64,000 nucleotides of DNA, taken from the NCBI GenBank assembly GCA_026712715.1, contig JAPOPW010000013.1:1-64000 (forward strand), in the 5' to 3' direction. Under the pieces are notes generated by a model. That model did no database searches. It was given only the letters and a program-made list of their open reading frames with translations, and had not been told where the DNA came from. The position numbers were made by a program, and so were the translations under genes. The stretch comes from Immundisolibacterales bacterium (GTDB lineage: Bacteria > Pseudomonadota > Gammaproteobacteria > HK1). Positions 1 to 64,000 of this stretch are shown piece by piece (position 1 is the first letter of the stretch; each line of letters starts with the position of its first letter).

Positions 1-1092
1 GACGTCGGTGAAAGCGAAGTCGGACGAGGAGAAGGTGTAGGCGGTGTCCTCGTTCGTCGTGACCGTGTTGTCCGCCGAGGTCGGGGCATCGTTCACCGCC
101 GTCACGTCGATGGTCATCGTGTAGGCCTCGCCGCTCTCCGCTTCGCCGTCGCCGACCCGGAAGGTGAAGCTCGCATAGCTCGCGCCGTTGGCGTTCGCCG
201 CCGGGGTGAAGACGAGGGTGCCGAGATCGTCCGCCGGCACCGATTGGCCCGCCGTCACCGATGCATCGCCCAGGGCCAGGGAGCCCGCCCCGGGCAATGT
301 CGCGACCGTCACGCTCGCCAGCACGTCGCCGGTGTCGACGTCGTCGAACGCGAAGTCGGACGAGGAGAAGGTGTAGGCGGTGTCCTCGTTCGTCGTGACC
401 GTGCTGTCCGCCGAGGTCGGGGCGTCGTTCACCGCCGTCACGTCGATGGTCATCGTGTAGGCCTCGCCAGTCTCCGCATCGCCGTCGCTGACTCGGAAGG
501 TGAAGCTCGCATAGCTCGCGCCGTTGGCGTTCGCCGCCGGAGTGAAGACGAGGGTGCCGAGATCGTCCGCCGGCACCGATTGGCCCGTCGTCACCGCGGC
601 GCCCGAGAGGGTGAGCGCGCCCGCGCCGGGCAATGTGGCCACCGTCACGCTCGCCAGCACGTCGCCGGTGTCGAGGTCGGTGAAAGCGAAGTCGGTCGCA
701 GCGAAGGCGTAGGCCGTGTCCTCGTTCGTCGTGACCGTGTTGTCCGCCGAGGTCGGGGCATCGTTCACCGCCGTCACGTCGATGGTCATCGTGTAGGCGT
801 CGTCGCTCTCCGCATCGCCGTCGTTGACCCGGAAGGTGAAGCTCGCATACCCGGCGCCGTTCGCGTTCGCCGCCGGGGCGAAGATGAGGTTGCCGAGGTC
901 ACCCGCCGGCACCGACTGGCCCGCCGTCACCGCGGCGCCCGAGAGGGTGAGCGCGCCCGCACCGGGCAAGGTCGCCACCTTGACGCTCTGCAGCGCGTCG
1001 CCGGTGTCGAGGTCGGTGAAAGCGAAGTCGGTCGCAGCGAAGGCGTAGGCCGTGTCCTCGTTCGTCGTGACCGTGTTGTCCGCCGACGTCGG
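1..1092 (-). repeat. Tandem 336-bp coding repeats
   Basis: The same coding block recurs with an exact 336-base (112-codon) period. The Tyr codon of the NEDTAY motif sits at 37-39, 373-375, 709-711 and 1045-1047. Each unit runs from APTSADN through NEDTAY, a DxDTGDVLASVTVATLPG strand, VPADDLGTLVFTPAANANG and the closing AYTMTIDVTAVND. Units are nearly identical in DNA as well as protein, which implies recent duplication or ongoing homogenisation. The array continues beyond the left edge, so the copy number is unknown. Confidence 0.93.
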
Positions 1093-1992
1093 GGCGGTGT
1101 TGAACGGTGTGGCCGTGACAGGACCGGCCTTGGGGCCCACATCCTGGCCGTACACCGCACGCGCCTCGAATGCGTACTTCGTGCCGTTGGTGAGACCCGT
1201 CACCACTACACCAAGTTCGTCGGTGACGCTGGTCCCCGCATCGTCGCCGTCCGGCACGTCCCTCCAGACCGTGGAATCCGGCACGGCCTCACCCCGCGCG
1301 TAGCGGTACTGGAGTTTGGTGAACGCCGACCCGAGGGGCTCCAGCCAGCTCAACGCCACCTGCTCGTCGCCCGGCGTTGCCGCCATCCTCCGCGGCCTAC
1401 ATCTCTCGGTGGCAGCAGGGGCGGTGCCGATCAGCGTGCCGTTGACGGCAATCAACATTTCGACCTCTGCCGGTTCACCTGCCAAGATAGAGGAATCTCC
1501 AATGCTCCAGTCACTGACACCGCCGCAATCCTCGGCATTGTTGCCAGCGGGCGTCGTGTGCCGCATCTGGACCGCAAATTGTCTGTTGTAGGAAATCGAT
1601 ACGAAAACGGTATAAGTCGTGAATGCGGCGAGCGTGGTACCCGCGGGCGCGAAGTACTCGCGAATGGGGCCGTCTGCATAAGCGAGAGGCACCTCGCCGG
1701 TCATCTCCGCGACAACGGACCCTTCCCTGCGGAGCGTCACCTCCGGTGTAACAGGAATGTACGGCTGAAAAGGTATGGCATTGGCTTCATCGATGGAGAT
1801 TTCGATGCTGGTCAGCGTCGCGGCGTTGATGCCGGTCGTGAAATCCTGCGAATAGGTCCTGGTGCGGGCGCCGGCAATACGGCTAGACGTGGAAACGCTG
1901 TGCTCCAGGTTGCTAATCAGCTCCCTGGCGTGGACCGGAGCGAGGGGCGCCGCGGCGAGCGTGCACAGCACGCAAGCCCAGCTCACGGCCAC
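1..1992 (-). CDS. Secreted or surface repeat protein (choice-of-anchor R / FN3 / cadherin-like repeats), 3' end outside window
   Basis: This frame stays open from a GTG near 1992 to the left edge (664 codons), so the carboxy end is missing. Residues 1-24 look like a signal peptide, with the hydrophobic stretch WACVLCTLAAAPLAPVHA. Residues about 45-200 resemble a choice-of-anchor R domain: the opening is YSQDFTTGINAATLTSIEI and a later strand is APAGTTLAAFTTYTVFVSIS. Residues about 200-293 look like a fibronectin type III domain (VALSWLEP, then YAFEARAVYG). From residue 294 on, 112-residue repeats begin with APTSADNTVTTNEDTAY, typical of cadherin-like/VCBS surface proteins. The likely role is an extracellular adhesin or matrix protein. 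The start is uncertain: the frame is open back to a GTG at 2226, and GTGs at 2013 and 1992 both precede the hydrophobic core. A G-rich run lies before 1992. Confidence 0.8.
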   Translation of the reverse strand, partial: MAVSWACVLCTLAAAPLAPVHARELISNLEHSVSTSSRIAGARTRTYSQDFTTGINAATLTSIEISIDEANAIPFQPYIPVTPEVTLRREGSVVAEMTGEVPLAYADGPIREYFAPAGTTLAAFTTYTVFVSISYNRQFAVQMRHTTPAGNNAEDCGGVSDWSIGDSSILAGEPAEVEMLIAVNGTLIGTAPAATERCRPRRMAATPGDEQVALSWLEPLGSAFTKLQYRYARGEAVPDSTVWRDVPDGDDAGTSVTDELGVVVTGLTNGTKYAFEARAVYGQDVGPKAGPVTATPFNTAPTSADNTVTTNEDTAYAFAATDFAFTDLDTGDALQSVKVATLPGAGALTLSGAAVTAGQSVPAGDLGNLIFAPAANANGAGYASFTFRVNDGDAESDDAYTMTIDVTAVNDAPTSADNTVTTNEDTAYAFAATDFAFTDLDTGDVLASVTVATLPGAGALTLSGAAVTTGQSVPADDLGTLVFTPAANANGASYASFTFRVSDGDAETGEAYTMTIDVTAVNDAPTSADSTVTTNEDTAYTFSSSDFAFDDVDTGDVLASVTVATLPGAGSLALGDASVTAGQSVPADDLGTLVFTPAANANGASYASFTFRVGDGEAESGEAYTMTIDVTAVNDAPTSADNTVTTNEDTAYTFSSSDFAFTDV

Positions 1993-2169
1993 GTGCAGAC
2001 CGCCCCCCCGCACGCCCTCGTGCGAGCGCGTTGTCGCCCGCCAGTGGCTCAGCACCACGGTCGTTGCGCAAACCTGGCAGCCCAAAGCTGGATCCAACGC
2101 GTCCGTGGATCCAAGGCGTGCGCTCTCGTTACCCCGTACGGGGGTGCGGCCACGTCCCCGAAGCGGAAA

Positions 2170-2226
2170 GTGCTCGGTTGCAAAACCGGCCCGCTCTTGG
2201 CTGGGACCGAAACCAGCCCCGAGCAC
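2170..2226 (-). other. Nested inverted repeat, possible structured leader of the surface-protein gene
   Basis: An 8-bp stem (GTGCTCGG at 2170-2177 pairs with CCGAGCAC at 2219-2226) encloses a 6-bp stem (GGCTGG at 2199-2204 with CCAGCC at 2213-2218). It lies about 180 bases upstream of the favoured start of the minus-strand repeat protein. It could be an mRNA leader element. It does not match a riboswitch class recognised by eye. Confidence 0.25.
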
Positions 2227-3040
2227 CTACTCTCCTTGCGTCCCTGCATTTCCGAATCTGGTGTCTGATTGGGGTCGTGACCGAGCGGCAGTTCTGGGGT
2301 CGGAAAAAGAATCTCTTGCGCAACGCCGGTCGCGGCTCCGGCTGCGCCGGAACGCAAGCGCGAAACCGTCGACCACTCGAAGCGCTGATCGGCCTCGTCC
2401 CTGCGCCGTTCTCGGGAAAGTTCGAGTGCGGCCGATGACGCGGCGCCCGCAGGCCGGGCGCCGGAGGGAGCAACGAGGCAGGCTCGATCGGCGCGCCGCC
2501 CGGGGCCGGGAGGAGATCCGGCGGCATCGTGCGTGCAGCCGGGGCCGCTTTCGGAAGGTAGCGCCCCCGGCAACTCGTCCCGGAGTACGACTGCATGCCC
2601 GACGCGGGAAGACTTGGTTGGGAAAAGTGAGTCGTATTCGGCTGGCCTGACACCGGCCCCGAACGCACTCGCTCCATGCATCGTCTCGCCTCCATATCGA
2701 CGCCCGATGGCGCTCGTCACCGGGCGCAAACTCCGTCGAAGGTGGTTTTCGACCACCCCGATCGCAGTGATCTATGCATGGTCTGGGTATCGGAGACAAT
2801 AGAAGTCGGATACGAAATTTTGTAGTTCTATCCATGGCTTAGGACACTATCTCGAAACGGAAGATTGACTACACAAAGAAGAGAGAGGACTACAAATCCG
2901 GATCAATTTCCCTGTATAAGGGCGCGCACATGACAATCGAAACCGGGGGTGTTCGCTACCACGATCCGTGCCCGTGACGCGAGGTCAACGCCGGTGCCGG
3001 CGATGTTCCGCCGGAGCCCTCTTCCCTGCGTCGCAGCTCC
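2227..3040. other. Stretch with no convincing gene
   Basis: Six-frame reading gives only arginine- and proline-rich frames typical of antisense noise. The segment about 2790-2950 is visibly richer in A and T than anything else in the window (runs such as ACACAAAGAAGAGAGAGGAC), so it may hold promoters or be imported DNA. No RNA gene was recognised. Confidence 0.5.
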
Positions 3041-3893
3041 TCAGGAGTCGCCGTGGATCAATCCCAGCCCGATGGTTGCGGCTCCGGCAATCTCGAACCA
3101 CAAGATCGGCTCGGACAGGAACAGGCTTCCCAGCACCAGTGCGGTGACCGGGATCAGCAGCGTGACAGCATCACGTTGCTGCCGCCCGCGCGCACGAGAA
3201 TTTCGAAGAAGACAATGTACGCAGCCGAGGTCCCGAACAGCGCCATCGCCCCCAGGGCCACCCAGGTCCCGGCGCCGGGCGCCGCAAGTGTCCACGGGCG
3301 GTCGACAACGGCGACCACCATCGCGATGATGAGCGTCGATGCGAGGAGCTGGCAGGTCGCGGACTTGAGCGGCGCAACGTCGGCAAGGTGTCGGCGTCCC
3401 CGCAGGGCGGCAAATTCGTAGCTGAGCTCGCCGGACAGGCACAAACCGATTCCCAGGAGCCTCGCATCGGCCGAGAGCGCGTCCGCCCGGCTGATGACGA
3501 CCACCCCGACGACGCCCAGCACGACGCCGATTACCCGCTGCGTCGTCAGACTCTGCGTGGAACGATGCCATTGCCAGGACGGTGAACAGCGGCGTCATGG
3601 CGTTCATGATGGACGCCGGTCCGACGCTTATCATAGTCTGCCCGGCGTTCAGAAAGCTGAATGGCAACACGTTGTTCAGCAGCCCCATGACCAGAAAGGG
3701 CGTCCAGGCGGACAGGCCGCGTGGCAGGGAATGGCCCAGGAACCATGCCGGCGCGAGGAGAATTGCCGCAGCGATCCCGACGCGGGCCAGCACCACCGTC
3801 AGTGGGGGTAGCTCGACGACCGCGACGCCAACGCAGAAGAACGCACCACCCCACAGCACCGAGAGCAGAACCAGCAAGCCCCACGCGAATCAT
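3041..3893 (-). pseudogene. EamA/DMT-family transporter gene broken by frameshifts
   Basis: EamA proteins are ten-helix inner-membrane exporters or permeases. The amino part (LVLLSVLWGGAFFCVGVAVV, then NNVLPFSFLNAGQTMISVGP) and the carboxy part (TLLIPVTALVLGSLFLSEPI) are in one frame. The middle (VIGVVLGVVGVVVISRADA through GTSAAYIVFFEILVRAGGSN) is in another. One net +1 shift lies near 3549-3553. A one-base loss lies near 3164-3168, where restoring a G would give MLVTLLIPV. At the 5' end, removing one G from a G-run would join an ATG at 3893 to the main frame; otherwise only a TTG at 3877 is available. The reading frame therefore stays open but encodes a nonsense middle. Real decay is likelier than sequencing error, because nearby genes are intact. 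Confidence 0.85.
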
Positions 3894-4856
3894 CGTCTTT
3901 GGTTCTTGCACGTGAAGCCTCGCTACGGGCTGACGCGGCGCTGACGGCGGCAACGTTGCACGAGAATCTCGGGGAGGTCATTCCGTTTCTTGCTGTGGAA
4001 TTCGAAATGCCGCTGTACGCGCGTTGAACCGCGCGGGGTATTCCGGAGGAGAAATGTCCGAGTCGCGCGGGAAGGCAGACGCCCCGGGCACGAGCGATCG
4101 TTTCGGCCCCGAATGTCGCGAGGGCTTCGGAGGTTCGGTCATCGCGAAGTCGCGGGAGGACGCGGCAGGCGCAATCGGCCCGGCTCGGGCGAGCCGGTCG
4201 CCAACGGACCGAACGCGGGCGCGTTCAATATCCCGCGTGCTCCAGAGTATTCGTGCGCCTTCGTCCCTCGGACGTGGTTGCGTGGTAGAGCATGGTCGAT
4301 TCCCCGGAGAACGAGGCGGACGCCGGCCGGGGCCGGCAGAACCCCAACGCCGGAAGGTGTCTCATGATGCGTGTGCTCGGGACGAAGCGGTATCCCGGAG
4401 TGGTCGCATCGCGGGTCGCGGTTCAGGGAATCCCTTGTCTCAGCGAGCGGATGCGGGGACTGACAGCGGTCCGGTGTCCAGCAGTTTCTCGGCTTGGGCC
4501 GGTGCGCTCGTCAGACCGACGGAGGCGACCGTGTGCTCCATTATTTGCTCATAGAGGGGCTACACTGGCTGCGGGAAAGCGGTCCGTCGAGCCGTGATAG
4601 ACCGGAGGGGTGGAAGTCGTGAACAGCCGCTGTGGGAAGAGACTCGTCGTCCTCGCGCACCGGGTTCGGCTGCCGGGCAGGCCGCCCCACCGCCCGGCGA
4701 AATGAGAGCGGTGAAGTCGAGATGGATGAGGTGAATTCCGTAATTTAGCTCGTCATCAATTCCATAATTGATTTTCCACGTGACTCGTAGAACTCCAGCT
4801 CAGAGAATTGCTCAGAGGACTGGTGAGATACTGCGGACAATTGCGAGGTACCTCCC
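3894..4856. other. Stretch with no convincing gene
   Basis: Nearly 1 kb without a recognisable product. A strong-looking GGAGGAG lies just before an ATG at 4054, and that frame runs to 4554. However, the translation is low in hydrophobic residues, rich in R, G and S, and matches no family I know, so it may be the shell of a decayed gene. About 4720-4800 is locally A+T-rich and probably carries the promoter of the downstream monooxygenase. Confidence 0.45.
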
Positions 4857-6044
4857 ATGAGCTCGTGGCCCCATGTCGGCATCGTCGGCGGCTCCCTCGG
4901 CGGACTCACCGCCGCCCTCGTTCTGCGCGACCTCGGCTGCGAGGTCGATGTCTTCGAGCGTTCGAGCGAGGCGCTCAAGGCGCGGGGGGCCGGCATCGCC
5001 ACGCACCCTTCGACCACCCGCTACTTCGAGGAGTCGAGCGAGCTCGACGCGAGCCTCGTCGAAATCGAGCTGCCGTGGCTCCAGTTCCTCGACGCGGGCG
5101 GGGCGCTCGCCTACCGGGAGCGGATGAACTACCGCTTCTCCTCCTGGACGACGGTGTACCGGGGGCTCATGGGTGCCTTCGGAGACGAGCGCTACCACCT
5201 CGACTCCGAGGTCGTGGACTTCGCGCAGGACGACCACCGGGTCACCGTTCGCTTCGCCGACGGCTCGACCCGCACCGTCGACCTGCTGGTGTGCGCGGAC
5301 GGCATCTCATCCGCGTCCCGCACAAAGCTTCTCCCCGGCGCGCACGAGCGGTACGCGGGGTACGTAGCGTGGCGGGCGATGATCCCGGAGTCGGACCTCG
5401 ATCCCGAGAGCTTCGAGGTGCTCCGCGACGGCCTCACCTACTGCGTGCTCCCGGACGGGCACGTTCTCGTCTACCCGATCCCGGGTCTGGAGGGCGAGCT
5501 CGAGCCGGGTCGCCGGCTCGCGAATCTCGTCTGCTACCACAACTACGCCGACGGCGACGAGATCGACGACCTCATGACCGACCGCAACGGCGAGCGCCAG
5601 GCCCTCTCGCTGCCGCCGGGCGCGGTCCGCGACGAACACGTCGAGCGCTTCCTCGAGTTCGCCGACGAGCACATGCCGCCCCAGATCGCGGAAGTCCTGC
5701 ACAAGTCCTCGGCCCCCTTCGTGCAGGTCATCTACGACATCGAGGTCCCGAACATGGTGTTCGGTCGCATCGCCCTCATGGGGGACGCGGCGTTCGCGGT
5801 GCGCCCGCACGCGGGAGCCGGCACCGCCAAGGCGTGCGAAGACGCGTGGACCCTGCGCGACGCGCTCCGTGACGCGGGCGGCGACCCGGTGGCCGCCCTC
5901 GCCCGGTGGGAACCGAGGCAGCTCGACCTCGGGGGGAACCTCCTCGAACGAACCCGCGAGATGGGGGATCGCTCGCAGTTCCACCACACCTGGATCCCGG
6001 GCGACCCGTCGCTGCGGCTCGGCCTCTACGGCCCGGGGCGGTAG
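4857..6044 (+). CDS. FAD-dependent aromatic-ring monooxygenase
   Basis: A 395-residue class A flavoprotein monooxygenase, a family that uses NAD(P)H and O2 to hydroxylate aromatic or N-heterocyclic substrates. The Rossmann FAD motif is at the amino end (VGIVGGSLGGLTAAL, residues 7-21). The mid-protein DG motif is LVCADGISSASRTKL. The second FAD motif is IALMGDAAFAVRPHAGAGTA. The RPHAGAG form recalls 2,6-dihydroxypyridine 3-monooxygenase and 6-hydroxynicotinate monooxygenase relatives more than salicylate hydroxylases, but the substrate cannot be assigned. The start ATG has an AGG-type ribosome site about 8 bases upstream. It appears to be monocistronic. Confidence 0.88.
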   Translation: MSSWPHVGIVGGSLGGLTAALVLRDLGCEVDVFERSSEALKARGAGIATHPSTTRYFEESSELDASLVEIELPWLQFLDAGGALAYRERMNYRFSSWTTVYRGLMGAFGDERYHLDSEVVDFAQDDHRVTVRFADGSTRTVDLLVCADGISSASRTKLLPGAHERYAGYVAWRAMIPESDLDPESFEVLRDGLTYCVLPDGHVLVYPIPGLEGELEPGRRLANLVCYHNYADGDEIDDLMTDRNGERQALSLPPGAVRDEHVERFLEFADEHMPPQIAEVLHKSSAPFVQVIYDIEVPNMVFGRIALMGDAAFAVRPHAGAGTAKACEDAWTLRDALRDAGGDPVAALARWEPRQLDLGGNLLERTREMGDRSQFHHTWIPGDPSLRLGLYGPGR

Positions 6045-6347
6045 CGCGACGCGCGGCGCGGCGGGTCTCGCCGTGGTCGGGCGACGACGTGCCCCGCGCG
6101 CCGCTCGGTCCGACGCGGCTCCCGGACGGGACACTCGTACCTGCGTTCCCCTGGTCACCTGCGAACGAGGAAACGTGGAAGCGGTCGTCTGACTTCCATT
6201 CGAGGGATCTGCCCTCGTCCGGCACCCTCGCCCGGTTGCGACCGCGGCCCCGAGCTCGACTACCATCGCGTCCTCCCGACGCCGAGCGTGGACGGGTCGT
6301 CGACCCGAGGTGGGTCGTTCTTGTTTACCAACGATTGGAGAGAGCGC
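6045..6347. other. Intergenic stretch without a gene
   Basis: About 300 bases between the monooxygenase and the SDR. No motif was recognised beyond the ribosome site at its right end. Confidence 0.5.
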
Positions 6348-7118
6348 ATGGCGCGGTATGTCGAACGGTTCTCGCTCGCCGGACGGCGGGCGCTGGTCAC
6401 CGGAGCTTCCAAGGGAATCGGCCTCGAAATCTGTGCCGTTCTGGCCGACGCGGGGGCTGACGTCGCCGCCGTCGCGCGCGACCCCGGAGGACTTGCCGAA
6501 GCGCGAGCGGCCGTCGAAGCGGCGGGCCGCGCGTGCGTCACCATCGAGGCCGAGCTCGCCTCCGTGGAGGGGCCGCGCGCCGCGGCGCGCCAGGCCCTTG
6601 CCCACTTCGGGGCGATCGACATCCTCGTCAACAACGCCGCGTACTCCCGGCCGCAGTCCCTGCTGGAGACGCAAACGGAGGACTGGGACCGCACCATGGC
6701 CGTCAATCTCCGGGCGCCGTTCCTGCTCGCGCAGGAATTGGCGCCCGGGATGATCGAGCGCAAGCGCGGCAAGATCATCAATGTCTCGTCACAGACGGGC
6801 ATCGTGGCCATCCCCGACCACTGCGCCTATGCGGCCTCCAAGAACGGCCTGAACGCACTGACCAAGGCGATGACCTGCGAGTGGGCGAAGCACGACATTC
6901 AGTGCAACGCGATCTGCCCGACGGTGATCCTGACCCCCATGGGCGAGCGGGTCTGGGGCCCCCCGGAGAAAGGCGATCCGATGCGGGCGAAGATCCCGGC
7001 CGGACGCTTCGGGCGGCCGGTGGAAGTCGCCGATCTCGTGCTCTACCTGGCGTCGCCCGCCTCCGACATGATCAACGGCGACACGATCATGCTCGACGGT
7101 GGCTATACGGCACTGTAG
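6348..7118 (+). CDS. Short-chain dehydrogenase/reductase (classical SDR)
   Basis: A 256-residue NAD(P)-dependent oxidoreductase. Visible are the cofactor motif TGASKGIG (residues about 20-27), the NNA motif (DILVNNAAYS), the catalytic Ser in INVSSQTG and the Tyr-Lys pair in CAYAASKNGLNALTKAM. The carboxy end is GDTIMLDGGYTAL. The sequence resembles gluconate 5-dehydrogenase or polyol dehydrogenase relatives. The nearby xylitol-type dehydrogenase and sugar ABC transporter make a polyol or keto-sugar substrate plausible, but this is inference. I chose the ATG at 6348 over the in-frame ATG at 6288 because GGAGAG lies about five bases upstream and the product then has the usual SDR length. Confidence 0.88.
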   Translation: MARYVERFSLAGRRALVTGASKGIGLEICAVLADAGADVAAVARDPGGLAEARAAVEAAGRACVTIEAELASVEGPRAAARQALAHFGAIDILVNNAAYSRPQSLLETQTEDWDRTMAVNLRAPFLLAQELAPGMIERKRGKIINVSSQTGIVAIPDHCAYAASKNGLNALTKAMTCEWAKHDIQCNAICPTVILTPMGERVWGPPEKGDPMRAKIPAGRFGRPVEVADLVLYLASPASDMINGDTIMLDGGYTAL

Positions 7119-7159
7119 CCGCCCGTGCCTTCGGGGGAGCACGTGTTCCGAGGTCCCCG

Positions 7160-7264
7160 TTTTGCAACGTGCGCCCTCACCCAGGTTCCGCCATGGCCCA
7201 ACCGGACCAGCTCGCGCATCCGGCGCCGGTACTCCGGCGCGTCCGCCGCGTTCGTCTTTGCCAT
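7160..7264 (-). mobile_element. Possible remnant of an IS3-type transposase OrfA
   Basis: Reading the minus strand from an ATG at 7264 gives MAKTNAADAPEYRRRMRELV followed by RLG. This resembles the amino end of IS3-family OrfA helix-turn-helix proteins (PEYRRRMVELVR-type). The similarity fades after about 24 codons and no OrfB follows. It would be a scrap of an insertion sequence. No terminal inverted repeats or target duplications were found. The rest of 7119-7502 holds nothing recognisable. Confidence 0.35.
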
Positions 7265-7502
7265 CTGAACATCTCGTCGGAACAAGGTCGGGATGTCCAC
7301 GAAAACGGTGGACCAACACCACTTTCCGCGAGATGTCCGAAGGCCCCGTTTCCGGCGGCCCACCTCGTCGCGAGAGGGCGGGAACGGACCGGTATTCCGC
7401 GCGTCCGTTGCGCGCGCCGGATGGGTTTTCGAAAATGGGGTCCATCCCTCCCATAGATCCGATGACGTTGACCCCAGAACCGACCGGGAGGCGAGCCAGT
7501 TG

Positions 7503-9506
7503 ATGGAGGCGAGACACAGGTACCCCGCGACCCCTCCGACAGTCACCTTGGCCGTGCTGGCCGCACTCGTGGCCCTCGTTGCGGCGGCCGCGGTGCGGGC
7601 GGAGTACGCCAACCCGGACGGGGTGGCGGTCATCATCGGCAACCGGAGCTACGCGGGGGACCTGCCAGCCGTCGATTTCGCCCACCGCGACGCGGAGGCG
7701 TTCCGACGCTACGTCCTCGACGTGCTCGGCTTCGACCCCGAGAACGTCATCGACCTCCGCGACACGACGCAGGCCGACATGTGGTCCACGTTCGGGAGCC
7801 GCGAAACGGCGGAACGGAGCGAGCTGTGGTCGTATCTCGCGGACGAGGGTTCGGACGTGGTGGTGTTCTACTCCGGTCACGGGGTGCCGGGCATCGATGA
7901 CCAGCGCGGGTACCTGCTGCCGGTGGACGCGAACCCGAACACCGCGGAGCTGAACGGCTACCCCATCGATGTGCTGTTCGAGAACCTCGCCAACCTCGAG
8001 TCGGCGCGTTCGGTCGCGGTGTACCTCGATGCCTGCTTCTCGGGCGGGAGCGGCGGCGGGATGCTGATCGAAGGCGCGTCACCGGCGTTCGTGGAGGCGT
8101 CGTTGCCGGGCGGGGATGCGGAGCGCCTGACGGTGCTGACGGCGGCCTCGGGCAAGCAGCTCGCGTCGTGGGACCGGAAGGCGAAGCATGGACTCTTCAC
8201 CCTTCACCTGCTGGAGGCGCTGTACGGGAAGGGGGACCAGGACGCGGACGGGCGAGTGACCGCGCGGGAGGCGAAGGCGTACCTCGACCGGCACATGACC
8301 CGCGCCGCGAAGCGGACCTGGAAGCGCAGGCAGAAGGCAAGCCTCATGGGGAACGTGGAAGCGGTGCTCGCGAACGCGGGTGCCGGGGGCGCGTTTCCGT
8401 CACGCCCGGTGCTGGACGATGCAGGAGTCGTTGCCGGCCCGCGAGAGCAGGATGCCGGCCGGGCGGGTTCGGCCAGGGGTGCGGAGGACGCGTCGCGGCC
8501 GGCCGACGCGCCGGAGGCAGTGGAGGCGGCGCTTGGCCTCAACCACGCTCAGCGAGTGCTGGTGCAGCGTGGCTTGGCGTCGCTCGGGTTCGAAGTCGGA
8601 GTAGCGGACGGGGTGTTCGGGCGGCGAACGCGCGTGGGCCTGGCGGCGTACCAGCGGGAGAAGGGGTTGGCGGAAACCGGGTATCTCGAGGCGGAGCTGC
8701 GCGATGCGTTGGTCGCCCTGGGGAAGGCGCCGGCAACGGAGAATCGCGGCCTGCCAGCAAGAACCGAAGCGATGCAAAGGTTCCGGGACTGTGCGGATTG
8801 CCCCGAGATGGTGGCAGTACCGGCGGGAAGTTTCGAAATGGGCTCTGCTCCCGGGGAGAAGGGTCGCGGTGGCGAAGAGGGTCCGGCGCACCGGGTGAGG
8901 ATATCGAACCCGTTCGCAGTGGGCGTTTACGAGGTGACGTTTTCGGAGTGGGAATCGTGTCGTCGGGCTGGCGGGTGCTCACACAATCCCGACGACAGAG
9001 GCTGGGGAAGGGGGAACCGGCCGGTCGTCGGAGTCAGTTGGAGGGACGCGCAGGAATATGTGCGCTGGCTGTCGGGGAAGACGGGGAAGGAGTATCGGTT
9101 GCCGAGCGAGGCGGAATGGGAGTATGCGGCACGGGCGGGGACGGTGACGCGGTACTGGTGGGGCGACGCGCTTGGCCGGGGTCGAGCGAACTGTGAAGAT
9201 TGCGGGAGCCGCTGGGACGACAGGGAGACCGCGCCGGTGGGTTCGTTTTCGGCGAACGGCTTCGGGCTGCATGATGTACATGGGAACGCTCGGGAGTGGG
9301 TGGAGGACTGCTGGCATGGTGGTTACCGGGGGGCGCCGACGGACGGGAAGGAGTGGACGAGCGGCGGAGACTGCGGTAAACGCGTGCTGCGAGGCGGTTC
9401 GTGTTTCAATCCTCCAAGGCACTTGCGTTCCGCGATGCGAGTCTGGAAACCCATCGATCGTCGGGACCCTGATTCCAGCTTTCGCGTTGCCATGACACTG
9501 GATTGA
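7503..9506 (+). CDS. Secreted caspase-like protease fused to EF-hand, peptidoglycan-binding-like and FGE-sulfatase domains
   Basis: A 667-residue multidomain protein. Residues 1-33 are a signal peptide (LAVLAALVALVAAAAVRA). Residues about 38-290 are a caspase-like (peptidase C14) domain with the catalytic His in VVVFYSGHG (His126) and the Cys in VYLDACFSGG (Cys178). An EF-hand-like loop follows (GDQDADGRVTAREAKAYL, about 244-261). Residues about 345-402 resemble a peptidoglycan-binding-1 domain (VQRGLASLGFEVG, DGVFGRRTR). Residues about 428-667 are an FGE/SUMF1-type C-type-lectin fold (VPAGSFEMGS, YRLPSEAEWEYAARAG, GNAREWVEDC, VLRGGS). The carboxy motif is degraded: RGGSC replaces the usual RGGSW and SSFRVA the usual xGFRVA. 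The start is the ATG before the signal peptide, with GGGAGG about 12 bases upstream. Codons are unusually G-ending compared with the neighbours. A proteolytic or signalling role is inferred from the family only. Confidence 0.87.
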   Translation: MEARHRYPATPPTVTLAVLAALVALVAAAAVRAEYANPDGVAVIIGNRSYAGDLPAVDFAHRDAEAFRRYVLDVLGFDPENVIDLRDTTQADMWSTFGSRETAERSELWSYLADEGSDVVVFYSGHGVPGIDDQRGYLLPVDANPNTAELNGYPIDVLFENLANLESARSVAVYLDACFSGGSGGGMLIEGASPAFVEASLPGGDAERLTVLTAASGKQLASWDRKAKHGLFTLHLLEALYGKGDQDADGRVTAREAKAYLDRHMTRAAKRTWKRRQKASLMGNVEAVLANAGAGGAFPSRPVLDDAGVVAGPREQDAGRAGSARGAEDASRPADAPEAVEAALGLNHAQRVLVQRGLASLGFEVGVADGVFGRRTRVGLAAYQREKGLAETGYLEAELRDALVALGKAPATENRGLPARTEAMQRFRDCADCPEMVAVPAGSFEMGSAPGEKGRGGEEGPAHRVRISNPFAVGVYEVTFSEWESCRRAGGCSHNPDDRGWGRGNRPVVGVSWRDAQEYVRWLSGKTGKEYRLPSEAEWEYAARAGTVTRYWWGDALGRGRANCEDCGSRWDDRETAPVGSFSANGFGLHDVHGNAREWVEDCWHGGYRGAPTDGKEWTSGGDCGKRVLRGGSCFNPPRHLRSAMRVWKPIDRRDPDSSFRVAMTLD

Positions 9507-9696
9507 GTCTCGATTCCTCGTTTGGCTCGTTGAACCGGCGGATCGCACCCTGGAGGCGTTCGAGCTCCGCGAAGCGGTGTGGGTGCCGATCGCGGCGGGA
9601 AAGGACGACGATCCGATCGGCATCCGGCCGTTCGACGCGATCACCTTCAGCCTGGGAGAACGCTGGCCGCAACGGAGATCCGTACGGTCGACCTGA
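9505..9696 (+). pseudogene. Carboxy-terminal remnant of a Uma2-family endonuclease (DUF820)
   Basis: In the frame offset by one from the stop of the caspase gene, 63 codons read FLVWLVEPADRTLEAFELRE, then PIAAGKDDDPIGIRPFDAIT and FSLGERWP before a stop. This is the typical end of Uma2 proteins (WLVDP..RTLEVF..., F..I...L..LWP). There is no start codon or catalytic core, so the fragment is a leftover joined directly to the end of the caspase gene. Confidence 0.6.
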
Positions 9697-9768
9697 CCGG
9701 CGGGCCCCGGGGCGGGCTTGCCGCCGACGCGTCCGACGTCGTGCCTGGAACCGTGGCGCGGTCCCGGA

Positions 9769-10812
9769 TCAGGCGCCGCCCGGCATCTCGATCTGCACCT
9801 TGACCGTGCTCGGAGGCGCGCTGCGCGCGTAGTCGAACGCCTCGATGCTGTCCCCGAAGGCGTAGGTGTCGGTGATGAGCGGGGTCACGTCGATCTTGCC
9901 GGACGCGAGCATCGCCACCGCGCGCGGCCAGATGTGCGCGTAGCGGAAGATGTGCTCGACCCGCGCTTCCTTGACCTGCGCCGCGAGCACGTCATAGGCG
10001 ATGGGGGCGCCGGGCATGCCGATGAACACGACCCGGCCCCCGGGGCACACATGGTCGAAGACTTCAGCCGCGGCCCGCTCGTTCCCCGACGCCTCGAAGA
10101 CCACGTCGGCCCCCCACCCGTCGGTCTCGCGGGCGACGACCTCGGCCAGGTTCTCGCGGCGCACATCCACCGGAGTGACGGCGCCGAACCGGGCCGCGAG
10201 GTCGAGCTTCGGCTCCTGCACGTCGCTCACGATCACCCGGCTGCACCCGGCCGCGAGGGCCGCGAGCACGGTCACCATGCCGATCGTGCCGGCCCCGATG
10301 ACGAGCGCGATCTCGCCCGGCTGGATCTGCGCCTTGGTGGTGGCATAGACCCCGGTCGCGAGGGGCTCGACCATGGCTCCCGCACCGTCCGACACGCTGT
10401 CGGGGAGCTTGAACGTGAAGTCGGCGGGGTGGACGACGGTCGGTCTGAGCACGCCGTGGACCGGGGGCGTCGCCCAGAAGCGAACTGCCGGGTCGAGGTT
10501 GTACTTCCCGAGACGGGTCGGCCGGCTGTCGGGATCGGGAATGCCCGGTTCCATGCAGACCCGGTCGCCGACCGCGAGCGACGTGACCGCCGACCCGACC
10601 TCGACCACCATGCCCGACGCTTCGTGGCCGAGGACCATGGGTTCCCTCACGATGAACGGGCCAATCCCGCCATGGACGTAGTAGTGGACGTCGCTCCCGC
10701 AGACCCCGACCCGCTTGAGGGCGATGCGCACGTCGCGCGCCCCCAGCGCTTCCTCGAGCTCGATGGGTCGCAGGGACAGCTCGTCCTTGCGTTCGAGGAC
10801 CAGTGCCTTCAT
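9769..10812 (-). CDS. Zinc-dependent alcohol dehydrogenase, xylitol/sorbitol dehydrogenase type
   Basis: A 347-residue medium-chain dehydrogenase that probably oxidises a sugar alcohol to a ketose with NAD. The catalytic zinc region is [17 protein letters not shown], with the GHE motif in VLGHEASG. The cofactor motif is [11 protein letters not shown]. The stretch [20 protein letters not shown], then [12 protein letters not shown], aligns with the structural-zinc loop of polyol dehydrogenases, but all four zinc cysteines are absent, as in some xylitol/sorbitol dehydrogenases. GAGGG lies about 9 bases before the ATG. The decayed sugar permease just upstream on the same strand suggests it was once in a transporter operon. 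Confidence 0.88.
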
Positions 10813-10949
10813 CTCATTCTTCCCTCGGTTGTTCGGTGGGTAAACTCCGTTGGCGTGAGCTGAATCGAGCGCGGTGCGCGCGTCGCATGCGGCCGGTCCA
10901 CCGGCCGCCGGGCCCGACCGCCCGTCTCGAAGCAGCTCAGGTCCTCCGA

Positions 10950-11110
10950 CGGCGCCCCAACTCGCGCCGCGGGTCGTGCCGCGGCCACCGCGAGGGCTCG
11001 TGCCGCCGATGATGACGGCGGGAGATGTCGCGGACCTCCATCGCGGTGCCGAACGTGGCTTGGTTCGAGCGGATCCGGGTCAACATGATGAGGCCGCCCA
11101 ACGCAACGAA
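10950..11110 (-). pseudogene. Remnant of a second RbsC-type sugar permease gene
   Basis: Minus-strand translation gives [20 protein letters not shown] followed by AME. This matches ALGGLIMIARIDSTQATIGT, then SME, in the intact permease at 12178-13206. After a frameshift the DNA still tracks the intact gene closely through the segment encoding VIIGGTSLFGGRG. Only about 160 bases survive, roughly codons 235-290 of the permease, in the opposite orientation to the intact copy. Confidence 0.75.
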
Positions 11111-11268
11111 CAAGCCCGGTCGGCACATGGGACGCTTGCGTGCCGCTGTCGGCGGCCGGGGTGGCGGGGCCTCGCCGGCGTTCGCGGGGGGTGTCCGCAT
11201 GGCGTCTCCTCAAGTCCCGGTGTCCGCCGTTTGCCCTGTTTCGACTGGCTCGCTAGGATCGAAGGGTT

Positions 11269-11284
11269 GAATCGGAAGCGATTC
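11269..11284. promoter_or_regulatory. Short inverted repeat upstream of the sugar ABC operon
   Basis: GAATCG and CGATTC are separated by four bases, 116 bases upstream of the transporter operon. It could be an operator half-site pair or a small hairpin. Arms of six bases are expected by chance fairly often. Nothing else was recognised between 11111 and 11399. Confidence 0.2.
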
Positions 11285-11399
11285 GGCGCCCGGCGGGATT
11301 GCGCTCGCGGGACGAAATCCGACGTGGACTGCGTGCAATTGGCCGGAGACGTGCAACCGATGACGGGAGACGAACGCGGATGCCGGGGGCGGGACGACG

Positions 11400-12170
11400 T
11401 TGAGTGAATCGCGGCCCGTCGCCTCCGACGCGCTCATGCGCGTCGTCGGCCTCGACAAGAGCTACGGCGGCCTGAAGGCGGTCGACTCGGTCACCTTCGA
11501 TGTCCACCGGGGTGAGGTGCTGGCCCTCGTCGGCGACAACGGGGCCGGGAAGTCGACCCTCGTCAAGGCCATCGCCGGCGCCCAGCCGCCCGACGCCGGA
11601 CACGTCGAGATGGAAGGCGTGCCGGTTCGGCTTCACACCCCGCGCGACGCCGAAGCGGCCGGAATCGGGTGCCTGCACCAGGGGCTCGGCCTCGTCGACA
11701 CCCTCGACGTGCCCGAGAACGTGTTTCTCGGCCGCGAGCTTCGGTCCCGGTTCCTCGGGGTCGTCCCTCAGCTCGACCACGCGCGGATGCGCCAGCGCAC
11801 GATCGAGCTCCTCGATCGCTTCGGTATCCACCTGCCGCGGCTGAACGACCCGGTCATCCGGCTCTCCGGCGGCCAGCGGCAGACGGTCGCGATCAGCCGC
11901 CTTCTCCTCCAGGAGGTCCGGCTCGTCATCATGGACGAGCCGATGGCCTCGCTCGGGGTCGAGGAAGGCCGGCGGGTGCTCGATCTCGTCCGCAACATGC
12001 GCGAGCGCGGCATCAGCGTCATCGTCATCAGCCACAACCTCGAGCACGTGTTCCAGCTCGCCGATCGCATCGCGGTGATGAAGAACGGCCGGCTGCTCGA
12101 CGTCGTGGAGACCGCTGCGACCACCCGCGAAGCGGTGGTCCGGATGATCACCTTCGGCGAAGCCGCGTGA
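11400..12170 (+). CDS. Sugar ABC transporter ATP-binding protein (single-domain RbsA/FrcA type)
   Basis: A 256-residue ATPase that powers import of a sugar or polyol. The Walker A motif is GDNGAGKST, the signature is LSGGQRQ, Walker B is LVIMDEPMAS and the H-loop is VISHNLEHV. Unlike E. coli RbsA (two ABC domains, about 500 residues) it has one domain, as in FrcA-like systems, so it probably acts as a homodimer. The start is a TTG at 11400; no better ATG or GTG lies nearby. It is the first gene of a three-gene operon with permease and binding protein, only 7 bases before the next gene. Confidence 0.9.
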   Translation: MSESRPVASDALMRVVGLDKSYGGLKAVDSVTFDVHRGEVLALVGDNGAGKSTLVKAIAGAQPPDAGHVEMEGVPVRLHTPRDAEAAGIGCLHQGLGLVDTLDVPENVFLGRELRSRFLGVVPQLDHARMRQRTIELLDRFGIHLPRLNDPVIRLSGGQRQTVAISRLLLQEVRLVIMDEPMASLGVEEGRRVLDLVRNMRERGISVIVISHNLEHVFQLADRIAVMKNGRLLDVVETAATTREAVVRMITFGEAA

Positions 12171-12177
12171 GGAACCC

Positions 12178-13206
12178 ATGAACGAGTCCCCGGGCGCGGC
12201 CGCCCCCTCCGTGGCGGCCATCGGTCACCTGGATCGTCGTTGGCTCTTCGAGGGGCTGGGACTGACGATCGTGATAATCGCCCTCGCGGTGATCTTCTCG
12301 CTCATCAACCCGCGCTTCGCGTCGGTGGTCAACTTCATCAACATCCTGACCCAGTCGTCGTACTACGTGATCATCGCGGTCGGCATGACCTTCGTCATCA
12401 CGAACGCGGGTATCGACCTCTCGGTTGGCTCGATTCTCGCGCTCGTTACCGTGATCGGCTTCGAGCTCATCAAGGAGGGCATGCACCCGGGTCTCGGGGT
12501 CCTCGTCATGTTCGCGCTCGGCGGCCTCATCGGCTGCTTTACCGGTTTCCTCGTCTCCTACGTCAGGATCCCTCCGTTCATTGCGACCCTGGGAATGATG
12601 GTGGCCCTGCGGGGGCTCGCCCTCGTTCATTCCGCCGGGAACATGCACTACGGCCTGCCGTCGTCGGTCACCTGGTTCGGCCAGGGCACCATCGTCGGCA
12701 TTCCGGTGCCGGTGATCATCGCCTTCCTCTTCGCCCTGTTCGGAGCGTGGCTCTTCAACCACACGCGATTCGGCCTGCACGTGCGCGCCATCGGCGGCAA
12801 CCGCGAGGCGGCCCGCCTCGCCGGGGTGCCGGTCAACCGGATCGAGCTCATGGTCTACGCGCTGATGGGGCTCATCACCGCGCTCGGCGGCCTCATCATG
12901 ATCGCCCGCATCGACTCGACCCAAGCGACGATCGGGACGTCGATGGAGATCCACGTCATCGCCGCGGTCATCATCGGCGGCACGAGCCTGTTCGGCGGGC
13001 GCGGCACGATCTACGGGACCGTCCTCGGGGCGCTCCTGCTTTCGATGATGACGAACGCGCTCGTCATCGCCGGTGTGGACTACTTCTGGCAGCTCGTGGT
13101 GATGGGCGCGATCGTCCTCATCGCCGTCGCGATTGCCAACCTGCGCGAGCGTCGGGTTTCCGCGCTCGCGTTCTTTCCGCGGTCCTGGTTCGAAGGCCGC
13201 ACGTAG
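12178..13206 (+). CDS. Sugar ABC transporter permease (RbsC family)
   Basis: A 342-residue integral membrane protein with about eight to ten hydrophobic helices, of the BPD_transp_2 family that carries ribose, xylose, fructose or inositol. Family signatures include TNAGIDLSVGSILALV near residue 80 and ITALGGLIMIARI plus VIIGGTSLFGGRGTIYGTVL in the second half. A GGA ribosome site precedes the ATG. It follows the ATPase gene by 7 bases and precedes the binding protein by 25. A 160-base degenerate copy of its second half lies at 10950-11110 on the other strand. Confidence 0.93.
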   Translation: MNESPGAAAPSVAAIGHLDRRWLFEGLGLTIVIIALAVIFSLINPRFASVVNFINILTQSSYYVIIAVGMTFVITNAGIDLSVGSILALVTVIGFELIKEGMHPGLGVLVMFALGGLIGCFTGFLVSYVRIPPFIATLGMMVALRGLALVHSAGNMHYGLPSSVTWFGQGTIVGIPVPVIIAFLFALFGAWLFNHTRFGLHVRAIGGNREAARLAGVPVNRIELMVYALMGLITALGGLIMIARIDSTQATIGTSMEIHVIAAVIIGGTSLFGGRGTIYGTVLGALLLSMMTNALVIAGVDYFWQLVVMGAIVLIAVAIANLRERRVSALAFFPRSWFEGRT

Positions 13207-13231
13207 TGCAACTACCAAGGGAGCTCAGCTC

Positions 13232-14221
13232 ATGTTAAGTCGTCGCCTCCTGATCGCGGTGACCGCGTTCGCCGCGTTCGCCGCCGCTTTCGCCACCACC
13301 GCATCACGCGCCGAGCCGATGCGAATCGCGTACCTGTCGCCGTCCTTCGACATATCCGACGCGTGGGAACGCACCTTCTGGGCCATTCAGGGCCGGCTCG
13401 ACGAGCTTGGTATCGAGTACGAAGCCCAGGCGCTCGCGGTGGCGAGCCACGTCGACCACGCCGGCCAGCTCGCCCAGGTCGAGTCCGTAATCGCCCGCGG
13501 GGTCGACTACGTGTTTCTCGGCCCGACCGAGTACGAAGCCGCGATTCCCGCCCTTCGCAAGCTCAAGCAGGCCGGGGTGCCCACCGTGGTCTACAACTTC
13601 CTCGAGCCGCACGAGGACGAGATGGCCCGCGCGATGACCTACGTCGCCTTCGGGCACTACGAGGGCGGGGTGATGACCGGCGAGTGGGCGGTCAAGTGGC
13701 TGGACGGAAAGGGCAAGGTGGCGATCCTGCAGGGCGCCCCCGGTGTCGCGAGCGACCAGCGGATGGGCGGCTTCCGCGAGATCGTCGACAAGCATCCCGA
13801 TATCGAGGTGATCGTCGGCCCCTACACCGACTTCGACCGCAGCAAGGCCTACGACGCGGCGCAGAACATGCTCACCGCCCACCCCGACCTCGACATGATC
13901 TACGGGGTGTCGACCACCATCGGCCTCGGCGCCGGCCAGGCGGTGCGGCAGATCGGCAAGTCCGACGAGATCGCGACGATGGGCTTCGGCGGGACCGGCG
14001 ACGAGATCGTGGCCATGAAGGAGGGGTGGCTCACCGCCTCGGTGCTTCGCTGCATCGACGACGGCGGGGTGGGGGTCGCCGACGCGTTCGTCGCCCACAG
14101 CAAGGGTGAGGAGGTCCCGCAGGTCTGGTCGGGACCGTTCGTCATGATCGACAAGAACTCCGACGCCGACTCTCTCACCGTCAACTGCAACCGGTACTCC
14201 CGCCCGAAGATGGGTCGCTAG
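13232..14221 (+). CDS. Periplasmic sugar-binding protein of the ABC importer
   Basis: A 329-residue Peripla_BP_4 (RbsB-like) protein. Residues 1-27 form a signal peptide (LLIAVTAFAAFAAAFATTAS, then RA). The mature protein begins RIAYLSPSFDISDAWERTF and later has GPTEYEAAIPALRKLKQAGV and MIYGVSTTIGLGAGQAVRQI, typical of the two-lobed sugar-binding fold. I chose the ATG at 13232 because AAGGGAG lies 8 bases upstream and the signal peptide starts there; a longer frame reaches back into the permease gene. The binding protein is last in the operon rather than first. Its final codons are copied downstream in an 84-bp tandem repeat. Confidence 0.9.
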   Translation: MLSRRLLIAVTAFAAFAAAFATTASRAEPMRIAYLSPSFDISDAWERTFWAIQGRLDELGIEYEAQALAVASHVDHAGQLAQVESVIARGVDYVFLGPTEYEAAIPALRKLKQAGVPTVVYNFLEPHEDEMARAMTYVAFGHYEGGVMTGEWAVKWLDGKGKVAILQGAPGVASDQRMGGFREIVDKHPDIEVIVGPYTDFDRSKAYDAAQNMLTAHPDLDMIYGVSTTIGLGAGQAVRQIGKSDEIATMGFGGTGDEIVAMKEGWLTASVLRCIDDGGVGVADAFVAHSKGEEVPQVWSGPFVMIDKNSDADSLTVNCNRYSRPKMGR

Positions 14222-14249
14222 GACGACACGAAGCGAACAATGACCCGTG

Positions 14250-14273
14250 CGCGGGCGGCGAAGGCCGCCCGCG
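14250..14273 (+). terminator. Strong GC hairpin after the sugar-transport operon
   Basis: Ten paired bases (CGCGGGCGGC with GCCGCCCGCG) with a four-base loop, about 30 bases after the stop codon. No T-run follows, so it may stabilise the 3' end or act as an incomplete intrinsic terminator. Confidence 0.6.
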
Positions 14274-14330
14274 TCTGGTACTCGCGCCCGAAGATGGGTC
14301 GCTAGGACGACACGAAGCGAACAATGCCCT

Positions 14331-14358
14331 GCGCGGGCGGCGGAGTCGCCGCCCGCGC
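14331..14358 (+). terminator. Second GC hairpin, in repeat copy 2
   Basis: A perfect 12-bp stem (GCGCGGGCGGCG with CGCCGCCCGCGC) and a GAGT loop. The sequence differs from the hairpin in copy 1 yet pairing is kept on both arms, which suggests selection on the structure. Only TT follows, not a full T-run. Confidence 0.6.
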
Positions 14359-14623
14359 TTGGGACTCCCGCCCGAAGATGGGTCGCCGGACGGGAACGGA
14401 TCGACTGCATGCCGCGCCGCCGGCGGTCCCGCCGGCTGCGCTCCCCCCCGGAAGCGAACGGGATCATCCGCCGGACGGAAGCTCGGGTAGCGGGTGGCGG
14501 AAACGCGCCTCCTTCGAGAGGATCCCGTGAAACACCAGGCGACGCCAATCGTGCCGCCCCACGCGAGTCGCGGCCCCGACAGGAGAACCGCCGTCCGGTC
14601 CGCGCCGGTCCTTCTCCGGCGGG

Positions 14624-15247
14624 CTACTCCCTCCCGGCCGCCCAGCGGGGGATGAGATCGTGCTCGACCCCGATGCGGTCGAGGACGCGGGCGACGACGA
14701 AGTCGACGAGGTCGGAGACCGATTCGGGGCGGTGGTAGAAGCCGGGGTTGGCGGGCAGGATGGCCGCGCCGGCCCGGGCAAGGCGCAGCATGTTCTCGAG
14801 GTGCACCGCGGAAAGGGGTGTCTCCCGCACGACGAGGACGAGCTGCCGCCCTTCCTTGAGGGCCACGTCGGCCGCCCGCTCGATGAGGTTGCGGCTGGTC
14901 CCGGCCGCGATTCCGCCGAGGGTGCCGGTGGTGCACGGGCAGACCACGACCGCGGCCGGCGGGTTGGAGCCGCTCGCGGCGGGGGCGAACCAGTCGTCGG
15001 TCCCGAACACCCGGAGCGGGGTGTCGTCGTCACGGCCGAGATGCGCGAGGATTCCGGAGCGGATCTCGGCCGGGCTCTTGCCGAGGCGAAGCGATGTCTC
15101 GGTGTTCACCACCGTCCGGCCCGGGCCGCTCAGGACCACGTGCGCGGTGCGCCCGGAGCCGAGCAGCGCGTCGATGAGGCGCAGCCCGTAGGCGGCGCCG
15201 GAGGCCCCGGTCATCGCGACGAGGACCGCGTCGCGCCCCCGGCTCAC
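14624..15247 (-). CDS. ubiX: Flavin prenyltransferase UbiX
   Basis: A 207-residue enzyme that attaches dimethylallyl phosphate to FMN, making the prenylated flavin used by UbiD-type decarboxylases, for example in ubiquinone synthesis. The amino end shows the flavoprotein motif VAMTGASGAAYGLRLIDALL. The middle carries AAVVVCPCTTGTLGGIAAGT and the carboxy half RETPLSAVHLENMLRLARAG followed by ILPANPGFYHRPES, all family hallmarks. The start is a GTG sharing the GTGA overlap with the stop of mpl, so the two are translationally coupled. No ubiD lies in the window. Confidence 0.93.
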   Translation of the reverse strand: MSRGRDAVLVAMTGASGAAYGLRLIDALLGSGRTAHVVLSGPGRTVVNTETSLRLGKSPAEIRSGILAHLGRDDDTPLRVFGTDDWFAPAASGSNPPAAVVVCPCTTGTLGGIAAGTSRNLIERAADVALKEGRQLVLVVRETPLSAVHLENMLRLARAGAAILPANPGFYHRPESVSDLVDFVVARVLDRIGVEHDLIPRWAAGRE

Positions 15248-16608
15248 GGCGCGCCCTCCTCGGCGAGGCGGGCGAGGAGCCGCGGGTGCAGACCGTCGAA
15301 GCTGCCGTTGCTCATCACCAGTACGTGGTCCCCGGGCCGGGCGAGACGCGCGAGCTCGCCGATCAGCGATTCTACGTCGGGGCGTACCCGCGCGCGCGGA
15401 CCGAGGGCCTCCGGCAGCGACCAGTCGAGCCCCCCCGGGTCGAGGGCGAGCACCTCGTCCGCGCCGGCGAGGCTCGGACCCAGGGTGTCCCGGTGGACTC
15501 CGCGGCGCATGGTGTTGGAGCGGGGCTCGAGCACGGCAACGAGCCGACCCGTGTCCGGCACCCGCGCGCGGAGCGCGTCGACGGTCGCGCGGATCGCGGT
15601 CGGATGGTGCGCGAAGTCGTCATAGACGGTCACTCCGTGCACGGTCCCGGCGACCTCGAGGCGCCGCGCGATCCCTTCGAACTCGCCGAGGGAGGCGGCG
15701 CCGTCCGCGAGGTCCACCCCGGCCGCGCGGGCGGCCGCGAGGGCGGCGAGCGCGTTGCGGAGATTGTGCGCGCCCGCGAGCTTCCACTCGACCTCGATGC
15801 GCCGGTCGGAGTCCTCGTCGGTCGCGAGCACCTCGAAGCGCGAGCCGTCCGCCACGAGCGTGCGGGCCGCGAGCGCCGCACCGGCGCCGCCGGTCCGCAC
15901 TACCGGCGTCCAGCACTCCATCGCGAGCACGCGCTCGACTTCGGGACCGCCGGCCACGATGCAGCCGCTCCCCGGGACCGTGCGGACGAGGTGATGGAAC
16001 TGCCGTTCGATGGCCGCGAGATCGTCGAAGATGTCGGCGTGGTCGTACTCGAGGTTGTTGATGACGAGGGTGCGCGGCCGGTAGTGGACGAACTTCGAGC
16101 GTTTGTCGAAGAACGCAGTGTCGTACTCGTCGGCCTCGACTACGAAAGGGAGGCCGGAGCCGAGCCGCCCGGGCGTGCCGAGACCCGGGGCCATGCCCCC
16201 GATGAGCCAACCGGGGCTCTTCCCGGCGCGTTCGAGTATCCAGGCCACCAGAGCGGACACGGTGGTCTTCCCGTGGGTGCCCGCGATCGCGATCACATGA
16301 CGGCCGAGGAGTGCGTGCCGCGCGAGCCACGCGGGCCCCGACTCGTAGTCGAGCCCCGCGTCGAGCATGTGCTCGACGGCCGGGTTGCCGCGGGTGAGGG
16401 CGTTCCCGACGACGACGCGGTCCGGCGCGGGTTCGAGGTGTTCGGCTCGGTATCCTTTCCGCACCGGTATGCCGGCCGTCTCGAGCACCGTGCTCGTCGG
16501 CGGATAGAGGCCCGTGTCGGAACCCGTTACCTCGTGCCCCAGCTCGCGCGCGATGCACGCGAGGGCGGCCATGAACGTGCCGCCGATCCCCAGAACGTGA
16601 ATCCGCAC
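15244..16608 (-). CDS. mpl: UDP-N-acetylmuramate:L-alanyl-gamma-D-glutamyl-meso-diaminopimelate ligase (murein peptide ligase)
   Basis: A 454-residue Mur-ligase relative that recycles the murein tripeptide by joining it to UDP-MurNAc in the cytoplasm. The amino Rossmann motif is HVLGIGGTFMAALA. The ATP-binding loop is AGTHGKTTVSALVAW (GTHGKTT at about 110-116). The central domain has VVEADEYDTAFFDKRSKFVH and LVINNLEYDHADIF, and the carboxy domain VTVYDDFAHHPTAIRATVDA and LEPRSNTMRRGVH, all diagnostic for Mpl rather than MurC. It sits 18 bases after the membrane-protein gene and overlaps ubiX, giving a three-gene minus-strand unit. Confidence 0.95.
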   Translation of the reverse strand: MRIHVLGIGGTFMAALACIARELGHEVTGSDTGLYPPTSTVLETAGIPVRKGYRAEHLEPAPDRVVVGNALTRGNPAVEHMLDAGLDYESGPAWLARHALLGRHVIAIAGTHGKTTVSALVAWILERAGKSPGWLIGGMAPGLGTPGRLGSGLPFVVEADEYDTAFFDKRSKFVHYRPRTLVINNLEYDHADIFDDLAAIERQFHHLVRTVPGSGCIVAGGPEVERVLAMECWTPVVRTGGAGAALAARTLVADGSRFEVLATDEDSDRRIEVEWKLAGAHNLRNALAALAAARAAGVDLADGAASLGEFEGIARRLEVAGTVHGVTVYDDFAHHPTAIRATVDALRARVPDTGRLVAVLEPRSNTMRRGVHRDTLGPSLAGADEVLALDPGGLDWSLPEALGPRARVRPDVESLIGELARLARPGDHVLVMSNGSFDGLHPRLLARLAEEGAP

Positions 16609-16626
16609 GGGTCCGGTCGCGACGGC

Positions 16627-17178
16627 TCAGAAGCTTCCGAACACTCGGTGGATGACGACGGCGGAGAGCCAGAAGAACGCCATCGAGATCCCGATCCCGG
16701 CCGTGATATGCACGGAAAGAGCGTGACGGAGTATGTGACCGCTCACGACCCAGCTCCACACGAGCAGCGCGAGCCATGGAACCGTGCGGAGCACTCCGGT
16801 CGCGGACGGAGCGTCCGAAGAGGACGTGCCGTCGAGCACCGCGACGATGGGCAACGCGACGGCCTCCAGGACCGCGCCGGTTCCGGCGAGTGCGGCGTAC
16901 GTCTGCGAGAAGCGCGCGACGAGTCCTCGAAAGGAGAGAAGAGCGTAAGCGAGGACTCCGAGAAGCACGGTTCCCGTCACGCTCACCCCGAGAGCGGTCG
17001 AGAACGGGACGTAGAGCAGCGACACCACGGTGCCGAGCCCGGCGTGGGCCGCGATCGCGAGCGCGAGGAGGAGGGAGGAGGCGGGCAGGTCCTGCGGCGC
17101 GACGCGAAGCAGGCACATTCCTACGAAGGGTCTGGCGAATGCGAGCAAGGAAGGGAGTCTGTGGTGACGGCGGGGCAC
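16627..17178 (-). CDS. Inner-membrane protein of unknown function
   Basis: A 183-residue protein with four or five predicted membrane helices, for example LPASSLLLALAIAAHAGLGT, SVTGTVLLGVLAYALLSF and a last segment AGIGISMAFFWLSAVVIHRV. I do not recognise a named family with certainty; the composition resembles small Yip1-like integral proteins. It heads the probable operon with mpl and ubiX, which hints at an envelope-related role without proving one. The divergent S24-like gene starts 47 bases away, so the short gap should carry both promoters. Confidence 0.7.
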   Translation of the reverse strand: MPRRHHRLPSLLAFARPFVGMCLLRVAPQDLPASSLLLALAIAAHAGLGTVVSLLYVPFSTALGVSVTGTVLLGVLAYALLSFRGLVARFSQTYAALAGTGAVLEAVALPIVAVLDGTSSSDAPSATGVLRTVPWLALLVWSWVVSGHILRHALSVHITAGIGISMAFFWLSAVVIHRVFGSF

Positions 17179-17224
17179 GGTCCGACCCGAGAGCCGTTAT
17201 TCTACGCGCCCGGGAGGTGGAGCG

Positions 17225-17533
17225 ATGGCCGCTGCCTGCACATCCATCGAGCCCTTCGCGCTGAGGGTGCTCGACGAGTCGATGGCGCCGGACCTTCCCG
17301 CGGGCACCGTCGTGGTCGTCGATCCCGGCGAGCCCGCGGAGGACGGTTGTCTCGTTCTCCTGGAACGGGAGGGTGAGGTCCTGTTGCGACGCCTGCGACT
17401 GGTGCCTTCGGCGGGCGCGGATGCGCCCGTCGGCGCACGGTTCGTCGCGCCCGCGGCCGCCGAGATCGTCCTCGGCTCCGACTGGCGCCGTTGGGTGCGC
17501 GGGGTGGTAACCGGTTCACGCGCTCCGCGATAG
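17225..17533 (+). CDS. S24/LexA-type peptidase domain protein without DNA-binding domain
   Basis: A 102-residue protein that is only the beta-rich LexA/signal-peptidase-like domain. The serine motif is present (VLDESMAPDLPAGTVVVVDP, residues about 15-34). In the region where LexA, UmuD and CI have the catalytic Lys (xVKRL), this protein reads LLRRLRL, so the Lys appears to be Arg and self-cleavage is doubtful. There is no helix-turn-helix domain. A strong GGAGGTGG ribosome site precedes the ATG. It may act as a non-catalytic sensor or partner domain, but that is inference. Confidence 0.7.
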   Translation: MAAACTSIEPFALRVLDESMAPDLPAGTVVVVDPGEPAEDGCLVLLEREGEVLLRRLRLVPSAGADAPVGARFVAPAAAEIVLGSDWRRWVRGVVTGSRAPR

Positions 17534-17615
17534 CAAGACCAGCAGATCCCGCGCCCGGGCGCGACAAGATCGCCTCGCGTTCCGGGACGCCGAGGGCGGA
17601 AGGACCCGACAACCG

Positions 17616-19265
17616 ATGCGCCGCTTCCCAGACTACCGCCTCGCGACCCTTCGCGGAGACCTCCTCGGCGGCATGACCGCCGCCGTCGTGGCCCTGCCCC
17701 TCTCGCTCGCCTACGGGGTGGCATCCGGCATGGGCGCGGCCGCGGGCCTCTACGGCGCGATCGCGGTCGGATTCTTCGCGGCCGTCTTCGGCGGCACGCA
17801 GACCCAGGTTTCCGGCCCGACGGCGCCGATGGCAATCGTGATGGCGGTCGTCATCACGAGCTATGCGAAGAGTCTTCCCGAGGCCCTGACGGTGGTCGTC
17901 CTCGCCGGCCTCCTGCAGGTGCTTCTCGGCGTTCTCAGGCTCGGCCGCTTCGTGGCCTTCACGCCCTACGTGGTCGTCACGGGCTTCATGTCCGGCATCG
18001 GCGTGCTCGTCATGGCGATCCAGGTCCTGCCCTTCCTGGGTTCGGACCCCGTGCCGGGCGGAGCCGTGGGAATGCTCTCCGCGTTGCCAAGGGCGCTCGC
18101 CCGGATCGATTCGGGGGCCCTCGCGATCGGTTGCGTGACCCTGGCGTTCGCGATCTTCTGGCCGCCCCGGCTCGCGAAGTACCTGCCGGGTCCGCTCGCC
18201 GCGCTGATCCCCGGGACCCTGCTCGGCACATTCTGGCTGCACGAGGCGCCGGTCGTCGGTCCGGTGCCGGCCGGGCTTCCGATCCCGCATCTCGAATTGC
18301 CGTCCCTCGAGTTCCTCGCGCGCGCCGTCGAGCCCGCCCTCATGCTTGCGCTCATCGGCTCAGTGGTCAGTCTCCTCACCTGCCTCGTCGCCGACTCGCT
18401 CACCCGCACGAGCCACGATCCGGATCGCGAGCTCATCGGGCAGGGCATCGGCAACGCGGCCGCGGGTCTCGTCGGAGGACTGCCGGGGGCGGGAACCCCG
18501 GTGTACACCGTTCCGAACATTCGCGCCGGGGGCGTGACGCGCGCGGCGGGCGCGGTGTTCGCGCTGCTCCTGCTGGCGCTCCTTCTCGGACTCGGACCGT
18601 ACGTCGAGTCCATTCCGCTCGCCGCGCTCGCCGCGGTGCTCATGAAGGTCGGCTGGGACCTCGTCGACTGGCACTTCCTCACCCGGCTCCACCGCGTCCG
18701 GCGCGACCATGTCGTGGTGATGCTGACGACGCTCGGGCTCGCCATCTTCGTCGACCTCGTGAGCGCGGTTGCGCTCGGGCTGGTCGCGTCGGGACTCGCC
18801 CGCGCGGCGCAGCTCGAGCAGACGGAGCACGACAGCGTCGTCTCGGTGCCGCTGCTCGACCAGATGTTCCTGTTCGAGGGAGAAGACGTGGAGGGAGAGG
18901 ATCCGTTCTCGGCACGGGTCGGCATGGTGGCGCTGAAGGGCAGCCTCACCGTCACCTCGTCGCGAAAGCTGGTACGGACGATCAGCATGGACCTCGGGGA
19001 GCACGAGGTGGTCGTCTTCGACTTCTCCGGCGCCACCTTCATCGACGACAGCGCCGCCATGCTCGTGAAGCAGCTCATCGACATCGCAATCGACGAAGGG
19101 ACCCCGGCCATCGTGATGGGGGTGGCGGGCGAAGTCGCGGCAACCCTGGGCGCTCTCGACGCGCTGCAGGGCGTGCCGCGGGAGCGAATCGTCGAAGACA
19201 TCGACGAGGCGCGTCAGGCCGCCCGAAGGCTCCTCGGCATCGAGCCGCCGGCCACCGGAGACTGA
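17616..19265 (+). CDS. SulP-family inorganic anion transporter with STAS domain
   Basis: A 549-residue inner-membrane transporter for sulfate, bicarbonate or another anion. The first helix carries GMTAAVVALPLSLAYGVASG, the SulP signature. VSGPTAPMAIVMAVV and PYVVVTGFMSGIGVLVMA are also typical. About 11-14 hydrophobic segments precede a carboxy STAS domain (about 430-540) with VVVFDFSGATFIDDSAAMLV. The anion cannot be told from sequence alone; bacterial BicA/YchM relatives move bicarbonate or dicarboxylates. The start ATG lies 80 bases after the S24-like gene, so co-transcription is possible. Confidence 0.92.
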   Translation: MRRFPDYRLATLRGDLLGGMTAAVVALPLSLAYGVASGMGAAAGLYGAIAVGFFAAVFGGTQTQVSGPTAPMAIVMAVVITSYAKSLPEALTVVVLAGLLQVLLGVLRLGRFVAFTPYVVVTGFMSGIGVLVMAIQVLPFLGSDPVPGGAVGMLSALPRALARIDSGALAIGCVTLAFAIFWPPRLAKYLPGPLAALIPGTLLGTFWLHEAPVVGPVPAGLPIPHLELPSLEFLARAVEPALMLALIGSVVSLLTCLVADSLTRTSHDPDRELIGQGIGNAAAGLVGGLPGAGTPVYTVPNIRAGGVTRAAGAVFALLLLALLLGLGPYVESIPLAALAAVLMKVGWDLVDWHFLTRLHRVRRDHVVVMLTTLGLAIFVDLVSAVALGLVASGLARAAQLEQTEHDSVVSVPLLDQMFLFEGEDVEGEDPFSARVGMVALKGSLTVTSSRKLVRTISMDLGEHEVVVFDFSGATFIDDSAAMLVKQLIDIAIDEGTPAIVMGVAGEVAATLGALDALQGVPRERIVEDIDEARQAARRLLGIEPPATGD

Positions 19266-19310
19266 GCGGGACGAGGGACGAGGGACGCGGAACGCGACCG
19301 GCGGCGGGGA

Positions 19311-19733
19311 TCAGCCCGGGAGGTGCTGCTCGAGGCGGCGACGGTCGCGCTTGGTCGGCCGGCCCGCGCCGGCCGAGAGCCGGCGCACGCGCCGTTCCTC
19401 ACGCTCGCGCTCACGCCGCTCGACGCTCTCCGGAAGCTCTTCGTAGAGCGTTCTCGCCTCGCTCGCGGGGCCGCGCCGCTCCGCGGTGGCGAGTACGGTG
19501 ATCTCCCAGCGGATGTCTCCGCGCCGGATGTCGAGCCGGTCGCCCTCCCGAACCGCCTTCGCCGGCTTCGTGCGCTGGCCGTTGAGATGGATCTTGCCTC
19601 CGCTCACCGCCACCGCGGCGGAGCTCCGAGTCTTGAAGAATCGGGCGGCCCAGAGCCACCGGTCGATGCGCAGGGTCGGGGGCGGTACGCGCAGGCGTCC
19701 ACCGGGGCCGGGCGAGCTCGAAGAATCGGGCAC
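19311..19733 (-). CDS. hslR: Ribosome-associated heat-shock protein Hsp15 (S4 domain)
   Basis: A 140-residue RNA-binding protein. Residues about 20-85 form an S4 domain: LRIDRWLWAARFFKTRSSAA, then GGKIHLNGQRTKPAKAVREG and DRLDIRRG. This is the HslR pattern; Hsp15 rescues stalled 50S subunits carrying nascent peptide. The carboxy tail is basic and probably binds rRNA (repeated RE/RR residues). It is convergent with sulP and follows the radical SAM gene by 15 bases on the same strand. Confidence 0.9.
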   Translation of the reverse strand: MPDSSSSPGPGGRLRVPPPTLRIDRWLWAARFFKTRSSAAVAVSGGKIHLNGQRTKPAKAVREGDRLDIRRGDIRWEITVLATAERRGPASEARTLYEELPESVERREREREERRVRRLSAGAGRPTKRDRRRLEQHLPG

Positions 19734-19748
19734 GAGCGCTCCGGCGGA

Positions 19749-21347
19749 TCAGAAACCCGCAAGCTGCTCGCCGGTCGGCTCGGCGCAGCAGTACCAGGGC
19801 TCGGAATGGCACGGGATCGGCTCTCCGAGGTTGCGCGGGAGGGACGGCGCGGCGGCCCCCAGCGCCTCGTGCACGATGCGCCAGGCCGCCGCGAACGTCG
19901 CCTCTCGCGTGGATTCGTTTCCGTTCTCGACGAGATGCGCGATCCGCTCTTGGAGCTTGTCCACCCGGGGGTCGCGATTGCGCCAGGGGTAGCCGAGCAG
20001 GGCCCGGTCGAAAGGCGCGACGAGCTCCCGGATTTCGGGCAGCTCGAGCATCCGGGAGCCGTCCGGAATGAGGAGACGGATCGAAAGCTGGACCGGAGGG
20101 ACGCTCGCGACGAGGCCGAGGGCGGCGATCCGCTCCAGGAGGTCGCGGTACCCGCCAAGGGTGGTCCAGGGAGTGAACGCGACGAAGGTGGGGGCGAGGG
20201 CGATTCCCGCGGCGCGCATGAGCGAGACGGCTTCTTCGAAGTCGGCGGCGGTGTGGTTCTTGCGTAGACGGGCGAGGACCTCGTCGTCGACCGCCTCCAC
20301 CGCCGAGGTGATGAACAGGCACCCCGCTTCGCGCAGGCGGGTGAGGGTGGCCCGGTGACGCAGCAGGTGCTCGATCTTGATGGTCGCGTCGAAGGTGAGG
20401 CGGGGATGCTCCGCGTGCATCGCTTCGACGATCCGGAGCGCGTGGGTCGGGCCGTTGAAGAAGTCCGGATCGCCGAACGAGATGTGCTCCGCGCCGGCGG
20501 CGGCCTGCTGGCGGATGTCGGCGAGCACGATGTCGCGCGGCACCACCCGGAAGCGGCCGTCGTACACGGGAACGATGGGGCAGTGCCGGCAAAGGTGCCG
20601 GCAGCCGCGGCTCGCCTCCGCAAATCCGACGATCCGTTCGCCGCCGTCCGGCAGCTCGAGCCGGGCATAGCGGTCGAGGTCGGGAAGCCCGGTCCGGTCG
20701 GGGACCATGAACTCGATCTTGTCGAGGCGGACGCCGTTCGGCGCGCCGTCGCTTCCGGCGGACGCCGCGCCTCGCCCGAGGGCGCCATTCCCGCCCGATC
20801 GGCCGTCGCCCGCTTCACCGTTGCCGGGCTCGGCGTGAGCCCGGCCCGCGTCGATCGAGCGGTCGGGCGCTCGACCCGTGCCCCCGCCGTCCGTTCGTCC
20901 CCGCCGGACCGCGGCCCGTTGCGCAGCGGCGCCGGCGCGGCACTCCCGCGCGAAGGCGACGAGGTCCGGCTCGACCTCGCCGCCGAGCACCGCCTGCGCT
21001 CCGAGTTCGCGGAAATGGGCGTCGTTGACCGGGGCGTAGAGCCCGAACACCGCGAACCGGGCCCGGGGCGCGAGCTCGCGGAGCTGGGCGAATGCGGCGG
21101 AGGCGATGCGACCCGCGGTGTGCATCGGAAGATGCACCGCGACGAGCCCGGCATCGCGAAGGACTTCCGGCTCGAGCCGCTCGCGCGAGAGATCGATGCA
21201 GCGCACCCGAAATCCGGCCGCGCGCAGCCACGCCGCGGGTTCGGCGATCCCGAACGGTTGGCGCCCCAGCTCGTAGGGGCTCACCAGCACGACCGGGAAC
21301 CCGGAGCCGTCCGCAGGGGCCGAAGCACCTTCAGCCGCATGATACAT
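19749..21347 (-). CDS. CUAEP/CCAEP-tail radical SAM protein
   Basis: A 532-residue protein with an amino-terminal B12-binding-like Rossmann domain (VVLVSPYELGRQPFGIAEPA, residues 19-38) lacking the B12 DxHxxG motif. A low-complexity insert rich in G, R, A and D follows (about 137-206). The radical SAM domain has the [4Fe-4S] motif CRHLCRHC (Cys249, 253, 256) and GDPDFFNGPTHALRIVEAMH. The carboxy end reads PCHSEPWYCCAEP, the tail of a family whose members carry selenocysteine (CUAEP) or cysteine (CCAEP); here it is Cys, encoded by TGC. The reaction is unknown. I prefer the ATG at 21347, because a longer frame to 21407 would run into the divergent tusD gene. Confidence 0.85.
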   Translation of the reverse strand: MYHAAEGASAPADGSGFPVVLVSPYELGRQPFGIAEPAAWLRAAGFRVRCIDLSRERLEPEVLRDAGLVAVHLPMHTAGRIASAAFAQLRELAPRARFAVFGLYAPVNDAHFRELGAQAVLGGEVEPDLVAFARECRAGAAAQRAAVRRGRTDGGGTGRAPDRSIDAGRAHAEPGNGEAGDGRSGGNGALGRGAASAGSDGAPNGVRLDKIEFMVPDRTGLPDLDRYARLELPDGGERIVGFAEASRGCRHLCRHCPIVPVYDGRFRVVPRDIVLADIRQQAAAGAEHISFGDPDFFNGPTHALRIVEAMHAEHPRLTFDATIKIEHLLRHRATLTRLREAGCLFITSAVEAVDDEVLARLRKNHTAADFEEAVSLMRAAGIALAPTFVAFTPWTTLGGYRDLLERIAALGLVASVPPVQLSIRLLIPDGSRMLELPEIRELVAPFDRALLGYPWRNRDPRVDKLQERIAHLVENGNESTREATFAAAWRIVHEALGAAAPSLPRNLGEPIPCHSEPWYCCAEPTGEQLAGF

Positions 21348-21384
21348 TTGCGGCGCAACATCTTGCGTCGACGCGGATTTCGCC

Positions 21385-21777
21385 ATGCTGTTCGCAGTGC
21401 TCGTCAATGGGGGACCCTACCAGTACCAGGGGTCGGATACCGCGTGGCATTTCACGCGCGCGGCGCTCGACGGTGGTCATCAAGTGCTGCGTGTCTTCTT
21501 TTACCACGATGGCGCGAACAACGGGAACCGCCTCGCGGTGCCGCCCCAGGACGAACGCAACGTCGGTGCGCGCTGGAGCGCGCTCGCCGCGCAGCGGGGG
21601 CTCGACCTCGTGGTCTGCGTCGCGGCGGGGCAACGGCGCGGCATTCTCGACCAGGCCGAGCGCGACCGTCACGGGAAGGACGCCGACGTGCTCGCGCCCG
21701 GTTTTCGCATCGCGGGCCTCGGGCTCCTCGCCGAAGCCGCGATCCTCGCCGACCGCTTCGTCACGTTCGGGGGGTGA
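21385..21777 (+). CDS. tusD: Sulfurtransferase subunit TusD (DsrE family)
   Basis: A 130-residue DsrE-fold protein that accepts persulfide sulfur and passes it on in the relay for tRNA 2-thiouridine or in sulfur oxidation. The start is FAVLVNGGPYQYQGSDTAWH. The active-site cysteine is in GLDLVVCVAAGQRRG at residue 78, the position of the catalytic Cys in E. coli TusD, and the GLGLLAEAAILADRFVTFGG end is typical. It is divergent from the radical SAM gene with only 37 bases between starts and 4 bases before tusC. DsrE of sulfur oxidisers is equally close by sequence. Confidence 0.9.
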   Translation: MLFAVLVNGGPYQYQGSDTAWHFTRAALDGGHQVLRVFFYHDGANNGNRLAVPPQDERNVGARWSALAAQRGLDLVVCVAAGQRRGILDQAERDRHGKDADVLAPGFRIAGLGLLAEAAILADRFVTFGG

Positions 21778-21781
21778 GCCG

Positions 21782-22153
21782 GTGGCGAAGCAGGTGCGAA
21801 AGCGCTTTCTCTACCTGATGCGCCGCCCTCCGCACGGGTCCATCCACGCCCAGGAAGGTCTCGAGACGGTGCTCATCGGGGCGGCGTTCGAGCAGCGGGT
21901 GAGCCTCCTCTTCCTCGACGACGGCGTGTTCCTGCTCAAGCGTGGCCAATCCCCCTCCGGGGTCGGTCTCAAGGACTTCGCACGCGGGTTCCGGGCGCTG
22001 CCGGACTACGAAGTCGAGCACTTCTACGTCGAGGACCGCTCGCTCGCGTCGCGCGGGCTCGCGCCGGCAGACCTCATCATGGAGGTGGAGCCGGTAAGCC
22101 CGGAACGCGCGGCCGAGATCATCGACGCCCACGACGTCGTCCTGAGCTTCTAG
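21782..22153 (+). CDS. tusC: Sulfur relay protein TusC (DsrF family)
   Basis: A 123-residue DsrE/F-fold protein starting at a GTG four bases after tusD. It contains FLYLMRRPPHGSIHAQEGLE followed by TVLIGAAFEQRVSLLFLDDG, the TusC/DsrF pattern, and LPDYEVEHFYVEDRSLASRG near the carboxy end. It lacks a catalytic Cys at the TusD position, as is usual for this subunit. TusB/DsrH and TusE/DsrC, the normal partners, do not follow; the next 160 bases are non-coding. Confidence 0.88.
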   Translation: MAKQVRKRFLYLMRRPPHGSIHAQEGLETVLIGAAFEQRVSLLFLDDGVFLLKRGQSPSGVGLKDFARGFRALPDYEVEHFYVEDRSLASRGLAPADLIMEVEPVSPERAAEIIDAHDVVLSF

Positions 22154-22190
22154 CCCCGAGTTTCAGCCCCGAGTCGCGACCGTGCTTCAG

Positions 22191-22211
22191 CCCGACGACC
22201 GTTCCGTCGGG
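22191..22211 (+). terminator. Hairpin downstream of tusC
   Basis: CCCGACG and CGTCGGG pair around a seven-base loop 37 bases after the tusC stop. No T-run follows, so terminator function is tentative. Confidence 0.4.
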
Positions 22212-22320
22212 CGGAGTCTCACCCGCACGGCGGAGGGTCACCGGAGGGAGGTCGGTAGACGGCCTCCGGCTGCTCCGGCCGCGAGCCGGCCGGGTCGGAC
22301 CCTCGACCGGGTCCCGAGGT

Positions 22321-22812
22321 TCAGGAGTCGCGCTTCTCCCGGAACTTGCTGTGGCAGCCGCCGCAGCCGTTCTTGCCGAGGTCGCCGAACGCCGCTCCGA
22401 TCGCGCCCGAGTCGCCCCCCGCGATGGCGGCCTTCAGCGCGGCCGCCTTCTCGCCGAGGCGTTCCGTCGCGGCGACGAAGTCGTTCCACTCCTCCCAGAT
22501 GACGTCCTTGGACTCGGAGTCCGGGAGCGCGGCCATGCCGCTCCCCGCCGGGAAGAGGGAGGGCAGGGTGGGAGCCGCATCCGCGATGACGGCGGCCGCC
22601 GCGGAGGCGTCCTCCGCCGTACCCCGGCCGCCCGCGAAGCCCTTGAGGGTGCGCATGGACTTCCCCATGGCCTTCATCGTCTGGCTGCGACTCTCGGCGA
22701 CCTCGAGAGCTTCTTCCTCGCTCGCGACCTGACCCTGACCGCTCGCGCCGAGGGCGACGAAGGCCACTAGTCCGGCCCCGATCGTCCAGCTCAACGTCCT
22801 GGATGGACCCAT
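22321..22812 (-). CDS. Cytochrome c' (class II c-type cytochrome)
   Basis: A 163-residue periplasmic haem protein. Residues 1-26 form a signal peptide (TLSWTIGAGLVAFVALGASG). The single haem site is close to the carboxy end, CGGCH in NGCGGCHSKFREK, the mark of class II cytochromes, after a four-helix body (RSQTMKAMGKSMRTLKGF, IWEEWNDFVAATERLGEKAA). Cytochromes c' bind NO or CO and often protect against nitrosative stress. I chose the ATG at 22812 because GGAGGGG lies a few bases upstream and the signal peptide begins there. Confidence 0.9.
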   Translation of the reverse strand: MGPSRTLSWTIGAGLVAFVALGASGQGQVASEEEALEVAESRSQTMKAMGKSMRTLKGFAGGRGTAEDASAAAAVIADAAPTLPSLFPAGSGMAALPDSESKDVIWEEWNDFVAATERLGEKAAALKAAIAGGDSGAIGAAFGDLGKNGCGGCHSKFREKRDS

Positions 22813-23199
22813 TTCGTCCCCTCCCACCGTTGACTCGTGCCGCGAAGAATATCCCATCGGCGATTTTGTCGCCCGTCGCGTCGAACGGGAGTCCGGAGGA
22901 GGTGCCTGCGCAGGGCATCCTCCGAACGGTGAATCGCCACGGCCAACGAGCCCTCGGGCTCACACGTTCTCGAGCGGAGGTTCTACCGGTCGTGCATCGC
23001 ACATGCGCCGATGGGCACCTGATTCTCTGCCGAGGTGCCTCCGGCGCCTTCACCTCGTGGACCGCCGCCCGGCACGGTCAACTCACCGAGTCGGCGGCGC
23101 CTTCTTCGGCGTCCAGCTCCGTAACGCCGGGGATCCGTGGAGGCGCCGAGCCGAGACGTCGACTGCCGCGAAGCCGGAGTTTTCCGGCTCAGCCCCGGC
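22813..23199. other. Intergenic stretch without a gene
   Basis: About 390 bases separate cytochrome c' from the end of the ABC permease gene. No coding frame or RNA was recognised. The left end carries the ribosome site and probable promoter of cytochrome c'. Confidence 0.5.
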
Positions 23200-24030
23200 T
23201 CAGCCCCGGGTCGCTCCCGCGGTGAGGCCGCCCACCAGGTGCCGTTCGTAGAACATGAACATGGCGAGCACGGGGATGACCATCATCGTGCTCGCCGCGA
23301 GCACTGCCCCCCAGTCCACCGCCTCGCCTCCGAGGAGCCGATAGATCCCGACCGAAAGGGTCGCCTTTCGCTCCGAGCTCAGCAGCACGAGCGCGTACAG
23401 GAACTCGTTCCACGCGTGGATGAACGTGAAGATCCCGACCGCGGCGAGCCCCGGCTTGGAGAGCGGCAGGACGATTCGCGTGAACACCTGGAAGCGGGTC
23501 GCTCCGTCCAGCAGGGCCGCCTCCTCGAGATCGACGGGGATGGTCTGAAAGTACGCGGTCAACATCCACAGGCCGAACGGGAACGAGAACGTCATGTAGG
23601 TCAGGACGAGGCCGGTATAGGTGTTGGCGAGCCCGAGGCGCACCACCGCGACGAACAGCGGGACGACGAGGAGGATCTGCGGGAAGATGTAGGCGATCAG
23701 CACCCCGCGGGTAATGAGCAGCTTCCCGCGGAAGCGCATCCGGGCGAGGCTGTGTCCGGCCATGGCGCTCAGCGCCACCGTGAGCGCGGTCGTGGCGAGC
23801 GAGATGTAAAGGGAATTGAAGAACATCTGCACGAACGGAGTATTCTCGAACACCCGGTCGTAGTAGAAGAAGTCGAGAAAGAACGGGTGCAGCGCGGGCG
23901 GGGTCCCGAACAGCTCGGTTCGGGCCCGAAGCGAGGAGGTGATCGTCCAGTACAGGGGGAAGACCGCGAAGACGGCGACCACCGCGAGGGCTGCGTAGGC
24001 GCCGCTTCGGGCCCTGAGCGAGAGCCTCAC
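23200..24030 (-). CDS. Carbohydrate ABC transporter permease (MalG type)
   Basis: A 276-residue inner-membrane permease with about six helices. The BPD_transp_1 EAA loop is EEAALLDGATRFQVFTRIVL, followed by PLSKPGLAAVGIFTFIHAWN, the MalG-type signature. The start is a GTG overlapping the stop of the MalF-type gene (GTGA), so the pair is translationally coupled. With the upstream MalF-type permease and binding protein it forms a CUT1 importer for an oligosaccharide, polyol or glycoside. No ATPase gene of the MalK type lies in the window; such systems often share one encoded elsewhere. Confidence 0.92.
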   Translation of the reverse strand: MRLSLRARSGAYAALAVVAVFAVFPLYWTITSSLRARTELFGTPPALHPFFLDFFYYDRVFENTPFVQMFFNSLYISLATTALTVALSAMAGHSLARMRFRGKLLITRGVLIAYIFPQILLVVPLFVAVVRLGLANTYTGLVLTYMTFSFPFGLWMLTAYFQTIPVDLEEAALLDGATRFQVFTRIVLPLSKPGLAAVGIFTFIHAWNEFLYALVLLSSERKATLSVGIYRLLGGEAVDWGAVLAASTMMVIPVLAMFMFYERHLVGGLTAGATRG

Positions 24031-24974
24031 AGGTCCCTCTCGATCCGGAACAGCCGGAAGTAGAACCAGATCATGAGGGCCAGGACCCCGGACAGGATGA
24101 CCGCGATCGCCGCCGTCTGGCCGATGAACTTCTGTCCCCACCCGATCCGATACGCATAGAGCGGAAGGGTCTCCGTCGCGTTCACCGGGCCGCCGCCGGT
24201 CAGGACGTACAGCAGGTCGAAGGTGTTGAAATTCCAGATCGTGCGCAGAACGACGATGATCCCGACGATGCGAAGGACGGCCGGGAGCACCACGTAGCGG
24301 AATGTCTGGAGGGCCTTGGCGCCCTCGATCCTCGCGACCTCGTAGTGCTCCTGGGGAATGCTCTGCAGGCCGGCGAGAATGGCGAGGGCGAACAGCGGGA
24401 AGCCGAACCAGAGGTTGACGAAGATGGCCGCCCCCATCGCCGTGTAGCCCTGGCTGAGCCAGGGTATCGGCTGGTCGATGAGCCCGACGCCGACCAGGAT
24501 GAAGTTCACCACGCCGAAGAGCGAGTGCAGCATCCACTTCCACATGAGCGCCACCGTCACCGGCGGGAAGGCGTAGGGCACGATCATCGCCAGGCGGAAG
24601 TAGCGTCGGCCCGGGAGGGGCAGGTTGAGAAGCAGCGCGACCGCAAACCCGAAGACGAGCTGCAACCCGACCGACGCGATCGTGAACACCAGCGTCCGGC
24701 CGAAGGCGCCGTAGAAGTCCCCGTCGGTCAGGGTGTACGCGAAGTTCTCGAACCCGATGAGCCGGATGTCGCGGAAGACAAGATGCTTGTTGGTGAAGCT
24801 GAAGTAGATGTTCGAGAGAATCGGGTAGGTCAGGATGATCGCGATCAGGCCGACCCCGGGGAGCAGGAACAGGACCGCAAGATGCCGATCGACGAAGCGC
24901 CCGAGCCGTGCAAGCGGGCCGGGCCCGGCCGGGGCGGGCGGCTCGCGCCGCGCGGTCCCTTGCGGCGACATCAA
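24027..24974 (-). CDS. Carbohydrate ABC transporter permease (MalF/UgpA type)
   Basis: A 315-residue inner-membrane permease with a short cytoplasmic amino tail, a first helix AVLFLLPGVGLIAIILTYPI, and the motif HYEVARIEGAKALQTFRYVV followed by LPAVLRI, an EAA-type loop that contacts the ATPase. NFNTFDLLYVLTGGGPVNAT is characteristic of CUT1 permeases. It lies 85 bases after the binding-protein gene and overlaps the MalG-type gene. The substrate is unknown; the divergent isomerase and dehydrogenase genes point to a sugar or inositol-like compound. Confidence 0.92.
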   Translation of the reverse strand: MMSPQGTARREPPAPAGPGPLARLGRFVDRHLAVLFLLPGVGLIAIILTYPILSNIYFSFTNKHLVFRDIRLIGFENFAYTLTDGDFYGAFGRTLVFTIASVGLQLVFGFAVALLLNLPLPGRRYFRLAMIVPYAFPPVTVALMWKWMLHSLFGVVNFILVGVGLIDQPIPWLSQGYTAMGAAIFVNLWFGFPLFALAILAGLQSIPQEHYEVARIEGAKALQTFRYVVLPAVLRIVGIIVVLRTIWNFNTFDLLYVLTGGGPVNATETLPLYAYRIGWGQKFIGQTAAIAVILSGVLALMIWFYFRLFRIERDL

Positions 24975-25059
24975 CGCGCCATCCGTCGCGGTCGAAAGGC
25001 GCCGGCGCGGGGGTGCGGTGGTTGCCGCAGCCCCGCGCCGGCGTAGTCCACCGGGCGGA

Positions 25060-26346
25060 TCAGCGCCGGCTGGTGCGGTCGATCAGCTCCTGTATCTCGT
25101 CATGCGCGGACGCGACCGCGGCTTCGACCTCGGTTCCATTGAGGATGATGTCCTGCATCATGCGCTCGATGATGCCGGAGCCGTACACCGCGCCGGCGTT
25201 CGGGTTCGGCCCGTAGACCATGCCGATGTCGGTCCCCTTCGCGATGCCTTCAAGGGTGAGCTCCGCGGCGTTGCTGAACTTCTCGATGGTCGGGTGCGAG
25301 AAGAAGGCCGGGTTGCCGGCCGCCGACTTGGTCGCCGGATACATGCCGAGCGCAATGGTGTGCAGGAAGCGGATGTAGTGGTCGTCCCGGTAGATGTAGG
25401 CGACCCACTCGTCGGCCACGTCCTCGTTCTCGCCCTGCATCACCGTGACCCCGACATGGCCGATGCGCCAGGGCGTTTGCGTTCCGGCCGGCGGAGCGAC
25501 GAAGCCGATGTTGTCGACGAGCTCGGGGGCCTTGTCCTTGGCGATGCCGACGAGGAACGCGGTGTCGAGCACCATCGCCGACTTGCCGGTCGTGAAGAGG
25601 TCGAAGAGGTCGCGGTGATAGGCGAGGGACAGCTCACCCTCCGGCGAGCCCACCTCGTACAGCTTCAGCAGGGTGCGTACCGCCGCGACGTTGTCCGGGG
25701 TGTTGAAGGAGGCGTTCCCGTCCGGGCCGAGGAAGGTTCCGCCGTTCGCCTGCATCGCGAGAAAGAGATACTGGGTGGTGCCGGTGTCGCCGGCATCGAG
25801 CATCTGCACGAAGCCGTAGCGCTCCGGCGCCTTGGTCGCCGCCGCCGCCACCTCGATCAGCTCCTCCCACGTCGTCGGCGGCTCGAGTCCCGCCTCCGCG
25901 AAGATGTCCTTTCGATAGATCAGCAGCCGCGCGTGACCGTAGAAGGGCAGGCTGATGAGCCTTCCGTCGACGGTGTTGAAGCTGTCGAGCAGGCCCTGCG
26001 ACGCGAATGCGTCCGTGCCGCCGAGCCGTTCCGCGACCCCGTCCATCGAGCGGGAGACTCCGGCTTCGTTCATGTCCAGACAGACCGACGGAAGGCAGAT
26101 GCTCGCGTCCGGCAGGGTCCCGGCCGCCGCCGCGGTGGTCCATTTCTCCTCCACGTTGGGCCAGGGCACGACCTCGAGGTGCACGGTATGGCCGGTCTCC
26201 TCCTTGAACTTCGCCGCGGTCTCCTCCATTGCCGCGATTCGGGCCGGCTGGGTGAACGAGTGCCAGAAAGTGATCTCGGCCGCCGCCGCCCAGCCGGCGG
26301 CCATCAGCATGGGAATTGCAAGCAGTGTCGCCGCCGTTCGTCTCAT
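25060..26346 (-). CDS. Family 1 extracellular solute-binding protein (sugar ABC importer)
   Basis: A 428-residue periplasmic protein. Residues 1-23 form a signal peptide (ATLLAIPMLMAAGWAAAAE). The mature start ITFWHSFTQPARIAAMEETA is typical of SBP_bac_1 proteins (ITFWH), as are GRLISLPFYGHARLLIYRKD, then PPTTWEELIEVA, and KSAMVLDTAFLVG. It is first in the minus-strand transporter operon. Its start faces the isomerase gene across about 190 bases holding a perfect palindrome, so the two arms are likely controlled together. Confidence 0.92.
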   Translation of the reverse strand: MRRTAATLLAIPMLMAAGWAAAAEITFWHSFTQPARIAAMEETAAKFKEETGHTVHLEVVPWPNVEEKWTTAAAAGTLPDASICLPSVCLDMNEAGVSRSMDGVAERLGGTDAFASQGLLDSFNTVDGRLISLPFYGHARLLIYRKDIFAEAGLEPPTTWEELIEVAAAATKAPERYGFVQMLDAGDTGTTQYLFLAMQANGGTFLGPDGNASFNTPDNVAAVRTLLKLYEVGSPEGELSLAYHRDLFDLFTTGKSAMVLDTAFLVGIAKDKAPELVDNIGFVAPPAGTQTPWRIGHVGVTVMQGENEDVADEWVAYIYRDDHYIRFLHTIALGMYPATKSAAGNPAFFSHPTIEKFSNAAELTLEGIAKGTDIGMVYGPNPNAGAVYGSGIIERMMQDIILNGTEVEAAVASAHDEIQELIDRTSRR

Positions 26347-26473
26347 CGTTGTTCTCCCTTGGACTCTCGTCGAATTTCCGGATCGGACTTGCCCGGACCG
26401 GCGGGGAGGACGGGGACTGCCGCCGTTCCCAACCGTGCCGAACTTCAGCCGGTTGGCCGGTCGCGCGTTTCAA

Positions 26474-26497
26474 ATCATGCACGGCGTCGTGCATGAT
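26474..26497. promoter_or_regulatory. Candidate operator between divergent transporter and catabolic genes
   Basis: A perfect inverted repeat with 10-base arms (ATCATGCACG and CGTGCATGAT) and a four-base spacer. It lies 127 bases from the binding-protein start and 36 bases from the isomerase start. The dyad form suits a dimeric GntR- or LacI-type repressor responding to the transported sugar. No regulator gene is adjacent. Confidence 0.65.
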
Positions 26498-26533
26498 GGT
26501 CAAGGAATGGCCACAAGCGAACGGGAGGGGAAG

Positions 26534-27394
26534 ATGCCGATCGGAATTGCGGCGCACACGATGGCGACGCCCGGGATGACGGTGGAGGCAGCCGTCGAGC
26601 TCTATCGGCGGCTCGGCTTCGACGCCTTCGATCTGGTCTACCAGTCCGGGTACGGGTGCGGCCTCTCGGACGAGACCCCGGAGCGGGAGGTCGCTCGCCT
26701 GGCGGGGGTCGTTGGCGACGCCGGGCTTGTCGTGTCGTGCCTCATTCCCTACGTGAAGGCATACAACAGCCTGGATGAGCGGGCGCGAAAGGACGCGCTG
26801 GACGCGGCGAAGCGCTCGGTGGACGTCGCCGCGGCGCTCGCGGCACCCGCGATCCGCATCCTCGCCGGGGAGGAGGTCGAGAGCGATGCGGCCGGTCGCG
26901 CGTGGGGGGCCATGGTCGAGTCGCTCGGCCGCCTTGCCGACTTCGCGGAGACCCGCGGCATCGATCTCCTCCTCGAGAACCACATGGAGAACCAGGTGAC
27001 CTCCGCCGCGCAGATGGTCGCGCTCGTGCAGGCGCTCGACCACCCGAGGGTCGGCATCATCCACGACCCCGCCAACCTGACCATCATGGGCGAGCCGGAC
27101 GACCGCTCCGCCTTCGATCTGCAGCAACCCCACATCCGTCACGTGCACCTGAACGACATCCACCTGGTGGAGGAGCATCCGGGCTACGCCGCCGCGCTCT
27201 TCGACGCGGGGCAAGCGCCGTGGCGCCGCTGGGTCTCCTGGCTCGTCGAAGCGGGCTACGAAGGTCATATGACCATCGAGTACGTCTACCGGTGGGAGCC
27301 GGACGCCCTTCCGGCCCCCGAGGAAGGGCTTCCGGGCGAGCTCGCGGCGATTCGCGGGGCGGTACGGGCGGCCGGCGGCCGGCTCGCGCGGTGA
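26534..27394 (+). CDS. Sugar phosphate isomerase/epimerase-like TIM-barrel protein
   Basis: A 286-residue member of the xylose-isomerase-like TIM-barrel (AP_endonuc_2) family, which includes IolE, tagatose 3-epimerase and related isomerases. Likely metal-ligand and active-site stretches are IDLLLENHMENQ, RVGIIHDPANLTIMG, HVHLNDIHLVEEHPG and HMTIEYVYRW. The start ATG has a very strong GGGAGGGG site 3 bases upstream; an in-frame ATG at 26508 is less well placed. It overlaps the hydroxyacid dehydrogenase gene and so is probably its operon partner. The exact sugar is not assignable. Confidence 0.85.
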   Translation: MPIGIAAHTMATPGMTVEAAVELYRRLGFDAFDLVYQSGYGCGLSDETPEREVARLAGVVGDAGLVVSCLIPYVKAYNSLDERARKDALDAAKRSVDVAAALAAPAIRILAGEEVESDAAGRAWGAMVESLGRLADFAETRGIDLLLENHMENQVTSAAQMVALVQALDHPRVGIIHDPANLTIMGEPDDRSAFDLQQPHIRHVHLNDIHLVEEHPGYAAALFDAGQAPWRRWVSWLVEAGYEGHMTIEYVYRWEPDALPAPEEGLPGELAAIRGAVRAAGGRLAR

Positions 27395-28440
27395 GCCGGG
27401 TTCTGCTGACCCACCCGGCGCGCGACCGCGGGTACTTCTTCGGCGACGATGCGGTCGACCGGCTCCGGGAGGTCGCCGAGGTGATCCTCAACGAGTCCGA
27501 GGAGCGCCTTGCGGATGCCGACCTGCTGCGTCTCGCCCCCGATTGCGAGGTGATCGTCTCGGAGTGGTGGACCGGCGCGGGCGCCCGGGTCTTTGCGGAG
27601 AACCCGAGCCTCCTCGCGTTCGTGCGCTGCGGGGTCGAGATCCGCAACGTCGACCTCGGGGCGGCGACCCGGGAAGGGGTCCTCGTCGTGCGGACGACCC
27701 CGACCCCGATCGCGGCTCCGGTCGCCGAGTACACGATCGGCGTGATGCTCATGCTCTCCCGGGAAATCGAGGCGCTGTCGTCGAAGGTGCGCTCGGGCTC
27801 GCTTCGCCGCAGCTATGACGTGGCGGTCACCGAGGGGCGCATCCCGCGCGTCTATCCGGGATTCTCGCTCGCCGGGGAAGTCCTCGGCGTCGTCGGCCTC
27901 GGCGCGGTCGGCCGGCGCGTCGCGACGTTGGCGAATGTCCTTGGCATGCGCGTGCTGGCGACCGATCCGTACCACGAAGGCGGTATCGAAGGGGTGGCCA
28001 TGGTCGCGCTCGACGACCTCCTGCGCGAGGCGCGCGTGGTGAGCCTGCACGCCGAGCTGAATGCGCAAACCCGCCACATGATCGGCGCCCGCGAGCTCCG
28101 GCTCATGCGCTCGGACGCACTGCTCGTCAATACCGCGCGGGGCGCGCTGGTCGACAATGGCGCCCTTGCCGAGGCCCTGCATCAGCGGCGAATCGCCGGC
28201 GCGGGCCTCGACGTCTTCGAGGACGAGCCCGACTTCTCGAGCAACCCCCTGATGGATTGCGACAACGTGGTGCTGACCCCGCACACCGCCGGACTTACCC
28301 GGCGGGGAATCCGGGAGCAGGCCGGGCGGTGCGTCGAGATCGTCGCCGGCATACTCGCGGGGCGGATGCCGGACCGCCTCGCCAATCCGGAAGTCGCTCC
28401 CCGCGCACGCCTCAACCGCATGCGGCCGGAGCAGTCCTGA
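27391..28440 (+). CDS. D-isomer 2-hydroxyacid dehydrogenase
   Basis: A 349-residue NAD(P)-dependent dehydrogenase. The nucleotide-binding motif is VLGVVGLGAVGRRVATLANV (GLGAVG at about 169-174). Catalytic-region motifs are LLVNTARGALVDNGALAEAL, GLDVFEDEPDFSSNP and VVLTPHTAGLTRRG (the catalytic His). Such enzymes interconvert 2-oxo and 2-hydroxy acids, for instance phosphoglycerate or hydroxypyruvate. It starts at a GTG within the GTGA overlap with the isomerase gene and ends 4 bases before the next gene, so the run is one operon. Confidence 0.9.
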   Translation: MSRVLLTHPARDRGYFFGDDAVDRLREVAEVILNESEERLADADLLRLAPDCEVIVSEWWTGAGARVFAENPSLLAFVRCGVEIRNVDLGAATREGVLVVRTTPTPIAAPVAEYTIGVMLMLSREIEALSSKVRSGSLRRSYDVAVTEGRIPRVYPGFSLAGEVLGVVGLGAVGRRVATLANVLGMRVLATDPYHEGGIEGVAMVALDDLLREARVVSLHAELNAQTRHMIGARELRLMRSDALLVNTARGALVDNGALAEALHQRRIAGAGLDVFEDEPDFSSNPLMDCDNVVLTPHTAGLTRRGIREQAGRCVEIVAGILAGRMPDRLANPEVAPRARLNRMRPEQS

Positions 28441-28444
28441 GCCG

Positions 28445-29416
28445 ATGCGCGAGCTCGCGACCGTGATCGTCGGCTGCGGCCTCATCGGCCGGCAGTATTC
28501 GCGGAGCCTTCGGAGCATCGGAGCCCGGGTCGTCGCCGTGTGCGATCCAGATCCGGCGCGGCGCGAATCGGTCGCCGCGCTCATCGGCGCGCGCGCGTTC
28601 GCCACCCTCGCCGAAGCCATCGCGGCGACCCGGCCCGATGTGGTGTGCATCTGCACCCCGGCCCCCGCGCACCATCGGGCGGTGCTCGAGGCGGCGGCGG
28701 TGCCGGCGCACGTGTTCCTCGAGAAGCCGATGGCGGAGACGCCGGACCAGGCCCGGCGCATGGTCGACGCGATGGCCGCGTCGGGCCGGGCGTTCGGGTT
28801 CGGACTGAAGATGCGCTTCGAATCCGTCTTTGCCGAAGCGCACCGGCTCGTCGAGGCGGGCACCATCGGCGTTCCCCTCGAGGTCGTGCTGACCTACAAC
28901 CAAAACGTGCCGCCCCCGGACCGGCTCTGGTACCTCGATGAAGGGGTGCTCCTCGGATCGATGCCGCATCCCTTCGATCTCGCGAACTGGTGGCTCGGAA
29001 GAACCCCGGAGCGGCTCCGCGCGGAGACCTGGCGCCGGCTCGGCCACGCCGGCGAGGATCGGGTCCACGCGGTCGCCGCGTACGAAGGCGGGGCGCGCGC
29101 GGTCGTGCAGATGGCCTACCACCGCGACTTCCCCGAGGTCGCGGCCCGCGACGACATCGTGTTTCAGATCGTCGGCGAGCGCGGCTATCTCCTCGGGCAA
29201 CGCCCCGATTCGCTCGTGTCGGTGACCTCGGCCGGCCGGCGTACCCACCCGACGCCCCCGGTCGAGCCGTTCGCAGCCGAGCTTCGCGCCTTTCTCGACG
29301 CGGCGTCCGCCGGTCTCCCGCCGCCGGTGTCCGGCGAGACCGGGCTCCTCATCCAGGAGATGACGGCGGCGGCCGCGAGCTCCGCGGCGACCGGCGAGTG
29401 GGTGGAGCTCGCATAG
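28445..29416 (+). CDS. Gfo/Idh/MocA-family oxidoreductase (first of three here)
   Basis: A 323-residue NAD(P)-dependent dehydrogenase of the family that acts on inositols and sugars. The amino motif is VIVGCGLIGRQYSRSL (GCGLIG at 10-15). The EKP motif, which holds the catalytic Lys, is FLEKPMAETP (93-95), and GSMPHPFDLANWWLG is the substrate-domain His region. It is the third gene of the plus-strand operon. It is a full-length, apparently active member, unlike the next two, which deviate in the cofactor motif. Confidence 0.88.
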   Translation: MRELATVIVGCGLIGRQYSRSLRSIGARVVAVCDPDPARRESVAALIGARAFATLAEAIAATRPDVVCICTPAPAHHRAVLEAAAVPAHVFLEKPMAETPDQARRMVDAMAASGRAFGFGLKMRFESVFAEAHRLVEAGTIGVPLEVVLTYNQNVPPPDRLWYLDEGVLLGSMPHPFDLANWWLGRTPERLRAETWRRLGHAGEDRVHAVAAYEGGARAVVQMAYHRDFPEVAARDDIVFQIVGERGYLLGQRPDSLVSVTSAGRRTHPTPPVEPFAAELRAFLDAASAGLPPPVSGETGLLIQEMTAAAASSAATGEWVELA

Positions 29417-29491
29417 CGAGGCTGCGCCTCGTACCGACGACACATGTTCGGACCCGCCCATCTTCGTCCGAAGCCCCGTCGCGCCGTACAG

Positions 29492-29513
29492 AGAGGAATG
29501 CATGCATTTCTCT
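29492..29513. promoter_or_regulatory. Near-perfect 22-bp palindrome
   Basis: AGAG-G-AATGCA and TGCATT-T-CTCT pair with one mismatched position around the palindromic core AATGCATGCATT. It lies between the first and second Gfo/Idh/MocA genes in a 184-base gap, the largest break in this operon. It shares the ATGCA/TGCAT element with the palindrome at 26474-26497, so one regulator may bind both. Confidence 0.45.
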
Positions 29514-29542
29514 TGGTAGCAGCCTCGTACGCTTCGTTCCAG

Positions 29543-29552
29543 AAACCGGTTT
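29543..29552. promoter_or_regulatory. AAACCGGTTT palindrome, LacI-type operator core
   Basis: A 10-base perfect palindrome with a central CCGG, 48 bases before the start of the 29601 gene. LacI-family operators often have the form AAACCGGTTT. A ten-base palindrome alone is weak evidence. Confidence 0.3.
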
Positions 29553-29600
29553 GCAAACTTGCCCCGTCTGTAAAGATCAGGGCCCCTCAAGGAATCTAGA

Positions 29601-30446
29601 ATGGCCGGGTCAGTGAATCGAGGTGCGGGGTCCGCGGGCGGCGGCATGAATATCGTGCTGAAGCTGGGGTCCCCCTGCCCCGAGCGGGACTTCGACGCCG
29701 CGTTGCGCCGGCTGCGGGGGGTCGCGCGGAGCGTCGAATGGGCCGCCGGCGATGCGGTCGTCGCCGACGAACCGGACGTTGCGCTCGCGGCGGCCGGGGA
29801 CGGTTGCCACGTGCTGCTGCATGACCTGGAGCCGGACCACGTCGCGGCGGTGGAGCAGGCGTGCGGTCTGGCCGGCACGACGTTCATGCCCGCACATGCC
29901 TGGCGCTTCCGCCCGTCGGTTCGGGAGGTGATCCGCAGCCACCGTGCGGGCGAGCTGGGGGTGCCGGGCCTCGTCCGCATCCATCGCTGGTCCGGAGAAG
30001 CCTCCTCCGGCATCCGGGCGGCTGCCATCGTTCCCGAGATCGACGTGATTCTCGGGGTATTCGGCGCGAGCGAGGAGAGTGTCCACGCCGTCTCCCGCGG
30101 CGATGACTTCCTGCAGGTCCACCTGGGGTTCGCGGACGGAGGCATGGCGCTCGCCGACTTCGCGTGGGGCGTTCCCGGGAGCTACCGGAGCCTGTGCCTC
30201 ATCGGCTCGACCGGGGCGGCCTACGCGGACGACCATCACAACATGAACCTCCTGCTTGCAGCCGGCTTCGTGCGGGCGATCAACGTGGGGCAGGGCGCCA
30301 TCGAGGTCCACGGGCTCCTCGCGGAGTTCGTCGAGGCGGTGCGGGAGGGACGCGAACCGGCCGTGACGGCCGTCGACACCCGGTCGGCGTTCGCGACCGC
30401 ACGGGCGGCCGTGAACGCCGCGCGAGTGGCGGGAGAGGTCCGATGA
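29601..30446 (+). CDS. Truncated Gfo/Idh/MocA-like protein
   Basis: A 281-residue protein that looks like a Gfo/Idh/MocA enzyme with a shortened nucleotide-binding half. There is no GxGxxG motif. The EKP position is unclear: CHVLLHDLEPDHVAAVEQAC, then FMPAHAWRFRPSVREVI. The carboxy half is normal (YRSLCLIGSTGAAYADDHHN, GLLAEFVEAVREGREP, STOP after VAGEVR). It may be a non-catalytic partner or an enzyme with altered cofactor use. AGGA lies about 7 bases before the ATG at 29601; an internal ATG at 29646 is also possible. It overlaps the next gene by an ATGA. Confidence 0.7.
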   Translation: MAGSVNRGAGSAGGGMNIVLKLGSPCPERDFDAALRRLRGVARSVEWAAGDAVVADEPDVALAAAGDGCHVLLHDLEPDHVAAVEQACGLAGTTFMPAHAWRFRPSVREVIRSHRAGELGVPGLVRIHRWSGEASSGIRAAAIVPEIDVILGVFGASEESVHAVSRGDDFLQVHLGFADGGMALADFAWGVPGSYRSLCLIGSTGAAYADDHHNMNLLLAAGFVRAINVGQGAIEVHGLLAEFVEAVREGREPAVTAVDTRSAFATARAAVNAARVAGEVR

Positions 30447-31567
30447 GCCAAGCTCGACGGATTCGGCGGGTCGCGGCGCTCAGCGTCGTCAAGCACGACT
30501 ACCTCCCGCGGGCGGTCGCGGCGCATCCGCGGTTCGACGTGGTGGTGGTCGCGGACGATGCGGACCGGCCGGCGTGGACCCACGAACGAAACACGCTCTT
30601 CGCCCGCGAGCTCGGGGTCCCCTACGTCCGGGACGTCGAGCGGGCGCTTCGGGACTTCGACGTGGAAGCGGCGGTGGTGAGCTCCGAGGCGGAGCGCCAC
30701 TGCGACCTCGGCATTCGCGCCGTCGAGGCGGGCCTGCACGTGATCCTCGACAAGCCGATGTCGCCGTCCCTCGAAGAGTGCGACCGGATGCTCCGGACGG
30801 TTCGTGCCCACGGGGTCAAGTCGTTCGTGTGGAACCGGAACTTCCTCCCCGCCGTGCTGAATGCGCGGGACATCGTCCACGGCGGCGCCCTCGGCGCCCT
30901 CTTCGCGGTCCACTGCGACTTCTACTTTTCAAAGGATGCCGGCCCACCCAAGGGCACCCGCCTCGAGAAGCCGATCGACTGGCTCGAACGGCAGCTCGAG
31001 GCGCACGCGGACGGCTCGGACGGCGGGGTCGGGGTCGCACCGCTCGGAGAGCTCCAGGTCGAGGGGATCTATCCCCTGGCGTACATCCGCATGCTGACCG
31101 GCGCGCGCGTGCACCGGGTGTTCGCGCGAACCGCGACGCACTTCCATCAGGCCAACGTCGACAACGAAGTGGAGGACCTTGCGACGGTGACCCTGGAGAT
31201 GGAGGGCGGGATCACCGGGACTCTTTGCATCGGACGGATCGGCGCGGCCAGCCATCCCGACATCGGCGAGATCAAGCTTCACCTTCTCGGTCGCGCGGGC
31301 GGGCTGGTCGTCGCCGAGGCCCGACCGGAAGTCGCCGTCCACTACCGTGGCCAGGACCCCAAGGAGTTCAGGCACCGCCGCATCGCGGACGAGAACGACT
31401 TTCTCCTCATGGAGGATTTCGCCCGGGCGCTCGACGGGGACGGGTGCACGGTCCTCGATGTCGAGGGCGCCCGCGACATCTGCGCCGTCATTGATGCCGC
31501 CGTTCGATCGAGCCGGTCCGGCCGGCCCGAGGACGTAGTGGCGGCGCCTCCCGTGCAGCGCGCGTAA
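30443..31567 (+). CDS. Gfo/Idh/MocA-family protein (third of three here)
   Basis: A 374-residue dehydrogenase-like protein. The catalytic-region motif is VILDKPMSPSLEECDRML (DKP at 103-105) with FVWNRNFLPAVLNARDI. The amino end reads VAALSVVKHDYLPRAVAAHP instead of a clear GxGxxG, so cofactor binding is unusual. The substrate domain has GVAPLGELQVEGIYPLAYIR and ATVTLEMEGGITGTLCIGRI. It is coupled by a four-base overlap to the truncated paralogue upstream, which suggests the two work as a pair. It is the last gene of this operon. Confidence 0.8.
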   Translation: MSQARRIRRVAALSVVKHDYLPRAVAAHPRFDVVVVADDADRPAWTHERNTLFARELGVPYVRDVERALRDFDVEAAVVSSEAERHCDLGIRAVEAGLHVILDKPMSPSLEECDRMLRTVRAHGVKSFVWNRNFLPAVLNARDIVHGGALGALFAVHCDFYFSKDAGPPKGTRLEKPIDWLERQLEAHADGSDGGVGVAPLGELQVEGIYPLAYIRMLTGARVHRVFARTATHFHQANVDNEVEDLATVTLEMEGGITGTLCIGRIGAASHPDIGEIKLHLLGRAGGLVVAEARPEVAVHYRGQDPKEFRHRRIADENDFLLMEDFARALDGDGCTVLDVEGARDICAVIDAAVRSSRSGRPEDVVAAPPVQRA

Positions 31568-31730
31568 GGGAGACTCCCCTCGGGTCCGTATCGCGACCGC
31601 CGGCGCCACGAGCCGTCCGTGACCGGCCGCTTCCCGCTTCACCGCCCGCTTCCGGGGCGGCACGGGGCACCGCCTCGCCTCGCCTCGCACCGGGCCGGAT
31701 CTCGCCCCGGTCGCGCCGCCCCGCTCTCGG

Positions 31731-32510
31731 CTACAGGGTGCCCGGGAACGCTCCGCCGTCCATCAGCAGGTTCTGCCCCGTGATGTAGCCCGCGTGGGCG
31801 CTGCACAGGAACGCGCAGGCCTGACCGAATTCCTCCGCGGTGCCGAACCGGCCGGCCGGATTGGCCGCCGCCCCTTCGGCCTTGAGCTCCTCCGCCGGCC
31901 GGCCGGCCGCCTTCGCGCGTGCGACGAACGTGCCGTTCAGCCGGTCGGTGTCGAAGGGACCCGGCAGCAGTCCGTTGATGGTGACGTTGCGCCGCACCGT
32001 CTTTCGGGCGATGCCGGCGACGAAGCCGGTGAGCCCGGCGCGGGCGCCGTTGGACAACCCCAGGATGTCGATGGGGGACTTGACCGCCGCGGAGGTGATG
32101 TTGACCACCCGGCCGAACTCGCGCTCCATCATGCCGTCCACGGTGGCCCGGATGAGCTCGATGGCGGTCAGCATGTTCGCGTTGAGCGCGGCGTTCCAGT
32201 CGTCAAGGGTCCAGTCGCGGAAGTCGCCGGGGGGCGGCCCGCCCGCGTTGTTGACGAGGATGTCGGGCTCGGGACAGGCGGCGAGGATCGCGGCCCGGCC
32301 CTCCGGGGTCGTGATGTCGCCGGGAACCGCGGTCACCCGGGCCCCGGTGTCGGCCCGGATCGCGGCCGCCGTCTCTTCCAGGGTCGATGCGGTCCGGGCC
32401 GTGATCCACACCTCCACACCTTCCGCCGCGAGCGCCGCCGCGCAGCCGCGCCCGAGTCCCTTGCTTGCCGCGCAGACGATTGCGCGCCGTCCTCCGATGC
32501 CGAGATCCAT
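31731..32510 (-). CDS. SDR-family protein lacking the usual Tyr-Lys pair
   Basis: A 259-residue short-chain dehydrogenase. The cofactor motif is VCAASKGLGRGCAAALAAEG, the NAG motif is DILVNNAGGPPPGDF, the Ser region is RVVNITSAAVKSP and the end is GYITGQNLLMDGGAFPG. Where classical SDRs have YxxxK, this protein reads DILGLSNGARAGLTGFVAG, with no Tyr or Lys at the expected places. It either uses another proton relay or is not a reductase. It lies downstream of nitroreductase and pncB on the same strand, separated by about 180 bases. Confidence 0.85.
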   Translation of the reverse strand: MDLGIGGRRAIVCAASKGLGRGCAAALAAEGVEVWITARTASTLEETAAAIRADTGARVTAVPGDITTPEGRAAILAACPEPDILVNNAGGPPPGDFRDWTLDDWNAALNANMLTAIELIRATVDGMMEREFGRVVNITSAAVKSPIDILGLSNGARAGLTGFVAGIARKTVRRNVTINGLLPGPFDTDRLNGTFVARAKAAGRPAEELKAEGAAANPAGRFGTAEEFGQACAFLCSAHAGYITGQNLLMDGGAFPGTL

Positions 32511-32687
32511 CGTGTCGTTCTCCGTTCCTGGTGTGCCTTTTCCCGGCGCCTTCCCGACTCGGGCCCGTCGCGTCCCGGCCGGCCGCCTCTGCGCGAGGCC
32601 CGGTCAGGCCGGGCCGCAGGGGTCGGTCATGTCTTCGGGACCGCGCTCAGGCGTCCGGGAAGCGCGCGAGGGTACCACCTCGCCCGT

Positions 32688-33536
32688 TCATTCGAGGGCG
32701 AAGCCCTGGCGGTGAAGGTAGTCGCGAAAGCCCGGGCGGGCCGGTCGCGAGTACTGCCTCGTCTTGTCCTCGGACCAGCCGTAGAACTGCGCGGTTCCGA
32801 ACCGTTCCACCTCCCGCTGCCGGTCCGCCGGAATGCGGTAGCGCGCGTCGCGCCGCCGGTCGTAGGCATCGATCTTGGTTTCCAGTCCGGCGGCGTCGTA
32901 GACGTCCTCGTGCACGGCGAGGGCGGGTGGCAGGCGCATGCTCACGAATCCTTCGCGCGCCGGCCAGCCGACGCAAAGGCCCGCGACCGGGAACACCCCC
33001 TCGGGCAGGGCGAGCAGCTCGGTCAGACGGTCGATGTGGGTGCGCACCTCGCTGATCGGGCAGCAGCCGAGACCCGCCGCTTCGGCGGCCAGGGTGAAGG
33101 TCTGGAGGGCGAGCCCGGCGTCCACGGCGGCGTTCATGAACGCGTCGACGTTGTTGTTGGGATACGGCTTCCCGCGAAGCGCGGCGGCGCGCCGCAGGCG
33201 CAGGTTGTCTCCGCAGAAGACGAGGAACACGGGCGCCTCGCCGATCCAGGGCATCGCGGGGAGCCAGCTCGCGATCTCCGCCTGCCGTTCGGAATTCCGC
33301 ACGCGGACGATCGACGCCTGCTGGAGATCGGATTTCGAGCTCGCGGAGAGCGCGCACCCGATCAGCACCTCGACGAGGGCTTCGTCGACCGGCTCGTCCC
33401 GGTAGCGGCGATGGGTCCGGCGGCCGAGGATCCGCACGAGCGCGTCCTCGCCGGGGAACTCCGGCGCATCGTGCACCGCACCGCCCGCCGCGATCCCGAA
33501 TCGTTGCTCGATGCATTCGGCGATCGTCGTCGTCAT
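32688..33536 (-). CDS. Nitroreductase-family FMN oxidoreductase
   Basis: A 282-residue NADPH-flavin reductase of the NfsA/Frp group. Near the amino end is ILGRRTHRRYRDEPVDEALV with the family Arg residues that bind FMN, followed by ALSASSKSDLQQASIVRV. The middle has DAGLALQTFTLAAEAAGLGC, then CPISEVR, and the carboxy part has VAGLCVGWPAREGFVSMRLP. Such enzymes reduce nitro compounds, quinones or flavins. It follows pncB by 66 bases on the same strand and so is probably co-transcribed with it. Confidence 0.88.
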   Translation of the reverse strand: MTTTIAECIEQRFGIAAGGAVHDAPEFPGEDALVRILGRRTHRRYRDEPVDEALVEVLIGCALSASSKSDLQQASIVRVRNSERQAEIASWLPAMPWIGEAPVFLVFCGDNLRLRRAAALRGKPYPNNNVDAFMNAAVDAGLALQTFTLAAEAAGLGCCPISEVRTHIDRLTELLALPEGVFPVAGLCVGWPAREGFVSMRLPPALAVHEDVYDAAGLETKIDAYDRRRDARYRIPADRQREVERFGTAQFYGWSEDKTRQYSRPARPGFRDYLHRQGFALE

Positions 33537-33602
33537 CCGGTTCTCCTTGCGTATCTTCGGGCGGACCCCGGCGCGCAGCGCGCTTTCCGGGCGGAGCCGG
33601 GC

Positions 33603-35081
33603 TCACCCCTCACCGCGCCGTGCCTCCAGGATGAGCCGGGTGCGAAGCTCGTGCAGGCCGAGCTCGAGTCCCGCCGGATAGGAGTGGGGGTTCACGAAAC
33701 GCCGGATCGTGGGATGAAGACGGGCGAGCTGCTCGGTGGTCCGTCTCCGCGATTCCGCGAGCGGCGGGCATTCGTACACGATTCGCCCGCCCCGCATGAT
33801 CGGAACGAGCAGGTCCTCGGCGACCATTCCGGCGCGAATCCGCTTGCGGCGCGTGTGGTCGACGGGGTCGACGATGACCGGTTCGTCCGGTACCCCGATA
33901 CCGAGCTCGTAGGTCATGTCTCCCTCGAACCGTCCGTTCTCCCCGAAGCGTCGCACCTGCAATACGCCGGGGGTCGAGATCTTGGAGGTCTGCTCGGAGA
34001 CCTTCACCTTGTACCGCCAGTCGTTTCCGGTCTTGCGGATCGCGCTCAGCTTGTACACCCCGCCGAGGGCCGGCTGGTCGAATGCGGTGGCGAGCTTGGT
34101 CCCGACTCCCCAGACCGCGATGGCGGCGCCCTGGGCCTTGAGACTCGCGATGATGTGCTCGTCGAGCTCGTTGCTCGCCACGATGACGGCGTCCGGGAAG
34201 CCTTCTTCGTCAAGAATCCGGCGCGCTTCGATGGAGAGGTAGGCGAGATCTCCGGAATCAAGGCGAATGCCGATCATCTCCTTGCCCAGCTTGCGCAGGC
34301 TTCGGCCCGCTTCGCAGGCATGCCGGACTCCCTCGAGCGAGTCGTACGTATCGACGAGGAACACGCAGTTGTTGGGCATCGCCCGGGCATAGGCTTCGAA
34401 CGCCTCGCGCTCGGTGTCGAACGACATCACCCAGCTATGTGCATGGGTTCCGCGCACCGGGATGTCGAAGAGGCGGCCGGCCAGCACGTTCGAGGTGGCG
34501 CTGCAGCCGCCGACGTAGGCGGCGCGGCTCGCCGCGAGCGCGCCGTCGATGCTCTGCGCGCGCCGCAGTCCGAACTCGAGCACCTGGTCCCGGCCGCGCC
34601 CCGCCGCGTGGCACACGCGGGCCGCCTTGGTCGCGACCAGGGTCTGGAAGTTGATCATGTTGAGCAGGGCGGACTCGACGATCTGGCACTGGAGAATCGG
34701 TCCGATGACGCGCACCAGCGGCTGAAACGGAAACACCACCGTGCCTTCCGGGACCGCGTCGACCTCCAGCGAGAACTCGAGTCGGCTCAGGTAGTCGACG
34801 AATGCCGGATCGAACAGCGGCTCGCCGTCGCTCCCCCGAAGCGAGCGGAGATAGGCGGCATCCGCATCGTCGATGCGCAGGTTCGAGAGGTAGCTGATCA
34901 CGTAGCCGAGCCCCGCCGCCACCGTGTAGCCGCCATTGAACGCGTTGGATCGAAAGAAGAGGTGAAACACCGCTTCGTCCGATTCCCGGCCAAGCTTCCA
35001 GTACCCGCAGGCCATGGTGAGCTCGTAGAGATCGGCAAGCAGCAGGAGAGACGGTCGGTAGATGGATTCAGCGGTCTTCAT
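33603..35081 (-). CDS. pncB: Nicotinate phosphoribosyltransferase
   Basis: A 492-residue NAD-salvage enzyme joining nicotinate to PRPP, normally with ATP hydrolysis. The amino end is SLLLLADLYELTMACGYWKL. The active-site core includes SIDGALAASRAAYVGGCSAT, VRGTHAHSWVMSFDTEREAF (conserved HAHSWV), then MIGIRLDSGDLAYLS and WGVGTKLATAFDQPALGGVY. The usual family length is about 400-490 residues. I chose the ATG at 35081 because family similarity starts there; the longer frame adds arginine-rich noise. No clear Shine-Dalgarno is seen. It leads a minus-strand unit with nitroreductase and perhaps the aberrant SDR. Confidence 0.93.
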   Translation of the reverse strand: MKTAESIYRPSLLLLADLYELTMACGYWKLGRESDEAVFHLFFRSNAFNGGYTVAAGLGYVISYLSNLRIDDADAAYLRSLRGSDGEPLFDPAFVDYLSRLEFSLEVDAVPEGTVVFPFQPLVRVIGPILQCQIVESALLNMINFQTLVATKAARVCHAAGRGRDQVLEFGLRRAQSIDGALAASRAAYVGGCSATSNVLAGRLFDIPVRGTHAHSWVMSFDTEREAFEAYARAMPNNCVFLVDTYDSLEGVRHACEAGRSLRKLGKEMIGIRLDSGDLAYLSIEARRILDEEGFPDAVIVASNELDEHIIASLKAQGAAIAVWGVGTKLATAFDQPALGGVYKLSAIRKTGNDWRYKVKVSEQTSKISTPGVLQVRRFGENGRFEGDMTYELGIGVPDEPVIVDPVDHTRRKRIRAGMVAEDLLVPIMRGGRIVYECPPLAESRRRTTEQLARLHPTIRRFVNPHSYPAGLELGLHELRTRLILEARRGEG

Positions 35082-35575
35082 GGCCGATGGGCGCGATGCG
35101 CGAAGGTGGCGGAAGAGGAAGTCCGTCCGGGCGGGGAGAGATTCGACTCCGAGCCGCCGGATGTCAATGTGCGGGTGGTTCGCGTCCTTGCGGTCCGCAC
35201 CGCAACCCGCCGGCCGGGCTCCGGAACCGGTCCGGGCGCGGGGCTCGCCGCACCCGGTCGCTGAGAACCGTTCGCGACGCTTTCGCGCGGGGCGGCCGGA
35301 GACCCGCCTCCCGCGCGGCGTCGGGGCCGGGGAATTCGCCGCCGGGGCGTTTCCGGTCTTCGTGCAGGTTTCGGCCGGTGCCCATGATTCGGCATACTTG
35401 CGCGCTTGCGGCCCGGCCCGGAAACATCGGCGATACTGCCGGGCTCGGGTCCCGCGGCGCCGCGGGGCGCGCCGGCGAGCCGGGGCGTCCGCGGGATGCG
35501 GCCTACGCCCGGCCCGGCCGGTGCGCCGGCGAGGGCTCGGGACAACGACCGAACGATCAATCACGAGGAGCGAAC
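35082..35575. other. Divergent intergenic region without a gene
   Basis: Nearly 500 bases between pncB and the aldolase gene should hold promoters for both directions. The open frames in it are arginine- and proline-rich shadows. No operator-like dyad or riboswitch was recognised. Confidence 0.5.
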
Positions 35576-36388
35576 GTGGAAACGAATCCCCTGCGCACGA
35601 TCTGGAGCGAATCGAAAGCCGTGGTGAACGGCTGGATCGCGATCCCCGACGGTTTCGCGGCCGAGACCATGGCCCGGTCGGGCTGGGACTCGATCACGGT
35701 GGACATGCAGCACGGCGTCACCCATTACGACACGGCGGTGGAGTGCCTGCGCGCGATTACCACCACCAGCACCGTGCCGCTCGCCCGGGTCCCCTGGAAC
35801 GAGCCCGGTATCGTCATGAAGGCCCTCGACGGCGGGGCCTTCGGGGTCGTGTGCCCGATGGTCAGCAACCGGGAGGAGGCGGAGCGCTTCGTCGGCGCCT
35901 GCCGCTACCCGCCGGACGGCTACCGCAGCATCGGACCCGTGCGCGCGAGCCTCTACGCGGGGGCCGACTACGTGGCGAAGGCGGCGGAGCTCGTCGTGAC
36001 CCTGGCCATGATCGAGACCCGCGAGGCGCTCGACAACCTCGACGCGATCATGTCCACCCCGGGACTCGACGGCATCTACATCGGGCCGAACGATCTGTGC
36101 GCGAGCCTCGGCCGGCCGCCGAGCCTCGACACCCGCGACGAGGTGGCCTTTCCCTGGATCGAGCGCATCCTCGAGTGCACGAAGAGGCACGGCATCCAGG
36201 CCGGGATCCACTGCATGGCGACCGACTATGCGCTGGAAATGGTGGAGCGCGGCTTCTCTTTCGTCACCATCGCGAGCGATGCCCGGTTGCTTGCGGTGGC
36301 GGCGAAGTCTGCGGTGGACGCGATGCGTGCGGGACAGGGAGCTTCCGCCGCGGCGGCGGAGCCCGAGGCCCCGCAGGCCGGATACTGA
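35576..36388 (+). CDS. HpaI/HpcH-family aldolase (2-keto-3-deoxyglucarate aldolase type)
   Basis: A 270-residue class II (metal-dependent) pyruvate aldolase. SITVDMQHGVTHYDTAVECL corresponds to the active-site region of HpaI and GarL. VPLARVPWNEPGIVMKALDG, then GVVCPMVSN, and TLAMIETREALDNLDAIMST carry the metal-binding Glu. DGIYIGPNDLCASLGRPP holds the GPxDL motif. It splits a 2-keto-3-deoxy acid into pyruvate or a related keto acid and an aldehyde. The start is a GTG five bases after GAGGAG. It leads an operon with the amidinotransferase (55 bases) and a Gfo/Idh/MocA gene. Confidence 0.9.
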   Translation: METNPLRTIWSESKAVVNGWIAIPDGFAAETMARSGWDSITVDMQHGVTHYDTAVECLRAITTTSTVPLARVPWNEPGIVMKALDGGAFGVVCPMVSNREEAERFVGACRYPPDGYRSIGPVRASLYAGADYVAKAAELVVTLAMIETREALDNLDAIMSTPGLDGIYIGPNDLCASLGRPPSLDTRDEVAFPWIERILECTKRHGIQAGIHCMATDYALEMVERGFSFVTIASDARLLAVAAKSAVDAMRAGQGASAAAAEPEAPQAGY

Positions 36389-36443
36389 CCGGATTTGGGC
36401 GGGCCGCGCCCGGTTGGCGCCGTCCGCCGAACGGAGATCTGCA

Positions 36444-37574
36444 ATGAGCCGGACCGTCGTCAGCTCGTGGAACGACTTCGACCCGCTTCGCCACATCATC
36501 CTCGGAAGGGCCGACCACACCTGCATCCCGCCGACGGAGCCCGCCACGGAGGCGAAGATCCCCGAGGACAGCGCCATGCGGGGGCGCTGGGGGCCGCGGC
36601 CCCTCGAGACGGTGGAACGGGCGAACGAGCAGCTCGACCACTTCGCGCAAGTGCTCGAGGCGCGCGGGGTCCGGGTGGATCGTCCGGATCCCATCCAGTG
36701 GAACCAGGCGGTGCTCACCCCGGACTTCTCGACGAGCTGCATGTTCGGCTGCATGCCCCCGCGGGACGTGCTGCTCACGGTGGGACGCGAAATCCTGAGC
36801 GCGCCGATGTCGTTCCGGTGCCGCTACTTCGAGTACCTCGCCTACCACCCGCTCATGCAGCGCTACTTCGACGAGGATCCGGAGTTTCGCTGGGAGCAGG
36901 CGCCGCGCCCGCGGCTCACCGGCGATTCCTACCAGTCGGGCTACTTCGACGAGATCACGCTCGAGGAGCGGCTGCGCCGCACCGCGGCCCTCGACTTCGT
37001 CACCACCGAGCACGAGCCGCTGTTCGACGCGGCCGACGTGCTGCGGATCGGCCGGGACCTCTTCTGCCAGCACGGCCTCACGACCAACCGGCGCGGCATG
37101 GAATGGCTGCGGCGCCACTACCCGGAGCATCGGGTGCATGCGGTGAACTTCCCGGGCGATCCGTGGCCGATTCACATCGACGCCACATTCGTCACCCTGC
37201 GGCCGGGGCTCATCATCAACAACCCGACCCGGCGCCTTCCCGAGTCGCAGCGCCGCATCTTCGAAGCGAACGACTGGGAGCTCGTGGACGCGGCCCCCCC
37301 CGCCCACAACGAGCCGCCCCCGCTCTGCTACTCGAGCATCTGGCTCTCGATGAACTGTCTCGTGCTCGACCACGAGACGGTGTGCGTCGAGGCGAGCGAG
37401 CATGCGCAGGCGGAGCAGCTCGACCGCCTCGGCATGGAGGTCATTCCGATTCCGTTCCGGGACGCCTACGCGTTCGGCGGCGGCCTGCATTGCGCGACGG
37501 CCGACGTCCATCGCGAGGGGAGCTGCGAGGACTACTTCCCGAAGCAGGTGCCGGGCACGCGGATCGATCTCTGA
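36444..37574 (+). CDS. Glycine amidinotransferase-like enzyme (AGAT / inosamine-phosphate amidinotransferase family)
   Basis: A 376-residue amidinotransferase that would move the guanidino-carbon unit of arginine to an amine acceptor. FGCMPPRDVLLTVGREILSA, then PMSFRCRYFEYLAY, matches the AGAT/StrB1 core. The catalytic triad is seen as the Asp in FPGDPWPIHIDATFVTLRPG, the His in the same stretch, and the Cys in AFGGGLHCATADV near the end. Relatives make guanidinoacetate (creatine path) or scyllo-guanidinoinosamine phosphate (streptomycin path); the acceptor here is unknown. An aldolase upstream and a dehydrogenase 10 bases downstream in the same operon favour a sugar-derived or cyclitol-type acceptor, as inference only. 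Confidence 0.9.
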   Translation: MSRTVVSSWNDFDPLRHIILGRADHTCIPPTEPATEAKIPEDSAMRGRWGPRPLETVERANEQLDHFAQVLEARGVRVDRPDPIQWNQAVLTPDFSTSCMFGCMPPRDVLLTVGREILSAPMSFRCRYFEYLAYHPLMQRYFDEDPEFRWEQAPRPRLTGDSYQSGYFDEITLEERLRRTAALDFVTTEHEPLFDAADVLRIGRDLFCQHGLTTNRRGMEWLRRHYPEHRVHAVNFPGDPWPIHIDATFVTLRPGLIINNPTRRLPESQRRIFEANDWELVDAAPPAHNEPPPLCYSSIWLSMNCLVLDHETVCVEASEHAQAEQLDRLGMEVIPIPFRDAYAFGGGLHCATADVHREGSCEDYFPKQVPGTRIDL

Positions 37575-37584
37575 GTCGGGGGGC

Positions 37585-38760
37585 ATGGCTTCGACAGCGG
37601 AAGGCGGGCGATCCGATCCCGATCCGAGCCGGTGGATGCCGGCGCGGCCGCTTCGCCTCGGGGTCGTCGGCTGGGGACGAATCGGTCCGGTCCACGCCGC
37701 CGCGGCGCGTGGGTGCGGCGCATGGGAGCTGGTCGCCGGGGTGTTTTCGCGCGATCCGGAGGTCAATCGCCGCAAGGGAGCGCAGTCGCGGATCGACCCG
37801 CAGCGGATCTATCCCGACCCCGCGACGATGATTGAAGGCGAACGGGCGCGGGCCGACGGCATCGACGCGGTTGCGGTCATCACCCCGAACCGATCCCACC
37901 ACGAGATCGCGAGCGCCTTTCTCGACGCCGGGGTGCACGTCGTCTGCGACAAGCCACTTGCCACCCGCGGCGAGGACGCCCGCGATCTCGTCGAGCGAGC
38001 CCGCGCCCGGGGGCGGCTGCTCGGGGTGACCTATCCCTGGGCGGGATTCCCGATGCTGCGCGAAGCGCGCGAGATCGTGGCCGCGGGCGCGATCGGCCCG
38101 GTCCGGCAGGCGCACGTCGAATTTCTCCAGCTACCGCCCGAAGGGGATATCGGGTGGCGCGACGCTCCGGACCTTGCGGGCTCGGCCGGCACCGCCGCGG
38201 ACATCGGGACCCACGCGTTCCAGCTCACCGAGTTCGTGACCGGGCTGCGGGTGGAATCGGTACGGGCGGAGCTGATTCGCACCCTCCCCGCTCGAAGGCT
38301 CGACGACACCGCCTTCGTCTCGCTCCGCTTCGCGAGCGGCGCCCGCGGCACGATCCTCCTCACCCAGGCCGCGGCGTGGAACGAACGGGTGGTGGGCATC
38401 CGGGTACTGGGCGCGGAGGGCGCGGTGTCCTGGAGTCAGGCGGATTCGGAGATCCTCCGGGTCGGACGCCCCGGGGAGCCCGAGCGCAAGGTGGCGGCGG
38501 CCGCGGCAATGCACCCTCGGGCCGCCGCCTTCGTCGCCACGCCCCGCGGAACCCCGGACGGCCTCGCGGGAGCATGGGCGAACCTCTACCGCGAGTACGC
38601 GATTGCGGTCGAGGTGCTCGCCGGGCGTCTCGAACCCGCCTGGCTCGATCGCATCTACCGCGTCGACGGGGAAGAGGGCGCGCGTGGCGTCGCGTTCGTC
38701 GAGGCGGCGGTCGCCTCGTCCGCGGACGACCGTTTCGTCCCCGTCGATGCCCGGGTCTGA
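37585..38760 (+). CDS. Gfo/Idh/MocA-family dehydrogenase of the amidinotransferase operon
   Basis: A 391-residue NAD(P)-dependent oxidoreductase. The Rossmann motif is LGVVGWGRIGPVHAAAARG (GWGRIG at 29-34). The catalytic-Lys motif is VVCDKPLATRGEDARDL (DKP at 122-124), and GTAADIGTHAFQLTEFVTGL is the substrate-side His region. It follows the amidinotransferase by 10 bases behind a GGGGGG ribosome site. Family members oxidise inositols, UDP-sugars or glucosides. Together with aldolase and amidinotransferase it suggests a pathway that oxidises a polyol or sugar around a transamidination step. Confidence 0.88.
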   Translation: MASTAEGGRSDPDPSRWMPARPLRLGVVGWGRIGPVHAAAARGCGAWELVAGVFSRDPEVNRRKGAQSRIDPQRIYPDPATMIEGERARADGIDAVAVITPNRSHHEIASAFLDAGVHVVCDKPLATRGEDARDLVERARARGRLLGVTYPWAGFPMLREAREIVAAGAIGPVRQAHVEFLQLPPEGDIGWRDAPDLAGSAGTAADIGTHAFQLTEFVTGLRVESVRAELIRTLPARRLDDTAFVSLRFASGARGTILLTQAAAWNERVVGIRVLGAEGAVSWSQADSEILRVGRPGEPERKVAAAAAMHPRAAAFVATPRGTPDGLAGAWANLYREYAIAVEVLAGRLEPAWLDRIYRVDGEEGARGVAFVEAAVASSADDRFVPVDARV

Positions 38761-38828
38761 CCGGCGTCCCGTCGGGCGCCGCGTGCACGCGGCGGCGCCG
38801 GGGTGCCCCGGGGGGCGGGCGGACGCGC

Positions 38829-39650
38829 TCAGAGGTCGCGCAGCAGCTCGTTGAGGCCGACCCGGGCGCGGGTCTTCGCGTCGACCCGCTTGACGATGAC
38901 CGCGCAGGCGAGGCTGTGGCTTCCGTCCGCGGCGGGGAGGCTGCCCGGCACCACCACCGCGCCCGCAGGGACCCGGCCGTAGTGGATCTCGCCCGTCTCG
39001 CGGTCAAAGATCCGGGTGCTCTGCCCGATGAACACGCCCATCGAGAGGACTGCGCCCGTTTCGACGATCACGCCCTCGACCACCTCCGAGCGCGCGCCGA
39101 TGAAGCAGTCGTCCTCGATGATGGTGGGGCTCGCCTGGAGCGGCTCGAGCACGCCTCCGATGCCGGCGCCCCCCGAAAGGTGCACGTTCTTTCCGATCTG
39201 GGCGCAGGAACCGACCGTGGCCCAGGTGTCCACCATGGTGCCGGAGTCGACCCACGCGCCGAGGTTCACGTAAGACGGCATCAGCACCACCCCGGGGGCG
39301 ATGTAGGCGCCGTACCGGGCGAACGCGGGCGGGACCACCCGCACCCCCGATGCGCGAAGGCCGGCCTCGTCCAGACCTGCGAACTTGAGCGGAACCTTGT
39401 CGAAGAAGTTCGTCGTCCCGCCGCGCATGATCTCGTTGTCGCGGAGCCGGAACGAGAGCAGGACCGCCTTTTTGGTCCACTCGTGCACCGTCCACGCGCC
39501 GTCGATCTTCTCCGCGACCCGAATTTCTCCGCGATCGAGCAGGGCGAGGGTGGCTTCCACGGCGTCCGCCACCTCGCGCTCGGCGCGACCGGGCGCGATG
39601 TCCGCCCGCCGCTCGAAGGCGTCCTCGATGGTGCGCTTCAGATCGTTCAT
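38829..39650 (-). CDS. dapD: 2,3,4,5-tetrahydropyridine-2,6-dicarboxylate N-succinyltransferase
   Basis: A 273-residue trimeric enzyme of lysine and meso-diaminopimelate synthesis that transfers succinyl from succinyl-CoA. The length matches E. coli DapD (274). [40 protein letters not shown], then [20 protein letters not shown] and [20 protein letters not shown] are the left-handed beta-helix hexapeptide region. The ATG at 39650 fits the family start ([15 protein letters not shown]); the longer frame is not supported. queG follows upstream on the same strand 35 bases away. Confidence 0.95.
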
Positions 39651-39685
39651 TTCGTGCGGGTCCTCCTCACGTTCGGCAGTCGGGT

Positions 39686-40753
39686 TCAATGCGGGCGGTG
39701 GCGTTCGAGCGCCCAGGCCACGTGCTCGCGCACCAGGGCGGACGGATGGCCGCTCCGGGACCGGAGGGATTCCACGACGGCTCCCGTCGTCGGCGCGTTG
39801 CCGAGCGCCACCGCGACGTTGCGAAGCCATCGCTCGTAGCCGAGCCTGCGGATGGCCGAGCCTTCAGTGTAGCGTTCGAAGTCCGCCTCGTCCCACGAGA
39901 AGAGCTCGACGAGGGTGGACCGGTCGAGGCGGTGGCGCGGCGCGAAATCGGGCTCCGTGGCCGCGGCGGCAAACCGGTTCCACGGGCAAACGAGCTGGCA
40001 GTCGTCGCAGCCGAACACCCGGTTGCCGACGGCGGGGCGGAGCTCGGCGGGGATGGACCCCGGGTGCTCGATCGTGAGGTAGGCGATGCAACGGCGGGCA
40101 TCGAGCTCGTGGGGGCCCACGATCGCCCCGGTCGGGCAGGCGTCGATGCAGGCCCGGCAGCGGCCGCAGTGGTCCGCGGGCGCGCGAGCGGCGGGAAGCG
40201 GGAGGTCGGTGTAGAGCTCGCCCAGGAAGAACCACGACCCCGCCTTCGCGTCGATGAGATTCGTGTGCTTTCCGATCCAGCCGAGGCCCGCGTCGCGGGC
40301 GAGCGCCCGCTCGAGGACCGGGGCGCTGTCGACGAACGCCCGGTAGCCGAACGGTCCGATGTGCTCGCCGATACGGTCCGCAAGCTGTTGGAGCCGCCGG
40401 CGCATGAGACGGTGGTAGTCGCGTCCGAGGGCATAGCGGGCGACGTAGCCCGCCGTCGGATCCGCGAGCGTCTCCGCGGCGAGCCGGGTTCCGCCGCCCG
40501 GCCAGTAGTCCATGCGCACCGAGATGACGTTGAGCGTGCCCGGGACGAGATCGGCGGGGCGGGTGCGCTTGCGCCCGTGCCGGGCCATGTACTCCATTTC
40601 GCCGTGACGCCCGTCCGCGAGCCAGTTGAAGAGGCGGGTCTCATCTTCGGAGAGGTCGATTCCGGCGATACCCGTGCCGCTGAATCCGAGCTCCGCCGCC
40701 CACCGCTCGATGCGCGCCGGAAGCTCGTCGAGACCCATGCCGCGGGACGCCAT
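39686..40753 (-). CDS. queG: Epoxyqueuosine reductase QueG
   Basis: A 355-residue cobalamin-dependent iron-sulfur enzyme that makes queuosine from epoxyqueuosine in tRNA. The amino half has [20 protein letters not shown], then EMEYMARHG, and the middle has [16 protein letters not shown] and [20 protein letters not shown], with GKHTNLI next. Two cluster motifs follow, [15 protein letters not shown] and [13 protein letters not shown]. The carboxy end has a HEAT-like region ([27 protein letters not shown]). The start at 40753 is chosen by family alignment; no strong ribosome site is visible, and an ATG 15 bases downstream is possible. Confidence 0.93.
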
Positions 40754-41121
40754 GCGGTACGTCTCAGCGATTCGTCCCGGCGGCCGGGGCCGACGGGTCC
40801 GGGGACTCGGCGCGCAGGTCGACGGACATGCGGCGATTCTACCGCGCACCTTCGCGAGCCCTTCACCGCCGGGCTCCTTCATCGGGGGTGGCTCGGCAGC
40901 GGCGACGGCCCCGGCATGCGGTTCGCGCGGCAGCTCGCCTGGAGGTTCGCCCCGAAAGAGGCGCGTCCCCAACGAGCGGCGGGTGCGCATGGAGAATGCC
41001 CCGTCCGCGCTTCGGGCGCCCGGCCCGCGAGGCGCGTGGCGGTATCGGCGGCGCCCGCTTTTGGCTATCCTTGTCCGGGGGTGGCGCTACCCTTCGATTC
41101 CCCGTGTGCTCAGGAGATCGC
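40754..41121. other. Divergent intergenic region without a gene
   Basis: About 370 bases between queG and leuB. Nothing coding is recognised; it should carry the promoter of the long leuB-purF block. AGGAG stands 6 bases before leuB. Confidence 0.5.
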
Positions 41122-42207
41122 ATGAGTCCGAACCGGCCCCGCATACTTGCACTTCCAGGCGACGGCATCGGTCCGGAGGTGATCGCGCCCGCGCTCGGGG
41201 TTCTGCGGCGGATGTCGGAAATTGCCGACTTCGATCCCGAGATCGAGGAAGGGCTGCTCGGCGGCGCTGCCTACGAGACGGAGGGCACGCCGCTCCCCGA
41301 CGAGACCCTCGAGCGCGCCGGTGCGGCCGACGCGGTGCTGATGGGCTCGATCGGCGGCCCGCAGTGGGATGGTCTCGACCGCAGTCTTCGCCCCGAACGA
41401 GGGTTGCTCGCGCTGCGCTCCGGGCTCGGTCTCTTCGCGAACTTTCGTCCCGCGGTCCTCTTTCCCCAGCTCGCCGAAGCGTCCACCCTGCGCGCCGACG
41501 TGGTGGCCGGCCTCGACGTGCTCATCGTGCGCGAGCTGACCGGCGGAATCTACTTCGGCACGCCGCGCGGCATCGAGACGATGGATGGCGGCGAGCGGCG
41601 GGGGGTCAACACCCTCGTCTACACCGAGTCCGAGATCGAGCGGATCTGTCGCGCGGCCTTCGAGGCGGCGCGCCTTCGCAACGGAAGGGTGTGCTCGGTG
41701 GACAAGGCCAACGTCCTCGAGGTGAGCGAGCTTTGGCGTGAGGTCGCGGAGCGGGTCGGAGCGGAGTACGAGGACGTCGAGCTCGGCCACATGTACGTGG
41801 ACAACGCGGCGATGCAGCTCGTCCGCGACCCGAAGCAGTTCGACGTGATCGTCACCACCAACATGTTCGGGGACATCCTGTCCGATCTCGCATCCATGCT
41901 CACGGGCTCCATCGGCATGCTGCCGTCCGCGTCGCTCGACGCGGGGGGGAAGGGACTCTACGAGCCATGCCACGGCTCCGCCCCGGACATCGCGGGGCAG
42001 GACGCGGCGAACCCGCTCGCGACCATCCTTTCCGCCGCCATGATGCTGCGCTACACCCTTGATCGTCCGGAGCTCGCGGACCGTATCGAGCGGGCGGTCG
42101 CGCGCGTCCTCGACCGCGGCCTGCGGACTCGCGACATCGCGTCTTCCGGAACGCGGGTGGTCGGAACCGCCGCAATGGGGCGGGCGGTGATCGATGAGCT
42201 GGGCTGA
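41122..42207 (+). CDS. leuB: 3-isopropylmalate dehydrogenase
   Basis: A 361-residue leucine-biosynthesis enzyme that oxidises and decarboxylates 3-isopropylmalate with NAD. The opening is [20 protein letters not shown]. Substrate and metal residues are in [67 protein letters not shown] and [40 protein letters not shown] is the family carboxy signature. leuA, leuC and leuD are not in the window. It overlaps the FimV-like gene by 14 bases. In most gammaproteobacteria asd lies between these two; here it is absent. Confidence 0.97.
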
Positions 42208-43552
42208 CTTGCATCCTGCGTACCAGGCTCGCCGGTGGCGAGCGCCCGTCCCGCGGCCCGGTCTCGTGCCGCGGGGTGTCGTTGCGTTCGTGCTCGCGGC
42301 GGGAATCGCCCTCGTCGCGCCGGCGGGAGCCCAGCAGACGTCCGGGGCGACGTACGGTCCGGTCCGGCCGGCCGATACGCTCTGGGAGCTGGCGCTGCGC
42401 TTTCGCGGCGACGCCTCGGTCAGTGCCCAGCAGGTGATGATCGCCATATTGCGCGCGAATCCCGAGGCGTTTCGCCAAGGGAACATCAACGCGCTTCGTA
42501 CCGGGGTCACCCTGCGGGTGCCTTCGGCGGAGGAAATGGGGGCGATCACGCAGGAGGAAGCGGTCGCCGAGTTCAACCGCCACGTGGTGGCCTGGCGGAA
42601 TCGGCGGCAGACCGGCTCGGCCACCCCCGCGCCGGGGCCCACCGGCCAGGCCGCTGCGGCCACGCCTCCGGCCCCGGCCCCGGAGCAGCCATCCACCGCG
42701 GAGCCGGGTCTCGAGGAGCAGCTCCAGGCTGCCCGTGCGGAAGTGGCCGACATGCACGAACGGCTCGCCGAGCGGGACGAGGCGATAGAAGAGCTGCTCG
42801 TCCAGCTCGCCGCGATTCGTCGGGAGCTGCGGCAGGCACAGGGTGAAGCGCCGGCCGGTGCGGGAGCCCCGGCCGTCGGGGAGAGCGATGCGCGGCCGGA
42901 GGAGACGGCATCGCGGGCGAGCTGGCTGCCCGTGAGCCCGCTCGTGCTGGGAAGCGGCCTCATCGTGCTGCTCGTCCTCATCGTGGTCGTCACCCTGATC
43001 CGGCAGCGCGGCGAGCGCGACGAGCCGTACGCCGAAGACCTGTACGAAGACGGGGAAGAAGAGTCCTACGCGGGGGAAGGGGAGGAACGGGAGGATGAGA
43101 ACCTCTACGCCGACTCCGCCGAAGGTCTCCCGGGGGACGACCGCGAGGTCGAACCCCGGTCCGCCGGACGGTCCGGCGCGCCGGTGGTGGCCGCCGCCAC
43201 GGGAGCGGCTGCCGGGTACGCCGCGGGCACGGATGACGAGGAAGCGGAGTCGGAAGGAAGGGAGGAGGACGAGAGCACCGATCTTCCGATCGGCATCGAT
43301 CTCGAAGGCGAGGAGGACTGGGACCACGAGCCGGAGGAGGAGGGGCACGCGAGCGGGTCCGAACCGGCGGGAACGGACGCGGCGTCCGACTTCGGCCGGC
43401 ACGTCGAGGTCGGAGAGCTGGACGACCTCGAGCTCGACGTCGACCCGGACGAACGGGAGCGGCGTACCTACCCGAACCTTTCCTCGGAACTCGACGACGC
43501 CCCGTCCGTTGGCGACGAGTCCGACCGGCCGCGGCGCGGAAGGCGGGAGTGA
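42194..43552 (+). CDS. fimV: FimV-like polar/motility protein, short acidic form
   Basis: A 452-residue protein. Residues about 25-46 are a signal segment ([20 protein letters not shown]). Residues about 54-115 are the FimV amino domain: [20 protein letters not shown], then [20 protein letters not shown] and [18 protein letters not shown] coiled coil ([20 protein letters not shown], about 173-215) precedes a membrane helix ([20 protein letters not shown], about 250-272) and a long tail of Glu and Asp. FimV in Pseudomonas acts in type IV pili and polar localisation and is about twice as long with TPR repeats; none are recognised here. The position before truA is the usual fimV position. Confidence 0.85.
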
Positions 43553-43580
43553 GGGCCCGGAGCCCGGTGCCGGCGCGCAG

Positions 43581-44369
43581 GTGACCACCCGTCGGTTCGC
43601 CCTCGTCGTCGAGTACGACGGGCGGGCGTTCTGCGGATGGGAACGCCAGCCGCACTGCGAGTCCGTTCAGGCCGCGGTCGAGCGGGCGCTGTCACGGGTG
43701 GCCGACGAGCCGATCCGGGTCGTCTGCGCCGGGCGGACCGATTCCGGGGTGCACGCGCTCGGCCAGGTGGTCCACTTCGACACCCGTGCGCGGCGGCTCG
43801 AGGACGCGTGGCGGCGCGGGGCGAATGCCAACCTCGCGGCCGGCGTGGCGGTGGTCGCGGCGCACGAGGTGCCGGGCGATTTCCACGCACGGTTCTCCGC
43901 CCGCTGGCGCCACTACCGGTACCTGCTGCTCAATCGACCCGACCGTCCCGCGGTCCTGCACGGCCGGGTGGCCTGGGACCGCCGGCCGCTCGACCTCGCC
44001 CGGATCCGGGCGGCCGTTGGCCCGCTCGTCGGCACCCATGACTTCAGCGCCTACCGCGCGAGCGCCTGCCAGGCGCCGAGTCCCGTGCGGACCGTCCACG
44101 CGCTCGACGTCCAGCGGCGGGACGCGCAGTTTTGTTTCGACGTGGTGGCCGACGGGTTCCTTCACCGGATGGTGCGCAACATCGTCGGGGTGCTGCTCGC
44201 GATCGGAGCAGGGGAGGCGGAGCCCGAGTGGGCGCGCGAGGTGCTGGAGAGCCGGGACCGGACCCAGGGCGGGGTCACGGCACCGGCGGAGGGGCTGTAT
44301 CTTGTCCGGGTCGGCTATTCGGCCCGCTATTCCCTGCCCGCAGTGTTGCCGGATTCGGGGGTCTGGTAG
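43581..44369 (+). CDS. truA: tRNA pseudouridine(38-40) synthase
   Basis: A 262-residue enzyme that isomerises uridines in the tRNA anticodon arm. The amino end is FALVVEYDGRAFCGWERQPH. The catalytic Asp is in VCAGRTDSGVHALGQVVHFD. The carboxy domain has VADGFLHRMVRNIVGVLLAI and VTAPAEGLYLVRVGY. The start is a GTG 28 bases after the FimV-like gene, chosen because family similarity begins at once. It belongs to the leuB-purF housekeeping run. Confidence 0.95.
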   Translation: MTTRRFALVVEYDGRAFCGWERQPHCESVQAAVERALSRVADEPIRVVCAGRTDSGVHALGQVVHFDTRARRLEDAWRRGANANLAAGVAVVAAHEVPGDFHARFSARWRHYRYLLLNRPDRPAVLHGRVAWDRRPLDLARIRAAVGPLVGTHDFSAYRASACQAPSPVRTVHALDVQRRDAQFCFDVVADGFLHRMVRNIVGVLLAIGAGEAEPEWAREVLESRDRTQGGVTAPAEGLYLVRVGYSARYSLPAVLPDSGVW

Positions 44370-44378
44370 TCTTCCGCC

Positions 44379-44988
44379 GTGCGCGTCCGGATCAAGATCT
44401 GCGGTCTTACCCGGTCCGAGGACGTCAGGTTCGCGTCCGGCCTCGGGGTCGATGCAATCGGGCTCAACTTCTTTCCGCCGAGTCCCCGCTTTCTCGACGT
44501 GGCGGCCGCTCGCGGAGTGCGTGCGAGCATCCCCGCGTTCGTCACCTCGGTCGCGGTGTTCGTCAACCCCGGCGAGGACGAGGTCCGTCGCGTGATTGAA
44601 GAGGTCGGCGTCGACATGCTGCAGTTTCACGGCACCGAGGCGGCTTCGTTCTGCGAACGCTTCGGGCTTCCCTACCTCAAGGCCGTCGGCATGCGTGACG
44701 GGATCGATCCCGCGGCGGCGGCGCGCGCCCACCCGGCCGCGTCCGGGCTCCTGCTGGACGCCCACGATACCGAGCGGTGGGGCGGCACGGGCCGAACCTT
44801 CGACTGGTCGGCGGTCGAGGGAGGGGTCGGGCGACCGATCGTGCTCGCCGGCGGCCTCGGCCCGGAGAACGTCGGGGAGGCGATCCGGCGGGTGAAACCG
44901 TTCGCGGTGGACGTGTGCGGCGGAGTGGAATCGGCCGGCGGCATCAAGGACGAGTCGCGGCTGAAGGCGTTTGTGGAGAGCGTCGAAA

Positions 44989-45014
<26 letters not shown>
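44379..45014 (+). CDS. trpF: Phosphoribosylanthranilate isomerase
   Basis: A 211-residue TIM-barrel enzyme of tryptophan synthesis, monofunctional (not fused to TrpC). [20 protein letters not shown] carries the catalytic Cys, and [20 protein letters not shown] follows. Later come [20 protein letters not shown], then [19 protein letters not shown] and [17 protein letters not shown] with the catalytic Asp. The start is a GTG 9 bases after truA. It overlaps trpB by 26 bases. trpC, trpD and trpE are not in the window. Confidence 0.96.
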
Positions 45015-46229
<1,215 letters not shown>

Positions 46230-46233
<4 letters not shown>

Positions 46234-47090
46234 GCCGTCTCGCCGGCCGGTTCGCGGAGCTGCGGGCCGCGGGTCGCGCGGCCCTCGTGCCCTTCGTCAC
46301 GGCCGGAGATCCCACCCCCGACGTGACCCGGCGCCTCCTCCCACGGCTCGTGGAGGCCGGGGCGGACATCATCGAGCTCGGCGTTCCGTTCTCCGATCCG
46401 ATGGCGGACGGCCCGGTGATCCAGCGGGCCGGGGAGCGCGCTCTCGCGGCCGGCATGACCCTTTCCGGCGTGCTCGACCTCGCGCGCGGGTTCCGCGCGA
46501 ACGACCGCTCGACGGGGCTGGTCCTGATGGGCTATCTCAACCCGATCGTCGCGATGGGTCACGCCCGTTTCGCGGCCGCGGCGGCCGCGGCGGGGATCGA
46601 CGGGGTCATCGTCGTCGACATGCCTCCCGAAGAGGGGGAGCCGTTGCTCGCCCCGCTTCGCGAGCACGGCATCGACCCCGTCTTCCTGCTCTCGCCCACG
46701 ACTTCGGTCGAACGGATGCGCCGCATCGCGCAGGAGGCGTCCGGATTTCTCTACTACGTCTCCCTCAAGGGCATCACGGGAGCGGGCCACCTCGATGCCG
46801 CCTCGGTCGCCGAGGCGCTGGCCCGGGTGCGCGGGGTCTCCGCCCTGCCGGTCGGCGTCGGCTTCGGGATCGCGGATGCGGACACCGCCCGTCGAATCGC
46901 ATCGGTCGCGGACGCGGTGGTGGTGGGGTCCGCGATCGTGCGGCGGGTCGAGCAGGCGCTGGACGATCCGGAACGGATCCCCGATCGGGTCGGGGGGTTC
47001 GTCGCGGATCTACGCAGCGCGGTGGACGCTGCGAAGCGCGGCGCCCCGGACGCCGCGGAGCGCGCCGAGCCCGGATCGGCGAAGCGGTGA
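46230..47090 (+). CDS. trpA: Tryptophan synthase alpha chain
   Basis: A 286-residue TIM-barrel enzyme that cleaves indole-3-glycerol phosphate and channels indole to TrpB. The catalytic Glu and Asp are in [40 protein letters not shown] and [15 protein letters not shown] follow, and the phosphate site is [19 protein letters not shown]. It starts at an ATG overlapping the trpB stop, and its own stop overlaps the accD GTG, so trpB-trpA-accD are coupled. Confidence 0.97.
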
Positions 47091-47971
47091 GCTGGTTTCA
47101 GAAACTGCGCCCGTCGCGGATCCGGACGGAGGGGTCGAAGAACGCGAAGGGCCGGGGGATTCCGGAGGGGCTCTGGACCAAGTGCGATGCGTGCGGCGCG
47201 GTGCTGTACCGGGACGAGCTCGACCGCAATCTCGACGTCTGTCCGAAGTGTGACCATCACATGCGCGTGGCCGCGCGCCGGCGCCTCGATCAGTTCCTCG
47301 ACTTCGAGCCCCGGAACGAGATCGGCGCCGAAGTGAGGCCCACGGACCCCCTCGGGTTTCGGGACACCCGACGTTATCGGGACCGGCTCGTCGCGGCTCG
47401 CAAGTCGACCGGGGAGACCGATGCGCTCGTCGTCATGCACGGTGGGGTTCTCGGCCGGCCGGTGGTGGCGGCGGCGTTCGAGTTCGGGTTCCTTGGCGGC
47501 TCGATGGGGTCGGTGGTCGGAGAGCGCTTCGTCCGCGGAGCGCAGGCGTGCCTCGAGCGACGGATACCCTTCGTGTGCTTTTCCGCAAGCGGTGGCGCCC
47601 GCATGCAGGAAGGTCTGTTCTCCCTGTTCCAGATGGCCAAGACGAGTGCCGCCCTCGCGCGGCTGCGCGAGGCGGGATTGCCATACGTCTCGGTGCTGAC
47701 CGATCCGACGACCGGTGGAGTGTCGGCGAGCCTCGCGATGCTCGGTGACGTCAACATCGCGGAGCCGAACGCGCTCATCGGCTTTGCCGGTCCCCGGGTC
47801 ATCGAGCAGACGGTGCGCGAGACGCTCCCCGAGGGCTTTCAGCGAAGCGAGTTCCTCCTCGAACACGGCGTGCTCGACATGATCCTGCACCGTGCCGAGC
47901 TGCGCGAGCGGGTCGCGGAGATCCTCGGGCTGCTGTCCGGCGGCCCCGTTTCGGTCGAATCGGCCGCCTGA
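47087..47971 (+). CDS. accD: Acetyl-CoA carboxylase carboxyltransferase beta subunit
   Basis: A 294-residue subunit of the fatty-acid-synthesis carboxylase. The four-cysteine zinc ribbon is [16 protein letters not shown] then DVCPKCDHH (about residues 30-52). The crotonase-like domain has [40 protein letters not shown] and [20 protein letters not shown], the acetyl-CoA site. It starts at a GTG overlapping the end of trpA. accA would be encoded elsewhere. Confidence 0.97.
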
Positions 47972-47983
47972 ACCCCGGTCTCG

Positions 47984-49243
47984 ATGCGCTTCGACACGCT
48001 GGCGGGCTGGCTCGCGTGGCAGGAGACGGTCCATCCCGTGGAGATGGACCTCGGTCTTTCCCGCACGCGCCTGGTCCACGAGGCGCTCGGCCATGAATCG
48101 CCGCCGCCCTTTCCCGTCGTGACGGTGGCGGGGACCAACGGGAAGGGCTCCACGGTCGCCTTCGTCCAGTCGCTTCTCACCGCGTCGGGGGCGCGTACCG
48201 GCACCTATACCTCGCCGCATCTCGTGCGTTACAACGAACGCATCCGGATCGACGGGGAGCCGGTCGAGGATGGCGCGATCATGACCGCCTTCGACCGGAT
48301 CGACCGCGCCCGCGGCGGAATCACCCTGACGTACTTCGAGTTCGGAACCCTCGCGGCCGTCGACGTGTTCCGCGCCGCGGGGGTCGATGCCGCGGTCCTG
48401 GAGGTCGGGATCGGCGGCCGCCTCGATGCCGTCAACGTGTTCGACGCCGACGTGGCGGTGGTCACCCCGATCGACATCGACCATGTCCGCTGGCTCGGCT
48501 CCGACCGTGAGTCGATCGGCCGGGAGAAGGCGGGCGTCTTCCGCCCCGGCCGGCCGGCCGTCATAGCCGATCGCGCCCCCCCCGCGAGCCTGGTGGCCGC
48601 GGCGGAAGGCTTGGGCGCCCCCTGCCTTCGCCTCGGGCGCGACTTCGACACCGCGCCCGCAGGATCCGGGTGGACCTGGCGCGGGCCCGGCCGGCGGCTG
48701 GACGGGCTGCCGCTTCCTCCACTCGCCGGGCGCTTTCAGCTCGACAACGCGGCCTCCGCGGTCATGGCGCTCGCCGCCATCGGGCGGCTCCCCGAGCCGG
48801 CTGCCGTGCGCCGCGGCATCGCGGCGACGAGGCTCGCCGGGCGCTTTCAGGTCATTGCGGGTGACGTGCCCGTCGTGCTGGACATCGCCCACAACCCCCA
48901 CGCGGCCCGTTCCCTCGCGGGAATCCTGCGCGAGTGTCCTCCGGCCGGGCGGGATATAGCGGTCGTGGGTCTTCTCGAGGACAAGGACGCGACCGGAGTC
49001 GTGGATGCGGTGGGAGACGACTTCGCCGCCTGGTTCGTGGCGCGGCCGCGCGGAGCGCGCGGGAAGTCGGCCGCGGGGCTGGCCCGGACGGTGCGCGATC
49101 GCGCCCCGGACGTTCCGGTCGCGGTCTGCGAGGATGTGCCGAGCGCCCTTCGCGATGCCCGCCGTGCGGCGCAGTCCGGAGACCGGATCGTGGTGTTCGG
49201 CTCGTGCTACACGGTCGGTGAAGTGCTCGCGGCCGGGGTCTGA
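47984..49243 (+). CDS. folC: Dihydrofolate synthase / folylpolyglutamate synthase
   Basis: A 419-residue Mur-ligase-like enzyme that adds glutamate to dihydropteroate and folates. The ATP loop is VVTVAGTNGKGSTVAFVQSL, then the family motifs GTYTSPHLVRYNERIRIDGE, VLEVGIGGRLDAVNVFDADV and VTPIDIDHVRWLGSDRESIG. VLDIAHNPHAARSLAGIL lies in the carboxy domain. It follows accD by 12 bases, as in the usual gammaproteobacterial order. Confidence 0.96.
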   Translation: MRFDTLAGWLAWQETVHPVEMDLGLSRTRLVHEALGHESPPPFPVVTVAGTNGKGSTVAFVQSLLTASGARTGTYTSPHLVRYNERIRIDGEPVEDGAIMTAFDRIDRARGGITLTYFEFGTLAAVDVFRAAGVDAAVLEVGIGGRLDAVNVFDADVAVVTPIDIDHVRWLGSDRESIGREKAGVFRPGRPAVIADRAPPASLVAAAEGLGAPCLRLGRDFDTAPAGSGWTWRGPGRRLDGLPLPPLAGRFQLDNAASAVMALAAIGRLPEPAAVRRGIAATRLAGRFQVIAGDVPVVLDIAHNPHAARSLAGILRECPPAGRDIAVVGLLEDKDATGVVDAVGDDFAAWFVARPRGARGKSAAGLARTVRDRAPDVPVAVCEDVPSALRDARRAAQSGDRIVVFGSCYTVGEVLAAGV

Positions 49244-49263
49244 CCCTCCCCTATAATCGAACG

Positions 49264-49785
49264 ATGGAGGAGCGTACGAGACATCGCGCCGCAGGAGCGG
49301 TGGTTCTCCTGCTCGCCGCCGCCATCGTGTTCCCGCTCGTGCTCGAGAGCTCGCCCCCGGGGGAGCGGGTGTCGGACGAGCCGGACCCGGTGCAAACGCC
49401 CGAAGAGTCCCCCGATCGAATCCGGATCACCACGTTCGGGGGGACCGACGAGGGCTTGCCCCCAGCAGGTACCGAGGGAGCCGCCGAGCCCCCGGCGAGT
49501 CTCGCCGAGCTGAAGCCGGACGAGCCGGGGGAGAGCTCGCTCGCCGGCGGCTGGGCGGTGCAGATCGGGAGCTTCGCCGATCCCGGAAACGCCGAAAAGC
49601 TGCGCGAGCAGGTTGCCGCACGCGGCTATCGAGTCGTCACCCAGCGTGCCCGGTCGGCGGATGGGAAGGTCCGGGTGCGGGTGCTGGTGGGGCCCGATCG
49701 GACCCGCGCCGCCGCCGCCGCGCAGCGTTTGCAGCTCAGGCGCGAGGATTCGATCGAGGGGTTCCTCGTCCGGTTTTCTGGATGA
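49264..49785 (+). CDS. dedD: SPOR-domain cell-division protein (DedD-like)
   Basis: A 173-residue inner-membrane protein. Residues about 9-28 form a single membrane anchor (AAGAVVLLLAAAIVFPLVLE). A proline- and acid-rich linker follows, then a SPOR domain at about 95-172 (GWAVQIGSFADPGNAEKLRE, VRVRVLVGPDRTRAAAAAQR). SPOR domains bind denuded glycan strands at the septum. The folC-dedD-cvpA-purF order supports the name. It overlaps the long form of cvpA. Confidence 0.88.
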   Translation: MEERTRHRAAGAVVLLLAAAIVFPLVLESSPPGERVSDEPDPVQTPEESPDRIRITTFGGTDEGLPPAGTEGAAEPPASLAELKPDEPGESSLAGGWAVQIGSFADPGNAEKLREQVAARGYRVVTQRARSADGKVRVRVLVGPDRTRAAAAAQRLQLRREDSIEGFLVRFSG

Positions 49786-49835
49786 ACCACGGGGTCTCTG
49801 CTACGCTCGCCCATTCTCTCGGCGACCGGCAGTTC

Positions 49836-50324
49836 ATGGCCTCGGCGGATTTGGCGATCCTGGGGATTATCGGCCTGTCGGCCGTGTTGAGCCTGTTCCG
49901 GGGATTCGTTCGCGAGGCCATCGCCCTGACCGGCTGGATCGCGGGGTTCTGGGTCGCATTCAATTACATGCACGTCGGTGGGGCGTGGTTCGCCCGCTGG
50001 GTGGACGCACCCTTTCTGCAGCTCTCGCTCGGATTCGTGGTGCTGCTCGGTGCGGTGCTGGTGGTCGCGGGGGTGACGGGACGGTTGGCCGGGAAGCTCG
50101 TCAACGTGACCGGACTCGGCGGCACCGACCGCGTCCTCGGGATGGTCTTCGGAGCCGGACGGGGGGCGGTCATCGTCGCCGGCCTGGTACTGCTCGCGGG
50201 CTTCACGGACGTGATGCTCGAGCCGTGGTGGCAGGAGTCTTCGCTGATCCCGCGATTCGAGGCCCTCTCCACCGAGGTCGTGCGCATCCTGCCGGACGAT
50301 ATCTCCCACCGGATTCGCGGGTAA
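49836..50324 (+). CDS. cvpA: CvpA family membrane protein
   Basis: A 162-residue inner-membrane protein with four hydrophobic segments. The opening is LAILGIIGLSAVLSLFRGFV followed by REAIALTGWIAGFWVAF, the CvpA pattern; GLGGTDRVLGMVFGAGRGAV is the conserved core. It is linked to colicin V production and envelope homeostasis in E. coli. I prefer the ATG at 49836, which gives exactly the E. coli length; an ATG at 49782 overlapping dedD would add 18 residues. purF follows 6 bases later. Confidence 0.9.
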   Translation: MASADLAILGIIGLSAVLSLFRGFVREAIALTGWIAGFWVAFNYMHVGGAWFARWVDAPFLQLSLGFVVLLGAVLVVAGVTGRLAGKLVNVTGLGGTDRVLGMVFGAGRGAVIVAGLVLLAGFTDVMLEPWWQESSLIPRFEALSTEVVRILPDDISHRIRG

Positions 50325-50330
50325 CGGCCG

Positions 50331-51851
50331 ATGTGCGGAATTGCCGGAATTGCGGCCCGGGACTGGGTCAACCAATCCCTCTACGACACGCTCATCGTCC
50401 TCCAGCACCGGGGACAGGACGCGGCCGGCATCGCGACCTCGGACAATGGCCGCCTTCACTGGCGGCGGAGCAACGGCATGGTCCGCGACGTGTTCCATGC
50501 CGGGCACATGCTCGCATTGCGGGGCACGGTCGGGATCGGACATGTCCGCTACCCGACCGCGGGCGGCGCGGGGTCGTCGGAAGCGCAGCCCTTCTACGTC
50601 AACTCCCCCTACGGCATTGCGCTCGCGCACAACGGCAACCTCGTCAATGCGGAAGAGCTCCGGGCCGGTCTGGTGCAAAGCGACCGCCGCCACCTCAACA
50701 CGGAATCCGACTCCGAGATCCTGCTCAACGTGTTCGCGCACGAGCTTCAGGCCACGGGTGCATGCGGCGTCGACGAGGAGGACATCTTCCGGGCGGTCGC
50801 CGGCGTGCACCGGCGGTGCCGGGGCGGATATGCCGCGGTCGCCCTGGTATTCGGGTTCGGACTCGTCGCGTTTCGCGACCCCCACGGCATCCGGCCCCTC
50901 GCGCTCGGGTCGCGCGAGGGGCAGGGGGGGACGGAGTACATGGTCGCATCGGAGAGCGTCGCCCTGAGCGCGGTCGGTTTCGACTTCATCCGCGACGTGG
51001 AGCCGGGGGAGGTCGTGTGCGTGCGTGAAGGGGGCGAGCTCACGGCGCGCCAGTGCGCGCGCGAGCCGTCCCGCTCACCGTGCATTTTCGAGTACGTCTA
51101 CCTCGCCCGGCCCGATTCCGTTCTGGACGGAATTTCGGTCTATCGGGCACGCCTCGGCATGGGGGAACGACTCGCGGAGAAGATACTCCGTGAAGCTCCG
51201 GACCACGGAATCGACGTGGTGATCCCGATCCCGGAGACCAGCCGTACCGCGGCTCTGCCGCTCTCCGCCCGTCTCGGCGTGGAGTACCGCGAGGGGTTCG
51301 TCAAGAATCGATACGTGGGCCGCACGTTCATCATGCCGGGGCAGCTCGAGCGCGAGCGGTCGGTCCGCCAGAAGCTCAACGCGATCGCGAGCGAGTTCGA
51401 GGGGCGGAACGTACTGCTGGTGGACGACTCCATCGTGCGCGGGACGACCTCTCGCCAGATCATCGACATGGCGCGGGACGCGGGGGCGCGCAAGGTCTAT
51501 TTCGCATCCGGCGCACCTCCGGTACGGTATCCGAACGTCTACGGGATCGACATGCCGACCTCCCGCGAGCTGATCGCGTTCAATCGGACGGAAGAGCAGA
51601 TCCGCGCCGAGATCGGCGCCGACCGCCTCTTCTACCAGGACATCGACGACCTCATGCGGGCGGTGGCCGGCGGCCAGAGCCTGGTCGACGACTTCGATAC
51701 CTCCTGCTTCACCGGCGACTACGTGACCGGCGGGGTCACGGAGGCTTTCCTGCGCCGCCAGGACGAGCTTCGAAACGATGCGGAGAAGGACCGGCGAGCC
51801 TCCGACCTTCGCCATGCGCCGGCCGATCTCGAGCTCGAGGCGTGGCGGTGA
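50331..51851 (+). CDS. purF: Amidophosphoribosyltransferase
   Basis: A 506-residue first enzyme of purine synthesis. After Met removal, Cys1 is the glutaminase nucleophile ([15 protein letters not shown]). [35 protein letters not shown] and [17 protein letters not shown] complete the glutaminase half. The PRPP loop is [19 protein letters not shown] in the carboxy half, with [19 protein letters not shown]. It ends the conserved leuB-purF block. Confidence 0.97.
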
Positions 51852-51909
51852 GCGGCGTACCGGGGCGAATCGGAGAGAGCTCGCCGGACCGGCACACACG
51901 GGAGCCGAC

Positions 51910-53436
51910 ATGACGACCATCAACCAGGACGACTTCATCCGGAGCGTCGCCGATGCGCTCCAGTTCATCTCCTACTACCACCCGGCGGATTACATCCGGG
52001 CGCTCGGCGCGGCCTACGAGCGCGAGGAGTCGGAGGAGGCCCGCGACGCGATGGCGCAGATCCTCGTCAACTCGCGGATGAGCGCGGAAGGGCACCGGCC
52101 GATCTGCCAGGACACCGGCATCGTCGTCGTGTACCTGCGGATCGGAATGGAGGTCCGCTGGGAGGCCGACCGGTCGGTCGCCGAAATGGTCGACGAAGGC
52201 GTGCGCAGAGCCTACTCGCATCCGGACAACTTGCTGCGCGCGTCAATCGTGGACCCGCCATTCGGGGTCCGGCGCAATACCGGCGACAACACCCCCGCTC
52301 CGGTGCACGTCGAGCTGGTGCCGGGCGGCACGGTCGACGTCCGGGTGGCGGCGAAGGGGGGAGGCTCGGAGAACAAGGCCCGGTTCGCGATGCTGAATCC
52401 GAGCGACAGCATCGTCGACTGGGTGCTTCGAACGGTGCCCGGAATGGGCGCCGGCTGGTGTCCGCCCGGCATGCTCGGGATCGGGATCGGCGGGACCGCG
52501 GAGAAGGCGATGGTGCTCGCCAAGGAGGCGTTGCTGGATCCCATCGACATGCACGAGCTGCTCGCCCGGGGGCCCGCCAACCCCGTCGAGGAGCTCCGGG
52601 TCGATCTCTACGAGAAGGTCAACGCGCTCGGCATCGGCGCGCAGGGGCTCGGCGGGCTCACCACCGTTCTCGACGTCAAGGTGAAGGACTTTCCGACCCA
52701 CGCGGCAGGGCTGCCGGTCGCGATGATCCCGAACTGCGCGGCGCCCCGCCACCTCCACTTCGTCCTGGACGGCAGCGGGCCCGCGGAGTTTGCGCCGCCG
52801 CGCCTCGAGGATTGGCCGGACGTGACCTGGGAGGCGGGCGAGGGCGCCACCCGGGTGGACCTCGACCGGCTGACGAAGGAGGAGGTGGCCGCCTGGCAGC
52901 CGGGGCAGCGGCTGCTCCTTTGCGGGCGGATGCTGACCGGGCGCGACGCGGCCCACAAGCGGATCGCGGACCTCTACGACAAGGGGGAGCCGTTGCCCGA
53001 GGGGGTGGATTTCACGAACCGGGTGATCTACTACGTGGGGCCGGTGGACCCGGTGCGCGACGAAGTGGTGGGACCGGCCGGTCCCACCACCGCGACCAGG
53101 ATGGACAAGTTCACGGAGCTGATGCTGAGCCGCACCGGTCTTGCGGCCATGATCGGCAAGGCCGAGCGCGGCCCGGCCGGGGTCGAGGCGATCGCCCGGC
53201 ACGGGGCGGCGTACCTGATGGCGGTGGGGGGCGCCGCCTACCTCGTGTCGAAGGCGATCCGGAGGTCGCGGGTCGTCGCGTTCGAGGACCTCGGCATGGA
53301 GGCGATCTACGAGTTCGAGGTCGAGGACATGCCGGTGACGGTGGCGGTCGACAGCCGCGGAACCTCCGTGCACGAGACGGGTCCCGCGAAGTGGCGCGGA
53401 ATCATCGGCAAGCTTCCGGTGGAGGTGGCGGCCTGA
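51910..53436 (+). CDS. Class I fumarate hydratase (iron-sulfur fumarase)
   Basis: A 508-residue oxygen-sensitive [4Fe-4S] enzyme of the TCA cycle. The three cluster cysteines appear in [20 protein letters not shown], in [19 protein letters not shown] and in [40 protein letters not shown] is the conserved alpha-domain motif and [20 protein letters not shown] the carboxy-domain one. It corresponds to E. coli FumA/FumB (548 residues) with domains in the same order. It stands 58 bases after purF with its own weak ribosome site. Confidence 0.95.
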
Positions 53437-53504
53437 GGGGCGCTCCGGAAGGAGGCCCGGGAAGCGGCGCACGCCGCACGGTTCGGACGAGGAGATGGAC
53501 GGCG

Positions 53505-53930
53505 ATGAGCGAAGTGGACGAGAAGAAGGCGCGGGTGGTCAAGGGCGATGCCGAATGGCGCGCCGAGCTGACCCCGCTCCAGTACCACGTATGCCGCGAG
53601 AAGGGAACGGAACGCGCCTTTTCCGGCGAGTACCACGACACGAAGACGGCCGGCACCTACCGGTGCGTGGGCTGCGGAGCGCCGCTCTTCGCTTCGGACA
53701 CCAAGTTCGACTCCGGCACCGGCTGGCCGAGCTTCTGGGCCCCCGTGGACGACGACAGCGTGCGCACGGAGGAGGATCGGAGCTTCTTCATGGTGCGCAC
53801 GGAGGTGATGTGCAGCGGGTGCGACTCCCACCTCGGGCACGTGTTTCCGGACGGGCCTGCCCCGACCGGGCTCCGGTACTGCCTGAACTCCGCGTCGCTT
53901 CGCCTGGAGGAGGATGGGGGCTCGCGCTAG
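53505..53930 (+). CDS. msrB: Peptide-methionine (R)-S-oxide reductase
   Basis: A 141-residue repair enzyme that reduces methionine-R-sulfoxide. The two CxxC zinc pairs are [11 protein letters not shown] and [31 protein letters not shown] is the substrate pocket, and the catalytic Cys is in [12 protein letters not shown], so this is the cysteine form and not a selenoprotein. GGAG lies about 10 bases before the ATG. It may be transcribed with the fumarase gene upstream. Confidence 0.95.
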
Positions 53931-53988
53931 CGGGTCCGATTGAAGCGCCGGTGCCCGCGCCGGGCGCCACCGGGCGCCGGGCGCGGGA

Positions 53989-54879
53989 TCAGGGCAGGTC
54001 CCTCGCCACCCGGAATCCGGTGTTGATGTCGTGGAACGCGACCGGGACGCGGACCCGGTTCGCCGGCCGGCTGGCCCGCGGCAGGCTGAGCCAGGATCCG
54101 CCGCGAATCATGCGCCACCTGCAACCGTCGCCGTCCGGTCCCGCGGCCGACCCGTCGGACGGCGTGCCGGCATAGCCCTCGCCGCCGCAGTCGGCCACCC
54201 ACTCGTACAGGTTCCCCACCATGTCGTGGACGCCGAACGCATTCGCCGGGAACGAACCGACCGGGGCGGTGCGCTCGTCGTCCCAGCGGCTGCCGCACTC
54301 GTCGCAGTTCGCGTTGCCGCGGCCGACGTCGTCGCCCCACGGGAAGCGCGTTTCGCTCCCCGCCCGGGCCGTGTATTCCCATTCCGACTCGCTCGGCAGC
54401 CGATAGGCCCGGCCGGTGCGCTGCGAGAGCCATTGCGTGTAGTCCCGGGCGTCTTCGAAGTACACGAGCATGGCCGGCCGGCGGTCCCGGCCGAAGCCGA
54501 TGTCGCCGACTCCCTGGCGGCACACCCCCGCCGCGACGCACGCATCCCATTCGGCAAATGTGGTCTCGTGGCGCGCCATGGCGAACGGCTGCGGGATCGT
54601 GACCGTCCGCACCGGTGCCTCGTCGACGTCGCCGCCTCCCGTGAGATCGCCCATCCGGAACGTTCCGGCGGGCACGACGACGAGCTCCGGGCACTCGTCG
54701 CAGTCGCGGATGATGGTGCCCGGCGCATGCGATGCTTCGCTCGCGTCTCCCGCCGTACCCTGCGTCGATGCGCCGTGCGCCGTCAACTGCGCGCCGATGC
54801 CGGACCCCAGCACAAGGGCCAGGGTTACCGAGCCGACCGTGGACTTCCGCCTCCGGCCGATGATCGTGCACCTGGACAT
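53989..54879 (-). CDS. Secreted FGE-sulfatase (SUMF1)-domain protein
   Basis: A 296-residue protein with a signal peptide (TVGSVTLALVLGSGIGAQLT). The formylglycine-generating-enzyme fold shows ECPELVVVPAGTFRMGDLTG, QPFAMARHETTFAEWDACVA, YRLPSESEWEYTARAGSETR, GVHDMVGNLYEWVADCGGEG and the closing RMIRGGSWLSLPRASRPANR. It closely parallels the FGE part of the caspase fusion at 7503, down to the CxxC pairs DCDECPE and NCDECGSRWDDE. GGAGGAG lies 5 bases before the ATG at 54879. Being periplasmic and without a sulfatase neighbour, it may be a binding or structural module rather than a true FGE. Confidence 0.88.
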   Translation of the reverse strand: MSRCTIIGRRRKSTVGSVTLALVLGSGIGAQLTAHGASTQGTAGDASEASHAPGTIIRDCDECPELVVVPAGTFRMGDLTGGGDVDEAPVRTVTIPQPFAMARHETTFAEWDACVAAGVCRQGVGDIGFGRDRRPAMLVYFEDARDYTQWLSQRTGRAYRLPSESEWEYTARAGSETRFPWGDDVGRGNANCDECGSRWDDERTAPVGSFPANAFGVHDMVGNLYEWVADCGGEGYAGTPSDGSAAGPDGDGCRWRMIRGGSWLSLPRASRPANRVRVPVAFHDINTGFRVARDLP

Positions 54880-55165
54880 GGTCGCTCCTCCATCGCCGCA
54901 GGAACGGCGAAGGTAATCCAAGCCACTGCCCGCAATCAACCGGCGGGCGCGGCAGGCTCCATCGGTCCTTGTGCGCGTGTCCTTCGGATACCGTCGCGAT
55001 CAGGATTTCGGCAGGGGAGGGACAGCGCATCGGGTCCACCCGGCCCCGGTGATGTGGGAACATGCGGGAGGTGGGCGCGAGGGTGCGCGCGCGGGACGCG
55101 GCCGGCCGCCGCGACAATCCGCGGCTTCCTCCACGCCCGGTGACCGTACTGGACGGGGCAAGGCC

Positions 55166-56035
55166 ATGAGCCGAGACGAGGCCGTTTACCGGGGCTACCG
55201 CCGCGCGGAGCTCGAGCTGCTCTACTCCCATCGTCACCGGATCGAGGGATACGACGGCTATCTGGAGCGCTGGCCGCGGGAGAGCGCCACCGCCCGGGAG
55301 CGGCTCGATCTCATCCCGGACGTCGCCTACGGGCGGCGGGCAGCCGAGCGCTACGACGTGTTTCCGGCCGGCCCCCGCGCCCCGGTCCACGTGTTCTTCC
55401 ACGGCGGGTACTGGCACTCCCAGGACAAGCACGGCTTCGAGTTTATGGCCCCCGCGTGGGTGGCGCGCGGCGCCGCCTTCGTCTCCGCCAACTATCCGCT
55501 CTGTCCGACCGTGACCCTGCCGGAGATCGTCGAGTCGTGCCGGCGTTGCCTGGCGCACGTGCACGACCATGCGGCGACCTGGGGCGGCGACCCCGGCCGC
55601 GTGTTCGTCTCCGGCCATTCGGCGGGCGGGCACATCGCGGCCTGCCTGGTGTCGACCGGGTGGGAGGATCTCGGCCGCGGACGGCCCGCGGATCTCGTGA
55701 AGGGCGGGGCGGCGGTGAGCGGCGTCTACGACCTCGAGCCGATGCGCTTCCTGGAGGTGAACGACACCCTTCGCATCGACGGCGCGACGGTGCGGGAATG
55801 CTCGCCGCTGCGCACGGTTCCGCGGACGGCCGGCCCGCTGCTGCTCGCCGTCGGCACCGGCGAAGGAGAGGAGTTCGCACGCCAGCAGCGGGACCATGCC
55901 GCCGCGTGGCGCTCCGCCGGGCTCGAATGCCGGGAGATGGTGCTCGACGGGGAGAACCATTTCTCGATCGTCGACGGGCTCGCGCGCGAGGATGCGGAGC
56001 TGTTCGCGGCGGTCTTCGCCCTCATGGAAGCATGA
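55166..56035 (+). CDS. Alpha/beta hydrolase, arylformamidase/HSL-like
   Basis: A 289-residue cytoplasmic hydrolase. The oxyanion-hole motif is VHVFFHGGYWHSQDKHGFEF, the nucleophile elbow is FVSGHSAGGHIAACLVSTGW, and the catalytic His is in LDGENHFSIVDGL. The HGGYW motif is typical of the kynurenine formamidase and related carboxylesterase group. No tryptophan-degradation genes are nearby, so the substrate is unassigned. The start is an ATG with AAGG upstream; a longer frame is not supported. Confidence 0.85.
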   Translation: MSRDEAVYRGYRRAELELLYSHRHRIEGYDGYLERWPRESATARERLDLIPDVAYGRRAAERYDVFPAGPRAPVHVFFHGGYWHSQDKHGFEFMAPAWVARGAAFVSANYPLCPTVTLPEIVESCRRCLAHVHDHAATWGGDPGRVFVSGHSAGGHIAACLVSTGWEDLGRGRPADLVKGGAAVSGVYDLEPMRFLEVNDTLRIDGATVRECSPLRTVPRTAGPLLLAVGTGEGEEFARQQRDHAAAWRSAGLECREMVLDGENHFSIVDGLAREDAELFAAVFALMEA

Positions 56036-56160
56036 CTCCCGCGCGCGGTATGGAGGTAGGTGCGGCAGCACGGTCGTCGCCCGGTTCCGGCGGATGTGGT
56101 GCCGCAGCGCCTCCGATTTGCAGTAGATTCCACGTTCGGTCCGAAACGGGACGGAGCCGC

Positions 56161-56505
56161 ATGGCGGACGACAGCTTCACGCTCTACGACCTCCGGGTCG
56201 AATGGGTCGCGGGGACGAAGCCCTGCTGGTGCGGGGCGAAGGCGGGAGACCACTTCTTCCTGCGCGGCGAGCACCTCGAGATGCCGCCCGGACAGACCTG
56301 GTCGATCTACACCATCGCGGGCCTGCTCCCCCTGCTCCCCGCCAAGCAGCGCACCACCCACCCGAGCGACTGGATGACCACCGACGGCGAGGTTGCGTGC
56401 ATCGACCCCAACTGCGGCTCGAGGTTCCGGATCACCCGGGTCGGCACGCGCACCTTCCGCCATTCCGAGACCACCGCGGTTCCGCTCGAGGCGGGGCGGC
56501 CGTGA
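56161..56505 (+). CDS. TIGR04076-like small cysteine protein
   Basis: A 114-residue protein with YDLRVEWVAGTKPCWCGAKA, then GDHFFLRG, and a late DGEVACIDPNCGSRFRITRV. The spacing of Cys residues and the mid-protein IAGLLPLLPAKQR recall the TIGR04076 family, whose function is unknown. It overlaps the aldo/keto reductase start by four bases (GTGA), so the two are co-translated. An ATG at 56161 is the natural start. Confidence 0.65.
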   Translation: MADDSFTLYDLRVEWVAGTKPCWCGAKAGDHFFLRGEHLEMPPGQTWSIYTIAGLLPLLPAKQRTTHPSDWMTTDGEVACIDPNCGSRFRITRVGTRTFRHSETTAVPLEAGRP

Positions 56506-57545
56506 CGGTCGAGCGCTTCGAGGTCGAGCCGGGCTACGACATCTCGCGCCTCGTCAAGGGTGGCTGGCACCTGGCCGGGGGGCACGGCCGAATCGATCGC
56601 GCCGAGGCCATCCGGGACATGGCCGCCTTCGTGGAGGCGGGCATCACGACCTTCGACTGCGCGGACATCTACACGGGTGTCGAGGAGCTGATCGGCGACT
56701 TCCGAGCCGCCCGTCCGAGCCTTGCGCCGCTCATCCAGATCCATACCAAGTTCGTGCCCGACCTCCGGCGCCTCGGCCGGATGACGCGTGGCGACGTGGA
56801 GCGAATCGTCGACCGCTCGCTCCGCCGGCTGCGCGTGGAGCGCCTCGACCTCGTCCAGTACTACTGGTGGGACCCGGACGGGACCCCGGGGTTCGTCGAG
56901 ACCGGTCAGTGGCTGACGGAGCTCTGCCGGGCCGGCAAGATCACCCGCATCGGGGTCAGCAACTTCAATGCGGCGCAGCTCGAGCGGCTTGTCGAGGCCG
57001 GGATTCCGGTGCTGACGAGCCAGCCGCAGTACTCCCCGATCGATCTCCGGCCCGAGAACGCGCTCATTCCCGCCTGCCGGGAACGCGGCATCGTGCAGCT
57101 CTGCTACGGCACCCTCGCGGGCGGCTTCATCGCGGCGGACTGGCTCGGGGCGCCGGAGCCGCCGGGTCCGTTCGACAACCGGTCGCTCACGAAGTACAAG
57201 CTGATCATCGACGATTTCGGCGGCTGGTCCCTGTTCCAGGAGCTCCTCGCCGCCCTGCGCGCGATCGCCGGCAAGCACGGGCGGAGCATCCCCCAGGTCG
57301 CGTTGCGCTGGATCCTCGAGCGTCCCAACGTCGCCGCCGCGATCGTCGGCGCCACCTCCACCCGTCACCTCGCGGAGAACGTCGCGGTGTTCGACTTCGC
57401 CCTGGACGCGGAGGACCACGCCGCCCTGGCCGCGGTCACGTCGCGCCGGAGCGGGCCGGCGGGCGACGCCTTCGACCTCGAGCGCGATCGGGAAGGGCGG
57501 CATGGGCGCATCATGCGCTACGACCTGAACGAGCCCGCGGCCTGA
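56502..57545 (+). CDS. Aldo/keto reductase family protein
   Basis: A 347-residue TIM-barrel NADPH oxidoreductase. The catalytic Asp and Tyr are in GITTFDCADIYTGVEELIGD and the Lys in IHTKFVPDL. The fourth tetrad member, normally a His in a DLYLIHW-type strand, falls in LDLVQYYWWDPDGTPG, so it seems to be Tyr here. GKITRIGVSNFNAAQLERLV and GRSIPQVALRWILERPNVAA are family signatures. The start is a GTG overlapping the preceding stop. Substrate unknown. Confidence 0.85.
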   Translation: MTVERFEVEPGYDISRLVKGGWHLAGGHGRIDRAEAIRDMAAFVEAGITTFDCADIYTGVEELIGDFRAARPSLAPLIQIHTKFVPDLRRLGRMTRGDVERIVDRSLRRLRVERLDLVQYYWWDPDGTPGFVETGQWLTELCRAGKITRIGVSNFNAAQLERLVEAGIPVLTSQPQYSPIDLRPENALIPACRERGIVQLCYGTLAGGFIAADWLGAPEPPGPFDNRSLTKYKLIIDDFGGWSLFQELLAALRAIAGKHGRSIPQVALRWILERPNVAAAIVGATSTRHLAENVAVFDFALDAEDHAALAAVTSRRSGPAGDAFDLERDREGRHGRIMRYDLNEPAA

Positions 57546-57724
57546 TTCGGGCGGTCGCGGTTGCGACCGCCCGCTACCGGCTCGGGTCTCTCGGGCCGCG
57601 GCGGCGGCCGGCGGCTCGCCCGGAGATGGTGCCTCCGCGTCGCCGCGCGGGACCCCGGTGGCCGGCCGCCGGCGGGCCGGCGTCGCGGCACGACTTCGAG
57701 GGCGGCCGTGCCGCGGTACAGGGG

Positions 57725-59029
57725 CTAGTTTCCGGCCATCATCGCCTTGATCTGGTTGACCTCTTCGAGGCTGATGGCCTTCTCCTGGACGAATTCGCCG
57801 CCACGATACCGAAGGCCCGCAAAGCTCGCGGAAACGTCGCCGTTCTGATCGAACACGATTGGCCCGGTGACACCGACGTAGGCGAGGTCCTTGCCTTCTG
57901 AATACATCGCGATCGCCTGCTTGTACCCCTCGACGCCGGAAGGGAAGGGCTCGCCCTCGGGGCCGGTGATGGCACGGACGATCCTGGCGAGATTCGCTCC
58001 GCTTCCCTCCACCCCGGAGATGTCGGCGGCCACCGTCGCGAGCGCGAGCAGCGCGCCGGCGTCGTAGCCGGAGGTGCGGCCCGGGCCGCCGTCGATGGTG
58101 AGATCGCAGCACGCCTGGAAGTCGGCGTTCACGGTCTGGAAGGACTCCGTCTTCGGAGAGACCGGGGTGATGAACCAGGCATCCGCGAGGGCCGCATCGC
58201 CGACCGTCTCGACGAAGGACTTCTCGTTCATCCCCTGGGGCAGGACGAGCCCGGACGCGCCGCCGAAGCGGATCCAGTCGCGGAGCTGCTTCGAGCCGTC
58301 GTTCGGGTTGGCGAGGAGGTAAAGGGCATCGGGCTCGCCTTCCAGCACCTTGTTGATTTCGGAGCGGTAGGAGGGCTGGTCGGGGTTGAAGGGCACGATA
58401 TTCCCGACCGCTCCGCCGAGCGCGACGAAGGCACGCGAGAATTCCGCCTGGTTGTTCTTGCCCCAGTCGTTGTTGAGGTAAATGATCGCGACCTTCCGGA
58501 ACCCGGCGTCGTAGGCCATCTTCGAAGTCGCAACCGCCTGGAGGGAGTCGGCGGGCAGGGTGCGGAAGAAGAGCCCCTTGGTCTTTCCCTCGCGCGCCAT
58601 GTTGGTGAAGGTGGTCGAAGTGGACGCGGTGGCGATGACGACGACGCCCTTGGCGACGGTCACGGAGGTGAGGAGCGGCCCGGTGATGCCCGACGAGATC
58701 GGCCCGACGAGCGCCTGCACCCCGTCGATGTCGATGAGCTTCGCGGCGGCGTCCACCGCGACCGAGGGCTGGGTCTGCGAGTCGCGCACGTCGTAGGTGA
58801 GCGCGCAGCCGACCCCGAGCGCGGCGCGGGCCGCCTCGACCTGCTCGACCCCGAGCTGCGCCGCCCGCGAGATGGGAACTCCGTGCACACCGTAGGAGCC
58901 GGTCAGGGAAAGGACGGAGCCGATGGTGCGGGCGCAGTCCGCGGCGAGCGCCGCCGGCGCGGCGGCCGCCGAGGCGACAAGGAACGCGCCGACGATCGCG
59001 CGCGTGGTGAACGGGGGACGGGCTTTCAT
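57725..59029 (-). CDS. Branched-chain amino-acid-type ABC binding protein
   Basis: A 434-residue periplasmic Peripla_BP_6 protein (LivJ/LivK-like). Residues 1-29 form a signal peptide (AIVGAFLVASAAAAPAALAA). The mature part starts RTIGSVLSLTGSYGVHGVPI and later has ALVGPISSGITGPLL, KVAIIYLNNDWGKNN and RTSGYDAGALLALATVAADI. AGGAGG lies 8 bases before the ATG at 59029. It is divergent from livGFHM, which supply the rest of the importer. Ligands of this family range from amino acids to amides, urea and aromatic acids. Confidence 0.92.
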   Translation of the reverse strand: MKARPPFTTRAIVGAFLVASAAAAPAALAADCARTIGSVLSLTGSYGVHGVPISRAAQLGVEQVEAARAALGVGCALTYDVRDSQTQPSVAVDAAAKLIDIDGVQALVGPISSGITGPLLTSVTVAKGVVVIATASTSTTFTNMAREGKTKGLFFRTLPADSLQAVATSKMAYDAGFRKVAIIYLNNDWGKNNQAEFSRAFVALGGAVGNIVPFNPDQPSYRSEINKVLEGEPDALYLLANPNDGSKQLRDWIRFGGASGLVLPQGMNEKSFVETVGDAALADAWFITPVSPKTESFQTVNADFQACCDLTIDGGPGRTSGYDAGALLALATVAADISGVEGSGANLARIVRAITGPEGEPFPSGVEGYKQAIAMYSEGKDLAYVGVTGPIVFDQNGDVSASFAGLRYRGGEFVQEKAISLEEVNQIKAMMAGN

Positions 59030-59304
59030 GTTTCGGGCCTCCTGTCGTGCCGCGAATCCGGTTGGGGGAGCTACCATTACGGCTCCCGCCACCATCGTAC
59101 CAGCCGGCTCGACGGCGCGTCACCGCGCGGCGGCGGCTGCCCCGGGGCTGGCGAGACCGTTCGAGAAGCCACTCGGGAACCCGCCGGTCGATCGATGAAA
59201 CTCGTGCCAACGAACTCGCCATCCGGCCGGTCCGGCGGACCGGTCGCCGCGGACCCGGACTCGCACGGCACGTTCGTGGGCGGGCGCGGGTACGGGGGCG
59301 CGGC

Positions 59305-60082
<778 letters not shown>

Positions 60083-60090
<8 letters not shown>

Positions 60091-60817
60091 GGCGCTTCTT
60101 GCGGTGCATGCCCTCGAGGCGGGGTACAACCCCTCGCTTCCCATCGTTCGCGGCGTCTCGATCGAAGTCCGCGAGGGCGAGATCGTCAGCGTGCTGGGCC
60201 CCAACGGGGCGGGCAAGTCGACCCTGCTCAAGGCGATCGCGGGCCTCGTCCGGATCACGGCCGGGCGGGTCCTCCTCGACGAGCGCGACATCACCGGGCT
60301 CGACACCCACCGGCTGGTGCGCGCGCGGGTCGCCTACGTGCCGCAGACCGAGAACGTGTTCGCGCGCCTCTCGGTGGAGGACAACCTCGCGCTCGGAGCG
60401 CTCCACAACCAGGATCGTTTCGATACCCTTCGGCAGCGGGTCGTCGCGCTCTTTCCCGACCTCGAACGCCTGCGCAGCCTCGCCGCCGGCAAGCTCTCGG
60501 GCGGACAGCGGCAGATGGTGGCCCTCGGGCGCGCGATGATGGCGGACCCGCGCCTGCTGATGCTGGACGAGCCCTCGGCCGGCCTGTCGCCCCGGCTCAC
60601 GCGCCAGCTTCTCACGCAGCTCACCCGGGTCAGGGACTCCGGCATGACCATCGTCATGGTCGAGCAGAACGCGCGCGCCGCGCTCTCCATATCGGACCGG
60701 GCATACGTGCTGGTGGACGGGAGGGAGGAGATCCAGGGCGATGCCGAGTCGCTGCTCGGCGACCCGGCGCTCGGTGCGCTCTATCTCGGCGCCGCGCCCG
60801 GGACCCGGTCGCGATGA
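60083..60817 (+). CDS. livF: Branched-chain amino-acid-type ABC transporter ATPase (LivF)
   Basis: A 244-residue ATPase. Walker A is SVLGPNGAGKSTLLKAIAGL, the Q-loop region is RVAYVPQTENVFARLSVEDN, the signature is KLSGGQRQMVALGRAMMADP and Walker B LLMLDEPSAGLSPRL. LVDGREEIQGDAESLLGDPA is the family carboxy end. The start is a TTG within the end of livG. It overlaps livH by four bases. Confidence 0.93.
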
Positions 60818-61710
60818 TCCAGTACCTCGCGGACGGCATCGTCAACGCGGCGCTGATCGCGCTCGGCGCGATCGGGCTCAGCATGACCTACAACGTCCTT
60901 CGCTTCGCCAACTTCGCGCAGGGCGAGATCCTCACCGCCGGCGCCTACTTCACCCTGCTGGTGGTGACCGTGCTCGGCGCCGGCATCGGGACGATGGGGC
61001 CGATCGCCTTCGGCTGGCCGCTGCTCGTCTCGATGCTGGTCGCCATCGCCCTGACCGGGGCGGTGGTCCTGGTCGTCGACATGCTGCTCTTCGCCCCGCT
61101 GCGCGGACGCAACGCCTCGCGGATCACCCTCATCATGGCCGCATTCGGGGTCTCGCTGATGGGCCGCAACCTGGTCATGCTGATGACGGGGGGCGAGCCC
61201 TTCTACTACGACTTCTACATTCCGCGGGCCTTCGCGCTCTTCCCGGGCTTCGAGGTGGTCCCCGACGATCTCGCCATCGTCGCGATTGCCGGGCTCGCAT
61301 TCGCCCTGCTCTTCGTTCTCGTCAACCGCACGTCGATGGGCCGGCAGATGCGCGCGGTGGCGGAGAACCCGACCCTCGCGCGGGTCAACGGCATCGACGT
61401 GCGGGCGGTGATCCGGTGGACCTGGATCGTCGGCGCCGCCCTCGCGACGGTCGCCGGCGCGCTCCTCGGCCACAACACCCAGCTTCGCCCCGAGATGGGC
61501 TTCGATCTTCTGCTGCCGATGTTCGCGGCCCTCATCCTCGGCGGAGCGACCAACCTCTACGGCACCATCCTCGGCGCGGTCGTCATCGGTCTCACCGAGG
61601 CGCTCGCGGTCGCGATCGGGCTCTCCGGCTACCGCGCCGCGGTGACCTTCGCGGTCATCGTCGTGTTCCTGCTCCTGCGCCCGCAGGGACTGCTCGGGGA
61701 GCGGGAATGA
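60814..61710 (+). CDS. livH: Branched-chain amino-acid-type ABC permease (LivH)
   Basis: A 298-residue inner-membrane permease with about eight helices. The start is DGIVNAALIALGAIGLSMTY, then NVLRFANFAQGEILTAGAYF, the LivH signature. Later come AVAENPTLARVNGIDVRAVI and NLYGTILGAVVIGLTEALAV. It is coupled by short overlaps to livF and livM, which predicts equal expression of all four membrane-complex genes. Confidence 0.94.
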   Translation: MIQYLADGIVNAALIALGAIGLSMTYNVLRFANFAQGEILTAGAYFTLLVVTVLGAGIGTMGPIAFGWPLLVSMLVAIALTGAVVLVVDMLLFAPLRGRNASRITLIMAAFGVSLMGRNLVMLMTGGEPFYYDFYIPRAFALFPGFEVVPDDLAIVAIAGLAFALLFVLVNRTSMGRQMRAVAENPTLARVNGIDVRAVIRWTWIVGAALATVAGALLGHNTQLRPEMGFDLLLPMFAALILGGATNLYGTILGAVVIGLTEALAVAIGLSGYRAAVTFAVIVVFLLLRPQGLLGERE

Positions 61711-62678
61711 TGGAAGGCATGCTTTCCTTCGCGGTCTTCTTCCTGGTTTTCGCGTCCTTCTACGCCCTTTGCAGCCTGGGGCTCAACCTGCAATGGGGCT
61801 TCACGGGACTCTTCAACGTCGGCGTCGTCGGCTTCTTCGCGATCGGCGCCTATGCCTCCGCAATCATCACCGGCCCCGCCTACCCCGATACGCTCTTCGG
61901 CGGCTTCGGCATGCCCTTCCCGTTCGGCCTCGCCGGGGCGATGCTGAGCGCCGGGGTGGCCGCGCTCGGGGTGGGCTTCGTCACCCTTCGCCTGCGCGAG
62001 GACTTTCTCGCCATCTCGACCTTCGGGGTCGCGATCGCGATTCAGCTCGTGTGCCTCAACTTCGAGCCCCTGACCCGGGGACCGAACGGCATGTACTCGC
62101 TGCCCCGACCGTTCGCGGGCCTCTTCGCGACGCATGCATTCGACAACGTCCTCTACCTGGTCGTGTGCCTGGCGCTCATCGCGGGGGTGTACCTCGCCTT
62201 CGAACGCATGGTCCGTTCGCCCTGGGGGCGGGTGCTGCGCGCGATCCGGGACGACGAGGTAGCCGCCGCCGCCCTCGGGAAGAACGTCTTCGCCTTTCGC
62301 CTGCAGTCCTTCGTCGTGGGCTCGGCGGTGATGGGGCTCGCGGGGGCGCTCTACGCCAACTTCCAGGGCTTCATCAGCCCCGCGGACTTCCTTCCCATCT
62401 TCACCTTCCAGGTGTTCGTGATGCTGATCGTGGGCGGGAGCGGCAACAACCTCGGTGCGCTGCTGGGAGGTCTGTTCGTGTGGTTCCTGTGGTCCATGAG
62501 CGAGCAGGTCATGCAGGCGCTGTTGCCGCCGACCGCGCTCACCCAGGCCGCAGCGGCCCGCATCGTGCTGATCGGCCTCGTGCTTGCGCTGATGCTGCTC
62601 TTTCGCCCCGAGGGCATTCTCGCGGAGCGGAGAATCGTGTCGCGCGAGGCCCGGCTTCCCCGCGCCCCGAAGCGCTGA
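61707..62678 (+). CDS. livM: Branched-chain amino-acid-type ABC permease (LivM)
   Basis: A 323-residue inner-membrane permease. FYALCSLGLNLQWGFTGLFN, then VGVVGFFAIGAYASAII, and LRLREDFLAISTFGVAIAIQ match LivM. SPWGRVLRAIRDDEVAAAAL is the cytoplasmic EAA-like loop, and GALYANFQGFISPADFLPIF and VGGSGNNLGALLGGLFVWFL follow. It ends the livGFHM operon. The start ATG overlaps the livH stop; a second ATG 3 bases later is equally possible. Confidence 0.94.
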   Translation: MMEGMLSFAVFFLVFASFYALCSLGLNLQWGFTGLFNVGVVGFFAIGAYASAIITGPAYPDTLFGGFGMPFPFGLAGAMLSAGVAALGVGFVTLRLREDFLAISTFGVAIAIQLVCLNFEPLTRGPNGMYSLPRPFAGLFATHAFDNVLYLVVCLALIAGVYLAFERMVRSPWGRVLRAIRDDEVAAAALGKNVFAFRLQSFVVGSAVMGLAGALYANFQGFISPADFLPIFTFQVFVMLIVGGSGNNLGALLGGLFVWFLWSMSEQVMQALLPPTALTQAAAARIVLIGLVLALMLLFRPEGILAERRIVSREARLPRAPKR

Positions 62679-62780
62679 CCCGGCACCGGCTTGGCCGCAC
62701 CGTCGGCCCGGGGCCCGGGACGACCGGCGTTGCGGAGGACGCCGGGAATCCGGAGGCGGTTCCGAGTCGGAGCGGTGAGG

Positions 62781-63101
62781 TCAGTCCAGGCGGGGGTCGC
62801 GGACCTGGACGGTGCCCTCGTGAACGCGGACGGGGAAGGTCGCGATCGGCTCGTAGGCGGGCGGGGTGAGCGCCTCGCCGGTGCGCAGGCAGAACTCGGC
62901 GCCGTGCAGCGGACAGGTGATGACGGCGCCGTACAGCTCGCCGTCGGTCAGCTCCGCGTAGTCGTGGGTGCACAGGTTCTCGACGGCGTGGTACTCGCCG
63001 TCGACGTTGAACACCGCGATGAGGGTGTCTTCGAGCTCGACAACCCGCCATTCGCCGGGCGGGAGCTCGGCGGCGGGGGCGACGTCGGTCCAGTCGGTCA
63101 T
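62781..63101 (-). CDS. Rieske-type 2Fe-2S ferredoxin
   Basis: A 106-residue soluble Rieske protein. The cluster ligands are in NLCTHDYAELTDGELYGAVI and CPLHGAEFCLRTGEALTPPA (CxH ... CxxH). YEPIATFPVRVHEGTVQV is the common end of dioxygenase ferredoxin components and SUF-linked Rieske proteins. It is last in the minus-strand SUF run after sufU and the SufT-like gene, so an electron-transfer role in cluster assembly is likely. GGAG lies just before the ATG. Confidence 0.92.
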   Translation of the reverse strand: MTDWTDVAPAAELPPGEWRVVELEDTLIAVFNVDGEYHAVENLCTHDYAELTDGELYGAVITCPLHGAEFCLRTGEALTPPAYEPIATFPVRVHEGTVQVRDPRLD

Positions 63102-63291
63102 GGCTCCTCTATCCCGAATCGAAGGAAGCCGATGCGTACACGCGCGGATTCTCGCCGGATTCGATGCGGATGCGCCCTGCCGCGAAGGAGGCGCTTCGTG
63201 CTTCAGGTCTCGTGCGGTCCAGGGGCCGGATCCGACGCGGACTCGCCCGTTCCTCGGTGGCGCGGAGGGAGCGCGGGTTCGGGATCGGGCG

Positions 63292-63642
63292 CTACCACAG
63301 GCCAAGCTCGAGCTTGGCCGCCTCGCTCATCCGGTCCTGGGTCCACGGCGGGGCCCATACGATCTCCACCGCGGCCGACTTCACCCCCTCGACCTGGCTC
63401 ACCTCGTACTCGACCATTCCGGGAAACGTCTCCGCGACCGGACACCCGGGGGTCGTGAGGGTCATGTCGATCGTGACCGCGCCCTCGTCGCCGATGTCGA
63501 GGTCGTAGATGAGACCAAGGTCGTAGATGTTGACCGGGATCTCGGGGTCGTAGACCTGTTTGAGCGCCTCCACGATGCGCTGGCGGAGGGCCTCCGGGTC
63601 CTCCCCTTTTCCCCTTCCCAACCACTCGCCGATGCGGCTCAT
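63292..63642 (-). CDS. SufT-like MIP18-family iron-sulfur assembly protein
   Basis: A 116-residue protein of the DUF59/MIP18 family. The core reads EALKQVYDPEIPVNIYDLGL, then IYDLDI, followed by IDMTLTTPGCPVAETFPGMV, the family's conserved Cys motif, and VKSAAVEIVWAPPWTQDRMS. SufT helps mature Fe-S proteins. GGAG lies 8 bases before the ATG at 63642. It follows sufU by 32 bases and precedes the Rieske gene. Confidence 0.9.
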   Translation of the reverse strand: MSRIGEWLGRGKGEDPEALRQRIVEALKQVYDPEIPVNIYDLGLIYDLDIGDEGAVTIDMTLTTPGCPVAETFPGMVEYEVSQVEGVKSAAVEIVWAPPWTQDRMSEAAKLELGLW

Positions 63643-63674
63643 TTCGTCATCTCCGTGTCGTCGCTCCCGCCCGT

Positions 63675-64000
63675 CTACTCGGTGGTGACCGGCGCGTCGC
63701 GTCCCTCGAGCGCCGCCTCCATGGTGTGCCAGGGGAGCGTGGCGCACTTGACGCGCATGGGGAAGTCCTTCACCCCGAGGAGCGCCGCCAGCTTGCCGAG
63801 CCGATCGTGGTCCGGCTCGGCCTCTTCCACGAGCACGGCATGCATCGCGTCGAACAGCGACCGCGCTTCCTTGCCGGTCCGACCCTTGAGCGCCTGGGTC
63901 ATCATGGACGCGGACGCGGTCGAGATCGCGCAGCCCTCGCCGTCGAAGGCGATGTCCTCGATCACCCCGTCGCGGAGGGTCATGGATACCTCGACCTGGT
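63675..64000 (-). CDS. sufU: Iron-sulfur scaffold SufU, 5' end outside window
   Basis: The carboxy 108 codons of a NifU-like protein. DIAFDGEGCAISTASASMMT carries a conserved Cys, as does LLGVKDFPMRVKCATLPWHT near the end; the first Cys ligand would lie beyond the edge. SufU accepts sulfur from SufS or acts as a zinc-dependent persulfide shuttle. The frame is open through 64000. Upstream suf genes presumably continue to the right. Confidence 0.92.
   Translation of the reverse strand, partial: QVEVSMTLRDGVIEDIAFDGEGCAISTASASMMTQALKGRTGKEARSLFDAMHAVLVEEAEPDHDRLGKLAALLGVKDFPMRVKCATLPWHTMEAALEGRDAPVTTE

What the first reader, a model, noticed from the sequence alone, without database searches (positions are those of the whole stretch)
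7503..9506. Secreted caspase fused to EF-hand, peptidoglycan-binding-like and FGE domains
One protein joins a caspase-type protease core with intact His and Cys, a calcium-binding-like loop, a wall-binding-like domain and a FGE/C-type-lectin fold whose last signature is altered (RGGSC, SSFRVA). Single fusions of caspase and FGE domains are known in bacteria. A signal-peptide version with a wall-binding module suggests an exported protease or death effector whose target is outside or in the envelope. Its role and any partner are unknown.
Basis: partly seen in the sequence, partly recalled or inferred. Interest (0 to 1): 0.6.

Follow-up and report, generated by a model that had tools for sequence, protein, structure and literature searches.

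The report
Exported caspase with retroelement-type variable domain
This bacterial gene encodes an exported, apparently wall-bound caspase-like protease whose tail is a binding domain of the kind bacteria mutate on purpose with a retroelement, and in a same-genus genome sister genes of it are being rewritten in exactly that way, although the window's own genome seems to have lost (or is missing) the machinery.

Summary
In detail: residues 1-667 (7503-9506) carry a signal peptide, Pfam Peptidase_C14 with H126/C178, a canonical EF-hand loop, PG_binding_1 and a C-terminal FGE-sulfatase domain. AlphaFold plus a structure search match the caspase part to MALT1 (Z 19) and the FGE part to PvdO (Z 37), TvpA (Z 31) and FGE (Z 30). 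The 'altered last signature' is the variable region of a diversity-generating retroelement (DGR) target. A same-genus genome holds a complete cassette (bAvd, reverse transcriptase, template repeat). There it has rewritten three paralogs, two of them caspase-PGBD-FGE proteins: 46/93 template adenines differ, 0/213 other bases. Across 24 FGE copies, identity is 56% outside the variable region, 78% at its fixed codons and 17% at its adenine codons. The window's genome has six such caspases, with FGE, repeat-rich or coiled-coil-like tails, but no detectable reverse transcriptase or template. The window copy has also drifted at non-adenine sites, so it is an orphan or old target. Caspase-FGE fusions, caspases on DGR targets and exported DGR targets are each known. 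The exported, wall-module version in this alphaproteobacterial family is a new variant. Proteolysis, export and ligand are untested.

The parts
7503..9506 (+). Complete coding sequence of the exported caspase / PG-binding / FGE protein (667 aa)
7503..7601 (+). Predicted Sec signal peptide, residues 1-33 (...AALVALVAAAAVRA|EYA)
   Evidence: sequence; hydropathy peak 2.84 at residue 17; the same feature before the caspase module in all 15 paralogs
7611..8318 (+). Caspase (C14) domain, residues 37-272
   Evidence: Pfam PF00656 46.5 bits; MALT1 Z 19.3, rmsd 2.4 over 186 residues
7878..7880 (+). Catalytic His126 codon
   Evidence: YSGHG motif, 15/15 paralogs
8034..8036 (+). Catalytic Cys178 codon
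   Evidence: DACFSG motif, 15/15 paralogs
8235..8270 (+). EF-hand-type calcium loop DQDADGRVTARE, residues 245-256
   Evidence: conserved pattern in 15/15 paralogs; also in related caspases lacking FGE
8544..8711 (+). PG_binding_1 domain, residues 348-403
   Evidence: Pfam PF01471 39.7 bits
8763..9500 (+). FGE / C-type-lectin fold domain, residues 421-666
   Evidence: Pfam PF03781 179.7 bits; PvdO Z 37.1, TvpA Z 30.8
9390..9491 (+). DGR-type variable region RGGSCFNPPRHLRSAMRVWKPIDRRDPDSSFRVA, residues 630-663
   Evidence: same length and register as the template/variable repeats of the G011 DGR

Best explanation
The gene encodes an exported, envelope-anchored caspase-type protease coupled to a variable recognition domain. 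A signal peptide sends it out of the cytoplasm, and the PG_binding_1 module holds it at or near the cell wall. The C-terminal FGE/C-type-lectin domain is a binding face, not an enzyme, whose residues were diversified by adenine-specific mutagenic retrohoming from a DGR template in the lineage. Binding of a ligand (a phage, a competitor or a surface polymer) would concentrate or activate the calcium-dependent His/Cys protease next to its substrate. Shown by computation: architecture, intact dyad, paralog family with shuffled tails, a complete DGR in a same-genus genome that rewrites two caspase-PGBD-FGE paralogs, and hypervariability of the window copy at exactly the template-adenine codons. 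Inferred: export, wall attachment, calcium dependence, protease activity, ligand gating. For the window copy, diversification is past or by a machinery missing from this assembly.
For: Domain order and dyad. Fold: caspase part like MALT1; FGE part like PvdO and like TvpA, itself a DGR variable protein (PMC6328139). DGR in same-genus G011 contig C417: bAvd 70 bits, RVT_1 56 bits with IGNLTSQ and YVDD motifs, template directly behind the RT. Three variable regions have all 46 mismatches at template adenines, none at 213 other bases, Fisher 7e-29; two of these genes are caspase-PGBD-FGE paralogs. The window copy against the nearest variable copy: 147/202 identical outside the region, 14/17 at fixed codons, 2/17 at adenine codons. 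Six C14 genes in the genome, all of this family.
Against: No reverse transcriptase, DGR-RT homologue or cognate template was found in the window's genome. The window copy differs from the G011 template at 19/71 non-adenine bases, so it is not a recent product of that template. RGGSW-to-RGGSC and GFRVA-to-SFRVA are departures from conserved positions and could mean relaxed constraint. Variability at these codons could also arise by ordinary selection on a binding face. No assay of protease, export or ligand exists. The G011 assembly has 8% estimated contamination.
Confidence: 0.6

Rival explanations
1. Targeting protease: the FGE/lectin domain is a fixed adhesin that brings a secreted protease to polymers, prey or matrix for feeding or matrix turnover, with no immune or death role; variation in the family tracks substrates.
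For: Secretion, wall module and lectin-like fold fit an exported hydrolase; neighbours of the window copy look like ordinary metabolic and transport genes; subtilase and lytic transglycosylase genes recur near paralogs.
Against: Adenine-targeted hypermutation of paralogs in G011 is costly to keep for a fixed substrate; DGR targets are proposed as variable sensors (PMC10907252).
Confidence: 0.25
2. Envelope-located abortive-infection or kin-recognition effector: ligand binding triggers the caspase to kill the bearer or a neighbour.
For: DGR targets with FGE-type lectin folds are proposed as antigen sensors in death-linked conflict systems (PMC10907252); orthocaspase domains occur on cyanobacterial DGR targets (PMC7517822).
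Against: No NTPase, EACC1/TRADD-N or other adaptor partner was recognised beside the window copy; EACC1-caspase model below its cut-off (73 of 140 bits); the weak PADLOC caspase hit has 21 bits.
Confidence: 0.25
3. Active formylglycine-generating or PvdO-type oxidase domain: the FGE part modifies a substrate that the caspase then processes.
For: FGE family match; best fold match PvdO at 42% identity; a joint proteolysis-plus-formylglycine role was speculated for C14-FGE fusions (PMC3501461).
Against: Only one Cys (C634) lies in residues 625-667, while FGE needs the C336/C341-type pair (mutant entries listed); PvdO model 191 of 500 bits; the active-site face is the hypervariable one.
Confidence: 0.05
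4. Decaying relic: the window copy lost its DGR and is drifting toward loss of function.
For: No RT or template in the genome; changed conserved positions in the variable region; 19/71 non-adenine differences.
Against: Open full-length frame, intact dyad, EF-hand, PGBD and FGE scaffold; six intact paralogs kept.
Confidence: 0.2

Closest known systems
Bacterial caspase-FGE fusions (prokaryotic metacaspases; Asplund-Samuelsson et al. 2012, PMC3501461)
   Same: C14 domain joined to FGE-sulfatase; 33 of 671 bacterial C14 proteins had FGE, 11 had a putative peptidoglycan-binding domain, and some had N-terminal helices likely to be signal peptides.
   Different: Here all of these occur in one protein, the FGE domain is linked to a DGR in the genus, and there are six paralogs with swapped tails. 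The survey read FGE as a sulfatase modifier.
DGR variable proteins with orthocaspase N-termini in cyanobacteria (PMC7517822)
   Same: Orthocaspase-like domain N-terminal to a C-type-lectin variable domain.
   Different: The cyanobacterial ones are mostly predicted cytosolic; this family is predicted exported with a PG-binding module and lies in (inferred) Alphaproteobacteria.
TvpA, Treponema denticola DGR variable protein (PDB 2y3c; PMC6328139)
   Same: FGE-subtype lectin fold with C-terminal variable region; Z 30.8.
   Different: TvpA is a single-domain protein without a protease.
DGR-diversified conflict-system sensors of Thiohalocapsa PB-PSB1 (PMC10907252)
   Same: FGE-type variable domain linked with peptidase effectors; degenerate loci and remote targets occur.
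   Different: There the effector is usually a separate protein joined through STAND or MoxR NTPases and adaptor domains; here protease and variable domain share one exported chain and no NTPase was recognised.

Membership tests
Peptidase C14 (caspase) family | Profile match above the curated cut-off | tested here: met
   46.5 bits against 21.4
Peptidase C14 (caspase) family | His/Cys catalytic dyad in caspase fold | tested here: met
   H126 and C178, kept 15/15, aligned to C13 His and Cys motifs; fold like MALT1 Z 19.3.
Peptidase C14 (caspase) family | Proteolytic activity | not testable with these tools
   needs an enzyme assay
DGR variable protein (target) | C-type-lectin/FGE fold with C-terminal variable region | tested here: met
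   region 630-663 in register with the G011 template
DGR variable protein (target) | Template repeat differing only at adenines, for this gene | tested here: not met
   21/31 adenine and 19/71 other bases differ from the G011 template; no cognate template in the own assembly. Met by three paralogs in G011 (0/213 other bases)
DGR variable protein (target) | DGR reverse transcriptase in the same genome | tested here: not met
   no RVT_1 or DGR-RT hit in G000, 97.9% complete; present with bAvd in same-genus G011
Formylglycine-generating enzyme | Copper-binding active-site Cys pair (C336/C341 in human FGE) | tested here: not met
   only C634 in residues 625-667
PvdO (dihydropyoverdine dehydrogenase) | Equivalog score | tested here: not met
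   191 of 500 bits
EACC1-associated caspase | NF047832 cut-off and EACC1 partner | tested here: not met
   73 of 140 bits; no EACC1-like partner was seen among the neighbours, which were not searched with an EACC1 model
PG_binding_1 proteins | Profile match above the curated cut-off | tested here: met
   39.7 bits against 23; binding of peptidoglycan not tested
Sec-exported proteins | Signal peptide | tested here: inconclusive
   hydrophobic core and A-x-A site by inspection, conserved in paralogs; no trained predictor was available

The most novel reading that the evidence does not exclude
A lineage-specific multigene family of exported, wall-tethered caspases forms a variable extracellular receptor-protease repertoire: constant signal peptide-caspase-EF-hand-PGBD modules, shuffled C-terminal parts, and binding faces rewritten by a DGR acting on several loci, so that recognition at the cell surface is wired directly to a protease in one chain.
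Probability: 0.35. Interest if true: 0.75.

Novelty: new variant of a known kind. Interest (0 to 1): 0.5.

Why it matters
What cellular DGRs are for is an open question, and targets with an obvious output are useful. Here the variable face and a caspase sit on one exported chain, so ligand binding could be tied to a measurable enzymatic readout. It also corrects a standing reading of caspase-FGE fusions as sulfatase-modifying enzymes: in this family the FGE domain lacks the copper cysteine pair, and in the same genus it is the retroelement's target. The family would let one test whether bacterial caspases can act outside the cytoplasm as recognition-gated proteases.

Tried and rejected
FGE catalysis was rejected (one Cys only in the last strands, PvdO equivalog score far below cut-off). 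A DGR inside the window or in its own genome was sought by RT profile, RT protein, template DNA and a degenerate pattern of the window copy itself, and not found. A partner gene next to the window copy was sought: the neighbours are an FAD-monooxygenase-like ORF, an SDR-like ORF, an alcohol-dehydrogenase-like ORF and an ABC sugar-transport-like set (named by eye from the translations, no profile search), none with a homologue beside any paralog. The EF-hand as a distinguishing novelty was rejected, since it also occurs in related caspases without FGE. In one search the rows G011_C239 and G013_C82a are off by one base and were ignored. The one PvdO literature search returned nothing.

Full report
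What is there. The frame 7503-9506 encodes 667 aa. Pfam finds Peptidase_C14, PG_binding_1 and FGE-sulfatase in that order, each above its curated cut-off. The N-terminus has a hydrophobic core and an A-x-A site typical of a Sec signal peptide. His126 (YSGHG) and Cys178 (LDACFSGG) form the expected dyad, and residues 245-256 form a canonical EF-hand loop.

Structure. An AlphaFold model built from the window protein and 31 related-locus proteins has mean pLDDT 76; the FGE part is near 95, the caspase part mostly 70-90, and the linkers are low. Structural alignment puts the caspase part (37-272) on the human paracaspase MALT1 (Z 19.3, 186 residues, 2.4 A). The FGE part (421-666) lies on PvdO (Z 37.1), the Treponema DGR variable protein TvpA (Z 30.8) and formylglycine-generating enzymes (Z about 30). 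A sequence search aligned His126 with the metacaspase-4 SGHG motif, and both dyad residues with the His and Cys motifs of legumain-type chains, at weak E-values.

It is a family, not a single fusion. The window's genome (5.05 Mb, 82 contigs, 97.9% complete) has six C14 genes, and all six are of this family: the other five are 60-67% identical to this one over the N-terminal module. All keep signal peptide, caspase, EF-hand and PG_binding_1, but four end in FGE, one in a long repeat-rich tail without a Pfam match and one in a coiled-coil-like tail. Two other genomes of the same GTDB-type family carry three and six such modules. In the 17-genome order, 3 genomes have the module. In a 369-genome draw from the class, 9 genomes (the window's own and eight others) have a match; the eight others are more distant, and their ORFs show no FGE or PGBD match. 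All 15 family modules keep the dyad motifs and the EF-hand acidic positions. The placement in Alphaproteobacteria is inferred from the kinship of named relatives, not tested by a marker tree.

The variable region. In same-genus genome G011, contig C417 carries a complete DGR on one strand: a bAvd-like protein (70 bits), a reverse transcriptase (RVT_1 56 bits; IGNLTSQ and YVDD motifs), and immediately after it a template repeat reading RGGSWNNKPRNLRSANRNRNETGNRNNNIGFRIA. Three FGE C-termini in that genome match this template with differences at adenines only: 12, 18 and 16 of 31 adenines, and 0 of 71 other positions each (pooled Fisher 7e-29). Two of these three genes are caspase-PGBD-FGE paralogs of the window gene.

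Is the window copy a DGR target? Its scaffold says yes; its current genome says not now. Over 24 FGE copies mean pairwise identity is 56% outside the variable region, 78% at its fixed codons and 17% at the template-adenine codons. The window copy against its nearest relative gives 147/202, 14/17 and 2/17. But it also differs from the G011 template at 19 of 71 non-adenine bases, whereas two other paralogs in its own genome differ at only 9 and 10. No reverse transcriptase, template or cognate pattern was found in its assembly. Degenerate DGR loci and remote targets, most of them still diversified, are described in Thiohalocapsa (PMC10907252). I therefore call the window gene an orphan or old DGR target; a DGR lost in an assembly gap is not excluded.

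Function. The FGE domain is unlikely to be an enzyme: the active-site Cys pair is impossible with one Cys in residues 625-667, and the face that would be the active site is the hypervariable one. FGE-type DGR variable proteins use this face to bind ligands (PMC6328139). Cellular DGR targets are mostly membrane-anchored or exported binders (PMC8144416). The most economical mechanism is an exported, wall-held protease whose variable face selects what is bound and so what is cut or signalled. Whether the outcome is defence, kin recognition, death or feeding is open. The D-x-C motif before the active site is metacaspase-like, so cleavage after Arg or Lys is expected from established knowledge of that group, and calcium dependence is plausible from the EF-hand; neither was tested.

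Neighbours. Nothing beside the window copy recurs beside the paralogs. Beside paralogs in other loci, four protein types recur: a DUF4384-type protein, SLT lytic transglycosylase, OmpA-like protein and subtilase. Downstream of the G011 target are a bacterial alpha-2-macroglobulin and a PBP1C-like protein. These are envelope functions, in keeping with an envelope role, but one by one they are weak evidence.

Relation to the known. Caspase-FGE fusions (33 of 671), PG-binding caspases (11 of 671) and likely signal peptides on bacterial caspases were reported in 2012 (PMC3501461). Orthocaspase domains on DGR variable proteins were reported in cyanobacteria (PMC7517822), and FGE-fold antigen sensors with protease effectors in 2024 (PMC10907252). 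The combination in one exported chain, as a shuffled paralog family in an alphaproteobacterial lineage, with a DGR shown to act on it in the genus, was not found in the papers searched. I rate it a new variant of a known kind.

Noticed in passing
window 53989-54939 (-): A second exported FGE-domain protein (about 317 aa) with a DGR-type end RGGSWLSLPRASRPANRVRVPVAFHDINTGFRVA (54004-54105), 53% identical to the FGE part of the finding.
   Followed up: partly
L131 (G003 contig C77, about 84-98 kb): A tandem array of genes in which a different, more Pfam-typical C14 domain (117 bits in two scanned) is joined to the same PG_binding_1 and FGE domains; the architecture seems to have arisen more than once.
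   Followed up: partly
L074 (Asaia bogorensis MAG) 2711-6056 and L096 (Chromatiales ex Bugula) 3685-9996: DGR-type reverse transcriptases beside FGE homologues with self-matching repeats of 84-90% identity, probably further DGRs on the same FGE subfamily.
   Followed up: partly
L124 8963-16616 (G011 contig C417): A bacterial alpha-2-macroglobulin (protease trap) and a PBP1C-like gene lie directly downstream of the DGR-targeted caspase gene; this pair is common, so the link may be chance.
   Followed up: no
L018 2693-3763 and L128 3254-4348: SLT lytic transglycosylase genes next to family members in two genomes; DUF4384, OmpA and subtilase genes also recur.
   Followed up: partly
L151 6767-8296 and L152 7079-7402 (G005, G006): Short fragments similar to the N-terminal part of the G011 DGR reverse transcriptase, possibly remnants of lost DGRs.
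   Followed up: no
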